64,000 nucleotides of DNA, from assembly GCF_002025205.1 (NCBI RefSeq), contig NZ_CP019947.1, positions 1,061,501 through 1,125,500 of the forward strand, in the 5' to 3' direction. The first letter of the stretch is position 1; each line of letters opens with the position of its first letter. The notes beneath the pieces were generated by a model. That model was not told the origin of the DNA, searched no databases, and saw only the letters and a list, made by a program, of their open reading frames with translations. Shown here in pieces: positions 1-64,000 of the stretch. Origin of the DNA: Pseudomonas sp. CC6-YY-74 (GTDB lineage Bacteria; Pseudomonadota; Gammaproteobacteria; Pseudomonadales; Pseudomonadaceae). The position numbers and the translations under genes are program-made.

Positions 1-2064
<2,064 letters not shown>

Positions 2065-2100
2065 AATCGGCCATCACGTAATGAAAACCAGGAACGCCGC

Positions 2101-2457
2101 ATGAGCTTGCCACCTAATTTGGGCCCGCGTAACGGAATCCTGTCTCTGACGATCAAAGACAAATCCGTGCTCTATGCCGCTTACATGCCCTTTATCAAGA
2201 ATGGCGGGCTGTTTATCCCGACCAACAAGAGCTACAAGCTTGGCGATGAAGTATTCATGTTGCTCAACCTGATGGATGAGCCGGAAAAGATCCCCGTCGC
2301 CGGTAAGGTGGTGTGGATCACCCCTAAGGGCGCGCAGGGTAACCGTGCAGCGGGTGTCGGTGTGCAGTTCAATGACGGTGACAACACCGCGCGGAACAAG
2401 ATCGAGACCTACCTGGCGGGTGCGCTGAAGTCGGACCGGCCAACCCATACCATGTAA
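2101..2457 (+). CDS. pilZ: PilZ-domain type IV pilus assembly protein
   Basis: A 118-residue single-domain PilZ protein. The founding member, P. aeruginosa PilZ, is encoded in the same place after holB and is needed for type IV pilus assembly. The usual RxxxR and (D/N)xSxxG c-di-GMP-binding signatures are not visible (the N-terminus reads GPRNGILSLTIKD), matching the family knowledge that this PilZ does not bind c-di-GMP and acts through protein partners such as PilB and FimX. It starts 36 bases after holB with the purine-rich stretch CCAGGAACG upstream. Confidence 0.93.
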   Translation: MSLPPNLGPRNGILSLTIKDKSVLYAAYMPFIKNGGLFIPTNKSYKLGDEVFMLLNLMDEPEKIPVAGKVVWITPKGAQGNRAAGVGVQFNDGDNTARNKIETYLAGALKSDRPTHTM

Positions 2458-2564
2458 CTGCAGGCGCAAGTCCCAGCTCCAAGCCACACGTAAGCTGCTG
2501 TGCTTCGGGCTTTCTGGTGGGTTGAGGCGCGTGCCTTGCAGCTTTTCGCTTGAGACTGGCCCCG

Positions 2565-3347
2565 ATGCTTATCGATTCCCACTGTCACCTCGATCGCCTC
2601 GATCTGACCGCCCATGACGGCTCCCTCGATGCCGCGCTGGATGCGGCGCGGGCGCGCGGCGTTGGTCATTTTCTCTGCATCGGTGTCAGTGCCGACAATG
2701 CCGCGGCGGTCAAAAGCCTGGCCGAGCGCTATGCCGATGTCGATTGCTCGGTCGGGGTTCATCCTCTGGATCTCGATCCGGGCGCCGCGCCAGTCCTGGA
2801 CTGGTTGCTGGCCGAACTGAACCACCCTCGGGTGGTGGCCATCGGTGAAACCGGGCTGGATTACCATTACGAACCGCAAGCCGCAGAATCACAGCAGCAG
2901 GCCTTCCGCCTGCATCTGCAGGCCGCCCAGATCACCGGCAAGCCGGTGATCGTGCATACCCGGGAAGCGCGTGCCGATACCCTGGCCTTGCTACGCGAGG
3001 CCGCCTTACCGCAGGCCGGGGTGTTGCACTGTTTCACCGAAGACTGGGCGATGGCCAAGGCCGCGCTGGATCTCGGTTTCTATATTTCCCTATCTGGCAT
3101 CGTCACCTTCCGTAATGCCGAGGCGCTGCGCGAAGTCGCCCGTCAGGTGCCGGTCGATCGCTTACTGGTGGAAACCGACTCCCCCTACCTGGCGCCAGTG
3201 CCACACCGCGGCAAACCAAATTTGCCGGAATACGTAAGAGACGTGGCCGAGTATCTGGCGCTGTTGCGGGGCGTGAGTTTCGAGCAGTTGGCCGATCAGA
3301 CCAGCGCCAACTTCAAGCGACTGTTCCCATTGGCGCGGGTTGCCTGA
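2565..3347 (+). CDS. tatD: TatD-family metal-dependent hydrolase (DNase)
   Basis: A 260-residue TIM-barrel metallohydrolase. Metal ligands can be followed in order: DSHCHLD at the start, GETGLDYH near residue 95, VIVHTREA near 130, VLHCFT near 155 and ETDSPYLAP near 205. TatD-like proteins act as 3'-5' exonucleases or endonucleases; the exact substrate of this paralogue (YcfH type, next to holB) is not settled. The ATG at 2565 is chosen because the DSHCHLD motif follows directly; an in-frame upstream start would add only five residues. Confidence 0.9.
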   Translation: MLIDSHCHLDRLDLTAHDGSLDAALDAARARGVGHFLCIGVSADNAAAVKSLAERYADVDCSVGVHPLDLDPGAAPVLDWLLAELNHPRVVAIGETGLDYHYEPQAAESQQQAFRLHLQAAQITGKPVIVHTREARADTLALLREAALPQAGVLHCFTEDWAMAKAALDLGFYISLSGIVTFRNAEALREVARQVPVDRLLVETDSPYLAPVPHRGKPNLPEYVRDVAEYLALLRGVSFEQLADQTSANFKRLFPLARVA

Positions 3348-3571
3348 ATGAGGTGGGCGGATTACTAGCAAGTGGAACGCCGTCAGTCTGGCCATCCGCG
3401 ATCAGTTGGGCGCTACTCGCCGAAGGCAGTACACCGTGAATAACCGGTGCGGCACACTCCTAATGGGCTGTCGCTGCGCTCTGTACGGAGTGCCGCCAGT
3501 TTGATACACGCCGCGATCCGTAGGGACGCAACTCGCCAAAGGCAGTGTGCGGTGGATAATCGGCGCGACAA
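3340..3571. repeat. Diverged 115-bp tandem duplication
   Basis: Two copies of a roughly 115-bp unit lie head to tail after tatD. The best-matching part is 3396-3455 against 3511-3571, both beginning CCGCGATC and sharing ACTCGCC(G/A)AAGGCAGT and an AATAA(C/T)CGG(T/C)GC core. Upstream parts also align (GGAACGCCGTCAGTCT versus GGAGTGCCGCCAGTTT). No coding signal was found. Identity is by eye only. Confidence 0.6.
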
Positions 3572-3606
3572 AAAAAACCCGGGTTCTGGGGGGGAATCCG
3601 GGCTAA
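3572..3606 (-). terminator. Rho-independent terminator of the sRNA
   Basis: On the minus strand AGCCCGG pairs with CCGGGTT across a C-rich loop and is followed by a run of eight T. It ends the proposed rgsA transcript and could also stop read-through from the gene at 3778-4911. Confidence 0.7.
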
Positions 3607-3686
3607 GACCATTAGGAGTAAATCAAGGCACGCGGTCCACGGTACCTTGCCTGGCGGGACACTTGGGGGGAGATGCCCCACCAGTA
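3572..3686 (-). ncRNA. rgsA: Probable RgsA (P16) small regulatory RNA
   Basis: Pseudomonas rgsA, a GacA- and RpoS-dependent Hfq-binding sRNA of about 120 nt, lies beside tatD. Here, on the minus strand about 225 bases beyond the tatD end, there is a RpoS-like -10 (CCAATACT, about 3693-3700), no clear -35, then about 115 nt ending in a GC-rich hairpin and eight T. The 3' part reads ACTCCTAATGGTCTTAGCCC before the hairpin. The call rests on position, strand, promoter type, length and terminator; no alignment was run. Confidence 0.7.
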
Positions 3687-3777
3687 CTCTTGAGTATTGG
3701 CGAAGTTTGCCGAACGTCCAGGCTCATTGGCCTCATTTTTTAAACAGATTTGGAATACCTGGCCGGCTTCTGAGTCC

Positions 3778-4911
3778 TCATCCTGTCGCCAACTGCTGCA
3801 GCAGGCTCAAGGTTTCCTCTATTACCCGTGCCTCGCTGTAAAAATGTGGGGACAGGCGGATGCCGGCGCCACGTTGTGCACAAATCACCTGTTCGGACCT
3901 GAGTTGCTGGAAAAGTGACTGATTATCCCAGCCGGCGAGGCTGAAGGTGACGATGCCGGCGCGCCGAGCCGGGTCAATCGGGCTATGCAGCGTGACGCCG
4001 GGGAGAGTGGCTAGGCCGTCGAGCAGCCACTGCACGCGCTCCTGCACGGCCTTGCCGACCTCGACCATGCCGACTTCCTCAAGCAGCGACAGGCTGGCTT
4101 CCAGCGCCATGGCCCCGAGCATATTCGGGCTGCCACATTCAAAGCGCCTGGCCGATTGCGCGGGTTGCCAATCCTGGCGCAGGTAGTCGCCGTGGTGTTC
4201 AAGCATATGCCAGCCGTATTCATGCAATTCAAGCTGGGCGCGCAGGTCGCTGCGACAATAGAACGCGCCCAGTCCTTCCGGGCCGAGTAGCCATTTATGC
4301 CCATCGGCCATGGCGAAGGCGCACTGGCAAGCCTGGACATCGAAGGGCAGGGCGCCGAGCTGCTGGATCGCGTCGACGCAGAACAATACGCCGCGTTGCT
4401 GGCAGCCATGGCCGAGGCGCTGCAGGTCCAGGCGCAGGCCGCTGGCGTATTGCACAGCGCTGATCGACAGCAGCCGGGTGCGCGGGCCGCAGGCGTTGAG
4501 TAGGTTGGTTTCCGGGTTGCCGCTATGCAGGTCGACCTTGATTACTTCGACTCCTTGCGGCTTGAGCGCCTCCCAGACCACCCGATTGGAGGGGAACTCC
4601 TCGTTGCTGATCACCACCTGGTCGCCCGCATGCCAGTCCAGGCCGAACGCCACGAAGGACAGCGCCTGCGAGGTGCTTTTGACCAGTGCGATATCGTCAC
4701 TGCAGGGGGCATTGAGCAAGCGGGTCAGGCGTTCACGCAGGCGGCGCTCGACTAGCAGCCAATCTGCGTAGTCGCGGGCGCCAACCTGAGCGTTCTGTTC
4801 GGCAAACCGCGTGACCGCCAGCACTGCACGCCGTGGCCAGGGCGCGACTGCGGCGTGGTTCAGGTACCGGATGCCGGGAAGTTGCGGAAACTCGTCATGA
4901 ATGCCGTACAT
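3778..4911 (-). CDS. Class V aminotransferase-fold PLP enzyme
   Basis: A 377-residue fold-type I PLP protein. The PLP-binding lysine is in ADGHKWLLGPEG at about residue 210, preceded by FCVDAIQQLGALPFD, which has the class V Asp and Gln positions. It resembles the cysteine desulfurase/isopenicillin-N epimerase branch, but the catalytic Cys loop typical of SufS or IscS is not recognisable, so the substrate is unknown. It is divergent from the TetR gene at 4988 across a 76-bp spacer, which suggests control by that regulator (inference). Confidence 0.8.
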   Translation of the reverse strand: MYGIHDEFPQLPGIRYLNHAAVAPWPRRAVLAVTRFAEQNAQVGARDYADWLLVERRLRERLTRLLNAPCSDDIALVKSTSQALSFVAFGLDWHAGDQVVISNEEFPSNRVVWEALKPQGVEVIKVDLHSGNPETNLLNACGPRTRLLSISAVQYASGLRLDLQRLGHGCQQRGVLFCVDAIQQLGALPFDVQACQCAFAMADGHKWLLGPEGLGAFYCRSDLRAQLELHEYGWHMLEHHGDYLRQDWQPAQSARRFECGSPNMLGAMALEASLSLLEEVGMVEVGKAVQERVQWLLDGLATLPGVTLHSPIDPARRAGIVTFSLAGWDNQSLFQQLRSEQVICAQRGAGIRLSPHFYSEARVIEETLSLLQQLATG

Positions 4912-4987
4912 GGTCGGATGATCCGTGCAATTTTGCGTTAGTTAGGCATAATACTCGGCTTCGATTTTCGACCTCTTAGTCCTTCTT

Positions 4988-5626
4988 ATGCAGAATGAAC
5001 CCCGTAAGGTCCGTGAGTTTCGCCGCCGCGAACAGGAAATTCTCGACACCGCGCTGAAACTGTTCCTTGAACAGGGTGAAGACAGCGTTACTGTCGAGAT
5101 GATCGCTGACGCCGTCGGTATCGGCAAAGGCACCATCTACAAACACTTCAAGTCCAAGGCGGAGATCTACCTGCGCTTGATGCTCGACTACGAGCGCGAC
5201 TTGAACGAGTTGCTGCATTCGGCCGACATCGACCGTGATAAGGAAGCACTGTCACGCGCCTACTTCGAGTTCCGCATGCGTGATCCGCAACGCTACCGCT
5301 TGTTCGACCGCCTGGAAGAGAAGGTGGTCAAGAGCAATCAGGTGCCGGAACTGGTTGAGCAGTTGCACAAGATCCGCGCCTCCAACTTTGAACGTCTGAC
5401 TCAGCTGATCAAGGGCCGTATCGCCGAAGGCAAGTTGGAAGACGTGCCGCCGTATTTCCATTATTGCGCGGCTTGGGCGTTGGTGCATGGCGCCGTGGCG
5501 CTCTATCACTCGCCGTTCTGGAGCAATGTGCTGGAAGATCAGGAGGGGTTCTTCCAGTTCCTCATGGATATCGGTGTGCGCATGGGCAACAAGCGCAAGC
5601 GTGACCCCGAGACTCCGACTAGTTGA
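4988..5626 (+). CDS. TetR/AcrR-family transcriptional regulator
   Basis: A 212-residue protein with an N-terminal TetR helix-turn-helix at about residues 12-58 (ILDTALKLFLEQG, then TVEMIADAVGIGKGTIYKHF) and a helical C-terminal ligand domain. In P. aeruginosa a TetR regulator also sits a little downstream of the tatD locus, so this is probably its orthologue, but I do not assign a name. The short divergent spacer with the PLP enzyme at 3778-4911 makes that gene and itself the likeliest targets. Confidence 0.88.
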   Translation: MQNEPRKVREFRRREQEILDTALKLFLEQGEDSVTVEMIADAVGIGKGTIYKHFKSKAEIYLRLMLDYERDLNELLHSADIDRDKEALSRAYFEFRMRDPQRYRLFDRLEEKVVKSNQVPELVEQLHKIRASNFERLTQLIKGRIAEGKLEDVPPYFHYCAAWALVHGAVALYHSPFWSNVLEDQEGFFQFLMDIGVRMGNKRKRDPETPTS

Positions 5627-5715
5627 CGCTATTCGGCCGGTTGATAGCGCATACAGTGCATGTGCCGTAGCGGGTTGCGGCGATATACTCCGAGTAATGT
5701 TAACCGGAGTCCTCC

Positions 5716-6684
5716 ATGATTGTTGACCGCCAAGGTAGACGCTTTCGCAATCTGCGAGTAAGCCTCACCTCCGCCTGTAATTACGCCTGTACCTACTGCG
5801 TGCCCGACGGCAAGCGCCTGGTCGCGGCCCAGGACGAGCTGTCCGCCGAGGCCATGGTGCGCGGTGTCGGCTACCTTATCGAAGCTGCGGGTATCGAGCG
5901 CTTGCGTATTACCGGTGGCGAGCCCCTGGTCAGTCCGAAGCTGGAGGCGTTTCTGCGCGGCGTCAGCCCGCTGGGGTTGGCCGATATCAGTCTGACCAGC
6001 AACGGCCAACTGCTCTCGCGCAAGCTGCCGTTGCTGCTGGAAAACGGCATTCGCCGCCTCAACGTATCCCTGGATACCCTTGATCCCGTTGCTTTCCGGA
6101 CCATTGCCCGCGGTGGTGATCTGCCCACTGTCTTGGCCGGCTTGGACGAAGCGCATGCCGCCGGCATGCGGATCAAACTCAACATGGTGCCGCTACGCGG
6201 GCAGAACCTCGATCAGGTTCTGCCGTTGCTGGAGTATTGTCTGGAGCGCGGTTTCGAACTGCGCTTTATCGAGCTGATGCGCATGGGCCATCTGGCGCGC
6301 GACGGCAACAGTTTCCTGCGCCAGTTCGTCGGCATGCCCGAGCTGTTGACCATGATCGGCGAGCGCTACGACTATACCCAGGCCGATGCGCCGGTGGATG
6401 CCACTGCGTTGCGCTACGAGGTTCCCGGTCAGGGCTTTTTCGGTGTGATTGCCAACGAAACTGTGCCGTTCTGCCGGACATGTTCACGTTTGCGCCTGTC
6501 GTCGACCGGCTGGCTGCATGGCTGTCTGTCGTCGAGCAATCGCCACTATGTCGGCGATCTGCTCGATAAACCGCGTCACCAGGCTTTACCGGCTTTGCAG
6601 GGGTTGCTGGTCAAGGCGCTGGGTGACAAGCAGGAGGTTGCCTTTTCCGGGGGTGTGACCGTCATGAAGATTATTGGAGGGTGA
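5716..6684 (+). CDS. moaA: MoaA-family radical SAM GTP 3',8-cyclase
   Basis: A 322-residue radical SAM protein. The N-terminal cluster motif is CNYACTYC (CX3CX2C, near residue 19), the SAM-binding ITGGEPL is near residue 70, and the C-terminal second [4Fe-4S] site is FCRTC followed by 13 residues and a Cys (CX2CX13C), the arrangement found in MoaA. The C-terminus ends in GG, as in MoaA, where the GG tail enters the active site. It would convert GTP to 3',8-cH2GTP in molybdenum cofactor synthesis. No other moa gene is adjacent, so it may be a paralogue; family is firm, exact role less so. Confidence 0.82.
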   Translation: MIVDRQGRRFRNLRVSLTSACNYACTYCVPDGKRLVAAQDELSAEAMVRGVGYLIEAAGIERLRITGGEPLVSPKLEAFLRGVSPLGLADISLTSNGQLLSRKLPLLLENGIRRLNVSLDTLDPVAFRTIARGGDLPTVLAGLDEAHAAGMRIKLNMVPLRGQNLDQVLPLLEYCLERGFELRFIELMRMGHLARDGNSFLRQFVGMPELLTMIGERYDYTQADAPVDATALRYEVPGQGFFGVIANETVPFCRTCSRLRLSSTGWLHGCLSSSNRHYVGDLLDKPRHQALPALQGLLVKALGDKQEVAFSGGVTVMKIIGG

Positions 6685-6760
6685 GAGCCGCAAGCCGCAA
6701 AAAGGGTGATTTCTATCGGTTGTGCAAGGCATCCTGGCTTGAAGCTTGACGCTAAAAAGT

Positions 6761-7651
6761 ATGACTGATTTCCCGATTGCCTATATCGAACCGGTATTCC
6801 GCCCGCCAAGCGAGGCCCACTCGCTGATTCTGCCGGTGACCAACGGCTGCTCCTGGAATAACTGCACCTTTTGCGAGATGTACACCGAGGCGCAGAAGAA
6901 ATTCCGTGCCCGCGATGAGCGGGAGGTGCTGGACGAAATTCGCCGCGCTGGCGAGCGGCTGATCGTGCAGCGGGTGTTTCTCGCCGATGGCGATGCCCTG
7001 GTGCTGCCGACGCGACGTTTGCTGGTCATCCTATCGGCCATTCGTGAGCACATGCCGGATGTCGAGCGGGTCTCGAGCTATTGCCTGCCACGCAATCTGC
7101 GCAAGAAATCGGTCGATGAGCTGAAGGAGCTGGCCGATGCCGGGCTGCGTATGGCCTATGTGGGCTGCGAGTCGGGTGACGACGAGGTGCTGGCGCGGGT
7201 CAACAAGGGCGAAACGTTCGAGTCCAGCCTGAGTGCCCTGGACAAGCTTGGCCAGGCAGGGATCACTCGTTCGGTGATGATCCTCAATGGTCTTGGTGGT
7301 AGCACCTTGAGCGTGCAGCATGCCGATAACTCGGCGCGCCTGATGAATGCCGCGCAACCGGAGTTCCTCTCGACCCTGGTGGTCAGTTTTCCCCAGGGCG
7401 AGGCGCGTTTTCGTCAGGCGTTCGCCGATTATCAGACATTGAGTCAGGAGCAACTGTTCATCGAGGTCGAGCGCCTGTTGCAAGGGCTTGAACTGCGCGA
7501 CACGGTGTTTCGCAGCGACCATGCCTCCAACTACCTGGTACTCAAAGGCATCCTGGGTGCGGACAAGCCGCGTCTGTTGGCGCAGGTGCGCGCCGCCATC
7601 GAACAGCCGCAGGGTGCCGGGTTGCGTCAGGAGTGGCAGCGCGGCCTGTGA
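6761..7651 (+). CDS. Radical SAM protein of unknown substrate
   Basis: A 296-residue protein. The cluster motif is NGCSWNNCTFCEMY near residue 27, that is CX4CX2C rather than the usual CX3CX2C; this spacing recurs in a subgroup of radical SAM proteins. LADGDALVLP corresponds to the SAM-binding strand. There is no extra iron-sulfur Cys cluster or B12 domain. It follows the MoaA-like gene by 76 bases on the same strand and precedes a lipoprotein gene. The ATG at 6761 is preferred over a TTG five codons upstream. Substrate unknown. Confidence 0.82.
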   Translation: MTDFPIAYIEPVFRPPSEAHSLILPVTNGCSWNNCTFCEMYTEAQKKFRARDEREVLDEIRRAGERLIVQRVFLADGDALVLPTRRLLVILSAIREHMPDVERVSSYCLPRNLRKKSVDELKELADAGLRMAYVGCESGDDEVLARVNKGETFESSLSALDKLGQAGITRSVMILNGLGGSTLSVQHADNSARLMNAAQPEFLSTLVVSFPQGEARFRQAFADYQTLSQEQLFIEVERLLQGLELRDTVFRSDHASNYLVLKGILGADKPRLLAQVRAAIEQPQGAGLRQEWQRGL

Positions 7652-7715
7652 TGGCGTGGAACCTGCATTACTGCCCTATCCGCCGGTATTCCGTCGCCGG
7701 CATGGGAGGAGAGTG

Positions 7716-8318
7716 ATGCGCAGTCTGATGTTAATCCTGGCGTTGATGGTCTTGGGCGGCTGCATGAAGGTCAGCGACCTGGCCGATGGCGCCGCCTATC
7801 AATTGCGCGATGCCGGTTTTCTCGATCATGGGCAAACCGAGCGCATGGCCTCGCGCCGCCTGCAGCAGGACTCTTTCATCTATATCGTCCAGGGGCACTT
7901 CGTTCCCCCCGGCGCGGCCTATCCGCGCCCGAATGTGGTGGCGGAAGAGGCGTTCAAGGGCTTCGTCGAGTATTTCCCGCTGGTCCGTCGGGCGCGCAGC
8001 CCGGCCGGGCTGGAGGAGGCCATGGGCCAGGCGCGCGCGGCCGGCGCGCATTATCTGCTCTACAGCCGCTTCGCCTATGCCGATGATCGCATCGGTACCG
8101 GCGATGAGTGGGCGGATGAGCAGGCGCTGGACCGGCTCGGCACCGACCGTAGCGTCATCCAGTTGATGCTGATCGAGACCAATACCCGTTATCTGGTCGA
8201 TACCGCGCGAATTCGCAGCCGTGGCGGCTTCCTGACGTTCTATGATGCCAAACCAGAAGATTTGCTCGGTCCGCCGCTGCGCGATTATGCCCGCAGCCTG
8301 ATTGGGCTGAGCCGCTAA
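7716..8318 (+). CDS. Putative outer-membrane lipoprotein (DUF4823-like)
   Basis: A 200-residue protein with a lipoprotein signal (MRSLMLILALMVLGGC, lipobox LGGC at about residues 13-16). The mature part resembles the Pseudomonas DUF4823 family found beside the DUF1285 gene near the etf locus. Residue +2 after the Cys is Met, not Asp, so outer-membrane sorting is expected. An AGGAGAG Shine-Dalgarno stands just before the ATG. Function unknown. Confidence 0.8.
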   Translation: MRSLMLILALMVLGGCMKVSDLADGAAYQLRDAGFLDHGQTERMASRRLQQDSFIYIVQGHFVPPGAAYPRPNVVAEEAFKGFVEYFPLVRRARSPAGLEEAMGQARAAGAHYLLYSRFAYADDRIGTGDEWADEQALDRLGTDRSVIQLMLIETNTRYLVDTARIRSRGGFLTFYDAKPEDLLGPPLRDYARSLIGLSR

Positions 8319-8328
8319 GGAAACTCAC

Positions 8329-8898
8329 ATGACCGACCCAGGCAAAAAAGCCGGCGACCTGCTGGCGCAAATCCCCAAGAGCGAGAAGAAGGGCTTGCCG
8401 CCCGTGCACCTGTGGAACCCTGATTTTTGCGGCGATATCGACATGCGCATCGCCCGTGACGGTAGCTGGTTCTACATGGGCACCCCGATTGGTCGCAAGC
8501 CGATGGTCAAGTTGTTCTCCACCATCATCCGCCGCGATGGCGACGATTACTTCCTGATCACCCCGGTGGAGAAGGTCGGCATCAAGGTCGACGATGCGCC
8601 CTTCGTTGCCGTCAGCCTGCAGGTCGACGGTGAGGGCGAGGCGCAGGTGCTGCGGTTCACCACTAACGTCGAGGAGGAGGCCGTCGCCGGCGCCGAGCAT
8701 CCGCTACGCGTGGTGCTTAGTGAGCGGACCCAGGAGCCGTCGCCCTACGTGCATGTGCGCAGCAACCTGGAGGCATTGATTCACCGCAATGTGTTTTATC
8801 AGTTGGTCGAGTTGGCGGTGCCACGCGAGATCGACGGTAAGACCTGGCTGGGGGTGTGGAGCAGTGGCGAGTTCTTCCCGATTGGGCCGCAGCCCTAG
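8329..8898 (+). CDS. DUF1285 family protein
   Basis: A 189-residue soluble protein beginning 10 bases after the lipoprotein stop. The segment VHLWNPDFCGDIDMRIARDGSWFYMG and the later LGVWSSGEFFPIG are features I associate with DUF1285, a conserved two-domain family of unknown function in Pseudomonas and relatives. No catalytic motif or signal peptide is seen. It converges on the ETF-QO gene, with a shared bidirectional terminator between them. Confidence 0.82.
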   Translation: MTDPGKKAGDLLAQIPKSEKKGLPPVHLWNPDFCGDIDMRIARDGSWFYMGTPIGRKPMVKLFSTIIRRDGDDYFLITPVEKVGIKVDDAPFVAVSLQVDGEGEAQVLRFTTNVEEEAVAGAEHPLRVVLSERTQEPSPYVHVRSNLEALIHRNVFYQLVELAVPREIDGKTWLGVWSSGEFFPIGPQP

Positions 8899-8980
8899 GG
8901 CTCGGCGGCAGGGCGAGATCGCCGGGTGCAGCGTACGCAGCATGTTCATGAGGTCCCGGCGCACCCTGCGGACTAAAGAA

Positions 8981-9006
8981 AAAGGCTCCCGAGGGAGCCT
9001 TTTTTG
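8981..9006. terminator. Bidirectional terminator between convergent genes
   Basis: The stem AGGCTCCC/GGGAGCCT has A-rich sequence on the left and six T on the right, so it can end both the DUF1285 transcript (plus) and the ETF-QO transcript (minus). Confidence 0.85.
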
Positions 9007-9012
9007 CGCGTC

Positions 9013-10677
9013 TTACATATTGGGGTAGTTAGGTCCGCCGGCGCCTTCCGGTGCCACCCAGTTGATGTTCTGGGCGGGGTCCTTGATGTCGCAGGTCTTG
9101 CAGTGCACGCAGTTCTGCGCGTTGATCTGGAACTTCTTCTCGCCGTCTTCCAGGGTGACGATTTCGTATACGCCGGCAGGGCAGTAGCGTTGCGCCGGTT
9201 CGTCGTACAGCGGCAGGTTCTTGGTCAGCGGAATACTCGGGTCGGCGAGCTTCAGGTGGCAGGGTTGTTCCTCTTCATGGTTGGTGTTGGAGAGGAATAC
9301 CGAGCTGAGTTTGTCGAAGCTGAGCTTGCCGTCTGGTTTCGGGTAGTCGATTCGCGTCGACTCGGCAGCCGGTTTAAGGGTGGCGTAATCCGGCTTGGTG
9401 TCGTGCAGGGTGAAGGGGATCTTGCCGCCGAACCAGTTCTGGTCGATGTAGTTGAACGCGCCGCCACCGAGGACGCCGAACTTGTGGATCGCCGCGCCGA
9501 AGTTACGGCTGCTGAACAGTTCGTCGTACAGCCAGCTAGCCTTGAAGGCGTCGACGTAGCCGGTCAGCTGGTCGCCACCTTCGCGTCCGGCGAACAGCGC
9601 GTCGGCCACCGCGTCGGCGGCGAGCATGCCGGACTTCATGGCGGTGTGGCTGCCCTTGATCTTGGCGAAGTTGAGGGTGCCGAGGTCGCAACCGATCAGC
9701 GCGCCGCCGTTGAAGACCATCTTCGGCAGCGAGTTGAGGCCGCCTTTACTGATGGCGCGTGCGCCGTAAGCCACGCGCTTGCCGCCTTCCAGATACTGGG
9801 CAATCACCGGGTGGTGCTTGTAGCGCTGGAACTCGTCGAACGGCGACAGATGCGGGTTGCTGTAGGACAGGTCGACGATCAGGCCTACTACGACCTGGTT
9901 GTTCTCCAGGTGATAGAGGAAGGAACCACCGGTGTTTTCACTGTCGACCAGCGACAGCGGCCAGCCGGCGGTATGTACCACCAAACCTTGCTCGTGCTTG
10001 GCCGGGTCGATGTCCCAGATTTCCTTGATGCCGATGCCGTAATGCTGGGCGTCGGCTTCGCTGTCGAGGTTGTACTTCTTGATCAGTTGCTTGCCGATAT
10101 GGCCACGGCAGCCTTCGGCGAACAGGGTGTACTTGGCGCGCAACTCCATGCCGGGGGTGAAATAACCCTCTTTCGGATTGCCTTCGCGGTCGACGCCCAG
10201 GTCGCCGGTGAGAATGCCGTAGACCGAGCCCTTCTCGTCGATCAGGGCTTCCTGGGCGGCGAAGCCGGGGTAGATTTCCACGCCCAGGTTTTCGGCTTGT
10301 TGCGCTAGCCAGCGGCACAGATTGCCCAGGGAAATGATGTAGTTGCCCTGGTTGTGCATGGTCTTGGGCACGAACAGGTCGGGAATTCGGCTGGCTTTTG
10401 TCGCGTTATTCAGCAGGTAGATGTCGTCGCGCTTGACCGGGGTGTGCAGCGGTGCGCCGAGTTCCTTCCAGTCAGGGAACAGTTCGTTCAGGGCGCGCGG
10501 CTCGAACACCGCACCGGAGAGAATATGCGCACCGACTTCGGAGCCTTTTTCAACCACGCAGACGCTGATTTCCTTGCCCGCTTCGGCGGCTTTCTGCTTC
10601 AGTCGGCAGGCGGCGGACAGGCCGGCTGGGCCGGCGCCGACGATGACGACGTCGAATTCCATAAACTCGCGTTCCAC
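9013..10677 (-). CDS. etfD: Electron transfer flavoprotein-ubiquinone oxidoreductase
   Basis: A 554-residue membrane-associated flavoprotein that moves electrons from reduced ETF to ubiquinone. It has the N-terminal FAD motif [14 protein letters not shown] at about residue 12-25, the family's central substrate/UQ domains and a C-terminal [4Fe-4S] site with CPAGVYE and [13 protein letters not shown] near residues 495-540. The GTG at 10677 is preceded by AGGAG seven bases upstream. It is divergent from etfBA, and a PsrA-type palindrome lies in the shared promoter. Confidence 0.96.
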
Positions 10678-10996
10678 AGGTTATCTCCTACTCAAGGCTC
10701 TCAAATTTTATTTGACGATCAGGCTCGTTCCCTGGGCGATGCTGGCGCATTATATCTGCACCCTCCGAACGGGCCAATACAAACGTTTGTTTGAATATTC
10801 TGTAGTCCTGTTAGAATCCTACTACATCACGGATGACTGGCCGACTCATTGTATTGACCAGGCTAGGCCGTGCAGTCAAGATACGGGCGGTTTTGCGTTC
10901 GCCGTCTGGGCTGAGGGTCGGTTCCGGCCGATTTGCATTACCCGCCATGTTCGCTTCTGGCGACATTCCTATTCACCGGAGAGTAACGAGGAATCC
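10678..10996. promoter_or_regulatory. Divergent promoter region etfD / etfBA
   Basis: A 319-bp AT-richer spacer between two divergently transcribed parts of the ETF pathway. It holds the PsrA-like palindrome at 10780-10793 roughly mid-way, and ribosome-binding sites for both genes (AGGAG before etfD, GGAGAGTAACGAGG before etfB). No small gene is supported here. Confidence 0.7.
10780..10793. promoter_or_regulatory. PsrA-type operator
   Basis: The sequence CAAAC-GTTT-GTTTG fits the published PsrA consensus (G/C)AAAC(N2-4)GTTT(G/C). PsrA is a TetR-family repressor released by long-chain acyl-CoA and known to control fatty-acid oxidation genes in Pseudomonas. Placement between etfD and etfBA fits coordinated induction with beta-oxidation. 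The match is direct; occupancy is inferred. Confidence 0.7.
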
Positions 10997-11746
10997 ATGA
11001 AGGTTCTTGTAGCTGTCAAACGAGTGGTCGACTACAACGTCAAGGTTCGCGTCAAAGCGGACAACAGCGGCGTTGATCTTGCCAACGTCAAGATGTCGAT
11101 GAATCCCTTCTGCGAAATCGCCGTGGAAGAAGCGGTACGCCTGAAAGAAAAAGGCGTGGCGAGTGAAATTATCGTGGTGTCGATCGGCCCGATTGCTGCT
11201 CAAGAGCAGCTGCGTACCGCCCTGGCACTGGGCGCCGATCGCGCCATTCTGGTCGAGTCCAGCGATGAGCTGAACTCCCTAGCCGTCGCCAAACTGCTCA
11301 AGGCAGTGGTCGACAAGGAGCAGCCGCAGCTTGTCATTCTAGGCAAGCAGGCGATCGACAGCGACAACAACCAGACCGGCCAGATGCTCGCCGCACTGAG
11401 CGGCTACGCCCAAGGCACCTTCGCCTCCAAGGTGGAAGTGGCCGGTGACAAGGTCAACGTGACTCGCGAAGTCGACGGCGGCCTGCAGACCGTGGCATTG
11501 AACCTGCCGGCGATCGTGACTACCGACCTGCGTTTGAACGAGCCGCGCTACGCATCGCTGCCGAACATCATGAAGGCCAAGAAGAAGCCGCTGGAAGTGC
11601 TCACCCCAGAAGCCCTGGGCGTTGCCACCACTTCCACCGTCAAGACCCTGAAAGTCGAAGCGCCTGCTACCCGCAGCGCCGGCATCAAGGTCAAGTCGGT
11701 GGCTGAATTGGTCGAGAAACTGAAGAACGAGGCGAAGGTAATCTAA
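10997..11746 (+). CDS. etfB: Electron transfer flavoprotein beta subunit
   Basis: A 249-residue beta subunit of the FAD/AMP ETF heterodimer, which accepts electrons from acyl-CoA dehydrogenases. It begins [20 protein letters not shown], typical of EtfB, and has the AMP-binding [16 protein letters not shown] and the recognition-loop region [18 protein letters not shown]. The ATG at 10997 is preceded by a GAGG Shine-Dalgarno. The stop abuts the etfA start with no spacer. Confidence 0.96.
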
Positions 11747-12676
11747 ATGGCTATCTTAGTTGTTGCAGAACACACTAACGCGGCCCTGGCGCCTGCCACC
11801 TTGAATACCATTGCCGCGGCGCAAGCTATCGGTGGTGATATCCATGTGCTGGTAGCCGGTAGCGGTTGTGGCGCAGTTGCCGAAGCTGCTGGCAAAATCG
11901 CTGGAGTGGCCAAGGTCCTGGTTGCCGACAACGCTGCATTCGCTCATCAGCTGCCGGAAAATGTCGCGCCGCTGGTCGCCGAGTTGGGTGCTGGTTACAG
12001 CCACATCCTGGCTGCAGCCACCAGCAACGGCAAAAACATCCTGCCGCGGGTTGCCGCTCAGCTGGACGTGGATCAGATCTCGGAAATCATTGCCGTTGAA
12101 AGCGCTGACACCTTCAAGCGTCCGATCTATGCCGGTAACGCTATCGCTACCGTGCAGTCCTCGGCGGCGGTGAAAGTGATCACCGTGCGTGCTACTGGTT
12201 TCGATCCGGTTGCGGCTGAGGGCGGTTCCGCTGCTGTTGAAGCTGTTGCCATTGGCGGCGACGCTGGCAAGTCGGCATTCGTCGGCGAAGAGCTGGCCAA
12301 GTCCGATCGTCCGGAACTGACCGCGGCCAAGATCGTCGTATCCGGCGGCCGCGGCATGCAGAACGGTGACAACTTCAAGCACCTCTATGCCTTGGCCGAC
12401 AAACTTGGCGCAGCCGTTGGTGCTTCTCGCGCCGCGGTCGACGCCGGTTTCGTGCCCAACGACATGCAGGTCGGTCAGACTGGCAAGATCGTTGCCCCTG
12501 AGTTGTACATCGCCGTCGGCATCTCCGGTGCGATTCAGCACCTGGCTGGCATGAAAGACTCCAAGGTGATCGTTGCGATCAACAAGGATGAAGAGGCGCC
12601 GATTTTCCAGGTGGCCGATTACGGTTTGGTCGCCGACCTGTTCGAGGCCATCCCGGAGTTCGAGAAACTGGTGTAA
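11747..12676 (+). CDS. etfA: Electron transfer flavoprotein alpha subunit
   Basis: A 309-residue alpha subunit carrying the FAD domain. The C-terminal FAD motifs are visible: [12 protein letters not shown] (about 195), [22 protein letters not shown] (about 225-246) and the [13 protein letters not shown] loop (about 263). The start codon directly follows the etfB stop, so the subunits are translated in tandem. Its electrons pass to the ETF-QO encoded divergently at 9013-10677. Confidence 0.96.
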
Positions 12677-12697
12677 GCCGGCTTTCCTGGCTCCATG

Positions 12698-12724
12698 AAA
12701 AACCCGCCTTGAGCGGGTTTTTTC
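12698..12724. terminator. Bidirectional terminator after etfA
   Basis: AAACCCGC pairs with GCGGGTTT around CTTGA, with A-rich and T-rich flanks. It separates etfA (plus) from the convergent hydrolase gene (minus). Confidence 0.88.
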
Positions 12725-12751
12725 TTGTGTGCAATGTATCTTGGCGCGGCG

Positions 12752-13690
12752 TTATTCAAGCTCTGTTACGACGGTGCGCAGAAACGCCCGGTAGTGTTCG
12801 GCGGTTTCCTCGGGGCGTTCGATCATGGGGGCGTGCCCACAGTTTTGCATGATCACCACGCTGGGTCGCTGCAGGAGCGGCTGCATGACCTCGATACTGG
12901 AAACATCCAGAACCCTGTCCTGCGCACCCCATAGCAGTAGCGTCGGTGCCAGGATCTTCGGCAGTTCAGGTTCGAGCGGAATATAGCGACTGACCAGTTG
13001 CGCGAAGATCCGTTCGTTAAGTGCACTATTGGCGATGCTTCTTGCTGCCAGATAGTGCTTGATGCGCTCGGGCATGCTCGGCACTTCGACGAAGATGAAC
13101 GCCAACAACTGATCGAACTGTTGCTGCGTGTTGACGATCAGCGGATTGGGTTCGCCGCGTTCGAGACGCTCGATCAGCTCGCTTTTTTGTGGCGAGTCGA
13201 TGCCGGCATTATCGAGCAGGGCTACCGACAGGATTTGCTCGGGGTAGCGTGCGGCATACAGGGCGCTGATATGGCCGCCCATCGAATTGCCGATCAGATG
13301 CAGTTTCTTGATCTTCAAGGCTTGAGTGAATGCGGCGAGGCGTTCGACTTGAGTGCCGACATCGTAGCTGGCGTAAGGCTTGCTACTGTCGCCGAAGCCG
13401 GGCAAGTCCAAGGCTATCACCTGGTAGTCCTCGGTGAAGTAGCGAGCAAATTGCAGCCAGTTGTCCTTGCTGGCACCAAAGCCATGGATCATCAGAATGG
13501 TTTCGCCGTTGCTCGGGCCGCCTTGGTAGTAATGAATGCTAAGATCGCTGACGGTCAACCGTTTGGCGCTGAGATCTGCCCGTTGCTGCTCGATCAGCTG
13601 CGTCGTGGCCAGTAGCGCGGCGGGGCAGAGATAGAGCGTTGTAGCGGCGCCGCCAAGCAGCAGTATCAAGCCAAGTAGCAGTTTTTTCAT
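12752..13690 (-). CDS. Alpha/beta hydrolase with N-terminal membrane anchor
   Basis: A 312-residue alpha/beta-fold hydrolase. The N-terminus MKKLLLGLILLLGGAATTLY is a signal anchor or uncleaved signal. Oxyanion-hole MIHGFGASKDNW is near residue 70, nucleophile elbow GNSMGG near 140, the acid probably in LLWGAQDRV near 255 and the His in QNCGHAPMIERPE near 285. The P. aeruginosa gene next to etfA is annotated as a probable lipase. Esterase or lipase activity is likely; substrate unknown. Confidence 0.87.
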   Translation of the reverse strand: MKKLLLGLILLLGGAATTLYLCPAALLATTQLIEQQRADLSAKRLTVSDLSIHYYQGGPSNGETILMIHGFGASKDNWLQFARYFTEDYQVIALDLPGFGDSSKPYASYDVGTQVERLAAFTQALKIKKLHLIGNSMGGHISALYAARYPEQILSVALLDNAGIDSPQKSELIERLERGEPNPLIVNTQQQFDQLLAFIFVEVPSMPERIKHYLAARSIANSALNERIFAQLVSRYIPLEPELPKILAPTLLLWGAQDRVLDVSSIEVMQPLLQRPSVVIMQNCGHAPMIERPEETAEHYRAFLRTVVTELE

Positions 13691-13804
13691 GGTGCACCCT
13701 TATCGCAAATTATTATTAAGCTGGTTGTCAGCTAACATGCAGCCGACATTCACCAGTGTTTGCTTGCCCTGAAAGTCCATCAACAGTTCAGTCGAGAAGT
13801 CGCC

Positions 13805-14632
13805 ATGCTCGAACGTGGGTTATTGAAATCTCTATTGCTTTTTCTTGGCGTAGTCCTGTTGCCAGGGCTGAGTGCTGCTGCTGGCAAGTGTGAGCGGCTG
13901 GTCGCCACTGGTAATCCGGAGTATCCGCCTTATTTATGGCGTGACCCGCAGAATCCGCAGCAATTGATCGGTGCCAACGCCGACTTGCTCAAGCATCTGG
14001 CCAAAGAGTTGGGTCTGGGGATCGATGTGATCTATACCGGGCCTTGGTCTCGCGCCCAAGACGAGGTGCGCACGGGACGGGTCGATTTGCTCGCCGGTGC
14101 TTTTCTGACCTTGCCGCGTCTGGAAATCATGGATTATGTGCACCCGGCATTTTTCTTCACCCCTAGTGTGATCTGGGTGCGTAAAGGCGCGGAGTTTCCC
14201 TATGCCAGTTGGGCCGACCTGCATGGCCGCACTGGTGGGACGTTGGTGAATAACAGTTTTGGCCAGCAGTTCGACGCTTATGCCAAGGCCAATTTGACCC
14301 TGGAAGGCGTGTCCAGTCTGACTCAGGCATTTCAGAAGTTACTGCTGGGCCGTACCGATTATGTGCTCTACGAGCGGTTTCCCGGTTTGGCTCTGGCCGA
14401 GACGCAGGGCATTGAGGATGACCTGCTGGTGCTGGATCCGCCTATTTCCAGCGAGGGTTTGTACCTGACCCTGTCGCACAACTCGGCATGCAACGACCCC
14501 TGGCTGCGCGGACAACTGGCGAAAAAGATGACAGAATCGGTCGCTACCGGCCTGCCGGAAGCCTTGCTGCAGCACAATCTATTGCGCTGGAAAGAGCAGC
14601 ATCTGCAACCCGCAAGCGTCCCGAATCCGTAG
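13805..14632 (+). CDS. Periplasmic solute-binding protein, family 3
   Basis: A 275-residue SBP_bac_3 protein with a signal peptide (MLERGLLKSLLLFLGVVLLPGLSAAA, cleavage after about residue 26). The mature start NPEYPPYLW and the GADLLKHLAKELG-like helix match amino-acid-binding proteins, but no ABC permease or ATPase gene is nearby. It may feed a remote transporter or act as a sensor. It is followed at once by two lipoprotein genes, suggesting an envelope operon. The ATG at 13805 gives a clean signal peptide. Confidence 0.82.
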   Translation: MLERGLLKSLLLFLGVVLLPGLSAAAGKCERLVATGNPEYPPYLWRDPQNPQQLIGANADLLKHLAKELGLGIDVIYTGPWSRAQDEVRTGRVDLLAGAFLTLPRLEIMDYVHPAFFFTPSVIWVRKGAEFPYASWADLHGRTGGTLVNNSFGQQFDAYAKANLTLEGVSSLTQAFQKLLLGRTDYVLYERFPGLALAETQGIEDDLLVLDPPISSEGLYLTLSHNSACNDPWLRGQLAKKMTESVATGLPEALLQHNLLRWKEQHLQPASVPNP

Positions 14633-14642
14633 GAAGTTTTTT

Positions 14643-14993
14643 GTGATTAATCGATTTTCATGCGCCGCAATCGTGGTGCTGAGTTTGACCGGTTGCGCCA
14701 GCGACCCAGCGCCCATCGAGCAATTGCGGCTCACCGAGCAAGCCTTGGCACAAGCCAAAGCTGTTGGTGCCGATGAGCAAGTAGCTGAGCTGGCAATGGC
14801 CGAAGCCAAGTTGTTGCAGGCTCAATCTGCCATGCAACGTGACGCCTTCAAGGACGCGCGGGTACTTGCCGAGCAGGCCGAGCTGGATGCCCGCCTGGCG
14901 GAATCTCGGGTGTTGACGCAGAAAAGTCAGGATCAGCTGAACGAACTTAATAGCCGCATCAATCGCCTGCGCAAGCAGTTGGGGGCGCTGTGA
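14643..14993 (+). CDS. DUF4398-type lipoprotein
   Basis: A 116-residue lipoprotein: GTG start, signal MINRFSCAAIVVLSLTGC with lipobox LTGC, then a nearly all-helical, Ala/Glu/Gln-rich coiled-coil mature part, typical of DUF4398 proteins that occur just before OmpA-like lipoproteins. The stop overlaps the next gene's ATG by one base, so the two are translationally coupled. Function unknown; a peptidoglycan-spanning helper of the OmpA protein is plausible. Confidence 0.8.
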   Translation: MINRFSCAAIVVLSLTGCASDPAPIEQLRLTEQALAQAKAVGADEQVAELAMAEAKLLQAQSAMQRDAFKDARVLAEQAELDARLAESRVLTQKSQDQLNELNSRINRLRKQLGAL

Positions 14994-15808
14994 TGAATGC
15001 TCGAATCCAGTTGCTGGGAGGCGCTCTGTTGGCGTTGCTGCTGAGTGGTTGCGCGGGGTCGCAACAGCAGAGCAGCAGTGAGGCACTCGAGACGGCCCGC
15101 AGCAGCTTTCAGGCGGTAAAGGAAAACTCCGATGTGCTGCGCAGCGCACCGAAAGATGTGATCCGTGCGGGCGAATCCCTGGCCCGTGCAGACCGCTTGT
15201 CGAGCTATTGGGGCAGTACGGATGACGTTGGCCATTACGCCTACCTTAGTCAGCGTTACAGCGAAATCGCCGGACAAAACAGTGCCTTGACCCTGAATCA
15301 GGATCGGGCGGCCAAGCTCGAGATGGAGCGCCAACGCCTGCAGTTGGCCCTGCGTGAGGCCAAGCTGCTCAGTGTGCAGGAGCAGAGCAACTGGCTGGAA
15401 GAGCAGATACTCAGCCTGACAACCGGTGAGACCGAGCGTGGCTTGGTGATGACCCTTGGCGATGTGTTGTTCGATGCAGGACAGGCCGAGCTGAAGGCCT
15501 CGGCCAATCGTACAGTCTTGAAACTGGTGCAGTTCCTGCAGCTGAATCCGCGCCGGGTGGTGCGTATCGAGGGCTACAGCGACAGCAGTGGCGACCAGCT
15601 GGCAAACCTCGAACTGTCCCGCGCGCGGGCGCAAGCCGTCGCCGATGTCCTGGTTGATCTGGGTGTCGAAACCACGCGCATCGAGGTGCAAGGCCATGGT
15701 GAGAGCTTCCCGGTGGCCGAGAATGCGTCGGCCAGGGGCCGCGCACTAAACCGTCGAGTCGAGATCGTGTTCTCCGACGAGTTGGGGCGGCTGAGTTCCG
15801 CACGCTGA
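14993..15808 (+). CDS. OmpA-family peptidoglycan-binding lipoprotein
   Basis: A 271-residue lipoprotein with signal and lipobox (LLALLLSGC), a long helical middle segment (about 40-140) and a C-terminal OmpA domain (about 155-262). The domain shows LGDVLFDAGQAELK, IEGYSDSSGD (peptidoglycan-binding Asp) and NRRVEIVF. It would tether outer membrane to peptidoglycan. ATG 14993 is used; a GTG one codon upstream is also possible. It ends the SBP-DUF4398-OmpA operon before a terminator. Confidence 0.88.
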   Translation: MNARIQLLGGALLALLLSGCAGSQQQSSSEALETARSSFQAVKENSDVLRSAPKDVIRAGESLARADRLSSYWGSTDDVGHYAYLSQRYSEIAGQNSALTLNQDRAAKLEMERQRLQLALREAKLLSVQEQSNWLEEQILSLTTGETERGLVMTLGDVLFDAGQAELKASANRTVLKLVQFLQLNPRRVVRIEGYSDSSGDQLANLELSRARAQAVADVLVDLGVETTRIEVQGHGESFPVAENASARGRALNRRVEIVFSDELGRLSSAR

Positions 15809-15822
15809 TCCAGGCAGAACCC

Positions 15823-15850
15823 AAAAGCCCTGGCGCGCCGGGGCTTTTTA
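15823..15850 (+). terminator. Terminator of the envelope operon
   Basis: AAAAGCCC and GGGCTTTT flank a GC-rich palindromic loop (GCGCGC) and run into a short T tract. Confidence 0.75.
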
Positions 15851-16058
15851 CTGCGCTCGATTTATCGCAGGCCGTAGCCGGGATCGCCGCGACCTAGAGG
15901 CAGTGGGTCATTCCAAAAAACAGTTGGCTGGTTATTGAATTGTTCCACAGCAGTCGCTGGCGGATCGGTGCTGTTTCGTCCACAATTTATGGAACTGTAC
16001 CGGTGCACTTTCGGTTCTCCGGGTTACTGTATGGGTCCAATAAAGCGGGAAGGCGGTC

Positions 16059-17498
16059 ATGACCAGTCTGTTGCTCTATCAGCGTATCGCCCAGCAATTG
16101 GCGGAAGACATCCGCCGCGGTGTCTATCAGCCGGGAGAGCGGGTGCCGTCGGTGCGCAAGATGAGCTCGCAGCTTAGTGTCAGTCATGCCACGGTATTGC
16201 AGGCTTACGCCAACCTGGAGGACCAGGGGCTGATCCGCGCGCGCCCGCAATCCGGTTTCTATGTGCACCAGACCCCGGCCCTGACCGCGCCGACCCCGGA
16301 TATCGCCAGGGTCGAGCGTCCCAGCCTGGTGACGCGCAGCAGCATCATCAATCAGATCCTCACCGAGTCGCGCCGCGAGGGCGTGTTCCCCCTCGGCGCG
16401 GCGGTGCCGCATGTTGACTACCTGCCGGTACGCGCCTTGCACCAGCAGTTGGCCAAGGTTACCCGGTTTCAGAGTCCGCGTGCCTTCAGCTATATGTTCA
16501 GCCCCGGTTTCGAGCCGCTGCGTCGCCAGGTGGCGATCCGTATGCGCGATGCCGGCGTGGTGGTCGATCCATCAGAAGTGGTGATTACCCATGGTTGCGT
16601 CGATGCGCTGCAGATGTCGCTGCGAGTGCTGACCAAGCCGGGGGATTTGATCGCCACCGAGTCGCCGACCTATTACGGCCTGCTGCAGTTGGCCGATCTG
16701 CTGGGCCTTAAGGTCATCGAAATTCCCAGCGATCCAACCACGGGGATCAGCCTGGAAGCGTTGCAGTTGGCGGCCAGTCAGTGGCCGATCAAGGCGCTGG
16801 TGTTGACCGCACGCTTGAGCAATCCGCTCGGCGGCAGCATCCCCGAGCCGCGGCAGAAGCAGTTGTTGCGTCTGGCTGGGGATTTCGATATCCAGATCGT
16901 CGAGGACGACATCTACGGCGAACTGATGTTCGAGCAAGGGCCGATCAAGGCGCTCAAGTCGCATGACCGGGAAGGGCGGGTGGTGTATTGCTCGAGCTTC
17001 TCCAAGACCCTGTCGCCGGGGGTGCGCATCGGCTGGATCATCGCCGGTAAATATCAGGATGAGATCCAGCGTCTGCAGACTTTCAGCACCCACTCAGCCT
17101 GCAGCGTCACGCAGATGGCGGTGGCCGCCTACCTCGAGAACGGCGGTTACGACCGCCACCTGCGCTACATCCGCCAGGAGTACCGCAAGAACCTCAGTGC
17201 CTTCCAGTTAGCGATACAGCAGTATTTTCCAGAAGGCACGCAGATGACGCGGCCCAATGGCGGTTTCATCCTCTGGATCAGCCTGCCGGTGCGGGTCAAT
17301 ACCAAGGACTTGCACGTGCGCGCCTTGCAGCAGGGCATCAGCATTGCGCCGGGGCTGATCTTCAGCAATACCGAACAGTTCAACCACTGCGTGCGCCTGA
17401 ATTGCGGCATTCCCTGGAATCGCGAGGCCGAGCGCGCCTTGATGACCCTGGGCATGCTGGCCAGCCAGTTGTGCCAGGAGGCAACGGCGAGTAGCTGA
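16059..17498 (+). CDS. MocR-type GntR/aminotransferase regulator
   Basis: A 479-residue fusion of an N-terminal GntR winged helix (about 5-75; GERVPSVRKMSSQLSVSHATVLQAY) and a C-terminal fold-type I aminotransferase-like domain. The PLP lysine is in SSFSKTLSPGVRIGW near residue 311, and an Asp in VEDDIYGEL precedes it. MocR proteins sense PLP or amino compounds and regulate linked genes; no obvious metabolic partner is adjacent. Two related sequences in the upstream spacer, ACTGTACCGG (about 15993) and ACTGTATGGG (about 16026), could be a direct-repeat operator (weak). Confidence 0.88.
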   Translation: MTSLLLYQRIAQQLAEDIRRGVYQPGERVPSVRKMSSQLSVSHATVLQAYANLEDQGLIRARPQSGFYVHQTPALTAPTPDIARVERPSLVTRSSIINQILTESRREGVFPLGAAVPHVDYLPVRALHQQLAKVTRFQSPRAFSYMFSPGFEPLRRQVAIRMRDAGVVVDPSEVVITHGCVDALQMSLRVLTKPGDLIATESPTYYGLLQLADLLGLKVIEIPSDPTTGISLEALQLAASQWPIKALVLTARLSNPLGGSIPEPRQKQLLRLAGDFDIQIVEDDIYGELMFEQGPIKALKSHDREGRVVYCSSFSKTLSPGVRIGWIIAGKYQDEIQRLQTFSTHSACSVTQMAVAAYLENGGYDRHLRYIRQEYRKNLSAFQLAIQQYFPEGTQMTRPNGGFILWISLPVRVNTKDLHVRALQQGISIAPGLIFSNTEQFNHCVRLNCGIPWNREAERALMTLGMLASQLCQEATASS

Positions 17499-17578
17499 AT
17501 GTCCTCGCCGTTAACCCGAATCGGCCGGCTATTGCGTCTACCAGGGCGAAGAACTTTTTCGCCCTAAGGAGATGCGTC

Positions 17579-19303
17579 ATGTCGAGGATTCGTGCGTTAC
17601 ATCCGCAACCGCTGCTGCAGGGATTTGCCGGTAGTCTGCTGCTGACCCTGGCCGCCTGCAATGCCACTCAACCGGAGCCGCCGCAGGTTCATGTTGCTGA
17701 TCAGCAAGAGGTAGTTCCGGCCGTTGAGCAATCCCCTGCGCCGCTGCTAGTGAAAAAAGCCGAGTTACAGCGCTATGCCGCCGTCGCCTCGTTGCCGGCG
17801 GCGGGTCAACCTGGCGCACCTATGGTGGACTCTCTGCCGTCGACGTACCGCGAGCAATATCGCGAGGAGTACCAGAAGCTCGCCGACAATCCGGTGCAGG
17901 CCGTGGCCGAAACGCCGGTGTCGACCTTCAGTATCGATGTCGATACCGGCAGTTATGCCAACGTCCGCCGCTTCCTCAACCAGGGCCAGTTGCCGCCAGC
18001 CGAGGCGGTGCGCCTGGAGGAACTGGTCAATTATTTCCCCTATGCCTACCCACTGCCTAAGGACGATACGCCCTTTGGCGTCGGCACCGAGTTGGCGGTG
18101 ACGCCGTGGAACCCGCACAGCCGTTTGCTGCGCATCGCGATCAAGGCGACGGATCTGTCGGTGGCGGCCATGCCGCCGGCCAATCTGGTGTTTTTGGTGG
18201 ATGTCTCGGGTTCGATGGATCGCCGCGAAGGCTTGCCTCTGGTGCAGAGCACCCTGAAGTTGCTGGTCGAGCAATTGCGCGCCGAGGACAAAGTATCCTT
18301 GGTGGTGTATGCCGGTTCCTCCAGTGTGGTGCTGGAGCCGACCGCGGGCAGCGAGAAGGCCAGGATTCGCGCGGCCATCGATCAGTTGCGCGCCGGCGGT
18401 TCGACGGCCGGTGAGTCGGGCATTCAGCTGGCCTATCAGCAGGCGCAGCAGGGCTTTATCAAGAACGGCATCAACCGTATTCTGCTGGCCACCGATGGCG
18501 ATTTCAACGTCGGCATCAGCGATTTCGACTCGCTCAAACAGCTGGCGGCCGACAAGCGCAAGAGCGGGATTACCCTGACCACCCTGGGCTTCGGCACCGA
18601 CAACTACAACGAACGCCTGATGGAGCAACTGGCCGATGCCGGTGATGGCAACTACGCCTATATCGACAACCTGCGCGAGGCGCGCAAGGTGTTGGTCGAT
18701 CAGCTCAGCTCGACCCTGGCGGTGGTGGCCAAGGACGTGAAAATTCAGGTCGAATTCAACCCGGCCCAGGTCAGCGAGTACCGCCTGCTCGGCTATGAAA
18801 ATCGCGTGCTGAAACGTGAGGATTTCAGCAACGACAAGGTCGACGCCGGCGAAATAGGCGCCGGCCATAGCGTGACCGCGCTCTATGAAATAGTTCCGGC
18901 CGGTAACCAAGGCTGGCTGGAGCCGTTGCGCTATCAGCCGGCGGAAAAGGCCGTGGGCAAACAGGGTGAACTGGCGCTGCTGCGCATCCGCTACAAGGCG
19001 CAGCTACAGAGCAACAGCCGCCTGTTGGAAATCCCCATCGAGGCGCAACGCAATGCTCCGGCAATCGCCCAGGCCAGCGAGGACTTGCGCTTCGCCGCCG
19101 CCGTCGCGGCCTTTGCCCAGCAGCTCAAAGGCGCGCAGTACACCGGTGAGTTCGATCTGGCAGCCAGCGCCGAGTTGGCGCGTAGCGGCAAAGGCGAGGA
19201 CCGCTTGGGTCTGCGCGGCGAATTCGTGCAACTGGTCGAATTGGCGCAAAGCCTGCAAACTTCGTCTTCACTTCCCGTGCCCAGCGCTGCCCAGGTCGAT
19301 TAA
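17579..19303 (+). CDS. VWA-domain lipoprotein (YfbK type)
   Basis: A 574-residue lipoprotein (lipobox LAAC near residue 24). The order is: a Pro/Glu-rich linker, a VWA-N region (STFSIDVDTGSYANVRRFLNQG, about 118), a VWA domain with MIDAS motif FLVDVSGSMDRREG near 207 and LLATDGDFNVG near 305, then a beta-rich C-terminal domain. Such proteins bind metal and partner proteins in the envelope. Strong Shine-Dalgarno TAAGGAGA seven bases or less from ATG. It ends two bases before an ECF sigma gene, so it is the first gene of a three-gene operon. Confidence 0.87.
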   Translation: MSRIRALHPQPLLQGFAGSLLLTLAACNATQPEPPQVHVADQQEVVPAVEQSPAPLLVKKAELQRYAAVASLPAAGQPGAPMVDSLPSTYREQYREEYQKLADNPVQAVAETPVSTFSIDVDTGSYANVRRFLNQGQLPPAEAVRLEELVNYFPYAYPLPKDDTPFGVGTELAVTPWNPHSRLLRIAIKATDLSVAAMPPANLVFLVDVSGSMDRREGLPLVQSTLKLLVEQLRAEDKVSLVVYAGSSSVVLEPTAGSEKARIRAAIDQLRAGGSTAGESGIQLAYQQAQQGFIKNGINRILLATDGDFNVGISDFDSLKQLAADKRKSGITLTTLGFGTDNYNERLMEQLADAGDGNYAYIDNLREARKVLVDQLSSTLAVVAKDVKIQVEFNPAQVSEYRLLGYENRVLKREDFSNDKVDAGEIGAGHSVTALYEIVPAGNQGWLEPLRYQPAEKAVGKQGELALLRIRYKAQLQSNSRLLEIPIEAQRNAPAIAQASEDLRFAAAVAAFAQQLKGAQYTGEFDLAASAELARSGKGEDRLGLRGEFVQLVELAQSLQTSSSLPVPSAAQVD

Positions 19304-19305
19304 GC

Positions 19306-19902
19306 GTGACTGCCCATCCTGTTGCACCACTGTCTGACGAAGAGGACGCCGCCTTGTTGCGGCGTTATCGCCAGGGCGATGCCGAGGCCTTTGCGCTGCT
19401 CTATCAGCGCCATCGCCTCGGCCTGTTTCGCTTTCTCTGTGGCCTGTGTGGCGACCCGACGCTGGCCGAGGAGGTGTTCCAGGACACTTGGATGAGCCTG
19501 ATCCGCAGCCAGTCGTTGCAGCGTGAGGCGGTGTTGTTCAAGACCTGGCTGTACCAGATCGCGCGCAATCGGCTGATCGATCACTGGCGCAAGTCGGGGC
19601 GCCAGCAGGCAAAGCATGAGGCGTTCGACGAGCAGCTGCATGACCAGCCGTGCAGCGAGAGTGATCCTGAGCAGCAGCTCAGCCTGAGTCGCGATCAGCA
19701 GCGCTTGCAGGCTGCGCTGGATGATCTACCGGCCGAGCAGCGGGAGGTCTTCCTGCTGCGCGCCCACGGCGATCTGGAGTTGCACGAGATCGCCGAGCTG
19801 ACCCGCACGCCTGCGGAAACGGTGAAAAGCCGCTTGCGCTATGCGTTGCAGAAACTACGTCGGTTGCTGGCTGACCCGGCAACCGAGGAGTTACCCGTAT
19901 GA
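19306..19902 (+). CDS. ECF-family RNA polymerase sigma factor
   Basis: A 198-residue sigma-70-family factor with region 2 at about residues 30-95 (YQRHRLGLFRFLCGL, EEVFQDTWMSLI, LYQIARNRLIDHWRK) and region 4 at about 135-185 (LDDLPAEQREVFLLRAHGDLELHEIAELTRTPAETVKSRL; only the key parts are listed). No ligand domain is fused. The GTG start follows the VWA stop by two bases and the 3' end overlaps the next gene by four, so the three are likely co-transcribed. Confidence 0.9.
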   Translation: MTAHPVAPLSDEEDAALLRRYRQGDAEAFALLYQRHRLGLFRFLCGLCGDPTLAEEVFQDTWMSLIRSQSLQREAVLFKTWLYQIARNRLIDHWRKSGRQQAKHEAFDEQLHDQPCSESDPEQQLSLSRDQQRLQAALDDLPAEQREVFLLRAHGDLELHEIAELTRTPAETVKSRLRYALQKLRRLLADPATEELPV

Positions 19903-20618
19903 AGCGCGATCAACACGAGCCACAAGACGTGGCGCATGAGCGGGCCTTGCTCGAACACTTTCGCGCCCAGAGTCAGGCCGAACCCAGTGCCGGGCTGGAT
20001 GCGCGGATCCTGGCTGCGGCCCGTGCCGCGCAGCCCTCAGTTAAACCGAGCTGGAGTCAGCGTCTGCATAGCTGGTTGTTCGGTCATGGTGGTCGGCAGC
20101 GCTGGTCGCTGACGGTGGCCGGTTTGGCCTGCGTCGGCATCGGCATCAGCCTGACTTGGCGCACGTTGGAACAAGCGCCCGATAACTTTGCTGCGCCAAT
20201 GCCGCGTGCCGTAATGGCCCCAGCCACGCCCATGGCCGATGCCGACGCGCCGCATGCTCTGCTGCGCGAGCAAGCGGCGGCGCCAGCCATGCAGCGTTAC
20301 GCCGAGCCGCGGCAAAAGGCCGAGAAGAAGCAGTCAATGTCAGTCCTGATGGAGGATGCGGGCACGCCAGTACCAGGCGAGGCCGAAGCCTTGGCTGATG
20401 CCCCGGCGCCGAGTGCAGAGCTGCCAGCCGCCGTGGGTTCTATACCGCCGGCCAGCATGGCGGCGAAGCAGGAAGCGGAAAAAGTGCTCATGCAGCTGCT
20501 CGAACTGCGCCGCGCAGGCAAGGCTCAGGAGGCGCAGCGCCTGCAACAACGCTTGCAGCTGGATTATCCGCAGATGGATATCGAGGCGCAGCTCGAGCGA
20601 CTCGAGAGAAGCCATTAG
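19899..20618 (+). CDS. Putative membrane anti-sigma factor
   Basis: A 239-residue protein overlapping the ECF sigma gene by ATGA. The first 65 residues are charged and cytoplasmic, with one membrane segment at about 67-84 (WSLTVAGLACVGIGISLTW) and a long Ala/Pro-rich extracytoplasmic part ending in a helical region. The topology and position are those of an anti-sigma factor, but the HxxxCxxC zinc motif of ZAS domains is absent. The anti-sigma role is inferred from context. Confidence 0.72.
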   Translation: MKRDQHEPQDVAHERALLEHFRAQSQAEPSAGLDARILAAARAAQPSVKPSWSQRLHSWLFGHGGRQRWSLTVAGLACVGIGISLTWRTLEQAPDNFAAPMPRAVMAPATPMADADAPHALLREQAAAPAMQRYAEPRQKAEKKQSMSVLMEDAGTPVPGEAEALADAPAPSAELPAAVGSIPPASMAAKQEAEKVLMQLLELRRAGKAQEAQRLQQRLQLDYPQMDIEAQLERLERSH

Positions 20619-20753
20619 CAGGCCAGTGCGATGAGGGCAGATTTCATCGGCCGCAAGTTGAGTAAAACCGTGTAAGCACTGCACGGCAGGCTTGCTAGAT
20701 GTCGGGGGAGAGTGGAGCATGGTGCTCCGCCCTTACTGCGATTGTGCTTGTTG

Positions 20754-21245
20754 ATGATCAGTTTCCGGTTTTTGCCTTTGCTTCTAGCTCTACTAGCGAT
20801 GAGTGCGTGCGACGATGAAAAGTCAGCGACCGCTGTGCCGGGCGAGCCTGCCAAACCTGCCGTGCCAATGCCGGCTGCAGATGTTGCGCCCACTCCCGTG
20901 TCGAAGCCGGTAACCAGGTCTGTCGTCAAGCAAGTAGTCGAGCCTGCTCGGCCCAGCCCGAAGCCTGCCGTGGTCAACAAGCCGGTGGCCAGCGACAGTG
21001 TTGTTGTCCCTCCGCTCCGGGCGGAACTGGACTTGAGCCTGCCGGCGGATCTGTTTGAAGAGTTGCAGTCGCTCGTTGCTCCTGATGAACTGCCGTCGCC
21101 GACCTTGCTGCCGCCGCTATTTCGGGCAGATCAGGCAGCAGAAAGCCCCTTTCAGCTCAATGGAAAGCTGATCACCAGTGAGCGAAGTAATGACTATTGG
21201 GATTCGCTAGAAGGCGCCGAACTGCAGTTCAAGTTCAAGCGATAG
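20754..21245 (+). CDS. Hypothetical lipoprotein
   Basis: A 163-residue protein with signal MISFRFLPLLLALLAMSAC (lipobox MSAC). A Pro/Val/Ala-rich linker (about 25-90) leads to a short conserved-looking C-terminus (LSLPADLFEELQS, then PFQLNGKLITSERSNDYWDS). No known domain is recognised. Start codons upstream in frame exist (GTG 20712, TTG 20751), but ATG 20754 gives the proper signal peptide. It stands alone, 135 bases after the anti-sigma gene. Confidence 0.65.
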   Translation: MISFRFLPLLLALLAMSACDDEKSATAVPGEPAKPAVPMPAADVAPTPVSKPVTRSVVKQVVEPARPSPKPAVVNKPVASDSVVVPPLRAELDLSLPADLFEELQSLVAPDELPSPTLLPPLFRADQAAESPFQLNGKLITSERSNDYWDSLEGAELQFKFKR

Positions 21246-21394
21246 ATAGTCAGAATGAAGTGGCAGCATTGGTGCTGCACGCTAGTCAGTTCCAATTATT
21301 TCGCTCTGGCTGAGGCGCAAACGCGGTAAGCCAATTGGCCGATGCAATCGCTTCGATGAGTTATCCCCTGGGCAATCCATCGGCCCAAGGTTAC

Positions 21395-21432
21395 AAAAAA
21401 TGCCGCTTACTTGATTCAAGTGAGCGGCATTG
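21395..21432 (-). terminator. Terminator of the DUF3509-like gene
   Basis: A long hairpin (AATGCCGCT...AGCGGCATT with ACTTGA/TCAAGT inner stem) is followed by TTTTTT on the minus strand, about 35 bases beyond the stop of the gene at 21467-21754. Confidence 0.85.
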
Positions 21433-21466
21433 TGCTGTGCGGTGAGGTTGGGCGGTACAGGCTATT

Positions 21467-21754
21467 TCAGTCGACGTGGTAGTTGAGCACGCTGTTTTGT
21501 TCTTTCAGGGCCTTGCGCATTTCTGCTGGAATATTGCCGGAGCGAACAGCGAGTTCCAGGCGAATTTCTTCGAGGCTTTGCGCAAAAGCCTGCGCGTCAT
21601 CCCGCTGGGCGGAGCTGAGGACTCGGCTGTAGGCGGTGACATCGGCGGCGTCGATGAGGGAGAGGACAATGCCTCCATCTGGGCGGCGCGGGCTGAAAGT
21701 GACGCGTAAAGGAGCAAACAACTGTTCGACGAATTGGCGATTGATGCTATCCAT
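21467..21754 (-). CDS. Small DUF3509-like protein
   Basis: A 95-residue soluble protein. The pattern FVEQLFAPLRVTFSPR, GGIVLSLIDA and RVLSSAQRDD resembles the small DUF3509 family common in Pseudomonas, of unknown function. It has its own strong terminator, which supports expression. Start ATG at 21754 is preceded by a GGAGA-type site (minus strand AGGATGGAGAACGGTC). Confidence 0.72.
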   Translation of the reverse strand: MDSINRQFVEQLFAPLRVTFSPRRPDGGIVLSLIDAADVTAYSRVLSSAQRDDAQAFAQSLEEIRLELAVRSGNIPAEMRKALKEQNSVLNYHVD

Positions 21755-21812
21755 GACCGTTCTCCATCCTGAGGCTAGTCACTTAAGACCTCTGTGGCGT
21801 TGTGAAGTTCGG

Positions 21813-22034
21813 TCAGGCCATTAGCGATTGGCGCGCGCGCTCGATTACTTGCGGCAAGGACTCGCTGCTGTACTGCTCGGGGTACAGGCGCTGGGTATGC
21901 TGGGCAATACCGGCCTGATTGACGATAGTGAAGCTGAAGTTACCCTTGCGGCTGGCAAGAATGCGGCAATCGAATGGCGCAAAGGCGTCGGATAGGGTGC
22001 GAATGGCATCCTGAATTTGGTGTTGAGTATTCAT
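21813..22034 (-). CDS. Small hypothetical protein (DUF1652/DUF3509-like)
   Basis: A 73-residue protein, MNTQHQIQDAIRTLSDAFAP..., upstream of and on the same strand as the 95-residue gene, 58 bases apart. The segment FAPFDCRILASRKGNFSFTI resembles small Pseudomonas DUF families in which a predicted beta-hairpin follows a helix. AGGAAA lies about 12 bases before ATG. Function unknown; the family call is tentative. Confidence 0.6.
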   Translation of the reverse strand: MNTQHQIQDAIRTLSDAFAPFDCRILASRKGNFSFTIVNQAGIAQHTQRLYPEQYSSESLPQVIERARQSLMA

Positions 22035-22594
22035 TTTTTGGGTGTTTCCTAAAACAGCGGGCGCGTCATTGCGCTAAATAATGCTCCAGGCTTTCGACTT
22101 TCTGGGTCGACGGCATGAATCTGATCGGAGCGGGACTGCGCACATAAGTTCAGTATTAGCCTGGTTCTTATGTGGGTCGGCACTTCGGAGGCAGGCTGAG
22201 TCAGTGCTTGCGCAAGACGGCCTGATCAGTCAGCAGGTTGGGTCTGGTAAGGAACTGTGCGGCATAGCTTGATAGGGCGTATGCGTTCTTTACCTGGAGT
22301 CCAGCGAGGGGGCCGAAAGGCCTGTATGACTTACAGCGTGGTACTAACGGTCCGGATGGTAACTGTTTGATTAAATTTTAGCCAGCTTAATCTGTACAGG
22401 ACGCGGATAATACCCGGTAGGAGCCCGCTGGCTGGGGTCCGGCATTCCTGTGATTCGCTAGCAGTCACCCAATACATGGGTTCAGTCGATGCAATGAGTA
22501 TTGCCAGGCAGGGCCGAGCTGCACATCGGATGCAATTTAGCCCATGCTCCGTTACGATTAGCCCACTTTTGCTTTCATCTCGCGACGGTTTTAG
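22035..22594. other. 560-bp non-coding spacer before dnaX
   Basis: No gene is supported. I checked for tRNA and for 4.5S RNA signatures and saw none. A CACATAAG/CTTATGTG inverted repeat occurs at 22141-22174, a -10-like GATAAT at 22406-22411 and a small GCAAT/ATTGC hairpin near 22492. A dnaX promoter is expected in the 3' half. dnaX itself lacks a clear Shine-Dalgarno. Confidence 0.5.
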
Positions 22595-24661
22595 ATGAGT
22601 TATCAGGTTCTTGCACGAAAGTGGCGTCCGCGCTCGTTTCGCGAAATGGTCGGCCAGGCCCATGTGCTCAAGGCGCTGATCAACGCCCTCGACAGTCAAC
22701 GGCTGCATCACGCCTACCTGTTTACAGGTACCCGTGGCGTGGGCAAGACCACAATTGCGCGCATTATCGCCAAGTGCCTGAACTGCGAAACCGGGATCAG
22801 TTCGACGCCTTGCGGTGTCTGCTCTATCTGCAAGGAGATCGACGAAGGGCGTTTCATCGACCTGATCGAGGTTGATGCTGCCAGCCGTACCAAGGTCGAA
22901 GACACTCGCGAGCTGCTGGATAACGTGCAGTATTCGCCGAGCCGTGGGCGTTTCAAGGTCTACCTGATCGACGAAGTGCACATGCTGTCTTCGCACTCGT
23001 TCAACGCCTTGCTCAAGACCCTGGAAGAGCCGCCGCCGCACGTCAAATTCCTGCTGGCAACCACTGACCCGCAGAAGCTGCCGATGACCATTTTGTCGCG
23101 CTGCTTGCAGTTCTCTCTGAAGAACATGCCGCCGGAGCGGGTGGTGGAGCACCTGACCCATGTATTGGGTGCGGAAAATATTCCGTTTGAAGACGATGCA
23201 CTCTGGCTGCTCGGCCGTGCGGCCGATGGTTCGATGCGCGACGCGATGAGCCTGACTGACCAGGCGATTGCCTTCGGTGAAGGTAAGGTACTAGCGGCAG
23301 ACGTGCGCGCGATGCTCGGTACTCTCGATCACGGTCAGGTGTATGGCGTGCTGCATGCTTTGCTCGAGGGTGATGCGCGTGGTCTGATCGATGCCGTGCG
23401 CCATTTGGCCGAGCAGGGCCCTGACTGGAGTGGGGTGCTGGCGGAGGTTCTCAATGTCCTGCATCGCGTGGCCATCGCTCAGGCGCTGCCGGATGCGGTC
23501 GACAACGGCCAGGGTGATCGTGATCGGGTGCTGGCATTGGCCGAAGTATTACCAGCCGAAGATGTGCAGTTTTACTACCAGATGGGCCTGATCGGTCGGC
23601 GCGACCTGCCGTTGGCGCCGGATCCGCGCAGCGGCTTCGAGATGGTGCTGTTGCGCATGTTGGCGTTTCGGCCCGCCGATACCGGCGATGGGCCGAGGGT
23701 GGCGCTAAAGCCCCTAGGGATTAGCCAGGCCACAGCTGATCCCCGTCCCAACCCAGTGGCCGGCACGGCTGTGGTTGTGTCGGCTGTGACCGCCACCGTT
23801 GTCGAGGCTGAAGCCGAGCCAGTGGTGGTTGCGGCTGTTGCGCCTGAGCCGCCGCCTGCGCAGGTCGAGTTTCAGGCATCGGCGCCGGTCGAGCCGGAGC
23901 CTGCGCGTGCAGCGTCCCCGGTTGTCGCCACGCCGCCGACTGCTGCGCCGCCCGCGGCGATTGCCGAAGTGACAAATTTACCCTGGGAAGAACAGGCCGC
24001 CCCGGATGAGGATAGTGCGCCACTGGCTGAGCCGGTGTCGGTGCCGCCACAAGCCGAGGCGTTGGCAGTAAAGCCCGCCAGCATTGCGCCGTCGGTCGAG
24101 GCCAGTAGTGACAGCGATGATGAGCCGCCGCTGAGCGATTATGATTATGTAGAGATGGATGCACAGTCGTTCGACTACGATTTCGATGCGGTTGATTCCG
24201 TTGCGCCCGTCGAACCGGAGCCGCAGCTCGCGGCGAAGCCGGCGACCGGCCTGGCAGCCGACTGGTTGGAGCTGTTTCCCAAGCTTGGTCTGTCTGGCAT
24301 GACCGGCAGTATCGGCGCCAACTGCACGCTGATGGCGGTCGAGGGTGATAGCTGGTTGTTGCATCTCGACCCGGGACACAGTGCGCTGTTCAATGCGACC
24401 CAGCAGCGTCGTTTGAATGATGCCCTGGATCAGTATCATGGGCGCGAGTTAAACCTGCAGATCGAGTTGTGCGCGCCCGAGCAGGAAACTCCGGCGCAGG
24501 CAGCGGCACGCAAGCGCGCCAATCGCCAGCGCCAGGCGGAAGAGTCGATCCACAGTGATCCACTGGTGCAGCAAATGATTCAGCAGTTCGCTGCGGTTAT
24601 CCGCGTGGACAGTATCGAGCCCGTAGATGTTCAAGTTAACTCCCTGATTACCGAGGACTAG
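22595..24661 (+). CDS. dnaX: DNA polymerase III subunits tau/gamma
   Basis: The 688-residue clamp-loader ATPase. Walker A is [13 protein letters not shown] near residue 45, followed by a Cys4 zinc module (CLNC...CGVCSIC, about 63-81), Walker [10 protein letters not shown] near 127, sensor TTDPQKLP near 158 and SRC finger near 171. A Pro/Ala/Val/Glu-rich linker (about 385-550) precedes the C-terminal tau domain, which binds polymerase. I saw no A-AAA-AAG slippery sequence like that of E. coli dnaX, so a gamma product is not evident. First gene of dnaX-ybaB-recR. Confidence 0.95.
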
Positions 24662-24665
24662 CACC

Positions 24666-24992
24666 ATGATGAAAGGTGGAATGGCCGGCCTGATGAAGCA
24701 GGCCCAGCAGATGCAAGAAAAAATGCAGAAGATGCAGGAAGAATTGGCTAACGCCGAAGTGACCGGTCAGTCCGGTGCCGGCCTGGTCAGCGTGGTGATG
24801 ACTGGTCGCCATGATGTCAAACGCGTGAGCCTGGACGACAGCCTGATGCAGGAAGACAAGGAAATCCTCGAGGATCTGATTGCGGCGGCAGTGAACGATG
24901 CAGTGCGCAAGGTCGAGCAGAACAGTCAGGGCAAGATGTCTGGTATGACCGACGGGATGCAACTGCCCCCCGGCTTCAAAATGCCTTTCTGA
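24666..24992 (+). CDS. ybaB: YbaB/EbfC nucleoid-associated protein
   Basis: A 108-residue homodimeric DNA-binding protein. The Met/Gln-rich N-terminal helix ([19 protein letters not shown]) and the central [19 protein letters not shown] strand pair are family features. Starts four bases after the dnaX stop. The ybaB-recR neighbourhood is conserved in many bacteria and suggests a link to recombination repair, though the YbaB mechanism is not established. Confidence 0.95.
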
Positions 24993-25180
24993 TTGATCCT
25001 GTGCCGTCCAGTCGGCGCACTGGGCGGCGTTGTCGGCGGACTTGGAATCCTCATGTGCACGAGCATACTGCGCTTCCTCGTCCGCCGGTGCCTTGTTCTG
25101 CGCGCCGTCTGACCGCCCTGCGGTTGCGGTGCTCCCGAACTTAACGGCTATCTCGAATTCTGCCGTCATTGAGTACCCCC

Positions 25181-25780
25181 ATGAGCTTCAGCCCGCTGAT
25201 TCGCCAATTGATCGATTCCTTGCGCATCCTGCCAGGGGTGGGGCAGAAGACTGCCCAGCGCATGGCCTTACAGATGCTCGAGCGTGATCGCGGAGGCGCA
25301 ATGCGCTTGGCTCAGGCGCTGACCCGGGCGATGGAGGGTGTTGGTCACTGCACGCAGTGCCGCAGTCTGAGCGAGGATGAGGTTTGCCAGTTGTGCCTTG
25401 ACCCGCGTCGCGACGACAGCTTGCTGTGCGTGGTGGAAGGGCCGATGGATGTCTACGCAGTGGAGCAGACCGGCTTTCGTGGGCGTTACTTCGTGCTCAA
25501 GGGGCATCTTTCCCCGCTCGACGGCCTGGGGCCAGAGGCCATTGGCATTCCTGATCTGCTGGCACGTATTGCCCAGGGCGGTTTTGCCGAAGTCATCCTA
25601 GCTACGAACCCTACCGTAGAAGGTGAGGCGACGGCCCATTACATTGCCCAGTTGCTGGCTAACAAGGGGCTGATCGCCTCGCGTATCGCCCATGGCATGC
25701 CGCTCGGGGGTGAGTTGGAGCTGGTCGATGGCGGAACCTTGGCTCATTCGATTGCCGGGCGGCGACCGATTCAGTTGTAA
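25181..25780 (+). CDS. recR: Recombination mediator RecR
   Basis: A 199-residue RecFOR pathway protein that loads RecA at gaps. It has an N-terminal helix-hairpin-helix ([16 protein letters not shown]), a Cys4 zinc finger (CTQC...CQLC, about 57-72), a Toprim domain ([20 protein letters not shown], about 80-175) and the C-terminal Walker-like tail. ATG 25181 is chosen; a TTG four codons upstream is possible. It is separated from ybaB by a 188-bp spacer of unusual composition. Confidence 0.95.
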
Positions 25781-26156
25781 GGCTGTATCTACGGTTGGCC
25801 CGCCCAGTAGAAGTGGCTCCAGCCGCGAAGCTTTTGCTGTGTATCGAAGAGCTCGCGGCTGAATGACTGGGTATCCCCGACGTTCCACACAGTTTGCTGC
25901 GCGGCACGCTTCGGGCAAACTCCTGCGGGTAATTACGGCAGGGTTTTGACCCTTGTGCGCCCTTTGCGCCCTTCAAGTCTCGTAGGGTGGGTTCAGTCCG
26001 CCGAGACTGCATGTGGTGGGCTGTGGCCCCTCCCGCTGTGACAATCTCTGCGTTGTGCTGGGCGCGGCGTTATCGTCCTTGCAGATGGCGTAATTCACAT
26101 CTTGTAAACCAAGCAAGCGCTCGGTATGGTCGCGGAAACCTCTGCGGAGCTGCCCC
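25781..26156. other. 376-bp spacer after recR
   Basis: No gene is supported. It includes CGTAGGGTGGG at 25981, a core that recurs at 46421 and, inverted, at 60378-60387. The last 60 bases should hold the promoter of the acyl-CoA dehydrogenase gene. Confidence 0.45.
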
Positions 26157-27305
26157 ATGTCTGTCTTTCAGGATTACTTTGATGCATCCCAGCAACTGGT
26201 GCGCGACTCAGTGCGGCGCTTTGTCGAGCGGGAAATCCTTCCGCATGTCGATGAGTGGGAGGAGGCCGAAGAGTTTCCGCGTGAGCTGTACCTGAAGGCT
26301 GGTGCCGCCGGGATTCTTGGTATCGGATATCCGGAGCAGTTTGGTGGCAGCCACGAGGGCGATATCTTCGCCAAGGTCGCCGCCAGTGAAGAGTTGATGC
26401 GCTCTGGTTCCGGTGGTCTGGTCGCTGGTCTTGGTTCGCTGGATATCGGTCTGCCGCCGGTGGTTAAGTGGGGCGCTCCGGCGCTGCGTGAACGCATAGT
26501 GCCGCAGGTGCTCGCAGGAGAGAAGATCATGGCTTTGGCGGTCACCGAGCCCTCTGGTGGCTCTGACGTGGCCAATCTGAAGACTCGCGCGCTACGTGAC
26601 GGTGATTGCTATCGGGTGACTGGCAGCAAGACCTTTATCACCAGTGGCATTCGTGCCGACTACTACACCGTGGCGGTACGGACTGGTGGAGACGGTTTCG
26701 GTGGTATCAGCCTGTTGCTGATCGAGAAGGGCACGCCCGGTTTCACTGTCGGTCGCAAGTTGAAGAAGATGGGTTGGTGGGCATCGGATACCGCCGAGTT
26801 GTTCTTCGACGATTGCCAGGTGCCAGTGTCGAACCTGATTGGTGCCGAGAACATGGGCTTTGCCTGCATCATGGCCAACTTCCAGAGCGAACGATTGTCG
26901 CTGGCGATCATGGCCAATATGACGGCGCAGCTGGCCTTCGAGGAAGCGATGGAGTGGGCGAAGCAGCGTGAGGCGTTCGGCAAGCCAATCGGCAAGTTTC
27001 AGGTGCTCAAGCACCGTCTGGCGGAGATGGCTACCCAGTTAGAGATTTCCCGTGAGTTCACCTACCGCCAGGCGGCGAAGATGGCAGCGGGCAAGAGTGT
27101 GATAAAGGAAATCTCCATGGCGAAGAACTTCGCCACCGACATTGCCGACCGGCTGACCTACGATGCGGTGCAGATAATGGGTGGGATGGGGTATATGAGA
27201 GGCGGTCTGGTAGAGCGCCTGTACCGCGATAATCGGATTCTGTCGATTGGCGGCGGCTCGCGGGAGATCATGAACGAGATCATCAGCAAGCAGATGGGTT
27301 TGTAG
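26157..27305 (+). CDS. Acyl-CoA dehydrogenase
   Basis: A 382-residue FAD enzyme of the acyl-CoA dehydrogenase family that passes electrons to ETF. Family motifs are ALAVTEPSGGSDVANLKT near residue 122, the SKTFITSGI strand near 158 and QIMGGMGYMRGGLVERLYRD near 342, which carries the catalytic-region Gly-Tyr/Glu segment, followed by RDNRILSIGGGSREIM. Chain-length specificity is not clear. In P. aeruginosa an acyl-CoA dehydrogenase gene also follows recR. Confidence 0.93.
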   Translation: MSVFQDYFDASQQLVRDSVRRFVEREILPHVDEWEEAEEFPRELYLKAGAAGILGIGYPEQFGGSHEGDIFAKVAASEELMRSGSGGLVAGLGSLDIGLPPVVKWGAPALRERIVPQVLAGEKIMALAVTEPSGGSDVANLKTRALRDGDCYRVTGSKTFITSGIRADYYTVAVRTGGDGFGGISLLLIEKGTPGFTVGRKLKKMGWWASDTAELFFDDCQVPVSNLIGAENMGFACIMANFQSERLSLAIMANMTAQLAFEEAMEWAKQREAFGKPIGKFQVLKHRLAEMATQLEISREFTYRQAAKMAAGKSVIKEISMAKNFATDIADRLTYDAVQIMGGMGYMRGGLVERLYRDNRILSIGGGSREIMNEIISKQMGL

Positions 27306-27430
27306 GGCGGGGTTTGGCGCTACAGTGACGCGAAAGCCTCACGGCGCTTTTCGCGTTTCGTCCTCGAGTGTCCTTCCGCGCGGGTGCGTGGAGGTTATCA
27401 GGGGCGGGGTTGTTGCCGTTCAGCAAGCAT

Positions 27431-27466
27431 AAAAAAACGAGCCCCGCTTGTGCGGGGCTCGTCTTG
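27431..27466 (-). terminator. Terminator of the cold-shock gene
   Basis: GAGCCCCGC/GCGGGGCTC stem with TTTTTTT on the minus strand, 16 bases past the stop of the gene at 27482. Confidence 0.9.
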
Positions 27467-27481
27467 AATAGGACAGGGAGC

Positions 27482-27694
27482 TTAAGCTACCTGTACCTCT
27501 TCAGCTTGCATACCTTTCTGACCGCGAGCGGCCACATAGGTAACGGTTTGGCCTTCTTTCAGGCTCTTGAAACCGTCGCTTTGGATAGCTTTGAAATGAA
27601 CGAACAGATCATCGCCGCCGTTAGTCGGGGTAATGAAGCCGAAGCCCTTCTCATCGTTGAACCATTTGACGGTGCCAGTTTCGCGGTTTGCCAT
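27482..27694 (-). CDS. CspA-family cold-shock protein
   Basis: A 70-residue single cold-shock domain RNA/DNA-binding protein: [18 protein letters not shown] carries RNP1 (KGFGFI) and DDLFVHF carries RNP2. The length is normal. The gene has its own terminator and an AT-rich leader on its 5' side (27695-27840), which fits the long structured 5' UTRs of csp genes. Whether it is cold-induced cannot be told from the sequence. Confidence 0.95.
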
Positions 27695-28130
27695 GATGTA
27701 TCTCTTATGAATCGATGCGGATTGCAGTACTAGAAATACCGCAGGAGGGTGATGAACGCAATGATTTTTCGGTATTCAGTGGCTTTGAGTGGAAATTAAT
27801 TCTCTCCGATTGCACTGTAAATTTCAGCTTAAGTCGGTGATGTTTGTTTTTTTTAACGCTGTTTTCCGGTTTTTTGCCTGTATATCGGCGAAGTTGTCTG
27901 TCGCGTGGTCAGTCATCCCGTCTCGGTCGTGCCAAGGCACCGAGTGGCGGTACTCCTAAACCCAGGAGCAGCTCTTAGCTGCATTGTCCGATGAGGCCGG
28001 GGCGGTTTCTTGATCTATATGCGCACCTCATCCTGGGCTCTCAGGCCAGTCAATGGTTCGTGCAAGGCTGGGTAAGCGTTAGCCAATATCGGCCACAGCT
28101 CGTCAGGCTATCTTTCTGCTTTCAATTGCT
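27695..28130. other. AT-rich leader and spacer without a gene
   Basis: The first about 150 bases form the presumed csp leader and promoter on the minus strand. The rest (27860-28130) shows no open frame that I can support and no recognisable RNA. Confidence 0.45.
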
Positions 28131-28163
28131 TGCCGTTCACTTAAGTTAAGGAACGGCATTTTT
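28131..28163 (+). terminator. Terminator-like hairpin at the edge of the remnant region
   Basis: TGCCGTTC pairs perfectly with GAACGGCA around ACTTAAGTTAAG and is followed by TTTTT. No intact plus-strand gene precedes it, so it may belong to a lost gene or be an end of a mobile element. Confidence 0.55.
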
Positions 28164-28509
28164 GTAACCTGCCGGTGATCGAAGCGCGCGAGCGCGGTGC
28201 GCTCCAGATGGCGCGGCCATTTACCCATTTCACATCTACTGGCGTGGCGTGGGCCGACGGTACTGGGCCGCAGATAGATGTAGCGATCTGGTGCAGCGGT
28301 TCTCGTCCGCGGCTGGATCGTCTGGTCGCCCTGGAGGTGCTGAGTGAGCAAGCTACGGTGGATGTCGAGGGCACTCGTTCGCTCAAGCAGCCCCGGCTCT
28401 GGCTGGTCGGCATGGCGAATGAACCGGCGCAGTCGCCGCCATCTTGATTGGCGTCACGCGTACCGCGCGGTCTGCCGCCGCAGAAATTGCCGAGGCTTTG
28501 CAGCAGTGA
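28160..28509 (+). pseudogene. Remnant of an ArsO-like flavin monooxygenase (C-terminus)
   Basis: Only the C-terminal about 110 residues remain. [29 protein letters not shown] and the ending [20 protein letters not shown] match the end of the NAD(P)/FAD monooxygenases often found in arsenic islands. The two halves are in different frames, joined near 28415. There the expected GYGEWTG is broken by a one-base deletion and a Trp-to-stop change (TGA). The 5' end begins abruptly after the hairpin at 28131. Non-functional. Confidence 0.7.
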
Positions 28510-28620
28510 GCATGCGCGCTATCTGCCGTGTAACGACGACAAACTATAGATGTGAATCAAGCGAAGTTAGCCCGCGCAAACCCAGCGTCTGCTCGATGGC
28601 AGCCTGATCAGGTAGGGCAG

Positions 28621-28794
28621 GGATGGGGCGCTATGTCGAATGTTTCGTGCTGCACCGCAAGATCCTCGACCTGCCGCCGACGTAGCTGACATGGGTAACC
28701 GCCTGCAGTTCTCCTGCGAGCAGCTGTGCGATGTGTTCAGCCGCGTTTGCTTGTATGTGCTGATCGGCTATCTGTTCATCTAGCCTGCAAGGTG
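28621..28794 (+). pseudogene. Remnant resembling a COG0701-type permease
   Basis: Two short fragments in different frames: MGRYVECFVLHRKILDLPPT followed by a stop, then RLQFSCEQLCDVFSRVCLYVLIGYLF. The second looks like the segment before a membrane helix in UPF0718/COG0701 permeases, which are commonly encoded next to the thioredoxin-like protein whose remnant follows. The resemblance is by eye and modest. Confidence 0.4.
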
Positions 28795-28801
28795 CATCGA
28801 T

Positions 28802-29038
28802 ATGATTATCAAGATGTTCGGTAGCGGTTGTAAAAAAGTGCGTCAGCCTGAGTGAGAGCGCTCGCCAGGCATTGAGCAATCTTGGCCTTCCGGCCGAGGC
28901 GCTCAGGTCACCGACTTCGCCGAAATCGCCGCCTACGGGCTCATGTCGACGTCTGCCCTGGCGATCGACGACGAGGTGGTCTCGGTCGGCAAGGTAATGA
29001 CGGCCGGTGAGATAGCTGCCTTTCTGCAAGCCCGCTGA
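28802..29038 (+). pseudogene. Frameshifted thioredoxin-like (redox-active disulfide) gene
   Basis: If one A is removed from the A run at 28832-28837 and one base restored near 28897, a full 78-residue thioredoxin_3-type protein appears. It starts MIIKMFGSGCKKCVSL (CXXC active site) and ends VTDFAEIAAYGLMST, then VVSVGKVMTAGEIAAFLQAR. The two shifts cancel, and the total length is exactly 79 codons. The usual cis-Pro of STPAL is Ser here (STSAL), a sign of real decay rather than only read errors. Confidence 0.72.
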
Positions 29039-29104
29039 TGCAGACTGCCAGGTAGCTCGCATTCAGCACGGGCTAGCCATCAACCAGCAGGGGAGCGTGA
29101 GCAA

Positions 29105-30043
29105 TTGGAATTCAAGGATTACTACCAGGTTCTCAGTCTGGAGAAGAGCGCCAGCGAGGATGAAATCAAGAAGTCCTACCGCAAGCTGGCGCGCAAGTAT
29201 CATCCGGATGTGAGCAAGGAGGCGGATGCCGAATTGCGCATGAAGGAAGTCAACGAGGCCTATGCGGTACTCGGTGATCTGGAAAAGCGCGCGGCCTACG
29301 ATCAGCTTGGCAGTCGCTACCGGGATGGTCAGGAATTCCAGCCACCACCGAACTGGGACGCCGGCTTCGAGTTTTCCGGTGCGGACTTCTCCGGCGCCGA
29401 TATGGGCGAATACAGCGATTTTTTTGCCAACCTGTTTGGTCAGCCCGGGCGCGGTGGACGTGGCGGGCCACGGCCACGACGCGGCGAGGATCACCACGCC
29501 AAGATCGTCATCGACCTGCGTGATGCCTATCAGGGCGCGCCACGCACCATCACCCTGCGTGGCGCACGGGCCGATGCCCAGGGCCGCGTGAGCATGCGGG
29601 AGCATAGCCTCAACGTGCAGATACCCAAGGGCGTCAAGGCGGGTCAGCACATTCGCCTGGCCGGCCAGGGCAGCCCGGGTATTGGCGGCAGCGCGGCTGG
29701 GAATTTGTTTCTGGAGGTGCATTTCAAAGAGGATCCGCACTACCGCGTGGATGGTCGCGATGTCTACGAGACCCTGCCGGTCACACCGTGGGAGGCGGCC
29801 TTGGGCGCCAGCATCGAGGCGCCTACGCCTTCCGGCAAGGTGCAGGTGAAAATACCTGCCAATTCGCAAGCTGGCCGCAAGTTGCGCCTCAAGGGCCGCG
29901 GCATACCCGGCGAACCGGCGGGTGATCTGTATCTGCTGCTGGAAATCGTGCTGCCGCCTGCCGACACTGAAAAGGCGCGTCAGCTCTATGAAATGATGGC
30001 GCAGGAGATGGCCTTCAATCCGCGCCTGGCCATGGGAGCCTGA
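29105..30043 (+). CDS. cbpA: DnaJ-type co-chaperone CbpA
   Basis: A 312-residue curved-DNA-binding DnaJ homologue: J-domain at 1-70 (DYYQVLSLEKSASEDEIKK, HPD at about 36), Gly/Phe-rich segment with GRGGRGG (about 75-135) and two C-terminal substrate-binding domains. There is no Cys-rich zinc finger, as expected for CbpA. The start is a TTG at 29105 (the family usually has ATG) with CAGGGGAG about ten bases upstream. It works with DnaK and is inhibited by CbpM, encoded next. Confidence 0.93.
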   Translation: MEFKDYYQVLSLEKSASEDEIKKSYRKLARKYHPDVSKEADAELRMKEVNEAYAVLGDLEKRAAYDQLGSRYRDGQEFQPPPNWDAGFEFSGADFSGADMGEYSDFFANLFGQPGRGGRGGPRPRRGEDHHAKIVIDLRDAYQGAPRTITLRGARADAQGRVSMREHSLNVQIPKGVKAGQHIRLAGQGSPGIGGSAAGNLFLEVHFKEDPHYRVDGRDVYETLPVTPWEAALGASIEAPTPSGKVQVKIPANSQAGRKLRLKGRGIPGEPAGDLYLLLEIVLPPADTEKARQLYEMMAQEMAFNPRLAMGA

Positions 30044-30046
30044 ACC

Positions 30047-30349
30047 ATGCCACACACTGAAGTTGTCACCGGCGTTGTGCTGGACGAGGTCGCCCTCGAC
30101 CTCGATGAACTGGCCCAGGCCTGTTCGGTCGATGCACAGTGGATCGTCGAGCGAGTCGAGGCCGGGTTGCTCTGCGAAGTAGCCCAGCCGCAGCGCTTCA
30201 GCAGTGCCGAGTTGGTCCGCGCCCGACACATGCTGGCGATCGAACGGGATTTCGACGCCAACCCCGAACTGGCTGCCCTAGTGGTGGATTTGATCGAGGA
30301 AGTAGGGCGACTCAAGGGCCGACTCAGGGCGGCGGGCATCGACGCGTAG
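30047..30349 (+). CDS. cbpM: Chaperone modulator CbpM
   Basis: A 100-residue MerR-like small protein that binds the J-domain of CbpA and inhibits it. The segment LAQACSVDAQWIVERVEAGLL resembles the MerR-like recognition helix pair, and the C-terminal helix EEVGRLKGRLRAAGI is typical. The gene begins three bases after the cbpA stop. Confidence 0.9.
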   Translation: MPHTEVVTGVVLDEVALDLDELAQACSVDAQWIVERVEAGLLCEVAQPQRFSSAELVRARHMLAIERDFDANPELAALVVDLIEEVGRLKGRLRAAGIDA

Positions 30350-30484
30350 CGTGCGGCTCTGAGGCCCGCGCATGGCTGTAGGCCTGACATCCTGTCGCTC
30401 TGTCTGAGTGGCCAAGGTATATGCGGCTACTAGGTTTCGAGTTTTTCCTTCAGCCCCCCCCAAAAACCCCATGTGGAACCTGAC

Positions 30485-31846
30485 ATGTCCAAGCAAACCA
30501 TGCCACTGTTAGATACGGATACTGTCTTCCTTTCGAAGGCTGCCGCTACGGCAGCTGTGGCCGGGGTTTCGATCGAGACGCTGAACAGCCACTGCTTCTG
30601 CATCAGCCTGGACCCCGAGGCGTTGCGTCGTGCTCTGGAGTCGACGCTGGGTCAGCCCGGTCTGTTCGAACTGGTGCAGCAGCGCTGCCCTTATCTGTTC
30701 GCCGCCCATCCGGTGTTTATCGCCCCGGCGCATTTGCAGCGAATGGCCGAAGTGATCCGCGCCATCGAGTCGGTGGTGGCCTTGCCGGCCTATCGTGAGT
30801 TGGTGTTGGCCCGCTCGCCGGCCATCGCGGCGCATGATCCGGGCGGCGCCAAGGGGGTGTTCTTCGGCTACGACTTTCATGTCACCGAGGGTGGCTTCGG
30901 CCTGATCGAGATCAACAGCAATGCCGGCGGGGCGATGCTCAACGCCGTGCTGGCGCGGGCGCAACATGCCTGCTGTCCGGCTATCGAGCACATGCTGCCG
31001 CCGGCGTTGCGCGCCGAGACGCTGGAGGCTGGGATAATGGCCATGTTCCAGCAGGAATGGGCCTTGGCTGGTCATGCACGGCCGCTGCGCAGTATTGCCA
31101 TCGTCGACGAAGCGCCACAGCAACAGTACCTGTACCCGGAATTTCTGCTGTTCCAGCAGTTGTTCCAGCGCCATGGCTTGCAGGCGGTGATCGCCGACCC
31201 GGCCGAGTTGAGCTTGCAGGATGGCGTGCTCTGGCATGGCGAACTGGCCATCGATCTGGTCTACAACCGCCTGACCGATTTCGCCCTCGACGCCCCAGCC
31301 AATGCGACGTTGCGTCAGGCCTATCTTGAGCACGCCAGCGTGCTCACGCCGCACCCGCAAGCCCATGCCCTGTATGCCGACAAGCGCAACCTGGCGCTGC
31401 TCTGCGATGCCGAGCAATTGCAGGCACTGGATGTGCCCCTGGCCACTCAGGAGCTGCTCCTGGCGGCCATTCCGCATACCGAGGTAGTGGACCCGGCCAA
31501 TGCCGAGCGCCTGTGGCGCCAACGCAAGCAGCTGTTTTTCAAACCCAGCGCCGGTTACGGCAGCCGCGCCGCCTACCGTGGCGACAAGCTGACCCAGCGC
31601 GTCTGGCAGGAGATTCTCGCTGGCGACTACGTGGCCCAGGCTCTGGTGTTGCCGGGGCAGCGGGTGATGGCCAGCGATACCCCGGCGTTGAAATTCGATC
31701 TGCGCGATTACGCCTACGACGGCGCGGTGCAGTGGGTGGCGGCGCGCCTGTACCAGGGTCAGACCACCAACTTCCGCACCCCGGGCGGCGGCTTTGCGCC
31801 GGTCTATCCGGGGCCGCAGTCAGGTTGTGCGCCGGGCTGTAACTAG
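30485..31846 (+). CDS. ATP-grasp-like protein of unknown function
   Basis: A 453-residue protein without a signal peptide. An EINSNAGG segment at about residues 142-149 resembles the metal-binding Glu/Asn end of ATP-grasp folds. FFKPSAGYGSRAAYRGDKL at about 351-370 resembles the ATP-binding Lys and Gly-rich loop, followed by YVAQALVLP. The order is reversed relative to classical ATP-grasp enzymes, which suggests a circular permutation. Substrate unknown. It converges on the ars operon and ends one base before the arsJ stop. The ATG at 30485 is preferred to GTG 30473; no strong Shine-Dalgarno is seen. Confidence 0.7.
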   Translation: MSKQTMPLLDTDTVFLSKAAATAAVAGVSIETLNSHCFCISLDPEALRRALESTLGQPGLFELVQQRCPYLFAAHPVFIAPAHLQRMAEVIRAIESVVALPAYRELVLARSPAIAAHDPGGAKGVFFGYDFHVTEGGFGLIEINSNAGGAMLNAVLARAQHACCPAIEHMLPPALRAETLEAGIMAMFQQEWALAGHARPLRSIAIVDEAPQQQYLYPEFLLFQQLFQRHGLQAVIADPAELSLQDGVLWHGELAIDLVYNRLTDFALDAPANATLRQAYLEHASVLTPHPQAHALYADKRNLALLCDAEQLQALDVPLATQELLLAAIPHTEVVDPANAERLWRQRKQLFFKPSAGYGSRAAYRGDKLTQRVWQEILAGDYVAQALVLPGQRVMASDTPALKFDLRDYAYDGAVQWVAARLYQGQTTNFRTPGGGFAPVYPGPQSGCAPGCN

Positions 31847-33075
31847 TTAGCCGGCAGGGGATGGATCGGCATGCCTGGGCAGCCCCAAGGAAATCAGCGC
31901 GGCGAGCAGGACGAAGGCTGAGGAAATCCACAGGCAGGCTTGCAGGCCATAAGCCTGATAGACCCAGCCTGACAGCAGGGTGCCGAGCAGTCGGCCCAGG
32001 GCGTTGGACATGTAATAGAAGCCCACGTCCAGCGACACGCCGTCTTCCTTGGCGTAACTGACGATCAGGTAGCTGTGCAGCGAGGAGTTCACCGCAAACA
32101 ACGCACCGAACACCAGCAGGCCGCCGAGCAGCACCCACTGCACCGACAAGTCGCTGTACAAGCCCAGGGCGATGGAGGCCGGCAGGCCTGCCAGCGAGGC
32201 GGCCCAGACAAATGCGGCGCGCCCATCCGGTACCTGGCCGCGGGCGTTGCCGGTTATGGCTGGAGCGCAGGACTGAACGATGCCGTAGCCGATCACCCAG
32301 GCCGCGAGAAAACTACCGACCATCCAGAAATCCCAACCCAATACACTGGACAGGTACACCGGCAACGCCACCACGAACCAGACATCGCGCGCGCCGAACA
32401 AAAACAGCCGTGCGGCCGAAAGGATATTGATCGCCCGGCTTTTCGAGAGGATGTCGCGGAACCTGGGTTTAGCCTTGGCCTTGCCCAGATCCTTTTTCAG
32501 CAGCAGCAAACTGGCCAGCCAGATCAGCGCCAGCAACGCGGCCATTACCATTAGCGCAGCGCGAAAACCGAGCAGGGCGAGCAGGGCGCCACCGAGGAAA
32601 AAGCCGACGCCCTTGAGCGCATTCTTCGAGCCGGTCAGCAGCGCCACCCACTTGTACAGGGTGCTTTGCTGGCTGTCCGGAACCAGCAGTTTGATCGAGC
32701 TCTTGGCGCTCATCTTGTTCAGGTCTTTGGCGATACCCGACATGGCCTGGGCGCCCATCACCCAGGGGATAGTCAGCCAGGGGCCGGTACTGTGAGCATC
32801 AGCAGGGCGGCCACCTGCAGGCCCAGGCCGATATTCATGGTGCGGTTCAGGCCCAGGCGGGCGCCCAGATAGCCGCCGACCAGGTTGGTGATCACGCCGA
32901 AAATTTCATAGAACAGAAACAGCGCGGCGATCTGCAGCGGCGTATAGCCGAGGCTGTGGAAATGCAGCACCACCAACATGCGCAACGCGCCGTCGGTGAG
33001 GGTGAAGGCCCAGTAGTTACCGGTCACCAGCAGGTATTGGCGGACTTCTGGAGCGAGGCGGGACAGAGCGTGCAT
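31847..33075 (-). pseudogene. arsJ: ArsJ organoarsenical efflux permease, frameshifted
   Basis: ArsJ is an MFS permease that exports 1-arseno-3-phosphoglycerate made by the linked GAPDH. The N-terminal part (about 98 residues from ATG 33075; GNYWAFTLTDGALRML) and the C-terminal part (SGIAKDLNKMSAKSSIKLLVPDSQQ onward, key residues only) lie in different frames. They meet near 32777-32786, in the run CCAGGGGCCGG. One restored base gives about 409 residues, the normal length. Either a real inactivation or a sequence error in a G/C run. Confidence 0.85.
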
Positions 33076-33138
33076 ATAGATTCTGCAAAGGAACATGAAT
33101 GTGCAGGGCGGATATGCCACACGTGAGTTCTCAGTCAG

Positions 33139-34143
<1,005 letters not shown>

Positions 34144-34167
34144 GTGTCGATTTCCTTGTAACAGTGA

Positions 34168-34494
34168 TTAGGCGTTACGCGGCGCAAACATGATGATCGC
34201 CATGCCAAGCATGGCCACACCGGCCCCCAGCAAGTCCCAGTGGGTCGGGCGGATACCATCCACCAGCCACAACCAGAGGATCGCCATCGCCACATAGACC
34301 CCGCCGTAAGCGGCGTATACCCGCCCGGCAGCGGCCGGGTGCAAGGTCAGCAGCCAGGCGAACAGCGCCAGCGCGGCCGCCGCTGGCAGCAGCAGCCAGA
34401 TGCTTTTGCCCTGCTTGAGCCACAGATAGGGCAGGTAACAGCCGATGATCTCGGCCAGGGCAGTCAGGGCGAACAAGCCCAAAGTATTGAACAT
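34168..34494 (-). CDS. ynfA: YnfA/UPF0060 small membrane protein
   Basis: A 108-residue protein with four membrane helices, an SMR-like topology ([22 protein letters not shown] at the start; [18 protein letters not shown]). The start at 34494 (MFNTLGL) is favoured over one 14 codons upstream because GAGG lies six bases before it. It sits between arsR and the GAPDH gene, so it is probably arsenic-regulated. Function in arsenic resistance is unknown. Confidence 0.88.
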
Positions 34495-34590
34495 GGGTAC
34501 CTCAGGTATCGGCAGTTCGACCAGTTGCTCCTCCATGTTGGCGGGTGAGCGTCGTCCATAAAATTACTCCAGTCGCGTGGCAACAGGGTT

Positions 34591-34947
34591 TCAGCAGCAG
34601 GCGGCGAGGCGCTCGGGTCGCTCGCCCATGCCCTCGAGGCGCTTGGCGTCGGGGCTGAGCCAATGCTGGTTGGCAGCCAGAGTGGCGTCCAGCACGGCGA
34701 TCACCCAGTCCGGCAGGTTGGGGTGCAGCCGGTAATACACCCATTGACCCTGCCGACGATCTGCCAGCAGGCCGCAGGTGCGCAATTGTGCCAGGTGCCG
34801 GGAGACCTTGGGCTGGCTTTCGCCAAGGGCGCAGGTCAGCTCGCAGACGCAGAGTTCCTGCTCGGCCGTGATCAGCAGCATTAGGCGTACGCGGGTTTCA
34901 TCGGCCAGGCACTTGAAGACGCGGGTCGGGGTCAGGTGTGCTGCCAT
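34591..34947 (-). CDS. arsR: ArsR-family arsenic-responsive repressor
   Basis: A 118-residue winged-helix repressor. ELCVCELTCAL (about residues 31-41) carries the CVC As(III)-sensing pair plus a further Cys, and SQPKVSRHLAQLR is the recognition helix. It ends in a CC pair. ATG 34947 is chosen (MAAHLTPTRVFKCLADETR). It should repress the arsR-ynfA-GAPDH-arsJ transcription unit until arsenite binds. Confidence 0.92.
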   Translation of the reverse strand: MAAHLTPTRVFKCLADETRVRLMLLITAEQELCVCELTCALGESQPKVSRHLAQLRTCGLLADRRQGQWVYYRLHPNLPDWVIAVLDATLAANQHWLSPDAKRLEGMGERPERLAACC

Positions 34948-35272
34948 TGCGGTTCTCAACGTTAGCTTCCATCTTGATCCGCTCATCACCAGCCCCGGCA
35001 GATTTAGCGCATAGGTTGATGAGGCGCTCGCGCTCAACGACGTGTATGTCGTCGATTAACTTGTGGCCTGGCCGCGCAGACAAACAGCACACGAGTTTGG
35101 TTGGTCATCGCGCGACTCACAATATATGGCTTGGCGAATATACGTATAGCCGTATGTATCGTAAAGCCCGATCAGCTCCCAGGTGCTCGCCATTTTACGG
35201 TTCGCCAGCGCACGTGGCAGGTATAGTGCGAGCAGTGAATGGTTGTCCTCCTCCAATTTAGCTCAAGCCCCT
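34948..35272. promoter_or_regulatory. Divergent promoter region arsR / modE-like gene
   Basis: A 325-bp spacer between the divergent ars operon and the ModE-like gene. It should contain the ArsR operator near the arsR end. At its other end lies an imperfect palindrome, described separately. No gene is supported. Confidence 0.5.
35135..35161. promoter_or_regulatory. ModE-like palindrome
   Basis: CGAATATACG and CGTATGTATCG face each other across a 6-base centre (TATAGC), resembling the CG...TATAT half-sites of ModE boxes. It lies 112 bases before the ModE-like gene, so autoregulation is possible. The match is loose. Confidence 0.4.
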
Positions 35273-35635
35273 ATGCACCGACTCGACCTGAAAATTCGCC
35301 TGCACAACGGGGCCGATATCGCCATCGGCCCCGGCAAGGCCGACTTGCTCGAAGCCATCCGGAAAACCGGTTCGATCAGTGCGGCCGCGCGCAGTTTGGG
35401 CATGTCTTACCGGCGCGCCTGGCTGCTGGTGGAAACCATGAATCGCTGCTTCCAGGAGCCCCTGGTGACCACGCTGACGGGCGGACGCCATGGTGGTGGC
35501 ACCCAACTGACCGAGATGGGCGTGCGGGTACTGCAGCGCTACCGTGAGCTCTGTGCACAGGCATTGGCCGCCGTGCAGGATGGCCTGGATGAGCTTGGCG
35601 CCTTGTTGGCGGATTCCGCGCCCGCAACCCGTTAG
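35273..35635 (+). CDS. ModE-type winged-helix regulator without molybdate domain
   Basis: A 120-residue protein consisting of a LysR/ModE-type helix-turn-helix only (KADLLEAIRKTGSISAAARSLGMSYRRAW; key parts listed). The ETMNRCF, TLTGGRHGGGTQLTEMG and VLQRYREL segments match the ModE N-terminal domain. The C-terminal MOP/TOBE molybdate-binding domains of full ModE are absent. ATG 35273 gives the usual N-terminus. Divergent from arsR; no mod transporter genes nearby. Confidence 0.85.
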   Translation: MHRLDLKIRLHNGADIAIGPGKADLLEAIRKTGSISAAARSLGMSYRRAWLLVETMNRCFQEPLVTTLTGGRHGGGTQLTEMGVRVLQRYRELCAQALAAVQDGLDELGALLADSAPATR

Positions 35636-36135
35636 CCCGCAGTCCGGCCGTTACCCAAGGGCGCCTGGTTCTGCCGCTGAATTTTATCCCGTGGCATCCC
35701 GCTGGCGAGCATCGAGTCGTGCTCGCTCATTCGTCTTGCACCGGCCTGTCCAGGCGGCTGGAGGCTGGTTAAGCCCAGGTTGCGTGGTCAGTACCGCCGG
35801 GTGCGGTTATCTTCTGGAGAAATCGATCATGCGGAGCATCACCAGGTGATTCGCGGTATCCATCAGCGCGTTGATGCTATCGGCAAGGGTGTACCTGAGT
35901 TCAAGCCGCTCATCGCTCCGCTCGTACCAAGGGGCGCCAGTGGTGGTGGGGGCTCTTAGCGGGCGCTGAGCGTGTTTGCTGACGGCCTTTGGCCGCTCTC
36001 CCGATAGGCGGCGGTGCGTCGCGTCTGCATAGGTTTGCAGGGGTGCTAGCGTTCACATGCGGGCGTCGGTTGTTGCGCCGACCCTGCCAGGCATACGTCC
36101 TGCGTATCGCTCAGCCAGTCATGGAGGTGATCGTC
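35636..36135. other. 500-bp spacer with a coding-like remnant
   Basis: Mostly non-coding. One plus-strand frame ending in TAG at 35957-35959 reads like a protein C-terminus (HAEHHQVIRGIHQRVDAIGK, then PEFKPLIAPLVPRGASGGGGS, shortened here). It can be followed back to about 35750 without a convincing start. The family is not recognised. Confidence 0.4.
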
Positions 36136-38238
36136 ATGCCCCGCACTACAGCCATCAACCATTACCGCAATATCGGCATAGTGGCGCACGTGGATGCCGG
36201 CAAGACCACCACCACCGAGCGGATCCTGTTCTACACCGGGGTCAACTACAAGATGGGCGAGGTGCATGATGGCGCCGCGACCATGGACTGGATGGTCCAG
36301 GAACAGGAGCGCGGCATCACCATCACCTCGGCGGCGACCACCGCGTTCTGGACCGGCTCGCGCAAGCAGTTGGACAAGTACCGGATCAATATCATCGACA
36401 CCCCCGGCCACGTCGACTTCACCATCGAGGTGGAGCGTTCGTTGCGCGTGCTGGACGGCGCGGTGGTGGTGTTCAGCGGCGCCGACGGGGTCGAGCCGCA
36501 ATCGGAGACGGTCTGGCGCCAGGCCGACAAGTACCAGGTGCCGCGCATCGCCTATGTCAACAAGATGGATCGGGCGGGCGCCGACTTCCTCCGGGTGGTC
36601 GCGCAGATCAAGCTGCGCCTGGGCCATACGCCGGTGCCGATCCAGTTGCCGATCGGCCAGGAGGAGGCGTTCCGCGGGCAGATCGACCTGATCCGCATGA
36701 AGGCCATCTACTGGAGCGCCGAGGACCAGGGCCTGAGCGGGCGCGAGGAGGAGATTCCGGCCGAGTTGCTGGAGCAGGCGCAACATTGGCGCGCCAACCT
36801 GCTCGAGGTCGCCGCGGAGGGCAACGAGGAGCTGCTCAACAAGTACCTGGACGGTGGCGAGCTGTCGGAGGACGAGATCAAGACCGGCCTGCGCCTGCGC
36901 ACCCTGTCCTGTGAGGTGGTGCCGGCGGTCTGTGGCTCTTCGTTCAAGAACATGGGCGTGCCGCTGGTGCTGGATGCGGTGGTCGAGCTGCTGCCGGCGC
37001 CCACCGAGGTTCCCTCGATCCGTGGCAGCCATCCGGATTACCCGGAGCGCGAGGACGAGCGCCACGCCGCTGACGAGGAGCCGTTCGCGGCGCTGGCGTT
37101 CAAGATTGCCAGCGATCCTTTCGTCGGTACCCTGACCTTCATTCGCGTGTATTCCGGGGTACTCAACTCCGGTGATGCGGTGCTCAACTCGGTCACGGGC
37201 AAGAAGGAGCGGGTCGGGCGCATGGTGCAGATGCACGCCAATCACCGCGCCGAGATCAAGGAGGTACGCGCCGGCGACATCGCCGCGCTGATCGGCATCA
37301 AGGACGTCACCACCGGCGACACCCTGTGCGACCTGAACAAACCGATCGTGCTCGAGCGCATGGACTTTCCCGAGCCGGTGATCGCCATTGCCGTGGAGCC
37401 GAAGACCAAGGCCGATCAGGAAAAAATGGGCGTCGCCCTGGGCCGGCTGGCCCAGGAAGATCCCTCGTTCCGGGTGCGCACCGATGAGGAAACCGCGCAG
37501 ACCATCATCTCCGGCATGGGCGAGTTGCACCTGGACATCATTGTCGACCGCCTGCGCCGCGAATTCGGCGTCGAGGCCAACACCGGCAAGCCGCAGGTGG
37601 CCTATCGGGAGACCATTCGCAATACGTGCGAGATCGAGGGCAAGTTCGTTCGCCAGACGGGCGGGCACGGCCAGTATGGCCACTGCTGGATCCGTTTCGC
37701 GCCAGCCGACGAGGGCCAGGAGGGGCTGCAATTCAGCAATGAGATCGTCGGCGGGGCGATCCCACGCGAATACATTCAGGCTATCCAGAAAGGCATCGAG
37801 GAGCAGATGAAAAACGGCGTGCTTGCCGGTTACCCGCTGCTTGGGCTCAAGGCCGCGGTATTCGATGGTTCCTCCCATGATGTCGACTCCAGCGAGCTGG
37901 CCTACAAGATCGCCGCCTCAATGGCCACCAAGCAGCTGGCGCAGAGAGGTGGGGCGGTGCTGCTGGAGCCGCTGATGCGCCTCGAGGTGGTCACGCCCGA
38001 GGCGTACATGGGCGACATCATGGGCGACCTCAATCGCCGCCGTGGCCTGATCCATGGCACCGAGGACGCCGTTTCGGGCCGCATCGTGCGCGCCGAGGTG
38101 CCGCTGGGCGAAATGTTCGGCTATGCCACCGACATGCGTTCGATGTCCCAGGGGCGCGCCAGCTTCTCCATGGAATTCGCACGCTACGCCGAGGCGCCGG
38201 CGCATATCGTGGCGGCCATCCTCAAGACGTCCGGCTGA
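36136..38238 (+). CDS. fusA2: Second translation elongation factor G (EF-G1B/FusB type)
   Basis: A 700-residue EF-G: G1 [15 protein letters not shown] near residue 17, switch [11 protein letters not shown] near 60, G3 DTPGHVDF near 89, G4 NKMDRAG near 143, then domains II-V with [16 protein letters not shown] late. It is not beside rpsL/rpsG/tufA, so it is the second pseudomonad copy. In P. aeruginosa the paralogue is reported to serve ribosome recycling. ATG 36136 is chosen; ATG 36121 would add five residues. Confidence 0.92.
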
Positions 38239-38372
38239 AGGTGTACCCGGTAACCAAAGTGGCGGGGCAACAAAGTCGCTGCAGTCTGTCGATTCGCGCA
38301 TGAGGCGTTCGACTACTGGGCAGACGCCACGCCACTGGCCGCGTGGCTGTGTACCGGCGAGGAGCGACGACG

Positions 38373-38806
38373 ATGCGTTTTATGGTGATAGTCAAGGCAA
38401 CCGCAGACTCTGCGCCGGGGTGATGCCCAGCGAAGAGCTGCTGGCGGCCATGGGGCGCTACAACGAGGAACTGCTCGAGGCGGGCGTGATGCTCGCCGGC
38501 GAGGGCTTGCAGCCCAGTGCCAAGGGCGCGCGGGTGAAATTTTCCGGCAGCCAGCGCAGCGTGACCGGCGGTCCGTTCATGGAAACCATGGAACTGATCG
38601 CCGGTTTCTGGATCTTCCAGATAGCCTCATTGCAAGAATGCATTAAGTGGGTCAAGCGCTGTCCTAACCCCATGCCCGGCGAGTCGGAAGTCGAGATTCG
38701 TCAGCTATTCGACGCCGAGGACTTCGGCGCCGAGTTCACCCCCGAGTTGCGCGAGCAGGAAGCCCGTATTCGCGCGTATCGACCTTCACGACTGAGGAGA
38801 GTTTTC
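38373..38806 (+). pseudogene. Damaged YCII/DGPF-domain gene
   Basis: The N-terminus MRFMVIVKATADS (38373, good ATG) is out of frame with the body EELLAAMGRYNEELLEAGV, which is in the frame of 38423; one base appears missing near 38415. The body has the DGPF-type motif as GGPFMETMELIAGFWIFQ and YCII ending. The original stop is also out of frame: the body reads through into the VOC gene. Full-length YCII proteins of this type are about 140 residues and function is unknown (often linked to ECF sigma factors). Confidence 0.7.
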
Positions 38807-39223
38807 ATGAAGATCAATGCCTACCTGATGTTCGATGGTCAATGCGAGGCCGCTTTCAACTTCTACGCCGAGTGCCTGGGTGGCACCCTGGAAATGATGC
38901 GCTACGCGCAAAGCCCGGACGTCGGCGACATTCCGGCGGAGTTCCACCCGCGCATCATGCATGTCTGCCTGACGGTGGGCGACCAGCTGCTGATGGCCTC
39001 CGACAGCACCCGGCAATGCCCGTACGACGGCATCAAGGGCTGTTCGATTTCGTTGCAGGTGGACAATGTGCCCGAAGCCGAGCGTCTGTATGCCGCGCTG
39101 TCTGCTCAAGGTTCGGTACAGATGGAGCTGCAGCAGACCTTCTGGGCCACGCGCTTCGCCATGCTCACAGACCGCTTCGGCGTGTCCTGGATGATCAATT
39201 GCACGGTGAGCCAGATGGACTGA
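38807..39223 (+). CDS. VOC-family (PhnB/glyoxalase-like) protein
   Basis: A 138-residue protein with the two beta-alpha-beta-beta-beta modules of the VOC fold: MKINAYLMFDGQCEAAFNFYAECLGG at the start (shortened in meaning: MFDGQCEAAFNFY is the hallmark) and FWATRFAMLTDRFGVSWM at the end. This matches the PhnB/DUF1428-like 3-demethylubiquinone-9-methyltransferase-like group. GAGGAGA stands eight bases before ATG, so it can be translated alone although the upstream frame runs into it. Enzyme activity unknown. Confidence 0.85.
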   Translation: MKINAYLMFDGQCEAAFNFYAECLGGTLEMMRYAQSPDVGDIPAEFHPRIMHVCLTVGDQLLMASDSTRQCPYDGIKGCSISLQVDNVPEAERLYAALSAQGSVQMELQQTFWATRFAMLTDRFGVSWMINCTVSQMD

Positions 39224-39288
39224 GCCTGCTACGGACTACTGGTGCGCGCGGCGCACCCGACGGGATATTGCGATCCGCAGGGTGCACT

Positions 39289-39469
39289 TAGGAGCCTGTC
39301 GGACTTAACACTGTTCTGCTGCGGAAAAGCCGGATTTGGCCATTTTTGCCGCTTCTCCTCGTTAAATAGCCAGCTATTCGCCTCGGAAAAGCTACAAAAC
39401 TGCCTCAAACCGAATTGTCGGACCACGAACTTTGCCTCGCTACGAACGGTCAAGTCCGACAGGCTCCTA
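39289..39469. mobile_element. MITE-like element with 18-bp terminal inverted repeats
   Basis: TAGGAGCCTGTCGGACTT (39289-39306) is repeated inverted as AAGTCCGACAGGCTCCTA (39452-39469); both match without mismatch. The 181-bp interior has no transposase. It sits between the VOC gene and ggpPS. A clear target duplication is not visible. The ends resemble those of insertion sequences found in Pseudomonas, so it may move in trans. Confidence 0.75.
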
Positions 39470-39497
39470 GGCCAGCAAGCGCTTTGCCGCGCATGCC

Positions 39498-41758
39498 TTA
39501 GCCGGTCAGCGTCAGTACCGCTTGCGGCTGTTCTGCCGGTTCGGCTACACCGGCGAGGAATTCATCGCCCCAGCGACGGATGTCGTTGTAGTTGACGATA
39601 TCGAACAGTTCGCGCAGGCGCGCCTGAGCTTCGGTCTTGGGCATGTTCAGCGCCAGGTAGCAGACTTGCGCCAGATCCGCGGTGTCGTGCGGATTGGTCA
39701 GCAGCGCGCCCTTGAGCTCGGCGGCGGCGCCAGCGAACTCCGAGAGTGCCAGCACGCCATGGCCTTCGAGCAGGCCCTGGGTGGCGACGAACTCCTTGGC
39801 CACCAGGTTGAGGCCGTCGCGCAGTGGGGTGATCCACATGACGTCGGCCATGGCGTACCAGGCCACCACTTGATCGAACGGGAAACTGCGGAAGAAGAAC
39901 TGTACTGGGGTCCAGCCGATGTGGGCGAAGCGTCCGTTGATGCGGCCTACGGCTTGCTCGATCTGCGCTTGCAGTTCGTCATAAATGGTCATTTCGCTGG
40001 CAGCCGGTACGCAGATGCTGACCAGAGTGACCTTGCCCAGCAGCTCCGGGTTGTCCTCCAGCAGACGCTCGAAGGCCTTGAGTTTTTCCAGGATGCCCTT
40101 GGTGTAGTCGAGACGTTCCACCGAGAGGATCAGTTTCAGGCCGCTGAGTTCTTTGCGCAGGTTGGCCATCTGCTCCTGAATCTTCGGTTGCGCCAGGGCG
40201 CTGCTGATCCGCCCATATCCAGGCCGACCGGGTGTGCGCCTAGTTTGACGATGCGGCTGCCGGTGTCGACGGCGGTGGTCATGCGCTCCAGGCCCACGGC
40301 GCAGCCATAGGTGATGAAGCGCGGGGCGCAATTCTGCCGGCTAACGGTTTGCAACGGCGTCACGCCGCGTGCCACGTCAACGAAGTTCTCCACCTGACGC
40401 GGGATGTGAAAGCCGATGTAATCGCATTGCAGCAGGCTGCCGATGATCTGTTTGCGCCACGGCAGTACGTTGAACACGTCCGCAGAGGGGAAATAGGTGT
40501 GGTGGAAGAAGGCGATGCGCAGATCCGGGCGCAACTCGCGCAGATAGCCGGGCACCATCCACAGGTTGTAGTCATGCAGCCACACGATGGCCCCTTCGGC
40601 GGCTTCCAGTGCAGTGCGCTCGGCGAAGGCGCGGTTGACCTTGAGGAACACCTGCCAGTCGTCTTCGTTGAAGGTGGCGCGTTCCCAGAAGGTGTGCAGG
40701 GTCGGCCAGAAGGCTTCCTTGGAGAAGCGCTTGTAGAAGATGTCGACCTCTTCCTTGCTCAGTTTGACCCTGGCGGCCTTGAGCTTGGGGTAGCGCTCGG
40801 CGTCTACGGTGGTGTGGATGTCGAAGGTTTCATCACCTTCCTCATGCACGGCCCAGGCGACCCAGGAGCCGGGGCGACCGTCGCCGAAAAAGCTCAGCAG
40901 GGTGGGGATGATGCCGTTCGGTGAGGTCGGGCGGCGGCGTTGCAGCTTGCCGTCGACCCGGTGTTCTTCATAGGGCAGGCGGTGGTAGACCATCACCAGC
41001 TCCGACTTGCCGGGTGCCGCGGCGATACGCCGTTCGGCGGCGATACCGTGCTCGCCGAGGTAACCGAAGTGGGCGAACGCCTGGAGAATGCCGCCGCAAC
41101 CGGCGCGGCTGGCGTGCAGCGTCCGCGAGTGCGTCTCGGTAGCTTGCAGCAGATTGGCTTCCGAGTCGCCGACGCAGACACTGTTGAAGTCACCGTTGAG
41201 CATGCTCAGATCGTTGAAGCTGTCGCCAGCGGCCAGCACCTGGTCATTGTCCAGTTCCAGCCAGTCAACCAGGGCTTGCAGGCTGCTGCCTTTGTTGACG
41301 CCCTGAGGCAGGAAGTCGAGAAAGCGTTCGGCCGAATAGAGCAGGTCGCAGCCGAGCGATTGGGCGGCGGCCAGCAGGGCCGGATTGGCGGCCTCTTCCG
41401 GGGTGCAAAAGTAGGAGCAACGGCGCATCTGCGGCACGTCCTGGCGCTCCAGAGCGAAGCCTTCGATAGCACTGGCAACCTGGCTCTCGCCGGGCCAGAG
41501 CGCATCGACCATGCTTTGCAGCGGCTGGATTGGCTGCAGGGTGTCGCCGTGGGTAAAGCTGGCGCCGACATCGGAGATGATGAAGTCCGGCTGTGGCAGG
41601 GTTGGGTCGGCCAGCAGGGGCAGTACCGACTCCAGGCTGCGGCCGGTGACGTAGGCTAGTTGGATTTCCGGGTGGGCGGCGATGATTTGATAAAGGCTTA
41701 AACGATCCTCGGGGTCACCGGCGAGAAAGGTTCCATCGAGATCGGTGGCAAGTAACAT
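39498..41758 (-). pseudogene. ggpPS: Glucosylglycerol-phosphate synthase/phosphatase, frameshifted
   Basis: A two-domain enzyme for the osmolyte glucosylglycerol. The N-terminal HAD phosphatase starts MLLATDLDGTFLAGDPEDR and has GDSFNDLSML near 190; the C-terminal GT20 synthase includes WLHDYNLWMVPGYLR, FFHHTYFPSADVF and LSVERLDYTKGI. The frame shifts near 40213 within VGLDMG(R)ISSALAQ, where one C is missing. With one base added, the length is about 753 residues, as expected. ATG 41758 has AGGAG nine bases upstream. It cannot make the full enzyme as read. Confidence 0.85.
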
Positions 41759-41856
41759 GCGCAGTCTCCTATGCAGTTGACGCGCCGACATGGGCCGACG
41801 TGCAAAGTGTTGGGTGGACTCGCCTCACGGCGGTCACCTCTTTTGGTGGGCAGAAG

Positions 41857-43131
41857 CTAGTTGGTCCGCTCCAGCGCTGATTCGGTGGTGGGCTCCTCGC
41901 TGACGTCGTGCGACGGCGGTGCATCGGGCATCAGTTCCAGCACGGTATGGCTGGTGCGCAGCATCGGCATGAAGTGCGCATGCGGCTCGCTGACCAAGTC
42001 AGTGACGTGGCGCAAGCGGTAGAAGGTATAAGCCGCGAGCACGCCGAGGGTGGCGGCGAAGTACAGTGGCAGCGCCTGGGCACCCAGGTGCTGCATGAGC
42101 AAGCCGGCCAGTAGTGGCCCACAGACAGAACCAATACCATTAACCATCAGTAGACTGCTGGATCCGGCGAGAATTTCATCGGGGTGCAACTGGTCGATCA
42201 GCTGCGCCACGGCGATCGGGTAAATGGCGAAGGCCAGGCCGCCCCAGACGAAGATCAGTCCGAGCAACAGGCGTCCGGCTGGCAATACGCTCATCAGCAG
42301 GGCCACGGCTACCGATAGCGCCACTACCCAGAGCAGCACCAGGCGGCGGTCATGTTTGTCGGAATAAATACCGATCGGCCATTGCAGTAAGGCGCCGCCG
42401 AGAATCGCAGTGCTCATCAACAGACCAACGCCGGTGGCATCGAAGCCGTTGAGGCTGGCATACACCGGGGCCATGGCCCAGAACGCGCTCAAGGCCAGGC
42501 CCGATAGCCCCGCGGCGGCAATTGCCACGGGTGCGATACTGACGATCTGGCGCAGGTTGGTGTGCAGGGTTTCAGGGACGCTGGGCTGAATCTGGCGGGT
42601 CAGGGTGATTGGCATCAGCGCCATGCTGATCAAGATAGCGGCGAGCACGAAGAGTGTGAACTCGCTGGGGTCGGCCAGGTTGAGCAGTTGCTGCGCCGCC
42701 GCCAGCGCGCCGAGATTCACCACCATATACAGGGCGAACACCTGGCCGCGTTTGCCGTCGGGCACCTGAGCGTTGAGCCAGCTCTCGATCACCATGTACA
42801 GGCCGACCAGCGCCAGGCCATAGAGCACGCGCAAACCCAGCCAGACCCAGGGGTTGATGATCAGGACGTGGAGTAGGGCGGTGATGGCAGCCAGCGCGGC
42901 ACAAAAGGCAAACACACGAATATGCCCAACGCGACGAACCAGCGGAATCGCTAGCCAGGTGCCAAGGAGAAAACCGACGAAGTACCCGGACATGATCAGT
43001 CCGAGCATCCCGGTGGAGTAGCCTTCGGCGACGCCACGCAGGGTCAGTAGGGTGTTGAGCAGGCCATTGCCGAGGAGGAGTAAAGCAACCCCACCGAGCA
43101 ATGAGCTGATAGGGGCAATCAGGGACCACAT
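41857..43131 (-). CDS. MFS transporter (YcaD-like)
   Basis: A 424-residue major facilitator protein with about 12 membrane segments. The N-half loop GTWLAIPLVRRVGHIRVFAF and the SWLNAQVPDGKRGQVFALYM segment place it with YcaD-type carriers of unknown substrate. The C-terminal tail is acidic and cytoplasmic. It lies 98 bases upstream of ggpPS on the same strand, so it could share its regulation, perhaps in osmoadaptation (inference). Confidence 0.87.
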   Translation of the reverse strand: MWSLIAPISSLLGGVALLLLGNGLLNTLLTLRGVAEGYSTGMLGLIMSGYFVGFLLGTWLAIPLVRRVGHIRVFAFCAALAAITALLHVLIINPWVWLGLRVLYGLALVGLYMVIESWLNAQVPDGKRGQVFALYMVVNLGALAAAQQLLNLADPSEFTLFVLAAILISMALMPITLTRQIQPSVPETLHTNLRQIVSIAPVAIAAAGLSGLALSAFWAMAPVYASLNGFDATGVGLLMSTAILGGALLQWPIGIYSDKHDRRLVLLWVVALSVAVALLMSVLPAGRLLLGLIFVWGGLAFAIYPIAVAQLIDQLHPDEILAGSSSLLMVNGIGSVCGPLLAGLLMQHLGAQALPLYFAATLGVLAAYTFYRLRHVTDLVSEPHAHFMPMLRTSHTVLELMPDAPPSHDVSEEPTTESALERTN

Positions 43132-43262
43132 GGCGATCTACCCTAGGGGACTATGGCTTTGATAGCAAGCAGGAAGCGCGCCATGGTTTTTAAGGCATGC
43201 TTCTAATCTGTTGATTTATATATATAAAATAGTCTGACAGGCGGTTGCTGGCTTTTCTATTG

Positions 43263-43295
43263 GCAGAACCCGCACCATCCCGGTGCGGGTTCTGC
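43263..43295 (-). terminator. Strong hairpin after the DUF2254 gene
   Basis: A perfect 14-bp stem (GCAGAACCCGCACC/GGTGCGGGTTCTGC) with a five-base loop touches the stop codon of the gene at 43296. No T tract follows, so it may act as an mRNA end-stabiliser rather than a classic terminator. Confidence 0.55.
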
Positions 43296-44633
43296 TCAGC
43301 GTTGCTCGAGCTGCAGCGGCGCTAGCGCTGGCGGTGAGAGCCCGGCGACCTTGTTGAAGCGTTCGATCATGTCATTCAGCTCCTGGCGGTCGCGTCGAAT
43401 GGCAATATGCCGGTCGGCTGTTTCCACGACACTGCGTGCGTGCGTGATCAGCTCGGCTTGGTGCTGGGCGCGAGGGTTTTGGAACATCAGGTTCTTGAAC
43501 GCCTCTAGCAGGTTGGTCAGTACCTGTGGGTCGCTGCTGCCATAGGTGCGTATCGGGCCGAAAATCTGCTGGAGCAGTTGGTCCAGCGATAGTTCGAAGA
43601 AAAATACACGGGGGGCTTCGTCCGCCAGCGGCGCGCAGTCCAGGTCGGGCAACTGCAAGCGCTTGCAGAACAGCACGCTGAGCATGTCGATAGCGGTAAT
43701 GGCGGTGCATGGATCGTTGATGCCGGGGCTCAGGGCTTTCACCGCAATTTCGGAAATTTGCTGGCAACCAAATACGTAATGCGTGCTGGCGTATTGCTCG
43801 ACGAAGAAGTCGAAGCAATCGAGCAGTTGCTGGCACAGTTCGTCGTCAACTTTTCGCTCGAGTTTGAGCAGCGGGTGGCCGGGCATGACGAAAAAGCCGC
43901 GATGGATCAGCACGGTCATGCGCAGGTCATTGTCTACCAGCAGCCGGTTGAGGGTGTGGATATTGAACGTCTTGAAATAACCGCTGCGTTGCGCATTGAC
44001 CACCACCCACCCTTGGTCTGCCGGCCAGGCAGGCAGCTCGCTGGCGTCGAGCAGTTTGTCCACGCGGCTGGTGAGCTTCTCAAGAGTGGTGGCGTAAAGG
44101 TTGTTGAGGATGTATTCGACTTGGATCGATTGCGAGATGGAACGGATGAAGTGCACGAACAGACCCAGACAGGCGATAGCCAGCCCCAGCGTAATCAGCA
44201 CGCCAAGGCTGGGGGCCTGATATTGCTCGGTCTGCTCGATGGTGGTGATCAACAGCAGGGCGTAGAGGATGGTGCCGAGGTAAAAGCCCAGGGTCTTCTG
44301 GTGACTCTTGCTGCTGATCAGGCCTGGGATTACCCGTGGCGATAGGGATGCAGAGGCATTATTGAGCACCACCATGACCATCGAAAAGCTGAACACCATC
44401 AATGTCAGGATGCCGCCGACCAGGGTGCCGAGAATCAACCGGGCATTGTCGGGGTTACGCACCAGGCCGAAGTCGAACCGCTGTTTGAGCGCCATCAGCC
44501 AGGGCTGGTATTCAATGGCCATGTTAAATATGCACACCAGTAAGAAACCCACGGCTATCAGCGTGGGGAAGAACGCCAGGCTGTGAGTGACGCGGTGGTA
44601 GGTGCGAAAGAACAGGTTGGCTGGGTGGACCAC
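43296..44633 (-). CDS. DUF2254 membrane protein
   Basis: A 445-residue protein with four membrane helices in the first 190 residues (FFPTLIAVGFLLVCIFNM; ILGTLVGGILTLMVFSFSMVM; ILYALLLITTIEQ; VLITLGLAIACLGLFVHFI). A soluble C-terminal domain follows, the DUF2254 layout. VVLNNASASLSPRVIP is a recognisable family segment. Function unknown. GTG 44633 is preferred; a TTG at 44654 would extend it seven residues, but lacks a ribosome-binding site. Confidence 0.82.
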   Translation of the reverse strand: MVHPANLFFRTYHRVTHSLAFFPTLIAVGFLLVCIFNMAIEYQPWLMALKQRFDFGLVRNPDNARLILGTLVGGILTLMVFSFSMVMVVLNNASASLSPRVIPGLISSKSHQKTLGFYLGTILYALLLITTIEQTEQYQAPSLGVLITLGLAIACLGLFVHFIRSISQSIQVEYILNNLYATTLEKLTSRVDKLLDASELPAWPADQGWVVVNAQRSGYFKTFNIHTLNRLLVDNDLRMTVLIHRGFFVMPGHPLLKLERKVDDELCQQLLDCFDFFVEQYASTHYVFGCQQISEIAVKALSPGINDPCTAITAIDMLSVLFCKRLQLPDLDCAPLADEAPRVFFFELSLDQLLQQIFGPIRTYGSSDPQVLTNLLEAFKNLMFQNPRAQHQAELITHARSVVETADRHIAIRRDRQELNDMIERFNKVAGLSPPALAPLQLEQR

Positions 44634-44838
44634 TGGTTGTCTCGTGCTGACCAAGGAGGTTGGTCAAACTATACAACTATAATCACGAGTTCCGTGGCCC
44701 CAGCTCAGCTCGTGTGAAGCCTCCGCCGACCTGGGTAGCAAGACAGCGGAATTGCTCTGGAGCGTAACGATCCTCGCAGCGAAGCGGCTACCGCTGGGTA
44801 ACCGCTGCGTCATCATGCCGGCTGGCGGCATTGAGCAA

Positions 44839-46038
44839 TTAGCTTGAGCACACTCGGGCGATTGCCTGGGCCAAGGCATCCAGGCGTTGGCTATCCAAGC
44901 CGGCGACGTTGGCCCTGCCGCTGCCGACCAGATACACGCTGTACTCCGCACGCAGGCGCTGCACCTGCTGGGGCGACAAGCCGGTGTAGGAGAACATCCC
45001 GCGTTGCACGGCAATATGGGCGAAGCGCTCGGCCAGGCCATAGGGCTGCAAGGCCTCGATCAGACCATGTCGCAGGCTGACCACCCGTTGGCGCATGCTT
45101 TCCAACTCGTTGCTCCACAGGGCCTTGAGCTCGACATCAGCGAGGATGGTGGCGACCACGGCCGCGCCGTGGGCCGGTGGCGTCGACCACAGGTTGCGGG
45201 CGATGGAGGCCAGTTGGCTGCGCACATCCAACAGTTTTTCCGCATCGGCGCTGCAAACCAGCAGGGCGCCGGTGCGCTCGCGGTAGAGGCCGAAGTTCTT
45301 CGAGCAGGAACTGGTGATCAGCAGCTCAGGCAACTCGGCCGCGAACAGGCGCACGGCCCAAGCGTCCTGCTCCAGGCCGTCGCCGAAGCCCTGGTAGGCG
45401 AAGTCGATCAACGGCAGCAGCTCGCGCGCCTTGACCACCTCCAGCACGCGGCGCCAGTCATCCTGGCCGAGGTCGAAGCCGGTCGGGTTATGGCAACAGG
45501 CGTGCAGCAGCACCACATCGCCTTGGGGCAAGTGGCTGAGCGCGGCGATCATCGCCTCGACGTTGAGCCGGTTGTCGGCGCCGACATAAGGATAGTGGCC
45601 GACGCGCAGCCCGGCCTCGGCAAAGATGGTTTCATGGATCGGCCAGGTCGGATCGCTCAGCCAGATGCCGCGGCCCGGCAGGCAGTGGCGGACAAAGTCC
45701 GCAGCCAGGCGCAGGGCACCGGTGCCGCCGGGTGTCTGGCTGGCCGCCGCGCGCTGTTGTTCCAGCAGGCGGCTGTCGGCGCCGAGCACCAGCCTGGTCA
45801 GGTGGCTGCAAAACAAGGCATCGCCGTGGCCACCGATATAGCTCTTGCTGGTTTCGCTGTCGACCAGGCGCTGCTCGGCCAGCTTTACCGCGCGCGGAAT
45901 CGGCGTCAGGCCCTGGGCGTCCTTGTACACGCCGACGCCGAGGTCGAGCTTGGCCGGGTTGCGGTCGCCACGATACGCCTCCATCAGGCCGAGAATCGGG
46001 TCGCCAGGCACCCGGGCAATCTGGGCGAAATGGCTCAC
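44839..46038 (-). CDS. phhC: Aromatic amino acid aminotransferase
   Basis: A 399-residue class I PLP aminotransferase that removes the amino group of tyrosine/phenylalanine with 2-oxoglutarate. The PLP lysine is in [17 protein letters not shown] near residue 249; [13 protein letters not shown] and [13 protein letters not shown] come before it and SGRANVAGL near 375 binds the substrate carboxylate. GTG 46038 overlaps the phhB stop by GTGA, so the two are coupled. Length matches PhhC of P. aeruginosa. Confidence 0.93.
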
Positions 46039-46388
46039 TTGCGGCCCTCGGCGTTGCCGGCGAGGACATCGGTGCGCGCGGCCATGATGAAGTCGTTGCG
46101 GTGCAGGCCGCGCATTTCGTGGCTCCACCAGGTCACGCTGACTTTGCCCCACTCGGTGAGCAGGGCCGGGTGGTGGCCGACTTCCTCGGCGATGACGCCG
46201 ACCGCGTTGGTGAAGGCCAGGGCATGGCGGAAGTTCTTGAACAGAAACACCCGCTCCAGCTCCATGTGGTCGTCACGGACTTCGATGTTCCAGTCGGGGA
46301 TCTCGCGGATCAGCTCGGCCAGCTCCTCGTCCGAGACTTTCGGGGCGTCGGCGCGGCAGGCTTCGCATTGGGCTTGGGCAAGGCTCAT
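46035..46388 (-). CDS. phhB: Pterin-4a-carbinolamine dehydratase
   Basis: A 117-residue protein that dehydrates 4a-hydroxytetrahydrobiopterin formed by PhhA, recycling the cofactor. Hallmarks are [20 protein letters not shown], the EVGHHPAL catalytic His pair and [18 protein letters not shown]. Start ATG 46388 ([14 protein letters not shown]) has a GGAGA site upstream. Middle gene of phhABC, separated from phhA by 107 bases containing a palindromic repeat. Confidence 0.93.
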
Positions 46389-46420
46389 AGGGGATTCTCC
46401 AGGGCAAAGGGTGGGCAAAG

Positions 46421-46457
46421 CGTAGGGTGGAAAACCGTGAAGCGTTTTCCGCCCCTT
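46421..46457. repeat. Extragenic palindrome in the phhA-phhB gap
   Basis: GGTGGAAAAC and GTTTTCCGCC form an imperfect inverted pair within CGTAGGGTGGAAAACCG; the CGTAGGGTGG core also occurs at 25981 and inverted at 60378-60387. Likely a Pseudomonas REP-like repeat that may stabilise or differentially expose the mRNA segments. Confidence 0.6.
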
Positions 46458-46495
46458 GGGGTAATGGTGAATAAGTCGCAAGCGGCGTCTCCAGC

Positions 46496-47284
46496 CTACG
46501 CCGCTTTCGGCGGAAATTTCGGCGCGTTCAGGCCCATTTGCATGGCCTGCTGGACCATGCCCATGATGTCCTGATGAGCCAGTTCGAACAGATGCTTGAG
46601 TTCCGGCAAGACGTAGTACAGCGGTTGCAGGATGTCGATGCGGTAAGGCGTGCGCATGGCCTCGATCGGATCGAATGGCAGGTGCTCGGCTTCCCCGGAC
46701 AGGCTGTAGACGGCTTCTTTCGGCGAGGAGAGGATGCCGCCGCCATAGATCCGGCGACCCTGGCTGGTGTCGACCAGGCCGAACTCGATGGTCAGCCAGT
46801 ACAAGCGAGCGAGGTAGACGCGCTGTTCTTTTGTGGCCTTGAGGCCGAGCTTGCCGTAGGTGTGGGTGAACTCGGCGAACCAGGGGTTGGTCAGCAACGG
46901 GCAGTGGCCGAAGATCTCGTGAAAGATGTCAGGCTCCTGCAGGTAGTCCAGTTCCTTGGGGCTGCGGATAAAGGTGGCGACCGGGAATTGCTGGCTGGCC
47001 AACAGTTCGAAGAAGGTCTGGAACGGAATCAGCGCCGGCACCCGGGCGACGCGCCAGCCGGTGGCGGCTTGCAACACCCGATTCACTTCATCGAGCTGTG
47101 GGATACGCTCATGGGGCAGGCCGAGTTGCTCGATGCCGTCCAGATACTCCTGGCAAGCGCGCCCTTCGATCACCTTGAGTTGCCGGGTGATCAGGGTGTT
47201 CCACACCTGATGCTCGGCTTCGCCGTAGTGGATAAAACCGCTTTCATCCGGTTGCCGAGCCACATACTGCGTGCTCTTCATCAC
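46496..47284 (-). CDS. phhA: Phenylalanine 4-hydroxylase
   Basis: A 262-residue non-haem iron, pterin-dependent hydroxylase that makes tyrosine. The iron ligands sit in [19 protein letters not shown] (His, His) and a later Glu (LTIEFGLVD); no regulatory ACT domain, as usual for bacterial enzymes of this length. First gene of phhABC, divergent from the activator phhR. Confidence 0.95.
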
Positions 47285-47390
47285 TGCCTCCTGCTGGATC
47301 TGTCGTTGTTATATTGGACAATGGATACCCCAGGTTGTGAGGTTGCGCAGCAGTGAATGCGGCGGCGGGGAAGGGCTAAGGCGGGAATTT

Positions 47391-47408
47391 CGTAAAGAAA
47401 AGGTTACG
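47391..47408. promoter_or_regulatory. TyrR/PhhR-type operator
   Basis: CGTAAA-N6-GTTACG matches TGTAAA-N6-TTTACA in the conserved GTAA-N8-TTAC core. It lies between phhA and phhR, where PhhR should activate phhABC with phenylalanine or tyrosine. I found no clear sigma-54 -24/-12 pair. Confidence 0.65.
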
Positions 47409-47534
47409 TTGCTGGCGGCGCAGCCAATTATCGTGTTGCTGCTGGACTAATCTGTCACATATTCTTGACGAATAATAAGGCGAGTTAGTCGATTTCCGAC
47501 GCTCTGCTATCAGAAAATGTGCTCAGGGCCTGCC

Positions 47535-49088
<1,554 letters not shown>

Positions 49089-49191
49089 GACGTTGCATAA
49101 TGGTTCTTGCGGATACAAATGATAACTTGCATCATTCGCCTTCAATATTCTGCCGCAGGGAGTGCCTGGCCGAACAACAAGAAGGTAAATC

Positions 49192-49782
49192 ATGCTCAAA
49201 ACGCTGCTCATCTACAGTCATCTACTCGCCACCTGCGTCGCCCTCGGTACCCTGTTGACGGCCGACCACAAGCTCTGGCGCTGGCGCCGGGATTGGTTGG
49301 ATGCGAGCCAGCGCGCCCAGTTGGCCGAGGTTCAACAGGTGGTTGGTCTGGCGCTGCTGGCCCTGTGGCTAACCGGGCTGGCGCTGGTGGCGCAGGGTTA
49401 TTTCTCTGAAGGCATGGCCTATCTGCTCAATCAGAAACTCTGGGCCAAGGGCACGGTGGTGGTGCTGTTGAGTCTCAACGGCCTGCTATTGCACCGCAAC
49501 GGGTTTCCCCTGTTGCACCAGGCTCCCTTCGTCGCCTTGCCCGGTCCGGCCCGCTTACGCCTCGGTCTGTTGGGGGCGCTGTCGATGAGTGGCTGGCTGT
49601 TCGCTGCCTTCCTCGGGGTGGCGCGGCCGTGGAACCACGGCATGCCTTATCTACATATCATGGCGGGCTTCGCCGCGCTGTTGCTGCTGGCCGCTGGCGT
49701 GGCGCTGGTCGTGGTGCGGGCTGTGGGCGAGGCCGGGCGCGTTGAGGCTGGGGCCGAGTCTTGCAAGACCTTGGCGCAATAG
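49192..49782 (+). CDS. Four-helix integral membrane protein, unknown
   Basis: A 196-residue hydrophobic protein with about four to five membrane helices (MLKTLLIYSHLLATCVALGT; VGLALLALWLTGLALVA; LRLGLLGALSMSGWLFAAFLGV; AALLLLAAGVALVVV) and conserved His residues in helix regions (YSHLLA, LHIMAG). An unnamed membrane gene also follows phhR in P. aeruginosa. Function unknown; His placement could hint at haem or metal binding, but this is a guess. Confidence 0.72.
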   Translation: MLKTLLIYSHLLATCVALGTLLTADHKLWRWRRDWLDASQRAQLAEVQQVVGLALLALWLTGLALVAQGYFSEGMAYLLNQKLWAKGTVVVLLSLNGLLLHRNGFPLLHQAPFVALPGPARLRLGLLGALSMSGWLFAAFLGVARPWNHGMPYLHIMAGFAALLLLAAGVALVVVRAVGEAGRVEAGAESCKTLAQ

Positions 49783-49877
49783 CCTGCATGCAAGTGGCTG
49801 GGGGAGACTGTAGCTGTCCGAATCCTGCGTGATCTGGATGTAAGTGGTTCTCCATTCCGCTTGCGGAGTGTTTGGGT

Positions 49878-49903
49878 AGGCGGCCTCTGGGTCGCCTTTT
49901 TTT
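49878..49903 (+). terminator. Terminator after the membrane protein gene
   Basis: GGCGGCC/GGTCGCC stem (one G-U pair) with loop TCTG, followed by seven T. Confidence 0.8.
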
Positions 49904-50224
49904 CGTATGCAATCTACCCCCGTCGAGCGTTTTGACGGCCGCTCAGTGACCCGGTTGCAGTTGCAGCGGCGCCTGGCGGCTGGTCATGCAACTGCTTTAC
50001 TTGAGAGGTTGTGGAAAACGCTCGCCTACGACCGCCTCCAGGATCCCGCTGCTGATGGCTAATATTTTCACCGCCGCTGAGACATGCTTGCAGCGCCTTT
50101 GCGGGCTGTCAGTGGAGCAAGACCATGGTTGTAGAGCGGTAATACCATGGTCGAATGGCCCTAGTAGGGGTATCTGGTGACAAAATGCCCCATAGAAAAA
50201 CAACTACTCACCGAGGTCTATCCA
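49904..50224. other. Leader and promoter region of acsA
   Basis: A 320-bp spacer with no supported gene. It ends in a GAGG ribosome-binding site eight bases before the acsA start. TGGTTGTAGAGCGGTAATACCA near 50125 contains a TGGT/ACCA inverted pair. Promoter elements are not clear enough to call. Confidence 0.45.
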
Positions 50225-52180
50225 ATGAGTGCTGCGTCCCTCTATCCCGTACGCCCAGAGGTGGCGGCTCAGTCGTTTACCGACGAAGCCACCTACAAAG
50301 CCATGTATCAGCAGTCGGTGATCAATCCCGACGGCTTCTGGCGTGAGCAGGCCCAGCGGCTGGACTGGATCAAGCCGTTCACCAAGGTCAAGCAGACCTC
50401 CTTCGATGACCATCACGTCGATATCAAGTGGTTTGCCGACGGCACTCTCAACGTTTCCTACAACTGCCTGGACCGTCACCTGGAAGAGCATGGCGATCGG
50501 GTGGCAATCATCTGGGAGGGTGATGATCCTTCCGAGCACAAGCACATCACTTACCGCGAGTTGCATGAACAGGTGTGCAAGCTGGCCAACGCCCTGCGCG
50601 GCCAGGACGTGCACCGTGGCGACGTGGTGACCATCTACATGCCGATGATCCCGGAAGCGGTGGTGGCCATGCTTGCTTGTGCACGTATTGGCGCCATCCA
50701 CTCGGTGGTGTTCGGCGGCTTCTCTCCCGAGGCGCTGGCTGGGCGGATCATCGACTGCAAGTCCAAGGTGGTGATCACCGCCGACGAAGGCCTGCGCGGC
50801 GGCAAGAGCATTCCGCTGAAGGAGAATGTCGACGACGCCTTGACCAATCCGGAAACCGCCAGCGTGCAGAAGGTTATCGTCTGCCGGCGCACCGGTGGCG
50901 AGATCAAGTGGAACCAGCACCGCGACATCTGGTACGAAGACCTGATGCAGGTCGCCGGCAGTGTCTGTGCACCTAAGGAAATGGGCGCCGAGGAGGCGCT
51001 GTTCATCCTCTATACCTCCGGTTCCACCGGCAAGCCCAAGGGCGTGCTGCACACCACCGGGGGTTACCTGTTGTATGCCGCGATGACCCATGAGCGGGTG
51101 TTCGACTACAAGCCGGGTGAGGTGTTCTGGTGCACTGCCGACATCGGCTGGGTTACCGGTCACAGCTACAACGTCTACGGGCCGCTGGCCAACGCCGCCA
51201 CTATCGTGCTGTTCGAGGGTGTGCCGAACTACCCGGACATTAGCCGCGTCGCCAAGATCATCGACAAGCACCAGGTCAATATCCTCTACACCGCACCGAC
51301 CGCGATCCGCGCCATGATGGCGCAGGGTCAGGCGGCGGTGGAGGGCTTCGACGGTTCCAGCCTGCGCCTGCTCGGTTCGGTGGGCGAGCCGATCAACCCG
51401 GAGGCCTGGCATTGGTACTACGAGACCGTCGGCCAGAGTCGCTGCCCGATCGTCGACACCTGGTGGCAGACCGAAACCGGTGCCACCTTGATGACCCCGT
51501 TGCCGGGGGCTCATGACCTCAAGCCCGGCTCGGCGGCGCGGCCGTTCTTCGGCGTGCAACCGGGCCTGGTGGATAATATGGGTAACCTGTTGGAGGGTGT
51601 CGCCGAGGGCAACCTGGTGATCATCGACTCCTGGCCGGGTCAGGCGCGTACCCTGTACGGCGACCACGACCGTTTCGTCGATACCTACTTCAAAACCTTC
51701 AAGGGCATGTATTTCACCGGCGACGGTGCTCGCCGTGACGAAGACGGTTACTACTGGATTACCGGTCGGGTGGATGACGTGCTCAATGTCTCCGGTCACC
51801 GCATGGGTACCGCCGAAATTGAAAGCGCCGTGGTTGCTCACCCGAAAGTGGCTGAAGCCGCAGTGGTCGGTGTGCCGCACGACATCAAGGGGCAGGGCAT
51901 CTACGTCTACGTCACCCTTAACGGTGGCCAGGAGCCTTCCGAGCAGCTGCGTCAGGAATTGAAGAACTGGGTGCGCAAGGAGATCGGTCCGATCGCCTCG
52001 CCGGATGTGATCCAGTGGGCTCCCGGTTTGCCGAAGACTCGCTCGGGCAAGATCATGCGCCGCATCCTGCGCAAGATCGCGACCGGCGAATACGATGCAC
52101 TCGGCGATATCTCCACGCTGGCCGATCCTGGCGTGGTGCAACACCTCATCGATACTCATCGCGACATGCAGGTCGCCTAA
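50225..52180 (+). CDS. acsA: Acetyl-CoA synthetase
   Basis: A 651-residue AMP-forming ligase that converts acetate, ATP and CoA to acetyl-CoA. Key motifs are [20 protein letters not shown] near residue 265, [10 protein letters not shown] near 415, [12 protein letters not shown] near 525 and [17 protein letters not shown] near 605, where the Lys is acetylated in regulated homologues. ATG 50225 gives the normal length and has a ribosome-binding site. It lies before aotJ, as in P. aeruginosa. Confidence 0.95.
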
Positions 52181-52197
52181 CCGGCACCGGCAATCTG

Positions 52198-52235
52198 CGC
52201 CCCGCCTCGGCCACAAGCCGAAGCGGGGCGTTTTG
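52198..52235 (+). terminator. Terminator of acsA
   Basis: CGCCCCGC and GCGGGGCG pair around an inner CGG/CCG stem, then TTTT. Confidence 0.82.
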
Positions 52236-52777
52236 CTTTCTGTCAGCCCCCTCTGCTGCCGTGGCGGCACTGCTGCGCAAGCGCGCCCTTTAACGTTTCC
52301 GGCTGATCCATCGGCGCTAAGCTTGCGCGCTACCGAGGTGCGCGGAGGCCGCACGCCGGTAACACCGCGCACTTATGTGGGCGGCATGGAAACATATCGT
52401 GCGGGTTCGATGCGGGAACATCCAGATGCTAAAGAATAAATAGGCGCTGTAAGGACCGTAAACAATGGGTTTTGCTAAAACAGGCGCGATAATTGCTTTC
52501 TATATCGGTTGCCCTTTCTATCTGTCTCCCCATGTTTTGCGGAGACTGTCAATACGTCCGCAGTGCCCGTCCGGGTCTTTTGTAATTACTTGTCGCATTG
52601 AAGAAATATCGACTTTCGACCTGTCGCTAGAATGCCGCTCACCCAGCCGGACCTGCTTGTCGCTGCGAGTTACCCAACAAACATGGCGAGTTCGCTACCA
52701 TTTATCCAGGGCTGGGTGCATATGCGCTCACAGAGATACTGCCAGCCGCATCCATTCCCATTCGAAGGAGTCACAAG
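52236..52777 (+). promoter_or_regulatory. aot operon control region with ArgR boxes
   Basis: A 540-bp spacer with no gene. It contains three direct TGTCGC hexamers at 52591, 52622 and 52658; the first is followed by AAGAAA, fitting the P. aeruginosa ArgR half-site TGTCGC-N(6-8)-AA, arranged as direct repeats. ArgR is encoded at the end of the operon, so arginine-dependent self-control is expected. The aotJ ribosome-binding site AAGGAGT is strong. Confidence 0.65.
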
Positions 52778-53557
52778 ATGAAGAAGATTGCACTTCTCGG
52801 CGCACTGGCGCTATCCGTGCTGTCGCCGCTGGCCATGGCTGAAGACGCCAAACCCCTGCGCATCGGTATCGAAGCGGCATACCCACCGTTCGCCTACAAG
52901 ACTCCCGATGGCAATATCACCGGTTTCGACTACGACATCGGCAACGCCCTGTGCGAAGAGATGAACGTCGAGTGCAAGTGGATCGAGCAGGAGTTCGACG
53001 GCCTGATCCCGGCGCTGAAAGTCCGCAAGTTCGACGCCGTGCTGTCGTCCATGTCAATCACCGAGGACCGCAAGAAGTCGGTCGACTTCACTGGCAAGTA
53101 TTACGCCACTCCAGCCAAGTTGGCGATGAAGGCTGGCAGCGAGATCAATGATCCGCAGGTTGACCTGAAGGGTAAGAAGATTGGTGTGCAGCGTTCTTCG
53201 GTCTATGACCGCTATGCCTCCGACGTGTTCGCCTCGGCTGGTGCCGAGATCGTGCGCTACAGCTCGCAGAACGAGATCTTCCTCGACTTGCAGACCGGTC
53301 GCCTTGACGCCACCCTCGCTGACTCGGTGAACATCGACGACGGCTTCCTCAAGACCGACGCCGGCAAGGGCTTCGCCTTCGCTGGGCCTGACTTTACCGA
53401 CGTGAAGTACTTCGGTGAAGGGCAGGGCATTGCCGTGCGTAAAGGCGACACGGCCCTGGCCGACAAATTCACGGCAGCCATTGCCAGTATCCGTGCCAAT
53501 GGCAAGTACAAGGAAGTGCAGGACAAGTATTTCGACTTTGACGTCTACGGCGACTGA
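52778..53557 (+). CDS. aotJ: Arginine/ornithine-binding protein AotJ
   Basis: A 259-residue periplasmic binding protein with a signal peptide [21 protein letters not shown]. The mature start [20 protein letters not shown] and the [20 protein letters not shown] segment are typical of lysine/arginine/ornithine-binding family members. First gene of aotJQM, the desuccinylase-like gene, aotP and argR. Confidence 0.94.
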
Positions 53558-53673
53558 TTCCCGCAATCAAGTCGCTTATCAGTGAGAGTGGCGCAAACAG
53601 GCGATAGCGTGCTTGTGCCACTTTTCCGTTGTGCTCCTCGGCGCCGCCCGGCGCCTGTATGAGGTACTAGAGC

Positions 53674-54363
53674 ATGCTTGACGGCTACGGCTCGACCATT
53701 CTCGAAGGCGCCTGGCTCACCCTGCTGTTGGCTCTGTCATCCATTACGGTTGCCATCTTCCTCGGCTTGCTCGGTGCGGCGTGCCGTCTGTCGCCGATCA
53801 GGTGGTTGGCGATTCTGGGTGAAACCTACGCCACCGTGATTCGTGGCATTCCCGACCTGGTGCTGATCCTGCTGATTTTCTATGGCGGCCAGGATCTGGT
53901 GAATCGGGTGGCACCGCTACTGGGTTTCAACGAATACATCGATATTAATCCGTTTGTCGCCGGTGTATTCACCATGGGCTTCATCTTCGGTGCCTACCTG
54001 TCGGAGACCTTTCGCGGCGCCTTCATGGCGATTCCCAAAGGCCAGAGCGAGGCGGGTGCCGCCTATGGCATGAGCGGGATCAAGGTGTTCTTCCGCATCC
54101 TGGTGCCGCAGATGATCCGTTTCGCCATTCCGGGCTTCACCAACAACTGGCTGGTGCTGACCAAGGCCACCGCGTTGATTTCGGTGGTGGGGTTGCAGGA
54201 CATGATGTTCAAGGCGAAAAGCGCGGCCGATGCCACGCGTGAGCCGTTCACCTTTTACCTGGCGGTCGGCGCCCTCTATCTGGTGCTGACCAGCGTGTCC
54301 CTGCTGGTGCTGCGCTATGTGGAAAAGCGCTACTCGGTCGGCACCAAAGCCGCCGATCTGTGA
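53674..54363 (+). CDS. aotQ: Arginine/ornithine ABC permease AotQ
   Basis: A 229-residue inner-membrane permease of the HisQ/GlnP type. The EAA loop is visible as GQSEAGAAYGMSGIKVFFRILVPQ, contacting AotP. About five membrane helices. Downstream of aotJ with a 116-bp gap. Confidence 0.94.
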   Translation: MLDGYGSTILEGAWLTLLLALSSITVAIFLGLLGAACRLSPIRWLAILGETYATVIRGIPDLVLILLIFYGGQDLVNRVAPLLGFNEYIDINPFVAGVFTMGFIFGAYLSETFRGAFMAIPKGQSEAGAAYGMSGIKVFFRILVPQMIRFAIPGFTNNWLVLTKATALISVVGLQDMMFKAKSAADATREPFTFYLAVGALYLVLTSVSLLVLRYVEKRYSVGTKAADL

Positions 54364-54379
54364 GCATGGGAGCGAACGC

Positions 54380-55078
54380 ATGATCTTCGACTACAACGTG
54401 ATCTGGGAAAACCTGCCGCTGTACTTCGGTGGCGTCCTGGTGACCCTGCAGCTGCTCCTGATTTCCCTGGCGTTCGGCTTGGCGCTGGCGATTCCGCTGG
54501 GGTTGATGCGAGTGTCCAAGTCAGCGCTGCTGAACTTTCCGGCCTGGCTCTATACCTATGTGATCCGCGGCACGCCGATGCTGGTGCAGTTGTTTCTGAT
54601 CTACTACGGTCTGGCCCAGTTCGAGGCGGTGCGGGAGAGTTTCCTCTGGCCGTATTTTTCCAGTGCGACCTTCTGTGCCTGCCTGGCGTTTGGCATTAAC
54701 ACCAGCGCCTACAGCGCGGAGATTCTCGCCGGCAGTCTGAAGTCGACCCCGCCTGGCGAAATCGAGGCGGCCAAGGCCATGGGCATGTCGCGGGGCAAGC
54801 TGTACCGGCGGATTCTCCTGCCGTCGGCACTGCGCCGGGCACTGCCGCAGTACAGCAACGAAGTGATCATGATGTTGCACACCACCAGCCTGGCGTCGAT
54901 CGTCACCCTGGTCGACATCACTGGTGCGGCGCGCACCGTCAGTTCGCAGCATTACCTGCCGTTCGAGGCGTTCATCACCGCCGGGCTGTTCTATCTGTGC
55001 CTGACCTTCGTTCTGGTGCGCCTGTTCAAATATGCCGAGCGGCGCTGGCTGGCCTATCTGGCGCCACGCAAGGCCTGA
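54380..55078 (+). CDS. aotM: Arginine/ornithine ABC permease AotM
   Basis: A 232-residue HisM-type permease. The EAA loop is PPGEIEAAKAMGMSRGKLYRR. ATG 54380 is chosen, 17 bases after the aotQ stop with GGGAGCG upstream; longer in-frame reading would overlap aotQ. Forms a heterodimer with AotQ. Confidence 0.94.
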   Translation: MIFDYNVIWENLPLYFGGVLVTLQLLLISLAFGLALAIPLGLMRVSKSALLNFPAWLYTYVIRGTPMLVQLFLIYYGLAQFEAVRESFLWPYFSSATFCACLAFGINTSAYSAEILAGSLKSTPPGEIEAAKAMGMSRGKLYRRILLPSALRRALPQYSNEVIMMLHTTSLASIVTLVDITGAARTVSSQHYLPFEAFITAGLFYLCLTFVLVRLFKYAERRWLAYLAPRKA

Positions 55079-55088
55079 GGAGCTGAAC

Positions 55089-56201
55089 ATGCAACGGATC
55101 GATCATGTGTTGCCCTGGAACTGCCCCGGCACGGAACGGCGTTTAAGCGTGTTGCGCTTTGGCAGCGGCCCGTGCAAGGCCTATATCCAGGCCGCGCTGC
55201 ATGCCGATGAGATGCCGGGCATGCGAGTCGCCGTGGAACTCAAGCGGCGCCTGCGTGAACTCGAAGCCCAGGGCCGTTTGACCGGAGTCATCGAGCTGGT
55301 GCCGGTGGCCAATCCGATCGGCCTGGGTCAGGTGTTTCAGGCGACCCAGCAGGGGCGTTTCGAGTTCGCCAGCGGCAAGAATTTCAACCGTGACTTCTTC
55401 GCCTTGGCCGAGGTCATTGCCCCGGCACTCGACGGCTTCCTGGGTGACGATGGCCCGGCCAATGTGCGCTTGATCCGTGCGGCGATGCAGGCCGCCCTGG
55501 ATGTCCTGCCTGCGCCAACTTCCGAGTTGCAGGCCTTGCAGCGCTTGTTGCTCAAGCACGCTTGCGATGCCGATGTGGTGCTGGATCTGCACTGCGACTT
55601 CGAGGCGGTGGTGCATCTGTACACGCTGCCGCAGCAATGGGCGCAATTGCGCCCGCTGGCCGCCCGCCTGCAGGCCGGGGCGGTGCTGGTGACCGAGGAT
55701 GGCGGCGGCAGTTCCTTCGACGAATCCTGCTCGCTGCCCTGGTTGCGCCTGGCCCGGCAGTTCCCCGCGGCGACCATTCCGCTGGCTTGCCTGGCGGCCA
55801 CGGTCGAGTTGGGTGGCATGGCCGATACCGGCAAGGAGCAGGCCGCAGCCAGTGCCGAGAGTATTCTGGCGTTTCTCGCCGAGCAGGGCCTGATCGCCGG
55901 CGATTGGCCGCCAGCGCCCGTGGACTGCTGCGAGGCCACGCCTTTCGAGGGTGCCGAATATGCCTGTGCGCCGCATGCCGGGGTGGTGAGTTTTCTGCAG
56001 CCGGTAGGTGCGCGGGTCAAGGCCGGTGATCCGCTGTTCGAGGTGATCGATCCGCTGAGCGATCGCCACAGCACTGTCTGCGCCTCGACCGATGGTGTGC
56101 TTTACGTTCGTGAACGGATGCGCTTTGCCCAGCCCGGTTTGTGGTTGGCCAAGGTCGCCGGTCGTACCCCTATTCGCCAGGGTCGCTTGCTCAGCGACTG
56201 A
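55089..56201 (+). CDS. Succinylglutamate desuccinylase/aspartoacylase-family protein
   Basis: A 370-residue zinc hydrolase-type protein. HADEMPGMRV (about residue 38) supplies His and Glu ligands, DLHCDFEAV near 166 the second His, and the C-terminal biotinyl-like beta-domain (ADPLFEVIDPLSD region, about 315-335) is family typical. It lies inside the aot operon as in P. aeruginosa, where its role is unassigned. Likely acts on an acylated or amide arginine derivative (inference). Confidence 0.85.
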   Translation: MQRIDHVLPWNCPGTERRLSVLRFGSGPCKAYIQAALHADEMPGMRVAVELKRRLRELEAQGRLTGVIELVPVANPIGLGQVFQATQQGRFEFASGKNFNRDFFALAEVIAPALDGFLGDDGPANVRLIRAAMQAALDVLPAPTSELQALQRLLLKHACDADVVLDLHCDFEAVVHLYTLPQQWAQLRPLAARLQAGAVLVTEDGGGSSFDESCSLPWLRLARQFPAATIPLACLAATVELGGMADTGKEQAAASAESILAFLAEQGLIAGDWPPAPVDCCEATPFEGAEYACAPHAGVVSFLQPVGARVKAGDPLFEVIDPLSDRHSTVCASTDGVLYVRERMRFAQPGLWLAKVAGRTPIRQGRLLSD

Positions 56202-56219
56202 CTCAAGAGAGTGGAAACC

Positions 56220-56984
56220 ATGTACAAACTCGAAGTTCAGGATCTGCACAAGCGCTATGGTAGCCACGAAGTGCTCAAGGGTGTGTCCCTGGCGGCCAAG
56301 GCCGGTGACGTGATCAGCATCATCGGCTCCAGCGGCTCGGGCAAGAGTACTTTCCTGCGCTGCATCAACCTGCTCGAACAACCCCATGGCGGCAAGATCC
56401 TGCTCAACGGCGAAGAGCTGAAGCTGGTGGCCAACAAGGAAGGTGCGCTCAAGGCCGCCGATCCCAAGCAGTTGCAGCGCATGCGCTCGCGGCTGGCCAT
56501 GGTGTTCCAGCACTTCAACCTGTGGTCACACATGAGCGCCCTGGAAAACGTCATGGAAGCGCCGGTGCATGTGCTCGGCATGAGCAAGAAGGAAGCCCTG
56601 GAAAAGGCCGAACACTACCTGAACAAGGTCGGCGTGGCCCATCGCAAGGATGCCTACCCGGCGCACATGTCCGGCGGCGAGCAGCAGCGCGTGGCGATTG
56701 CCCGTGCCCTGGCCATGGAGCCGGAAGTGATGCTGTTCGACGAGCCGACCTCGGCGCTCGACCCCGAACTGGTCGGCGAGGTACTCAAGGTCATGCAGGA
56801 TCTGGCTCAGGAAGGCCGCACCATGGTGGTGGTGACTCACGAAATGGGCTTCGCTCGCGAGGTGTCCAACCAGTTGGTATTCCTGCATAAGGGTGTGGTC
56901 GAGGAGCGTGGCGATCCGCGCGAAGTGTTGGTCAATCCACAATCGGAACGCCTTCAGCAGTTCCTCTCTGGTAGCCTTAAGTGA
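56220..56984 (+). CDS. aotP: Arginine/ornithine ABC ATPase AotP
   Basis: A 254-residue ATPase: Walker [11 protein letters not shown] near residue 36, signature [15 protein letters not shown] near 155, Walker [13 protein letters not shown] near 175 and the switch His in [10 protein letters not shown] 56220 gives [14 protein letters not shown]; a GTG three codons upstream is possible. Energises AotQM. Confidence 0.95.
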
Positions 56985-57026
56985 GCGGCATGCCCTTGTC
57001 CGCCAACAGAGCCTAAACTGCCCCCC

Positions 57027-58007
57027 ATGACTGCCCATCGAATCGGTTTCCTGCTTTGGCCCAACTGCAAACCCCTGACCTTGGCTTTGGCCGAGGAGGC
57101 CTTGCGCGTTGCCCAGCGTGTCCACCCGGACGTGGTCTACGAACTGACGTTCATTCAGGCCGAACCCCCGGCCGAAGGTGCCTGGCGTCTCCCGGGAGAA
57201 CCCTGGGTGGGCAAGCTGGACGGTTTGCACAAGCTCTTCCTGCTCGCCGACGAGCCGCCCGGGCCCATGCCCCTGGTCTTGTCCAGCGCGCTCAAGCAAC
57301 TGGTGCGTGGCGGTTGCGTGATCGGCGGGATATCCGCCGGGGTCTATCCACTGGCGCAACTGGGCCTGCTCGATGGTTACCGCGCCTCGGTGCACTGGCG
57401 CTGGCAGGACGATTTCAGCGAACGTTTCCCTAAAGTCATCGCCACCAGCCACCTGTTCGACTGGGACCGTGACCGCCTCAGCGCCTGCGGCGGTCTGGCG
57501 GTGCTCGATCTGCTGCTGGCTTTGCTGGCGCGTGATCACGGCGCCGAGCTGGCCGGTGCGGTGTCGGAAGAGCTGGTGGTCGAGCGGATTCGCGAGGGCA
57601 GCGAGCGTCAGCGCATTCCGCTGCAGAACCGTTTGGGTTCCAGCCATCCCAAGCTGACCCAGGCGGTGCTGCTGATGGAGGCGAACATCGAAGAACCGCT
57701 GACCACCGACGAAATCGCCCAGCATGTCTGCGTCTCGCGCCGCCAGCTGGAACGCATTTTCAAGCAGTACCTGAACCGGGTGCCCAGCCAGTACTACCTG
57801 GAACTGCGCCTGAACAAGGCGCGTCAGTTACTGATGCAGACCAGCAAGTCGATCATCCAGATCGGCCTGTCCTGCGGCTTCTCCTCCGGCCCACATTTCT
57901 CCAGTGCCTACCGCAACTTCTTCGGTGCCACCCCGCGTGAAGACCGCAACCTGCGGCGCAGCAACAGTCCCTTCGAACTCACCTCGGCGCCGGTCGAGCG
58001 CTGCTGA
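57027..58007 (+). CDS. argR: Arginine-responsive regulator ArgR (AraC family)
   Basis: A 326-residue GATase1-like regulator: an N-terminal DJ-1/PfpI-type domain (about 5-190; GGISAGVYPLAQLGLL) and a C-terminal AraC double HTH (about 215-310; TTDEIAQHVCVSRRQLER, IIQIGLSCGFSSGPHFSSAY). The elbow Cys of DJ-1 hydrolases is absent (ISAG), as expected for a sensor. It controls arginine uptake and catabolism and should bind the TGTCGC boxes before aotJ. Confidence 0.94.
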   Translation: MTAHRIGFLLWPNCKPLTLALAEEALRVAQRVHPDVVYELTFIQAEPPAEGAWRLPGEPWVGKLDGLHKLFLLADEPPGPMPLVLSSALKQLVRGGCVIGGISAGVYPLAQLGLLDGYRASVHWRWQDDFSERFPKVIATSHLFDWDRDRLSACGGLAVLDLLLALLARDHGAELAGAVSEELVVERIREGSERQRIPLQNRLGSSHPKLTQAVLLMEANIEEPLTTDEIAQHVCVSRRQLERIFKQYLNRVPSQYYLELRLNKARQLLMQTSKSIIQIGLSCGFSSGPHFSSAYRNFFGATPREDRNLRRSNSPFELTSAPVERC

Positions 58008-58025
58008 GGCCTTCGTCCTGAAAAG

Positions 58026-58053
58026 AAAACCCGCATGCAACTGCGGGTTTTTT
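58026..58053. terminator. Bidirectional terminator after argR
   Basis: AAACCCGCA/TGCGGGTTT stem with A-rich and T-rich flanks, ending the aot-argR operon. Confidence 0.88.
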
Positions 58054-58122
58054 CTGCCTGGGCCATAGCCCCCTAGCGCCGCGCAGGGGGTTCTATCGCG
58101 TTTGTGACGGCGCTATCGCGCC

Positions 58123-58959
58123 TCAGTCTTGATCGGTTTGACGTGGAAACAACGGATTGCCGCAGCGGCTGCAGAACGCCGCGCCCTGCTCGTGAAAATC
58201 CTTCGCACAGCTCGGGCAGTCTTGCTGGCGCTGGTCGCCGCCGCGCATGGCGTTGGCCAGTTCGGCAGTGAATATGCCGGTGGGTACGGCGATGATTGAG
58301 TAACCGATGATCATGATCAGGGTTGCCAGCGCCTGGCCCAGCGACGTATGCGGGACTATGTCGCCGAAGCCCACGGTGGTCAGAGTGGCCACCGCCCAGT
58401 AGATGCCTTTGGGGATGCTGGTGAAGCCATTTGCCGGTCCTTCGACCACGTACATCAGGGTGCCGAACACGGTTACCAGGGTGGCGATGGTGGCGAAGAA
58501 CACGATGATCTTCTGCCGGCTGCCGCGTAGCGCGGTGAGCAGGAAGTTGGCCTGGCGCAGGTAGGGACTCAGCTTGAGTACGCGGAACACCCGCAGCATG
58601 CGGATCACCCGGATGATCAGCAGGTACTGGGCGTCGGCGAACAGCAGGGCGAGGATCGCCGGCAGAATCGCCAGCAGGTCGATTAACCCGAAAAAGCTGA
58701 AGGCATAGCGCAGTGGCTTGGGCGAGCAGTACAGGCGCACCACGTACTCGATGGCGAACAAGGCGGTAAAGCTCCATTCCAAGATCTTCAGCCAGGCGCC
58801 ATATCGATCGTGAACGCTACTCACGCTGTCGAGCATCACCACGATCAGGCTGGCCAGGATGGTCAGCAGCAGCCAATTGTCGAAACGCTGCCCGGCCGGG
58901 GTGTCGGTGTGGAAGATGATGATGTATAGGCGCTGGCGCCAGTTGTCTGAGCTACTCAT
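58123..58959 (-). CDS. Voltage-gated K+ channel-like ion transporter with zinc ribbon
   Basis: A 278-residue six-helix channel subunit. The S4 helix has spaced arginines (IIRVIRMLRVFRVLKLS, near residue 105), the selectivity filter is TLTTVGFGD near 190, and S6 follows. After S6 a short C-terminal tail holds CPSC and CSRC pairs (about 248-270), a zinc-ribbon-like module that many bacterial Kv channels lack. ATG 58959 (MSSSDNWRQRL) is preferred to a start 12 codons upstream. Confidence 0.88.
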   Translation of the reverse strand: MSSSDNWRQRLYIIIFHTDTPAGQRFDNWLLLTILASLIVVMLDSVSSVHDRYGAWLKILEWSFTALFAIEYVVRLYCSPKPLRYAFSFFGLIDLLAILPAILALLFADAQYLLIIRVIRMLRVFRVLKLSPYLRQANFLLTALRGSRQKIIVFFATIATLVTVFGTLMYVVEGPANGFTSIPKGIYWAVATLTTVGFGDIVPHTSLGQALATLIMIIGYSIIAVPTGIFTAELANAMRGGDQRQQDCPSCAKDFHEQGAAFCSRCGNPLFPRQTDQD

Positions 58960-59221
58960 GGTGGATTGTGTTTTCCCTTGCGACTCGGCTGGCAACGACT
59001 ATGCACGCAGCCTAGGGAGTTCTACCGCTGCAAAGCAAGCTCTCAGCGGTTGTAAAAATAGCGAGTGCCGTCGTGCGAGCAACTGCAGGCGTGCGCGGCC
59101 AGGCGCGCTGCGTGAAAAACTTGGGGGGTTAGTGAGCAAAATGACCCTGCTTTTTACCTAGTGCGATACCGCAGCGGGCGTTTGCAGGCGACCGCAGCAG
59201 ACGGGAGTTTTTCACCGCCTC

Positions 59222-60145
59222 TCAGTCAGGGCGCGCTGGTGTGCAGTCGCCGGTGGCCGGGCGCAGCACTTGCCGGCTGGCCTGGATCAGCCAGCAGGCG
59301 AGGATGAACGGCATGGTCAGTGGCGGCAGGCCGAGGGCGGCGAAGCCTGGCTGCAGGAGCAGGGCGAGACCGATTCCCAGCAACGGCGCCCACGGCTGGC
59401 GATGCACCTGGCTCAAGGCGATGGCCGCCAGCGCCGCGTTGTAACCATAGAGGCCGGCGAGGGCGCTGTGCTGCTCCCAGCCCTGATACAGCGCCAGGCT
59501 CAAGCCCGCGGCGGAGCCGAGCAAGGCCCAGAGGGCGGCGCGGCGGTCGGCCAGCAGCAGACCGAGCCACAGGCACAGCCCGGCTAGCGGCTGGTCGAGG
59601 AAGATCACCTGGCCCAGGCCGCGCAGCAGTGCCAGCAGGCTGGCGAGCCAATCCAGACTATGCGCCGCCGTGACAGGGTCGCTGTGCAGTTGCAGTTGCA
59701 GCTGCAGTGGCTGCGCCAGCCACAACAGCAGCCAGCTCAGGACGACGAAGGGCAAGGTGAAGGCCGGCAGCCACTGACGTTCGCGCATGCAGCGCATCCA
59801 GGGTGCGAGAACCAGGCTGGACAGGCCTGCGCCGAGGATGATCAGCAGCGGCAGCAGCAGCGACCAGCTGAACTGCGCGCTGATCAACATCCCCAGGAGG
59901 ATGCCGTTGTAGCCGTATAACCCGGCGGCGATGTCGGCCTGCGGGTAACCGCGGCGCTGCGCCGTGAGCATGCTGCAGCCGCCGCCGAGCAAGGCGCCGC
60001 CGAGCAGGTGCGGCGCGCCGAGCAGGATCGTCAGCACCACCAGCAGGCCGCAGCCGGCGTGGCTGAGCAGGAAAATCTGACTGAAGCCATGGAGCAGCGC
60101 ACGCAAGCCCCGTCGCGCGTGGGGTGGCAGAGACAGCTGATGCAT
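59222..60145 (-). CDS. Urea transporter (UT family)
   Basis: A 307-residue channel-like transporter with internal duplication: LYGYNGILLGML near residue 90 and LYGYNAALAAIALS near 235 are the paired pore motifs of UT/Yut proteins. About ten hydrophobic segments. ATG 60145 (MHQLSLPPHARRG) is chosen because the upstream 37 residues are Pro-rich and not family-like. No urease genes are in the window. Confidence 0.85.
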   Translation of the reverse strand: MHQLSLPPHARRGLRALLHGFSQIFLLSHAGCGLLVVLTILLGAPHLLGGALLGGGCSMLTAQRRGYPQADIAAGLYGYNGILLGMLISAQFSWSLLLPLLIILGAGLSSLVLAPWMRCMRERQWLPAFTLPFVVLSWLLLWLAQPLQLQLQLHSDPVTAAHSLDWLASLLALLRGLGQVIFLDQPLAGLCLWLGLLLADRRAALWALLGSAAGLSLALYQGWEQHSALAGLYGYNAALAAIALSQVHRQPWAPLLGIGLALLLQPGFAALGLPPLTMPFILACWLIQASRQVLRPATGDCTPARPD

Positions 60146-60314
60146 GCTCGGTCGGCCTGAATAAAAAGCGGCGCCGATCAGGGCGCCTGGAATCGCTGGC
60201 CAGGCCAGCGTGGGATGTATGTCGTTGTGACGTAGGGGGGTAGGCGCGCGGCACATTGCCGAGTGTTGACGGCGATGGCGCGGCGCCGTAACTCACCAAG
60301 ACGATCCGTCTGCC

Positions 60315-60387
60315 GGTGGGTTACGCGGCGCGCCGCTGTCGTCGCCGACTCGGGAGGCGCTGTTGCGCGCCGCTAACCCACCCTACG
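60315..60387. repeat. Extragenic inverted repeat
   Basis: GGTGGGTTA-c-GCGGCGCGC (60315 on) and GCGCGCCGCTAACCCACC (60365-60382) pair with one bulged base, then CCCTACG completes the CGTAGGG core shared with 25981 and 46421. It lies between the urea transporter and pyk genes. Confidence 0.65.
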
Positions 60388-60425
60388 CAAAGCCATGCTC
60401 CCGCCGGGTGTTATACGGCGATGGC

Positions 60426-61841
60426 TCAATGCAGGGTTTCGATCCTCAGGCTGTTGGTGCTGCCGGGTTGGCCGAAGGGTTCGCCGGCGGTGATTACCAG
60501 GGTGTCGCCGCGCTGGGCCATGCCTTGCGCCTGGGCGATTTCCAGGGCGGTGCTGGTGACTTCCTCGACCTTGTGCAGGCGTTCGTTGACCACCGAATAG
60601 ATGCCCCAGGCCACCGTCAGGCGCCGTGCGGTATTCAGGCTCGGCGTCAGGCTAAGGATCGCCGCGGTCGGGCGTTCGCGCGAGGCGCGCAGGCTAGAGG
60701 CACCGGATTCGGTGTAATTGACCAGTGCGGCCACCGGCAGAATCGAACTGATCCTGCGGATCGCGCAGCTGATCGCATCGGAGGTGGTGGCTTCGGCCTG
60801 CGGCCGGCCGACGTCGAGTTGGGCCTGGAAGTCCGGGCCGTGTTCCACCTGACGGATGATCTTGCTCATCATCTGCACGGCTTCCAGCGGGTAGTCGCCC
60901 GAGGCGGTTTCCGCCGAGAGCATCAGCGCATCGGCGCCTTCGGCCACGGCATTGGCCACGTCGGTAACTTCGGCGCGGGTCGGCGCCGGCGAGAAACGCA
61001 TGGACTCGAGCATCTGCGTGGCCACCACCACCGGCTTACCGAGTTGGCGGCAGGTGCGGATGATGTCCTTCTGGATGCGCGGCACGTTTTCCGCCGGTAC
61101 TTCCACGCCCAGGTCGCCGCGGGCGACCATGATCGCATCGCACAGACGAGCGATTTCTTCCAGGTGAATCACGGCCGAGGGTTTCTCGATCTTGGCCATC
61201 AGGAAGGCTTTGTCGCCAATCAGTTCGCGCGCCTCAATAATGTCTTCCGGGCGCTGGACGAACGAGAGGGCTACCCAGTCCACACCTAACTGCAGGCCGA
61301 AGGCCAGGTCGCGGCGGTCTTTGTCGGTCAGCGGGCTCAGTTGCAGCACTGCTTCCGGCACATTGACGCCCTTGCGGTCGGACAGTTCGCCGCCGGCGAT
61401 GACTTCGGTGATCACCGCGTCGCTTTGCTTGCTGGTCACTTGCAGGCGCAGGCGGCCATCGTCGAGCAGCAGACTCATGCCGGGTTGCAGGGCCTCGATG
61501 ATTTCCGGGTGCGGCAGGTTGACCCGCTGGGCGTCGCCCGGGGTGCTGTCCAGGTCCAGGCGCAGGGTCTGCCCGCGTTGCAGGTTGACCTTGCCTTCTT
61601 TGAAGCGGCCGACGCGCAGCTTCGGTCCTTGCAGGTCCATGAGGATGCCAATCGGGGTGTTCAGCTGCTGTTCCACCTCGCGCACCCAGTCGTAGCGTTG
61701 GGCGTGGTCGGCGTGTTCGCCGTGGCTGAAGTTGAGACGGAACAGGTTGACCCCGGCTTCCACCAACTGGCGAATCTCATCGATGGTTTTGATCGCAGGG
61801 CCGAGCGTGGCGAGAATCTTTACTTTTTTATTCGGGGTCAT
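60426..61841 (-). CDS. pyk: Pyruvate kinase
   Basis: A 471-residue glycolytic kinase (phosphoenolpyruvate + ADP to pyruvate + ATP). It shows LNFSHGEHADH near residue 35, MARGDLGVEVPAENVP near 215 and TQMLESM near 252, with full A, B and C domains. It overlaps gckA by ATGA and forms the end of glxR-gckA-pyk, which carries tartronate semialdehyde via glycerate and 2-phosphoglycerate towards pyruvate. Confidence 0.94.
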   Translation of the reverse strand: MTPNKKVKILATLGPAIKTIDEIRQLVEAGVNLFRLNFSHGEHADHAQRYDWVREVEQQLNTPIGILMDLQGPKLRVGRFKEGKVNLQRGQTLRLDLDSTPGDAQRVNLPHPEIIEALQPGMSLLLDDGRLRLQVTSKQSDAVITEVIAGGELSDRKGVNVPEAVLQLSPLTDKDRRDLAFGLQLGVDWVALSFVQRPEDIIEARELIGDKAFLMAKIEKPSAVIHLEEIARLCDAIMVARGDLGVEVPAENVPRIQKDIIRTCRQLGKPVVVATQMLESMRFSPAPTRAEVTDVANAVAEGADALMLSAETASGDYPLEAVQMMSKIIRQVEHGPDFQAQLDVGRPQAEATTSDAISCAIRRISSILPVAALVNYTESGASSLRASRERPTAAILSLTPSLNTARRLTVAWGIYSVVNERLHKVEEVTSTALEIAQAQGMAQRGDTLVITAGEPFGQPGSTNSLRIETLH

Positions 61842-63112
61842 TTTTGCTTGCTCTCGAGAATCAGAATGGCGCGGAAATCGTTGACGTTGGTGCGGGTCGG
61901 CCCGGTGACGATCAGCGCGTCGAGGGCGGCGAAGTAGCCATAGCCGTTGTTGTTGTCCAGCTCGTCGCTGCTGCTCAAGCCCAGCGCCGCGGCGCGGGCG
62001 TAGCTAGCGGGGGTCATGATGGCGCCGGCGTTGTCTTCCGAGCCGTCGATGCCGTCGGTGTCGCCAGCCAGGGCGTAGATTCCGGGCAGGCCCTTGAGGC
62101 TGTCGGTCAGGCTCAGGAGGAACTCGGCGTTGCGGCCACCGCGGCCGTTGCCACGCACCGTCACGGTGGTTTCGCCGCCGGAGAGGATCACGCAGGGCGC
62201 CTGGATCGGCTGGCCGTGCAGCAACACCTGCTTGGCGATGCCGGCATGCACCTTGGCCACCTCGCGCGACTCGCCTTCCAGGTCGCCGAGGATCAGCGTG
62301 GCAAAACCGGCGGCCTCGGCCCTGGCGGCAGCGGCGTCGAGCGATTGCTGCGGCGCGGCGATCAGCTGGAAGTGGCTGCGCGCGAGGCACGGATCACCCG
62401 GCTTGACCGTTTCCGATGCCGGACTCTGCAGCCAGGCGCGCACGCTGGCCGGGATCTCGATGGCGTAGCGGCTGAGGATCGCCAGGGCCTGGGCCGAGGT
62501 GGTGGGGTCGGCCACGGTCGGGCCGGAGGCGATCACCGTGGCCTCATCGCCCGGCACGTCGGAAATCGCATAGGTGTACACGCTGGCCGGCCAGCAGGCC
62601 TTGGCCAGGCGACCGCCCTTGATCGCCGAGAGGTGTTTGCGCACGCAGTTCATCTCGCCGATCGAGGCGCCGGACTTGAGCAGCGCCTTGTTGATCGCCT
62701 GCTTGTCCTTGAGGGTGATGCCAGCGGCCGGCAGGGCGAGCAGGGAAGAACCGCCGCCGGAGAGCAGGAAGATCACCCGGTCACTTTCCGTCAGGTTGCT
62801 GACCAGTTCCAGCACGCGGCGGGCGACCCGTTCGCCGGCGTCGTCCGGCACCGGGTGGGCGGCTTCCACCACCTCGATTCGGCTGCAGTTGGCGCCGTGC
62901 TTGTAGCGGGTCACCACCAGGCCGGAGACTTCACCCTGCCATTCGCGCTCGATCACCTCGGCCATGGCCGCGGCGGCCTTGCCGGCACCGATGACGATGA
63001 CCCGGCCGCTGCGGTCAGCCGGCAGGTAATCGGCCAGAACCTGGCGCGGGTGGGCGGCGTCGATGGCGCTGGCGAACAGCTCGCGCAGCAGGCTTTGCGG
63101 ATCGATAGGCAT
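61838..63112 (-). CDS. gckA: Glycerate 2-kinase (GckA/TtuD)
   Basis: A 424-residue MOFRL-family kinase that phosphorylates D-glycerate to 2-phosphoglycerate; older annotations call it hydroxypyruvate reductase TtuD. VIVIGAGKAAAAMAEVIE near residue 37, FLLSGGGSSLLALPA near 115, MNCVRKHLSAIKGGRLA near 155 and SGGETTVTVRGNGRGGRNAE near 310 are the family motifs. Coupled to pyk by a 4-base overlap. Confidence 0.92.
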   Translation of the reverse strand: MPIDPQSLLRELFASAIDAAHPRQVLADYLPADRSGRVIVIGAGKAAAAMAEVIEREWQGEVSGLVVTRYKHGANCSRIEVVEAAHPVPDDAGERVARRVLELVSNLTESDRVIFLLSGGGSSLLALPAAGITLKDKQAINKALLKSGASIGEMNCVRKHLSAIKGGRLAKACWPASVYTYAISDVPGDEATVIASGPTVADPTTSAQALAILSRYAIEIPASVRAWLQSPASETVKPGDPCLARSHFQLIAAPQQSLDAAAARAEAAGFATLILGDLEGESREVAKVHAGIAKQVLLHGQPIQAPCVILSGGETTVTVRGNGRGGRNAEFLLSLTDSLKGLPGIYALAGDTDGIDGSEDNAGAIMTPASYARAAALGLSSSDELDNNNGYGYFAALDALIVTGPTRTNVNDFRAILILESKQK

Positions 63113-63145
63113 GGCGGGTTCTCTTGTGATCGCTGGATCAACGGT

Positions 63146-63192
63146 GATTCTAGTGCGCAGCGTCCGCCCGGCAGGCGCTGCGCACTAGAATC
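63146..63192. repeat. 17-bp perfect inverted repeat
   Basis: GATTCTAGTGCGCAGCG (63146-63162) faces CGCTGCGCACTAGAATC (63176-63192) over a 13-base loop. It lies 34 bases before the gckA start. No T run follows on either strand, so it is not a normal terminator. Confidence 0.85.
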
Positions 63193-63267
63193 GACCCACC
63201 CGGCAGTCAGGCCGTGACACCGCCTGCCGGGCAGATCGAAAGGGGTACAGGCACTGCTTGCTGATTG

Positions 63268-63372
63268 TGCCCATGCTCTGCGTGGGCATTTAGCCCGTGA
63301 CGCTCTGCGTCACCACAGCAGACGCAGGAGCGTCCTCAGAGGCGTTCCCACGCCGGAGCGTGGGAACGATCA
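63268..63372. repeat. REP-like palindromes between glxR and gckA
   Basis: Three short palindromes stand in a row: GCCCATGCTCTGCGTGGGC, GTGACGCTCTGCGTCAC and CGTTCCCACGCCGGAGCGTG (continuing GGAACG). Each is a stem with a GCTCTGC-like or GCCGGAGC loop, the form of Pseudomonas extragenic palindromes. Confidence 0.7.
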
Positions 63373-63388
63373 GTGCCTGATGCGTTGC

Positions 63389-64000
63389 TTACTCCTTGCG
63401 GATCGAAAAGTTGGCCATGTGCTCCAACCCCTTGATCAGCGCCGAGTGATCCCAATTACTGCCGCCGATCGCCGCGCAAGTGCTGAACACCTGCTGGGCA
63501 TTGGCGGTGTTGGGCAGGTTGAGGCCCAGCTCGCGGGCGCCGGCCAGGGCCAGGTTGAGGTCCTTCTGATGCAGGCTGATGCGGAAGCCCGGATCGAAGG
63601 TGCCCTTGATCATACGCTCGCCGTGCACTTCGAGAATCTTCGAGCCGGCGAAACCGCCCATCAGCGCTTCGCGCACCTTGGCCGGGTCGGCACCGTTTTT
63701 CGCGGCGAACAGCAGGGCCTCGGCCACCGCCTGGATGTTCAAGGCGACGATGATCTGGTTGGCCACCTTGGCGGTCTGGCCGTCGCCATTGCCGCCGACG
63801 CGGGTGATGTTCTTACCCATCGCCTGGAACAGTGGCAGGGCGCGTTCGAAGGCTTTTTCACAGCCGCCGATCATGATGCTCAGCGTGGCCGCTTTAGCAC
63901 CGACTTCACCGCCGGAAACCGGTGCGTCGAGGTAGGCGGCGCCAGTGGCTTTGATCTTGTCTGCGAAGATTTTGGTCGCGCTCGGCGAGATCGAACTCAT
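63389..64000 (-). CDS. glxR: Tartronate semialdehyde reductase, partial
   Basis: The C-terminal 203 residues of a beta-hydroxyacid dehydrogenase (2-hydroxy-3-oxopropionate reductase); the N-terminal NAD domain lies beyond the window. YLDAPVSGGEVGAKAATL is the substrate-binding motif, and KVANQIIVALNIQAVAEA contains the catalytic Lys position. It reduces tartronate semialdehyde (from glyoxylate via Gcl) to glycerate, the GckA substrate. Confidence 0.92.
   Translation of the reverse strand: MSSISPSATKIFADKIKATGAAYLDAPVSGGEVGAKAATLSIMIGGCEKAFERALPLFQAMGKNITRVGGNGDGQTAKVANQIIVALNIQAVAEALLFAAKNGADPAKVREALMGGFAGSKILEVHGERMIKGTFDPGFRISLHQKDLNLALAGARELGLNLPNTANAQQVFSTCAAIGGSNWDHSALIKGLEHMANFSIRKE

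Follow-up and report, generated by a model that had tools for sequence, protein, structure and literature searches.

What does the gene that abuts the arsenic resistance operon of Pseudomonas sp. CC6-YY-74 encode, and is arsenic its proper context? The gene is located at 30485..31846 (+) of the window, the whole 64,000-nucleotide stretch of DNA analysed here. It is a real gene, with an ATG start, a TAG stop and a product of 453 amino acids, and its assignment as a putative permuted ATP-grasp ligase draws on the ORF, its relatives, an AlphaFold2 model and the Foldseek and VIA-align matches of that model. As stated in the initial annotation, the gene ends one base before the arsJ stop, the two being tightly convergent (31846/31847); this abutting pair is kept in the locus of L016, a relative 93% identical to the window protein (9362/9363). 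The larger arsJ frame (31847..32761, -) is a convergent neighbour and not part of the ligase, and it encodes an MFS transporter (Pfam MFS_1, 1.7e-16), to which the initial annotation gave the name ArsJ because of the neighbouring GAPDH gene of the ars operon (33139..34143, -; Pfam Gp_dh_C, 1.1e-60); an ArsR-family regulator gene of the operon is also present (34591..35037, -; Pfam HTH_5, 7.6e-14). The window arsJ (31847-33120, -) is split over two frames of 304 and 115 amino acids whereas that of L016 is a single frame of 409 amino acids, so that either a disruption or a sequencing error is probable in the window copy. Since the ligase gene is convergent with the ars operon, it is not a member of that operon, and its arrangement with arsJ is not one of co-transcription with the arsenic resistance genes. 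A promoter scan at the ligase gene found none, and the one terminator-like site detected lies inside the gene, at about the same rate as in shuffled sequences. Elsewhere in the genome there are two matches to ArsS (TIGR04167; G000:C1:4340848-4341771 and 4900691-4901613), one of them full and the other split over two open frames.

Sequence searches gave the protein no name. Scans of the window protein against Pfam and NCBIfam returned no significant family, and with PHROGs included the matches were of chance level; the initial annotation, to which no family name had come, is borne out for the libraries used (Pfam and NCBIfam). Neither PF03917 nor PF03199 (eukaryotic-type glutathione (GSH) synthetase) matched the window protein at E values up to 1, nor did PF03738 (glutathionylspermidine synthase), which also found no match in the window's own genome while controls gave signal. 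The protein alone matched nothing in a PDB sequence search, and a 90-row profile, searched with E up to 10, retrieved one chain, 3n6x (E 0.0048), labelled 'putative glutathionylspermidine synthase'. Comparing profiles with those of E. coli gss and ygiC yielded nothing significant. Among the relatives there are weak, sub-threshold Pfam matches to circularly permuted ATP-grasp models: CP_ATPgrasp_2 (PF14403) reached at best 20.6 bits over about 200 residues of relative L098, the curated cut-off being 32 bits, and the window protein was not among its matches. In relative L144 the matches are split: its N-terminal part resembles the last stretch of PF14397 (positions 233-256 of 278), while its C-terminal part resembles the beginning of PF02655 (18-113 of 160). 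Neither match reaches its cut-off, but together they would be the permutation made visible in sequence. The family therefore appears to be new as far as the libraries used go, and to lie outside the sequence models of GSH synthetase and glutathionylspermidine synthetase (GspS). Among the open-licence papers listed, no title or abstract names it, which does not prove the family undescribed. The one paper that combines arsenic, ATP-grasp and arsJ (PMC7826186) was set aside as unrelated, the parts of it consulted dealing with a MysC-like ATP-grasp in another algal gene cluster.

Relatives of the ligase are widespread. They occur in 56 of 298 genomes of the bacterium's own family and in 128 of 398 genomes sampled across the phylum; the species collection yielded 354 confirmed ligase stretches, of which the best 80 were kept, and 33 plasmid records carry relatives (E 1e-3). 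The plasmid copies among the rows listed are annotated as 'hypothetical protein' or not at all. Many relatives (L015, L029, L034, L051, L073 and others) have an extra conserved C-terminal region of 100-150 residues (ADWYVRL...VVNETY), which is missing from the window protein and had no Pfam match in the two proteins scanned.

The predicted structure was far more informative. The AlphaFold2 model of the window protein (85 rows) has a pLDDT of 91.4 and a pTM of 0.90, and its best Foldseek match is homoglutathione synthetase (3kaj/3kal, E 6e-14), the next ones being yeast and potato GSH synthetase, Cp1B, human GSH synthetase (GS) and E. coli GspS. VIA-align ranked YgiC and YjfC highest (Z 27.9-27.5; YgiC 27.9 over 345 residues at 3.3 A), with StGSS1 at Z 26.4 (371 residues, 3.5 A), human GS at 26.1 (384 residues, 3.6 A) and GspS at 25.7 (354 residues, 3.5 A). 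Matches of the predicted model to the permuted superfamily ranged from Z 22 to 28 over 322-388 residues; LysX, RimK and GshB, of canonical order, reached only 7.8-9.4 and covered residues ~200-445. The window protein is thus confidently predicted to be a circularly permuted ATP-grasp enzyme of the eukaryotic GSH synthetase/glutathionylspermidine synthetase superfamily, and on the model both this fold and the class, ATP-dependent amide ligase, may be taken as nearly secure. AlphaFold2 and the Foldseek and VIA-align comparisons agree here with the initial annotation, whose proposal of a ligase or a peptide- or amide-forming enzyme is, by the fold, probably right. A second model, for the more distant member L150 (39 rows, pLDDT 93.8), is closest to GSH synthetases: its best Foldseek match is human GS (E 2.3e-16), its seven top VIA-align rows (Z 26.7-24.4) are taken up by GSH synthetases and a GS-like protein, and YgiC, at Z 24.3, is tied with the last two of these seven.

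An alignment of 90 rows, reaching down to 29% identity to the window protein, contains 27 invariant columns, which is beyond chance: D130, H132, E142, N144, Q214, Y260, R262, D265, K300, K353, D405, R407, R421, G425, Q426, T428, G436 and ten others. A putative Mg2+ site (D130/E142/N144) is formed by GYDFHVTEGGFGLIEINSNAGG (residues 128-149; 30866..30931, +), all three residues being invariant in the 90 rows. In a local alignment these fall on the D, E and N of E. coli GspS with equal spacing (E 0.17, not significant alone). YNRLTDF (residues 260-266; 31262..31282, +), in which Y260, R262, D265 and F266 are invariant, provides a possible substrate-binding R262; ADKRNL (298-303; 31376..31393, +) contains the invariant K300, a putative ATP-binding lysine; and FFKPSAGYGSR (351-361; 31535..31567, +), with K353 and P354 invariant, would supply the ATP-grasp lid lysine and glycine-rich loop. 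It is around this last part that the sub-threshold Pfam ATP-grasp matches of the relatives are found. The C-terminal strands, R421 and a further glycine-rich loop lie within LKFDLRDYAYDG..AARLYQGQTTNFRTPGGGFAPV (residues 402-440; 31688..31804, +), where D405, R407, R421, G425, Q426, T428 and G436 are invariant. EINSNAGG (residues 142-149) does precede FKPSAGYGSR (352-361), by 210 residues, as the initial annotation had it, and the superfamily pattern, an E-x-N (E142, N144) ahead of the Lys/Gly-rich loop with E142, N144, K300 and K353 all invariant, is present. Nor is this order without precedent: eukaryotic GSH synthetase and glutathionylspermidine synthetase, whose structures the model matches along the chain, are known to have it. 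According to the excerpted text of PMC2845819, human GS binds the gamma-glutamyl part of its substrate via R267, S151, E214 and N216 and the glycine carboxylate via R450. By motif order alone, R267, E214 and R450 may plausibly correspond to R262, D208 and R421 of the window protein (position 208 is D in 89 of the 90 rows and E in one); R125 and S149/S151, which also belong to the gamma-Glu-Cys-binding residues of human GS, have no obvious counterparts in the window protein by motif register.

These structural likenesses bear on a first rival, a peptide-polyamine or glutathione-polyamine ligase of the YgiC/YjfC or GspS kind, which would couple spermidine or another amine to GSH or to a short peptide. 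YgiC and YjfC, the top rows for the window model (Z 27.9-27.5), are described as peptidylpolyamine synthetases in the portion of PMC12568646 consulted. YgiC is annotated as a peptide-spermidine ligase, the D130-E142-N144 spacing is that of GspS, and with gshB in the window's own genome, GSH would presumably be available there as substrate. We nevertheless consider this reading rather unlikely, as the two stand just ~1-1.5 Z units above the GSH synthetases, neither PF03738 nor the gss and ygiC profiles match significantly, and the carriers without gshB, described below, would be left unexplained.

Two cysteine motifs divide the family. Of the 64 rows of the metal subfamily, 62 have both cysteines of a CxC near the N-terminus (C37-F-C39; 30593..30601, +), and 61 have a CC after the metal site (C163-C164; 30971..30976, +), the exceptions to the latter being L115, L116 and L117. 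In the 26 other rows (25 of the distant clade, two of which repeat others, and L158) the CxC is gapped throughout, as it also is in L115 and L117, and C is never found at the CC. The family is accordingly made up, on its sequences, of two putative subfamilies, a metal subfamily with CxC/CC and a distant clade without. L115, L117 and L158 are the nearest proteins lacking either motif (47-53% identical to the window protein), and their loci (L173, L175 and L158) contain no copper, arsenic or mercury marker. All three are weakly placed on what is a quick tree, and L158 is counted as distant by its locus number though it is 47% identical to the window protein and sits on the metal side of the tree.

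The distribution of the ligase gave an unexpected clue to its substrate: it nearly complements that of canonical gshB. Called as TIGR01380 with E up to 1e-30, gshB is present in 265 of the 398 phylum genomes and missing from 109 of the 128 ligase carriers, none of the 65 f39 carriers having it. Nineteen carriers do have gshB, five of them with weak matches (E ~1e-57, under cut-off where listed); 246 genomes have gshB without the ligase, and 24 of the 398 have neither. The pattern represents few independent events, because the gshB-less carriers belong mostly to few clades, and many of them, including many distant carriers, are incomplete assemblies. The window genome itself has a strong gshB (E 3e-134), so the ligase fills no GSH gap there; 13 other carriers likewise have a strong gshB.

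We next looked in carriers for glutamate-cysteine ligase, the enzyme of the preceding step. The whole-genome search covered the two types PF04107 and PF08886. Among the 24 genomes of the set are 19 distant ones; PF04107 proteins of the GCS2 type occur in 18 of these, and the nineteenth, G298, has PF08886. In the same 19, a gshB match is missing from 16 and weak in three (G303, G333 and G386). Four of the PF04107 proteins (partial sequences) were checked as glutamate-cysteine ligases, and plant-type glutamate-cysteine ligase (TIGR01436) was best for all four, two being over and two just under the cut-off. The gammaproteobacterial genomes G558 and G647, which are without gshB, have a strong PF08886 GshA (E 6e-193 and 9e-203), and their ligases are the cysteine-less L117 and L115; the gene directly after gshA in both (loci L226 and L228) we take to be ApbE-like. 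A glutamate-cysteine ligase candidate is thus present in 18 of 18 gshB-less carriers tested (16 distant, G558 and G647), and also in all three distant carriers with a weak gshB match. Six other gshB-less gammaproteobacterial genomes have neither PF08886 nor the ligase. The third cysteine-less ligase, L158, belongs to a genome with gshB (G300).

A further link to gamma-glutamylcysteine comes from a remote homologue on a Selenomonas plasmid (24% identical over 274 columns, hhalign E 4e-15), where a glutamate-cysteine ligase, a MATE exporter and the ligase homologue form a run; this glutamate-cysteine ligase matches TIGR01436 at 1e-61, below cut-off. Kin of the Selenomonas homologue (21-25% identity) include members of Pantoea and Streptomyces clusters that also contain further ATP-grasp genes and transporters, and one of these clusters has an NRPS. 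Such biosynthetic-looking clusters would suit a different product made in metal islands and unrelated to GSH, either a metallophore in the form of a dedicated small amide or peptide, or a dipeptide resembling an osmolyte. So would Cp1B, which has the same fold and, in the part of PMC12568646 consulted, makes a pseudodipeptide, and an N-acetylglutaminylglutamine amidotransferase gene, hit in six loci and adjacent to the ligase in four (L034, L040, L051 and L096, directly downstream and co-directional; L034 and L096 confirmed as TIGR03104). Beside the metal-island copies, however, no widely recurring partner gene was found apart from the metal-resistance genes, and we regard such a product as a minor, rather improbable alternative.

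In the f39 clade the ligase has other companions. In eight of the nine f39 loci fetched (L144-L149, L159 and L162, the exception being L163), it is followed in the same direction by homologues of the TIGR04283 and then the TIGR04282 glycosyltransferase, with about -31 to +38 bases between ligase and glycosyltransferase. The pair of L144 exceeds the NCBIfam cut-offs for the two families, both labelled 'arsenosugar biosynthesis', and the pair is found in none of the 11 other loci fetched alongside (10 distant and L158). This suggests a joint product of the ligase and the two glycosyltransferases in the f39 clade. Of 24 carrier genomes tested, 21 have a match over cut-off to the radical-SAM enzyme ArsS, and 99 of the 117 phylum genomes with ArsS (E up to 1e-60) are ligase carriers as well. 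One could therefore imagine a role in organoarsenical metabolism, with the ligase acting on arsenosugar-type compounds or on phosphoglycerate compounds derived from ArsJ/GAPDH, whose genes are near the ligase in 19 and 18 of 109 loci, respectively. We think this most unlikely: the ArsS co-occurrence (99 of 128 carriers) comes largely from a handful of clades in which both genes are frequent, it drops to four of 16 in non-distant carriers, and a copper context is about twice as common as an arsenic one.

The latter point emerged from the neighbourhoods of the 109 non-distant (metal-subfamily) loci. By one marker set, whose classes overlap, copper markers are present in 43 of them, arsenic markers in 22, mercury markers in five and other metal transporters in 15, while 32 have no marker. 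The survey of homologues for repeated ars linkage, called for in the initial annotation, did find such linkage: besides the ArsJ loci just counted, the ars label changes at least 8 times on the tree, five of the changes being forced by strongly supported (starred) branches. In most Pseudomonas loci the ligase is convergent with the ars genes, in Lysobacteraceae and kin it is on the other side and divergent, and in L165 it is co-directional with GAPDH-ArsJ and just upstream of them. Arsenic as the main partner, by contrast, did not hold, and the 'arsenic only' reading was dropped on the neighbourhood count of 43 copper against 22 arsenic loci.

Metal resistance as such is overrepresented. A copper, arsenic or mercury marker is found in 67 of the 109 loci and in none of 20 controls, which are 20 loci from 20 carrier genomes; CopR/CopS-like two-component hits (control L201) and ppk2 (control L206) were excluded from the metal markers throughout. 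As the best 80 of 354 loci were kept, close relatives dominate this count, and the marker proteins were partly taken from plasmid loci adjoining the ligase gene. Without the 18 plasmid loci the comparison is 52/91 against 0/20 (Fisher p 5e-7), and with loci from genomes that also gave controls it is 10/16 against 0/20 (p 3e-5), p-values that are rough because the loci are mutually related. Among the annotated plasmid loci of close members, 14 of 18 have copper markers and two of 18 mercury markers, the neighbours including CopA oxidase, CopB, metal P-type ATPases, CueR, DUF305 and DUF2933; among the exceptions is an ATP-synthase cluster. The 32 marker-free loci and the many plasmid copies would agree with a passenger gene of mobile metal islands that has no metal role, but this is very unlikely in view of the marker-free controls from carrier genomes and the repeated change of the ars label on the tree. 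A recurring permease near the ligase (L068:6485-7579, -, with related frames in L024-L027, L052, L069 and L093) is partly similar to the SO_0444 Cu/Zn and SaoE efflux transporters, below cut-offs.

Taking these lines together, we propose that the gene encodes an ATP-dependent amide ligase for a gamma-glutamylcysteine/glutathione-type thiol, which would serve as GSH synthetase in place of gshB in the distant clade and is represented in the window by a metal-island version; to this reading as a whole we give an even chance. As a carboxylate-amine ligase, the enzyme would bind ATP and Mg2+ (D130, E142 and N144; K300, K353 and the glycine-rich loop) and activate a carboxylate as an acyl phosphate, which an amine would then attack to form an amide. 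The carboxylate would most likely be that of a gamma-glutamylcysteine- or glutathione-type thiol, our first choice of substrate, at about even odds, since it ties together the fold, the complementarity with gshB, the adjacency to glutamate-cysteine ligase in Selenomonas and the thiophilic metals. In the chromosomal distant clade the ligase would carry out the otherwise missing second step of glutathione synthesis, as a non-orthologous replacement of gshB; the CxC/CC version of the window and other metal islands may enlarge or modify the thiol pool against thiophilic Cu, As and Hg, a role of the cysteines, and a physiology, that we infer.

Several observations stand against the thiol substrate. 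The window genome has gshB, and so has G300 with its cysteine-less member; some substrate residues of human GS lack counterparts; for the window model, the GSH synthetases are slightly outscored by YgiC and YjfC, and no GSH-synthetase or GspS Pfam model matches. The amidotransferase gene follows the ligase in four loci, the fetched metal-island loci hold no glutamate-cysteine ligase of the three types searched for beside the ligase, and a plain GSH synthetase role leaves the f39 glycosyltransferase pair (8 of 9 loci) unexplained. A bolder version of the thiol proposal, tentative and with less than an even chance, is that the family constitutes a third kind of GSH synthetase, bacterial but of the permuted eukaryotic fold, that displaced gshB in whole classes of Pseudomonadota, while a mobile Cys version, derived from it, travels with Cu/As/Hg resistance and provides additional or altered glutathione as a defence against metals. 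If so, bacteria in which the canonical glutathione synthetase is not found do possess such an enzyme, built on a fold familiar from eukaryotes. Metal-resistance islands would then carry a thiol-making enzyme that has gone unnoticed under the annotation 'hypothetical protein' and could account for some of the tolerance to copper and arsenic.

Among known systems, CP_ATPgrasp_2 (PF14403) and 3n6x show weak profile similarity to the family (through relative L098 and at E 0.0048, respectively), all Pfam scores being below the curated cut-off. Cp1B, the ligase of fungal E-64 biosynthesis (9cjn), has the same fold at 15-17% identity and is likewise a stand-alone amide former, but it belongs to fungal secondary metabolism and no sequence-level link to the ligase was found here. 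GspS and YgiC/YjfC (PF03738) resemble the ligase in fold (Z 25-28) and in the spacing of the D, E and N metal motif, whereas the ligase has no PF03738 match, no room for an amidase domain and no significant gss or ygiC profile match. From the eukaryotic-type GSH and homoglutathione synthetases (human 2hgs, soybean 3kal, yeast 1m0w) the ligase differs in its low identity (8-16% in structural alignments), in matching none of their Pfam models, in a GspS-like metal-site spacing, in some substrate residues not found by register, and in its CxC/CC motifs and linkage to metal islands in bacteria; with them it shares, in the predicted models, the permuted order and a near-whole-chain fold (Z ~22-27).
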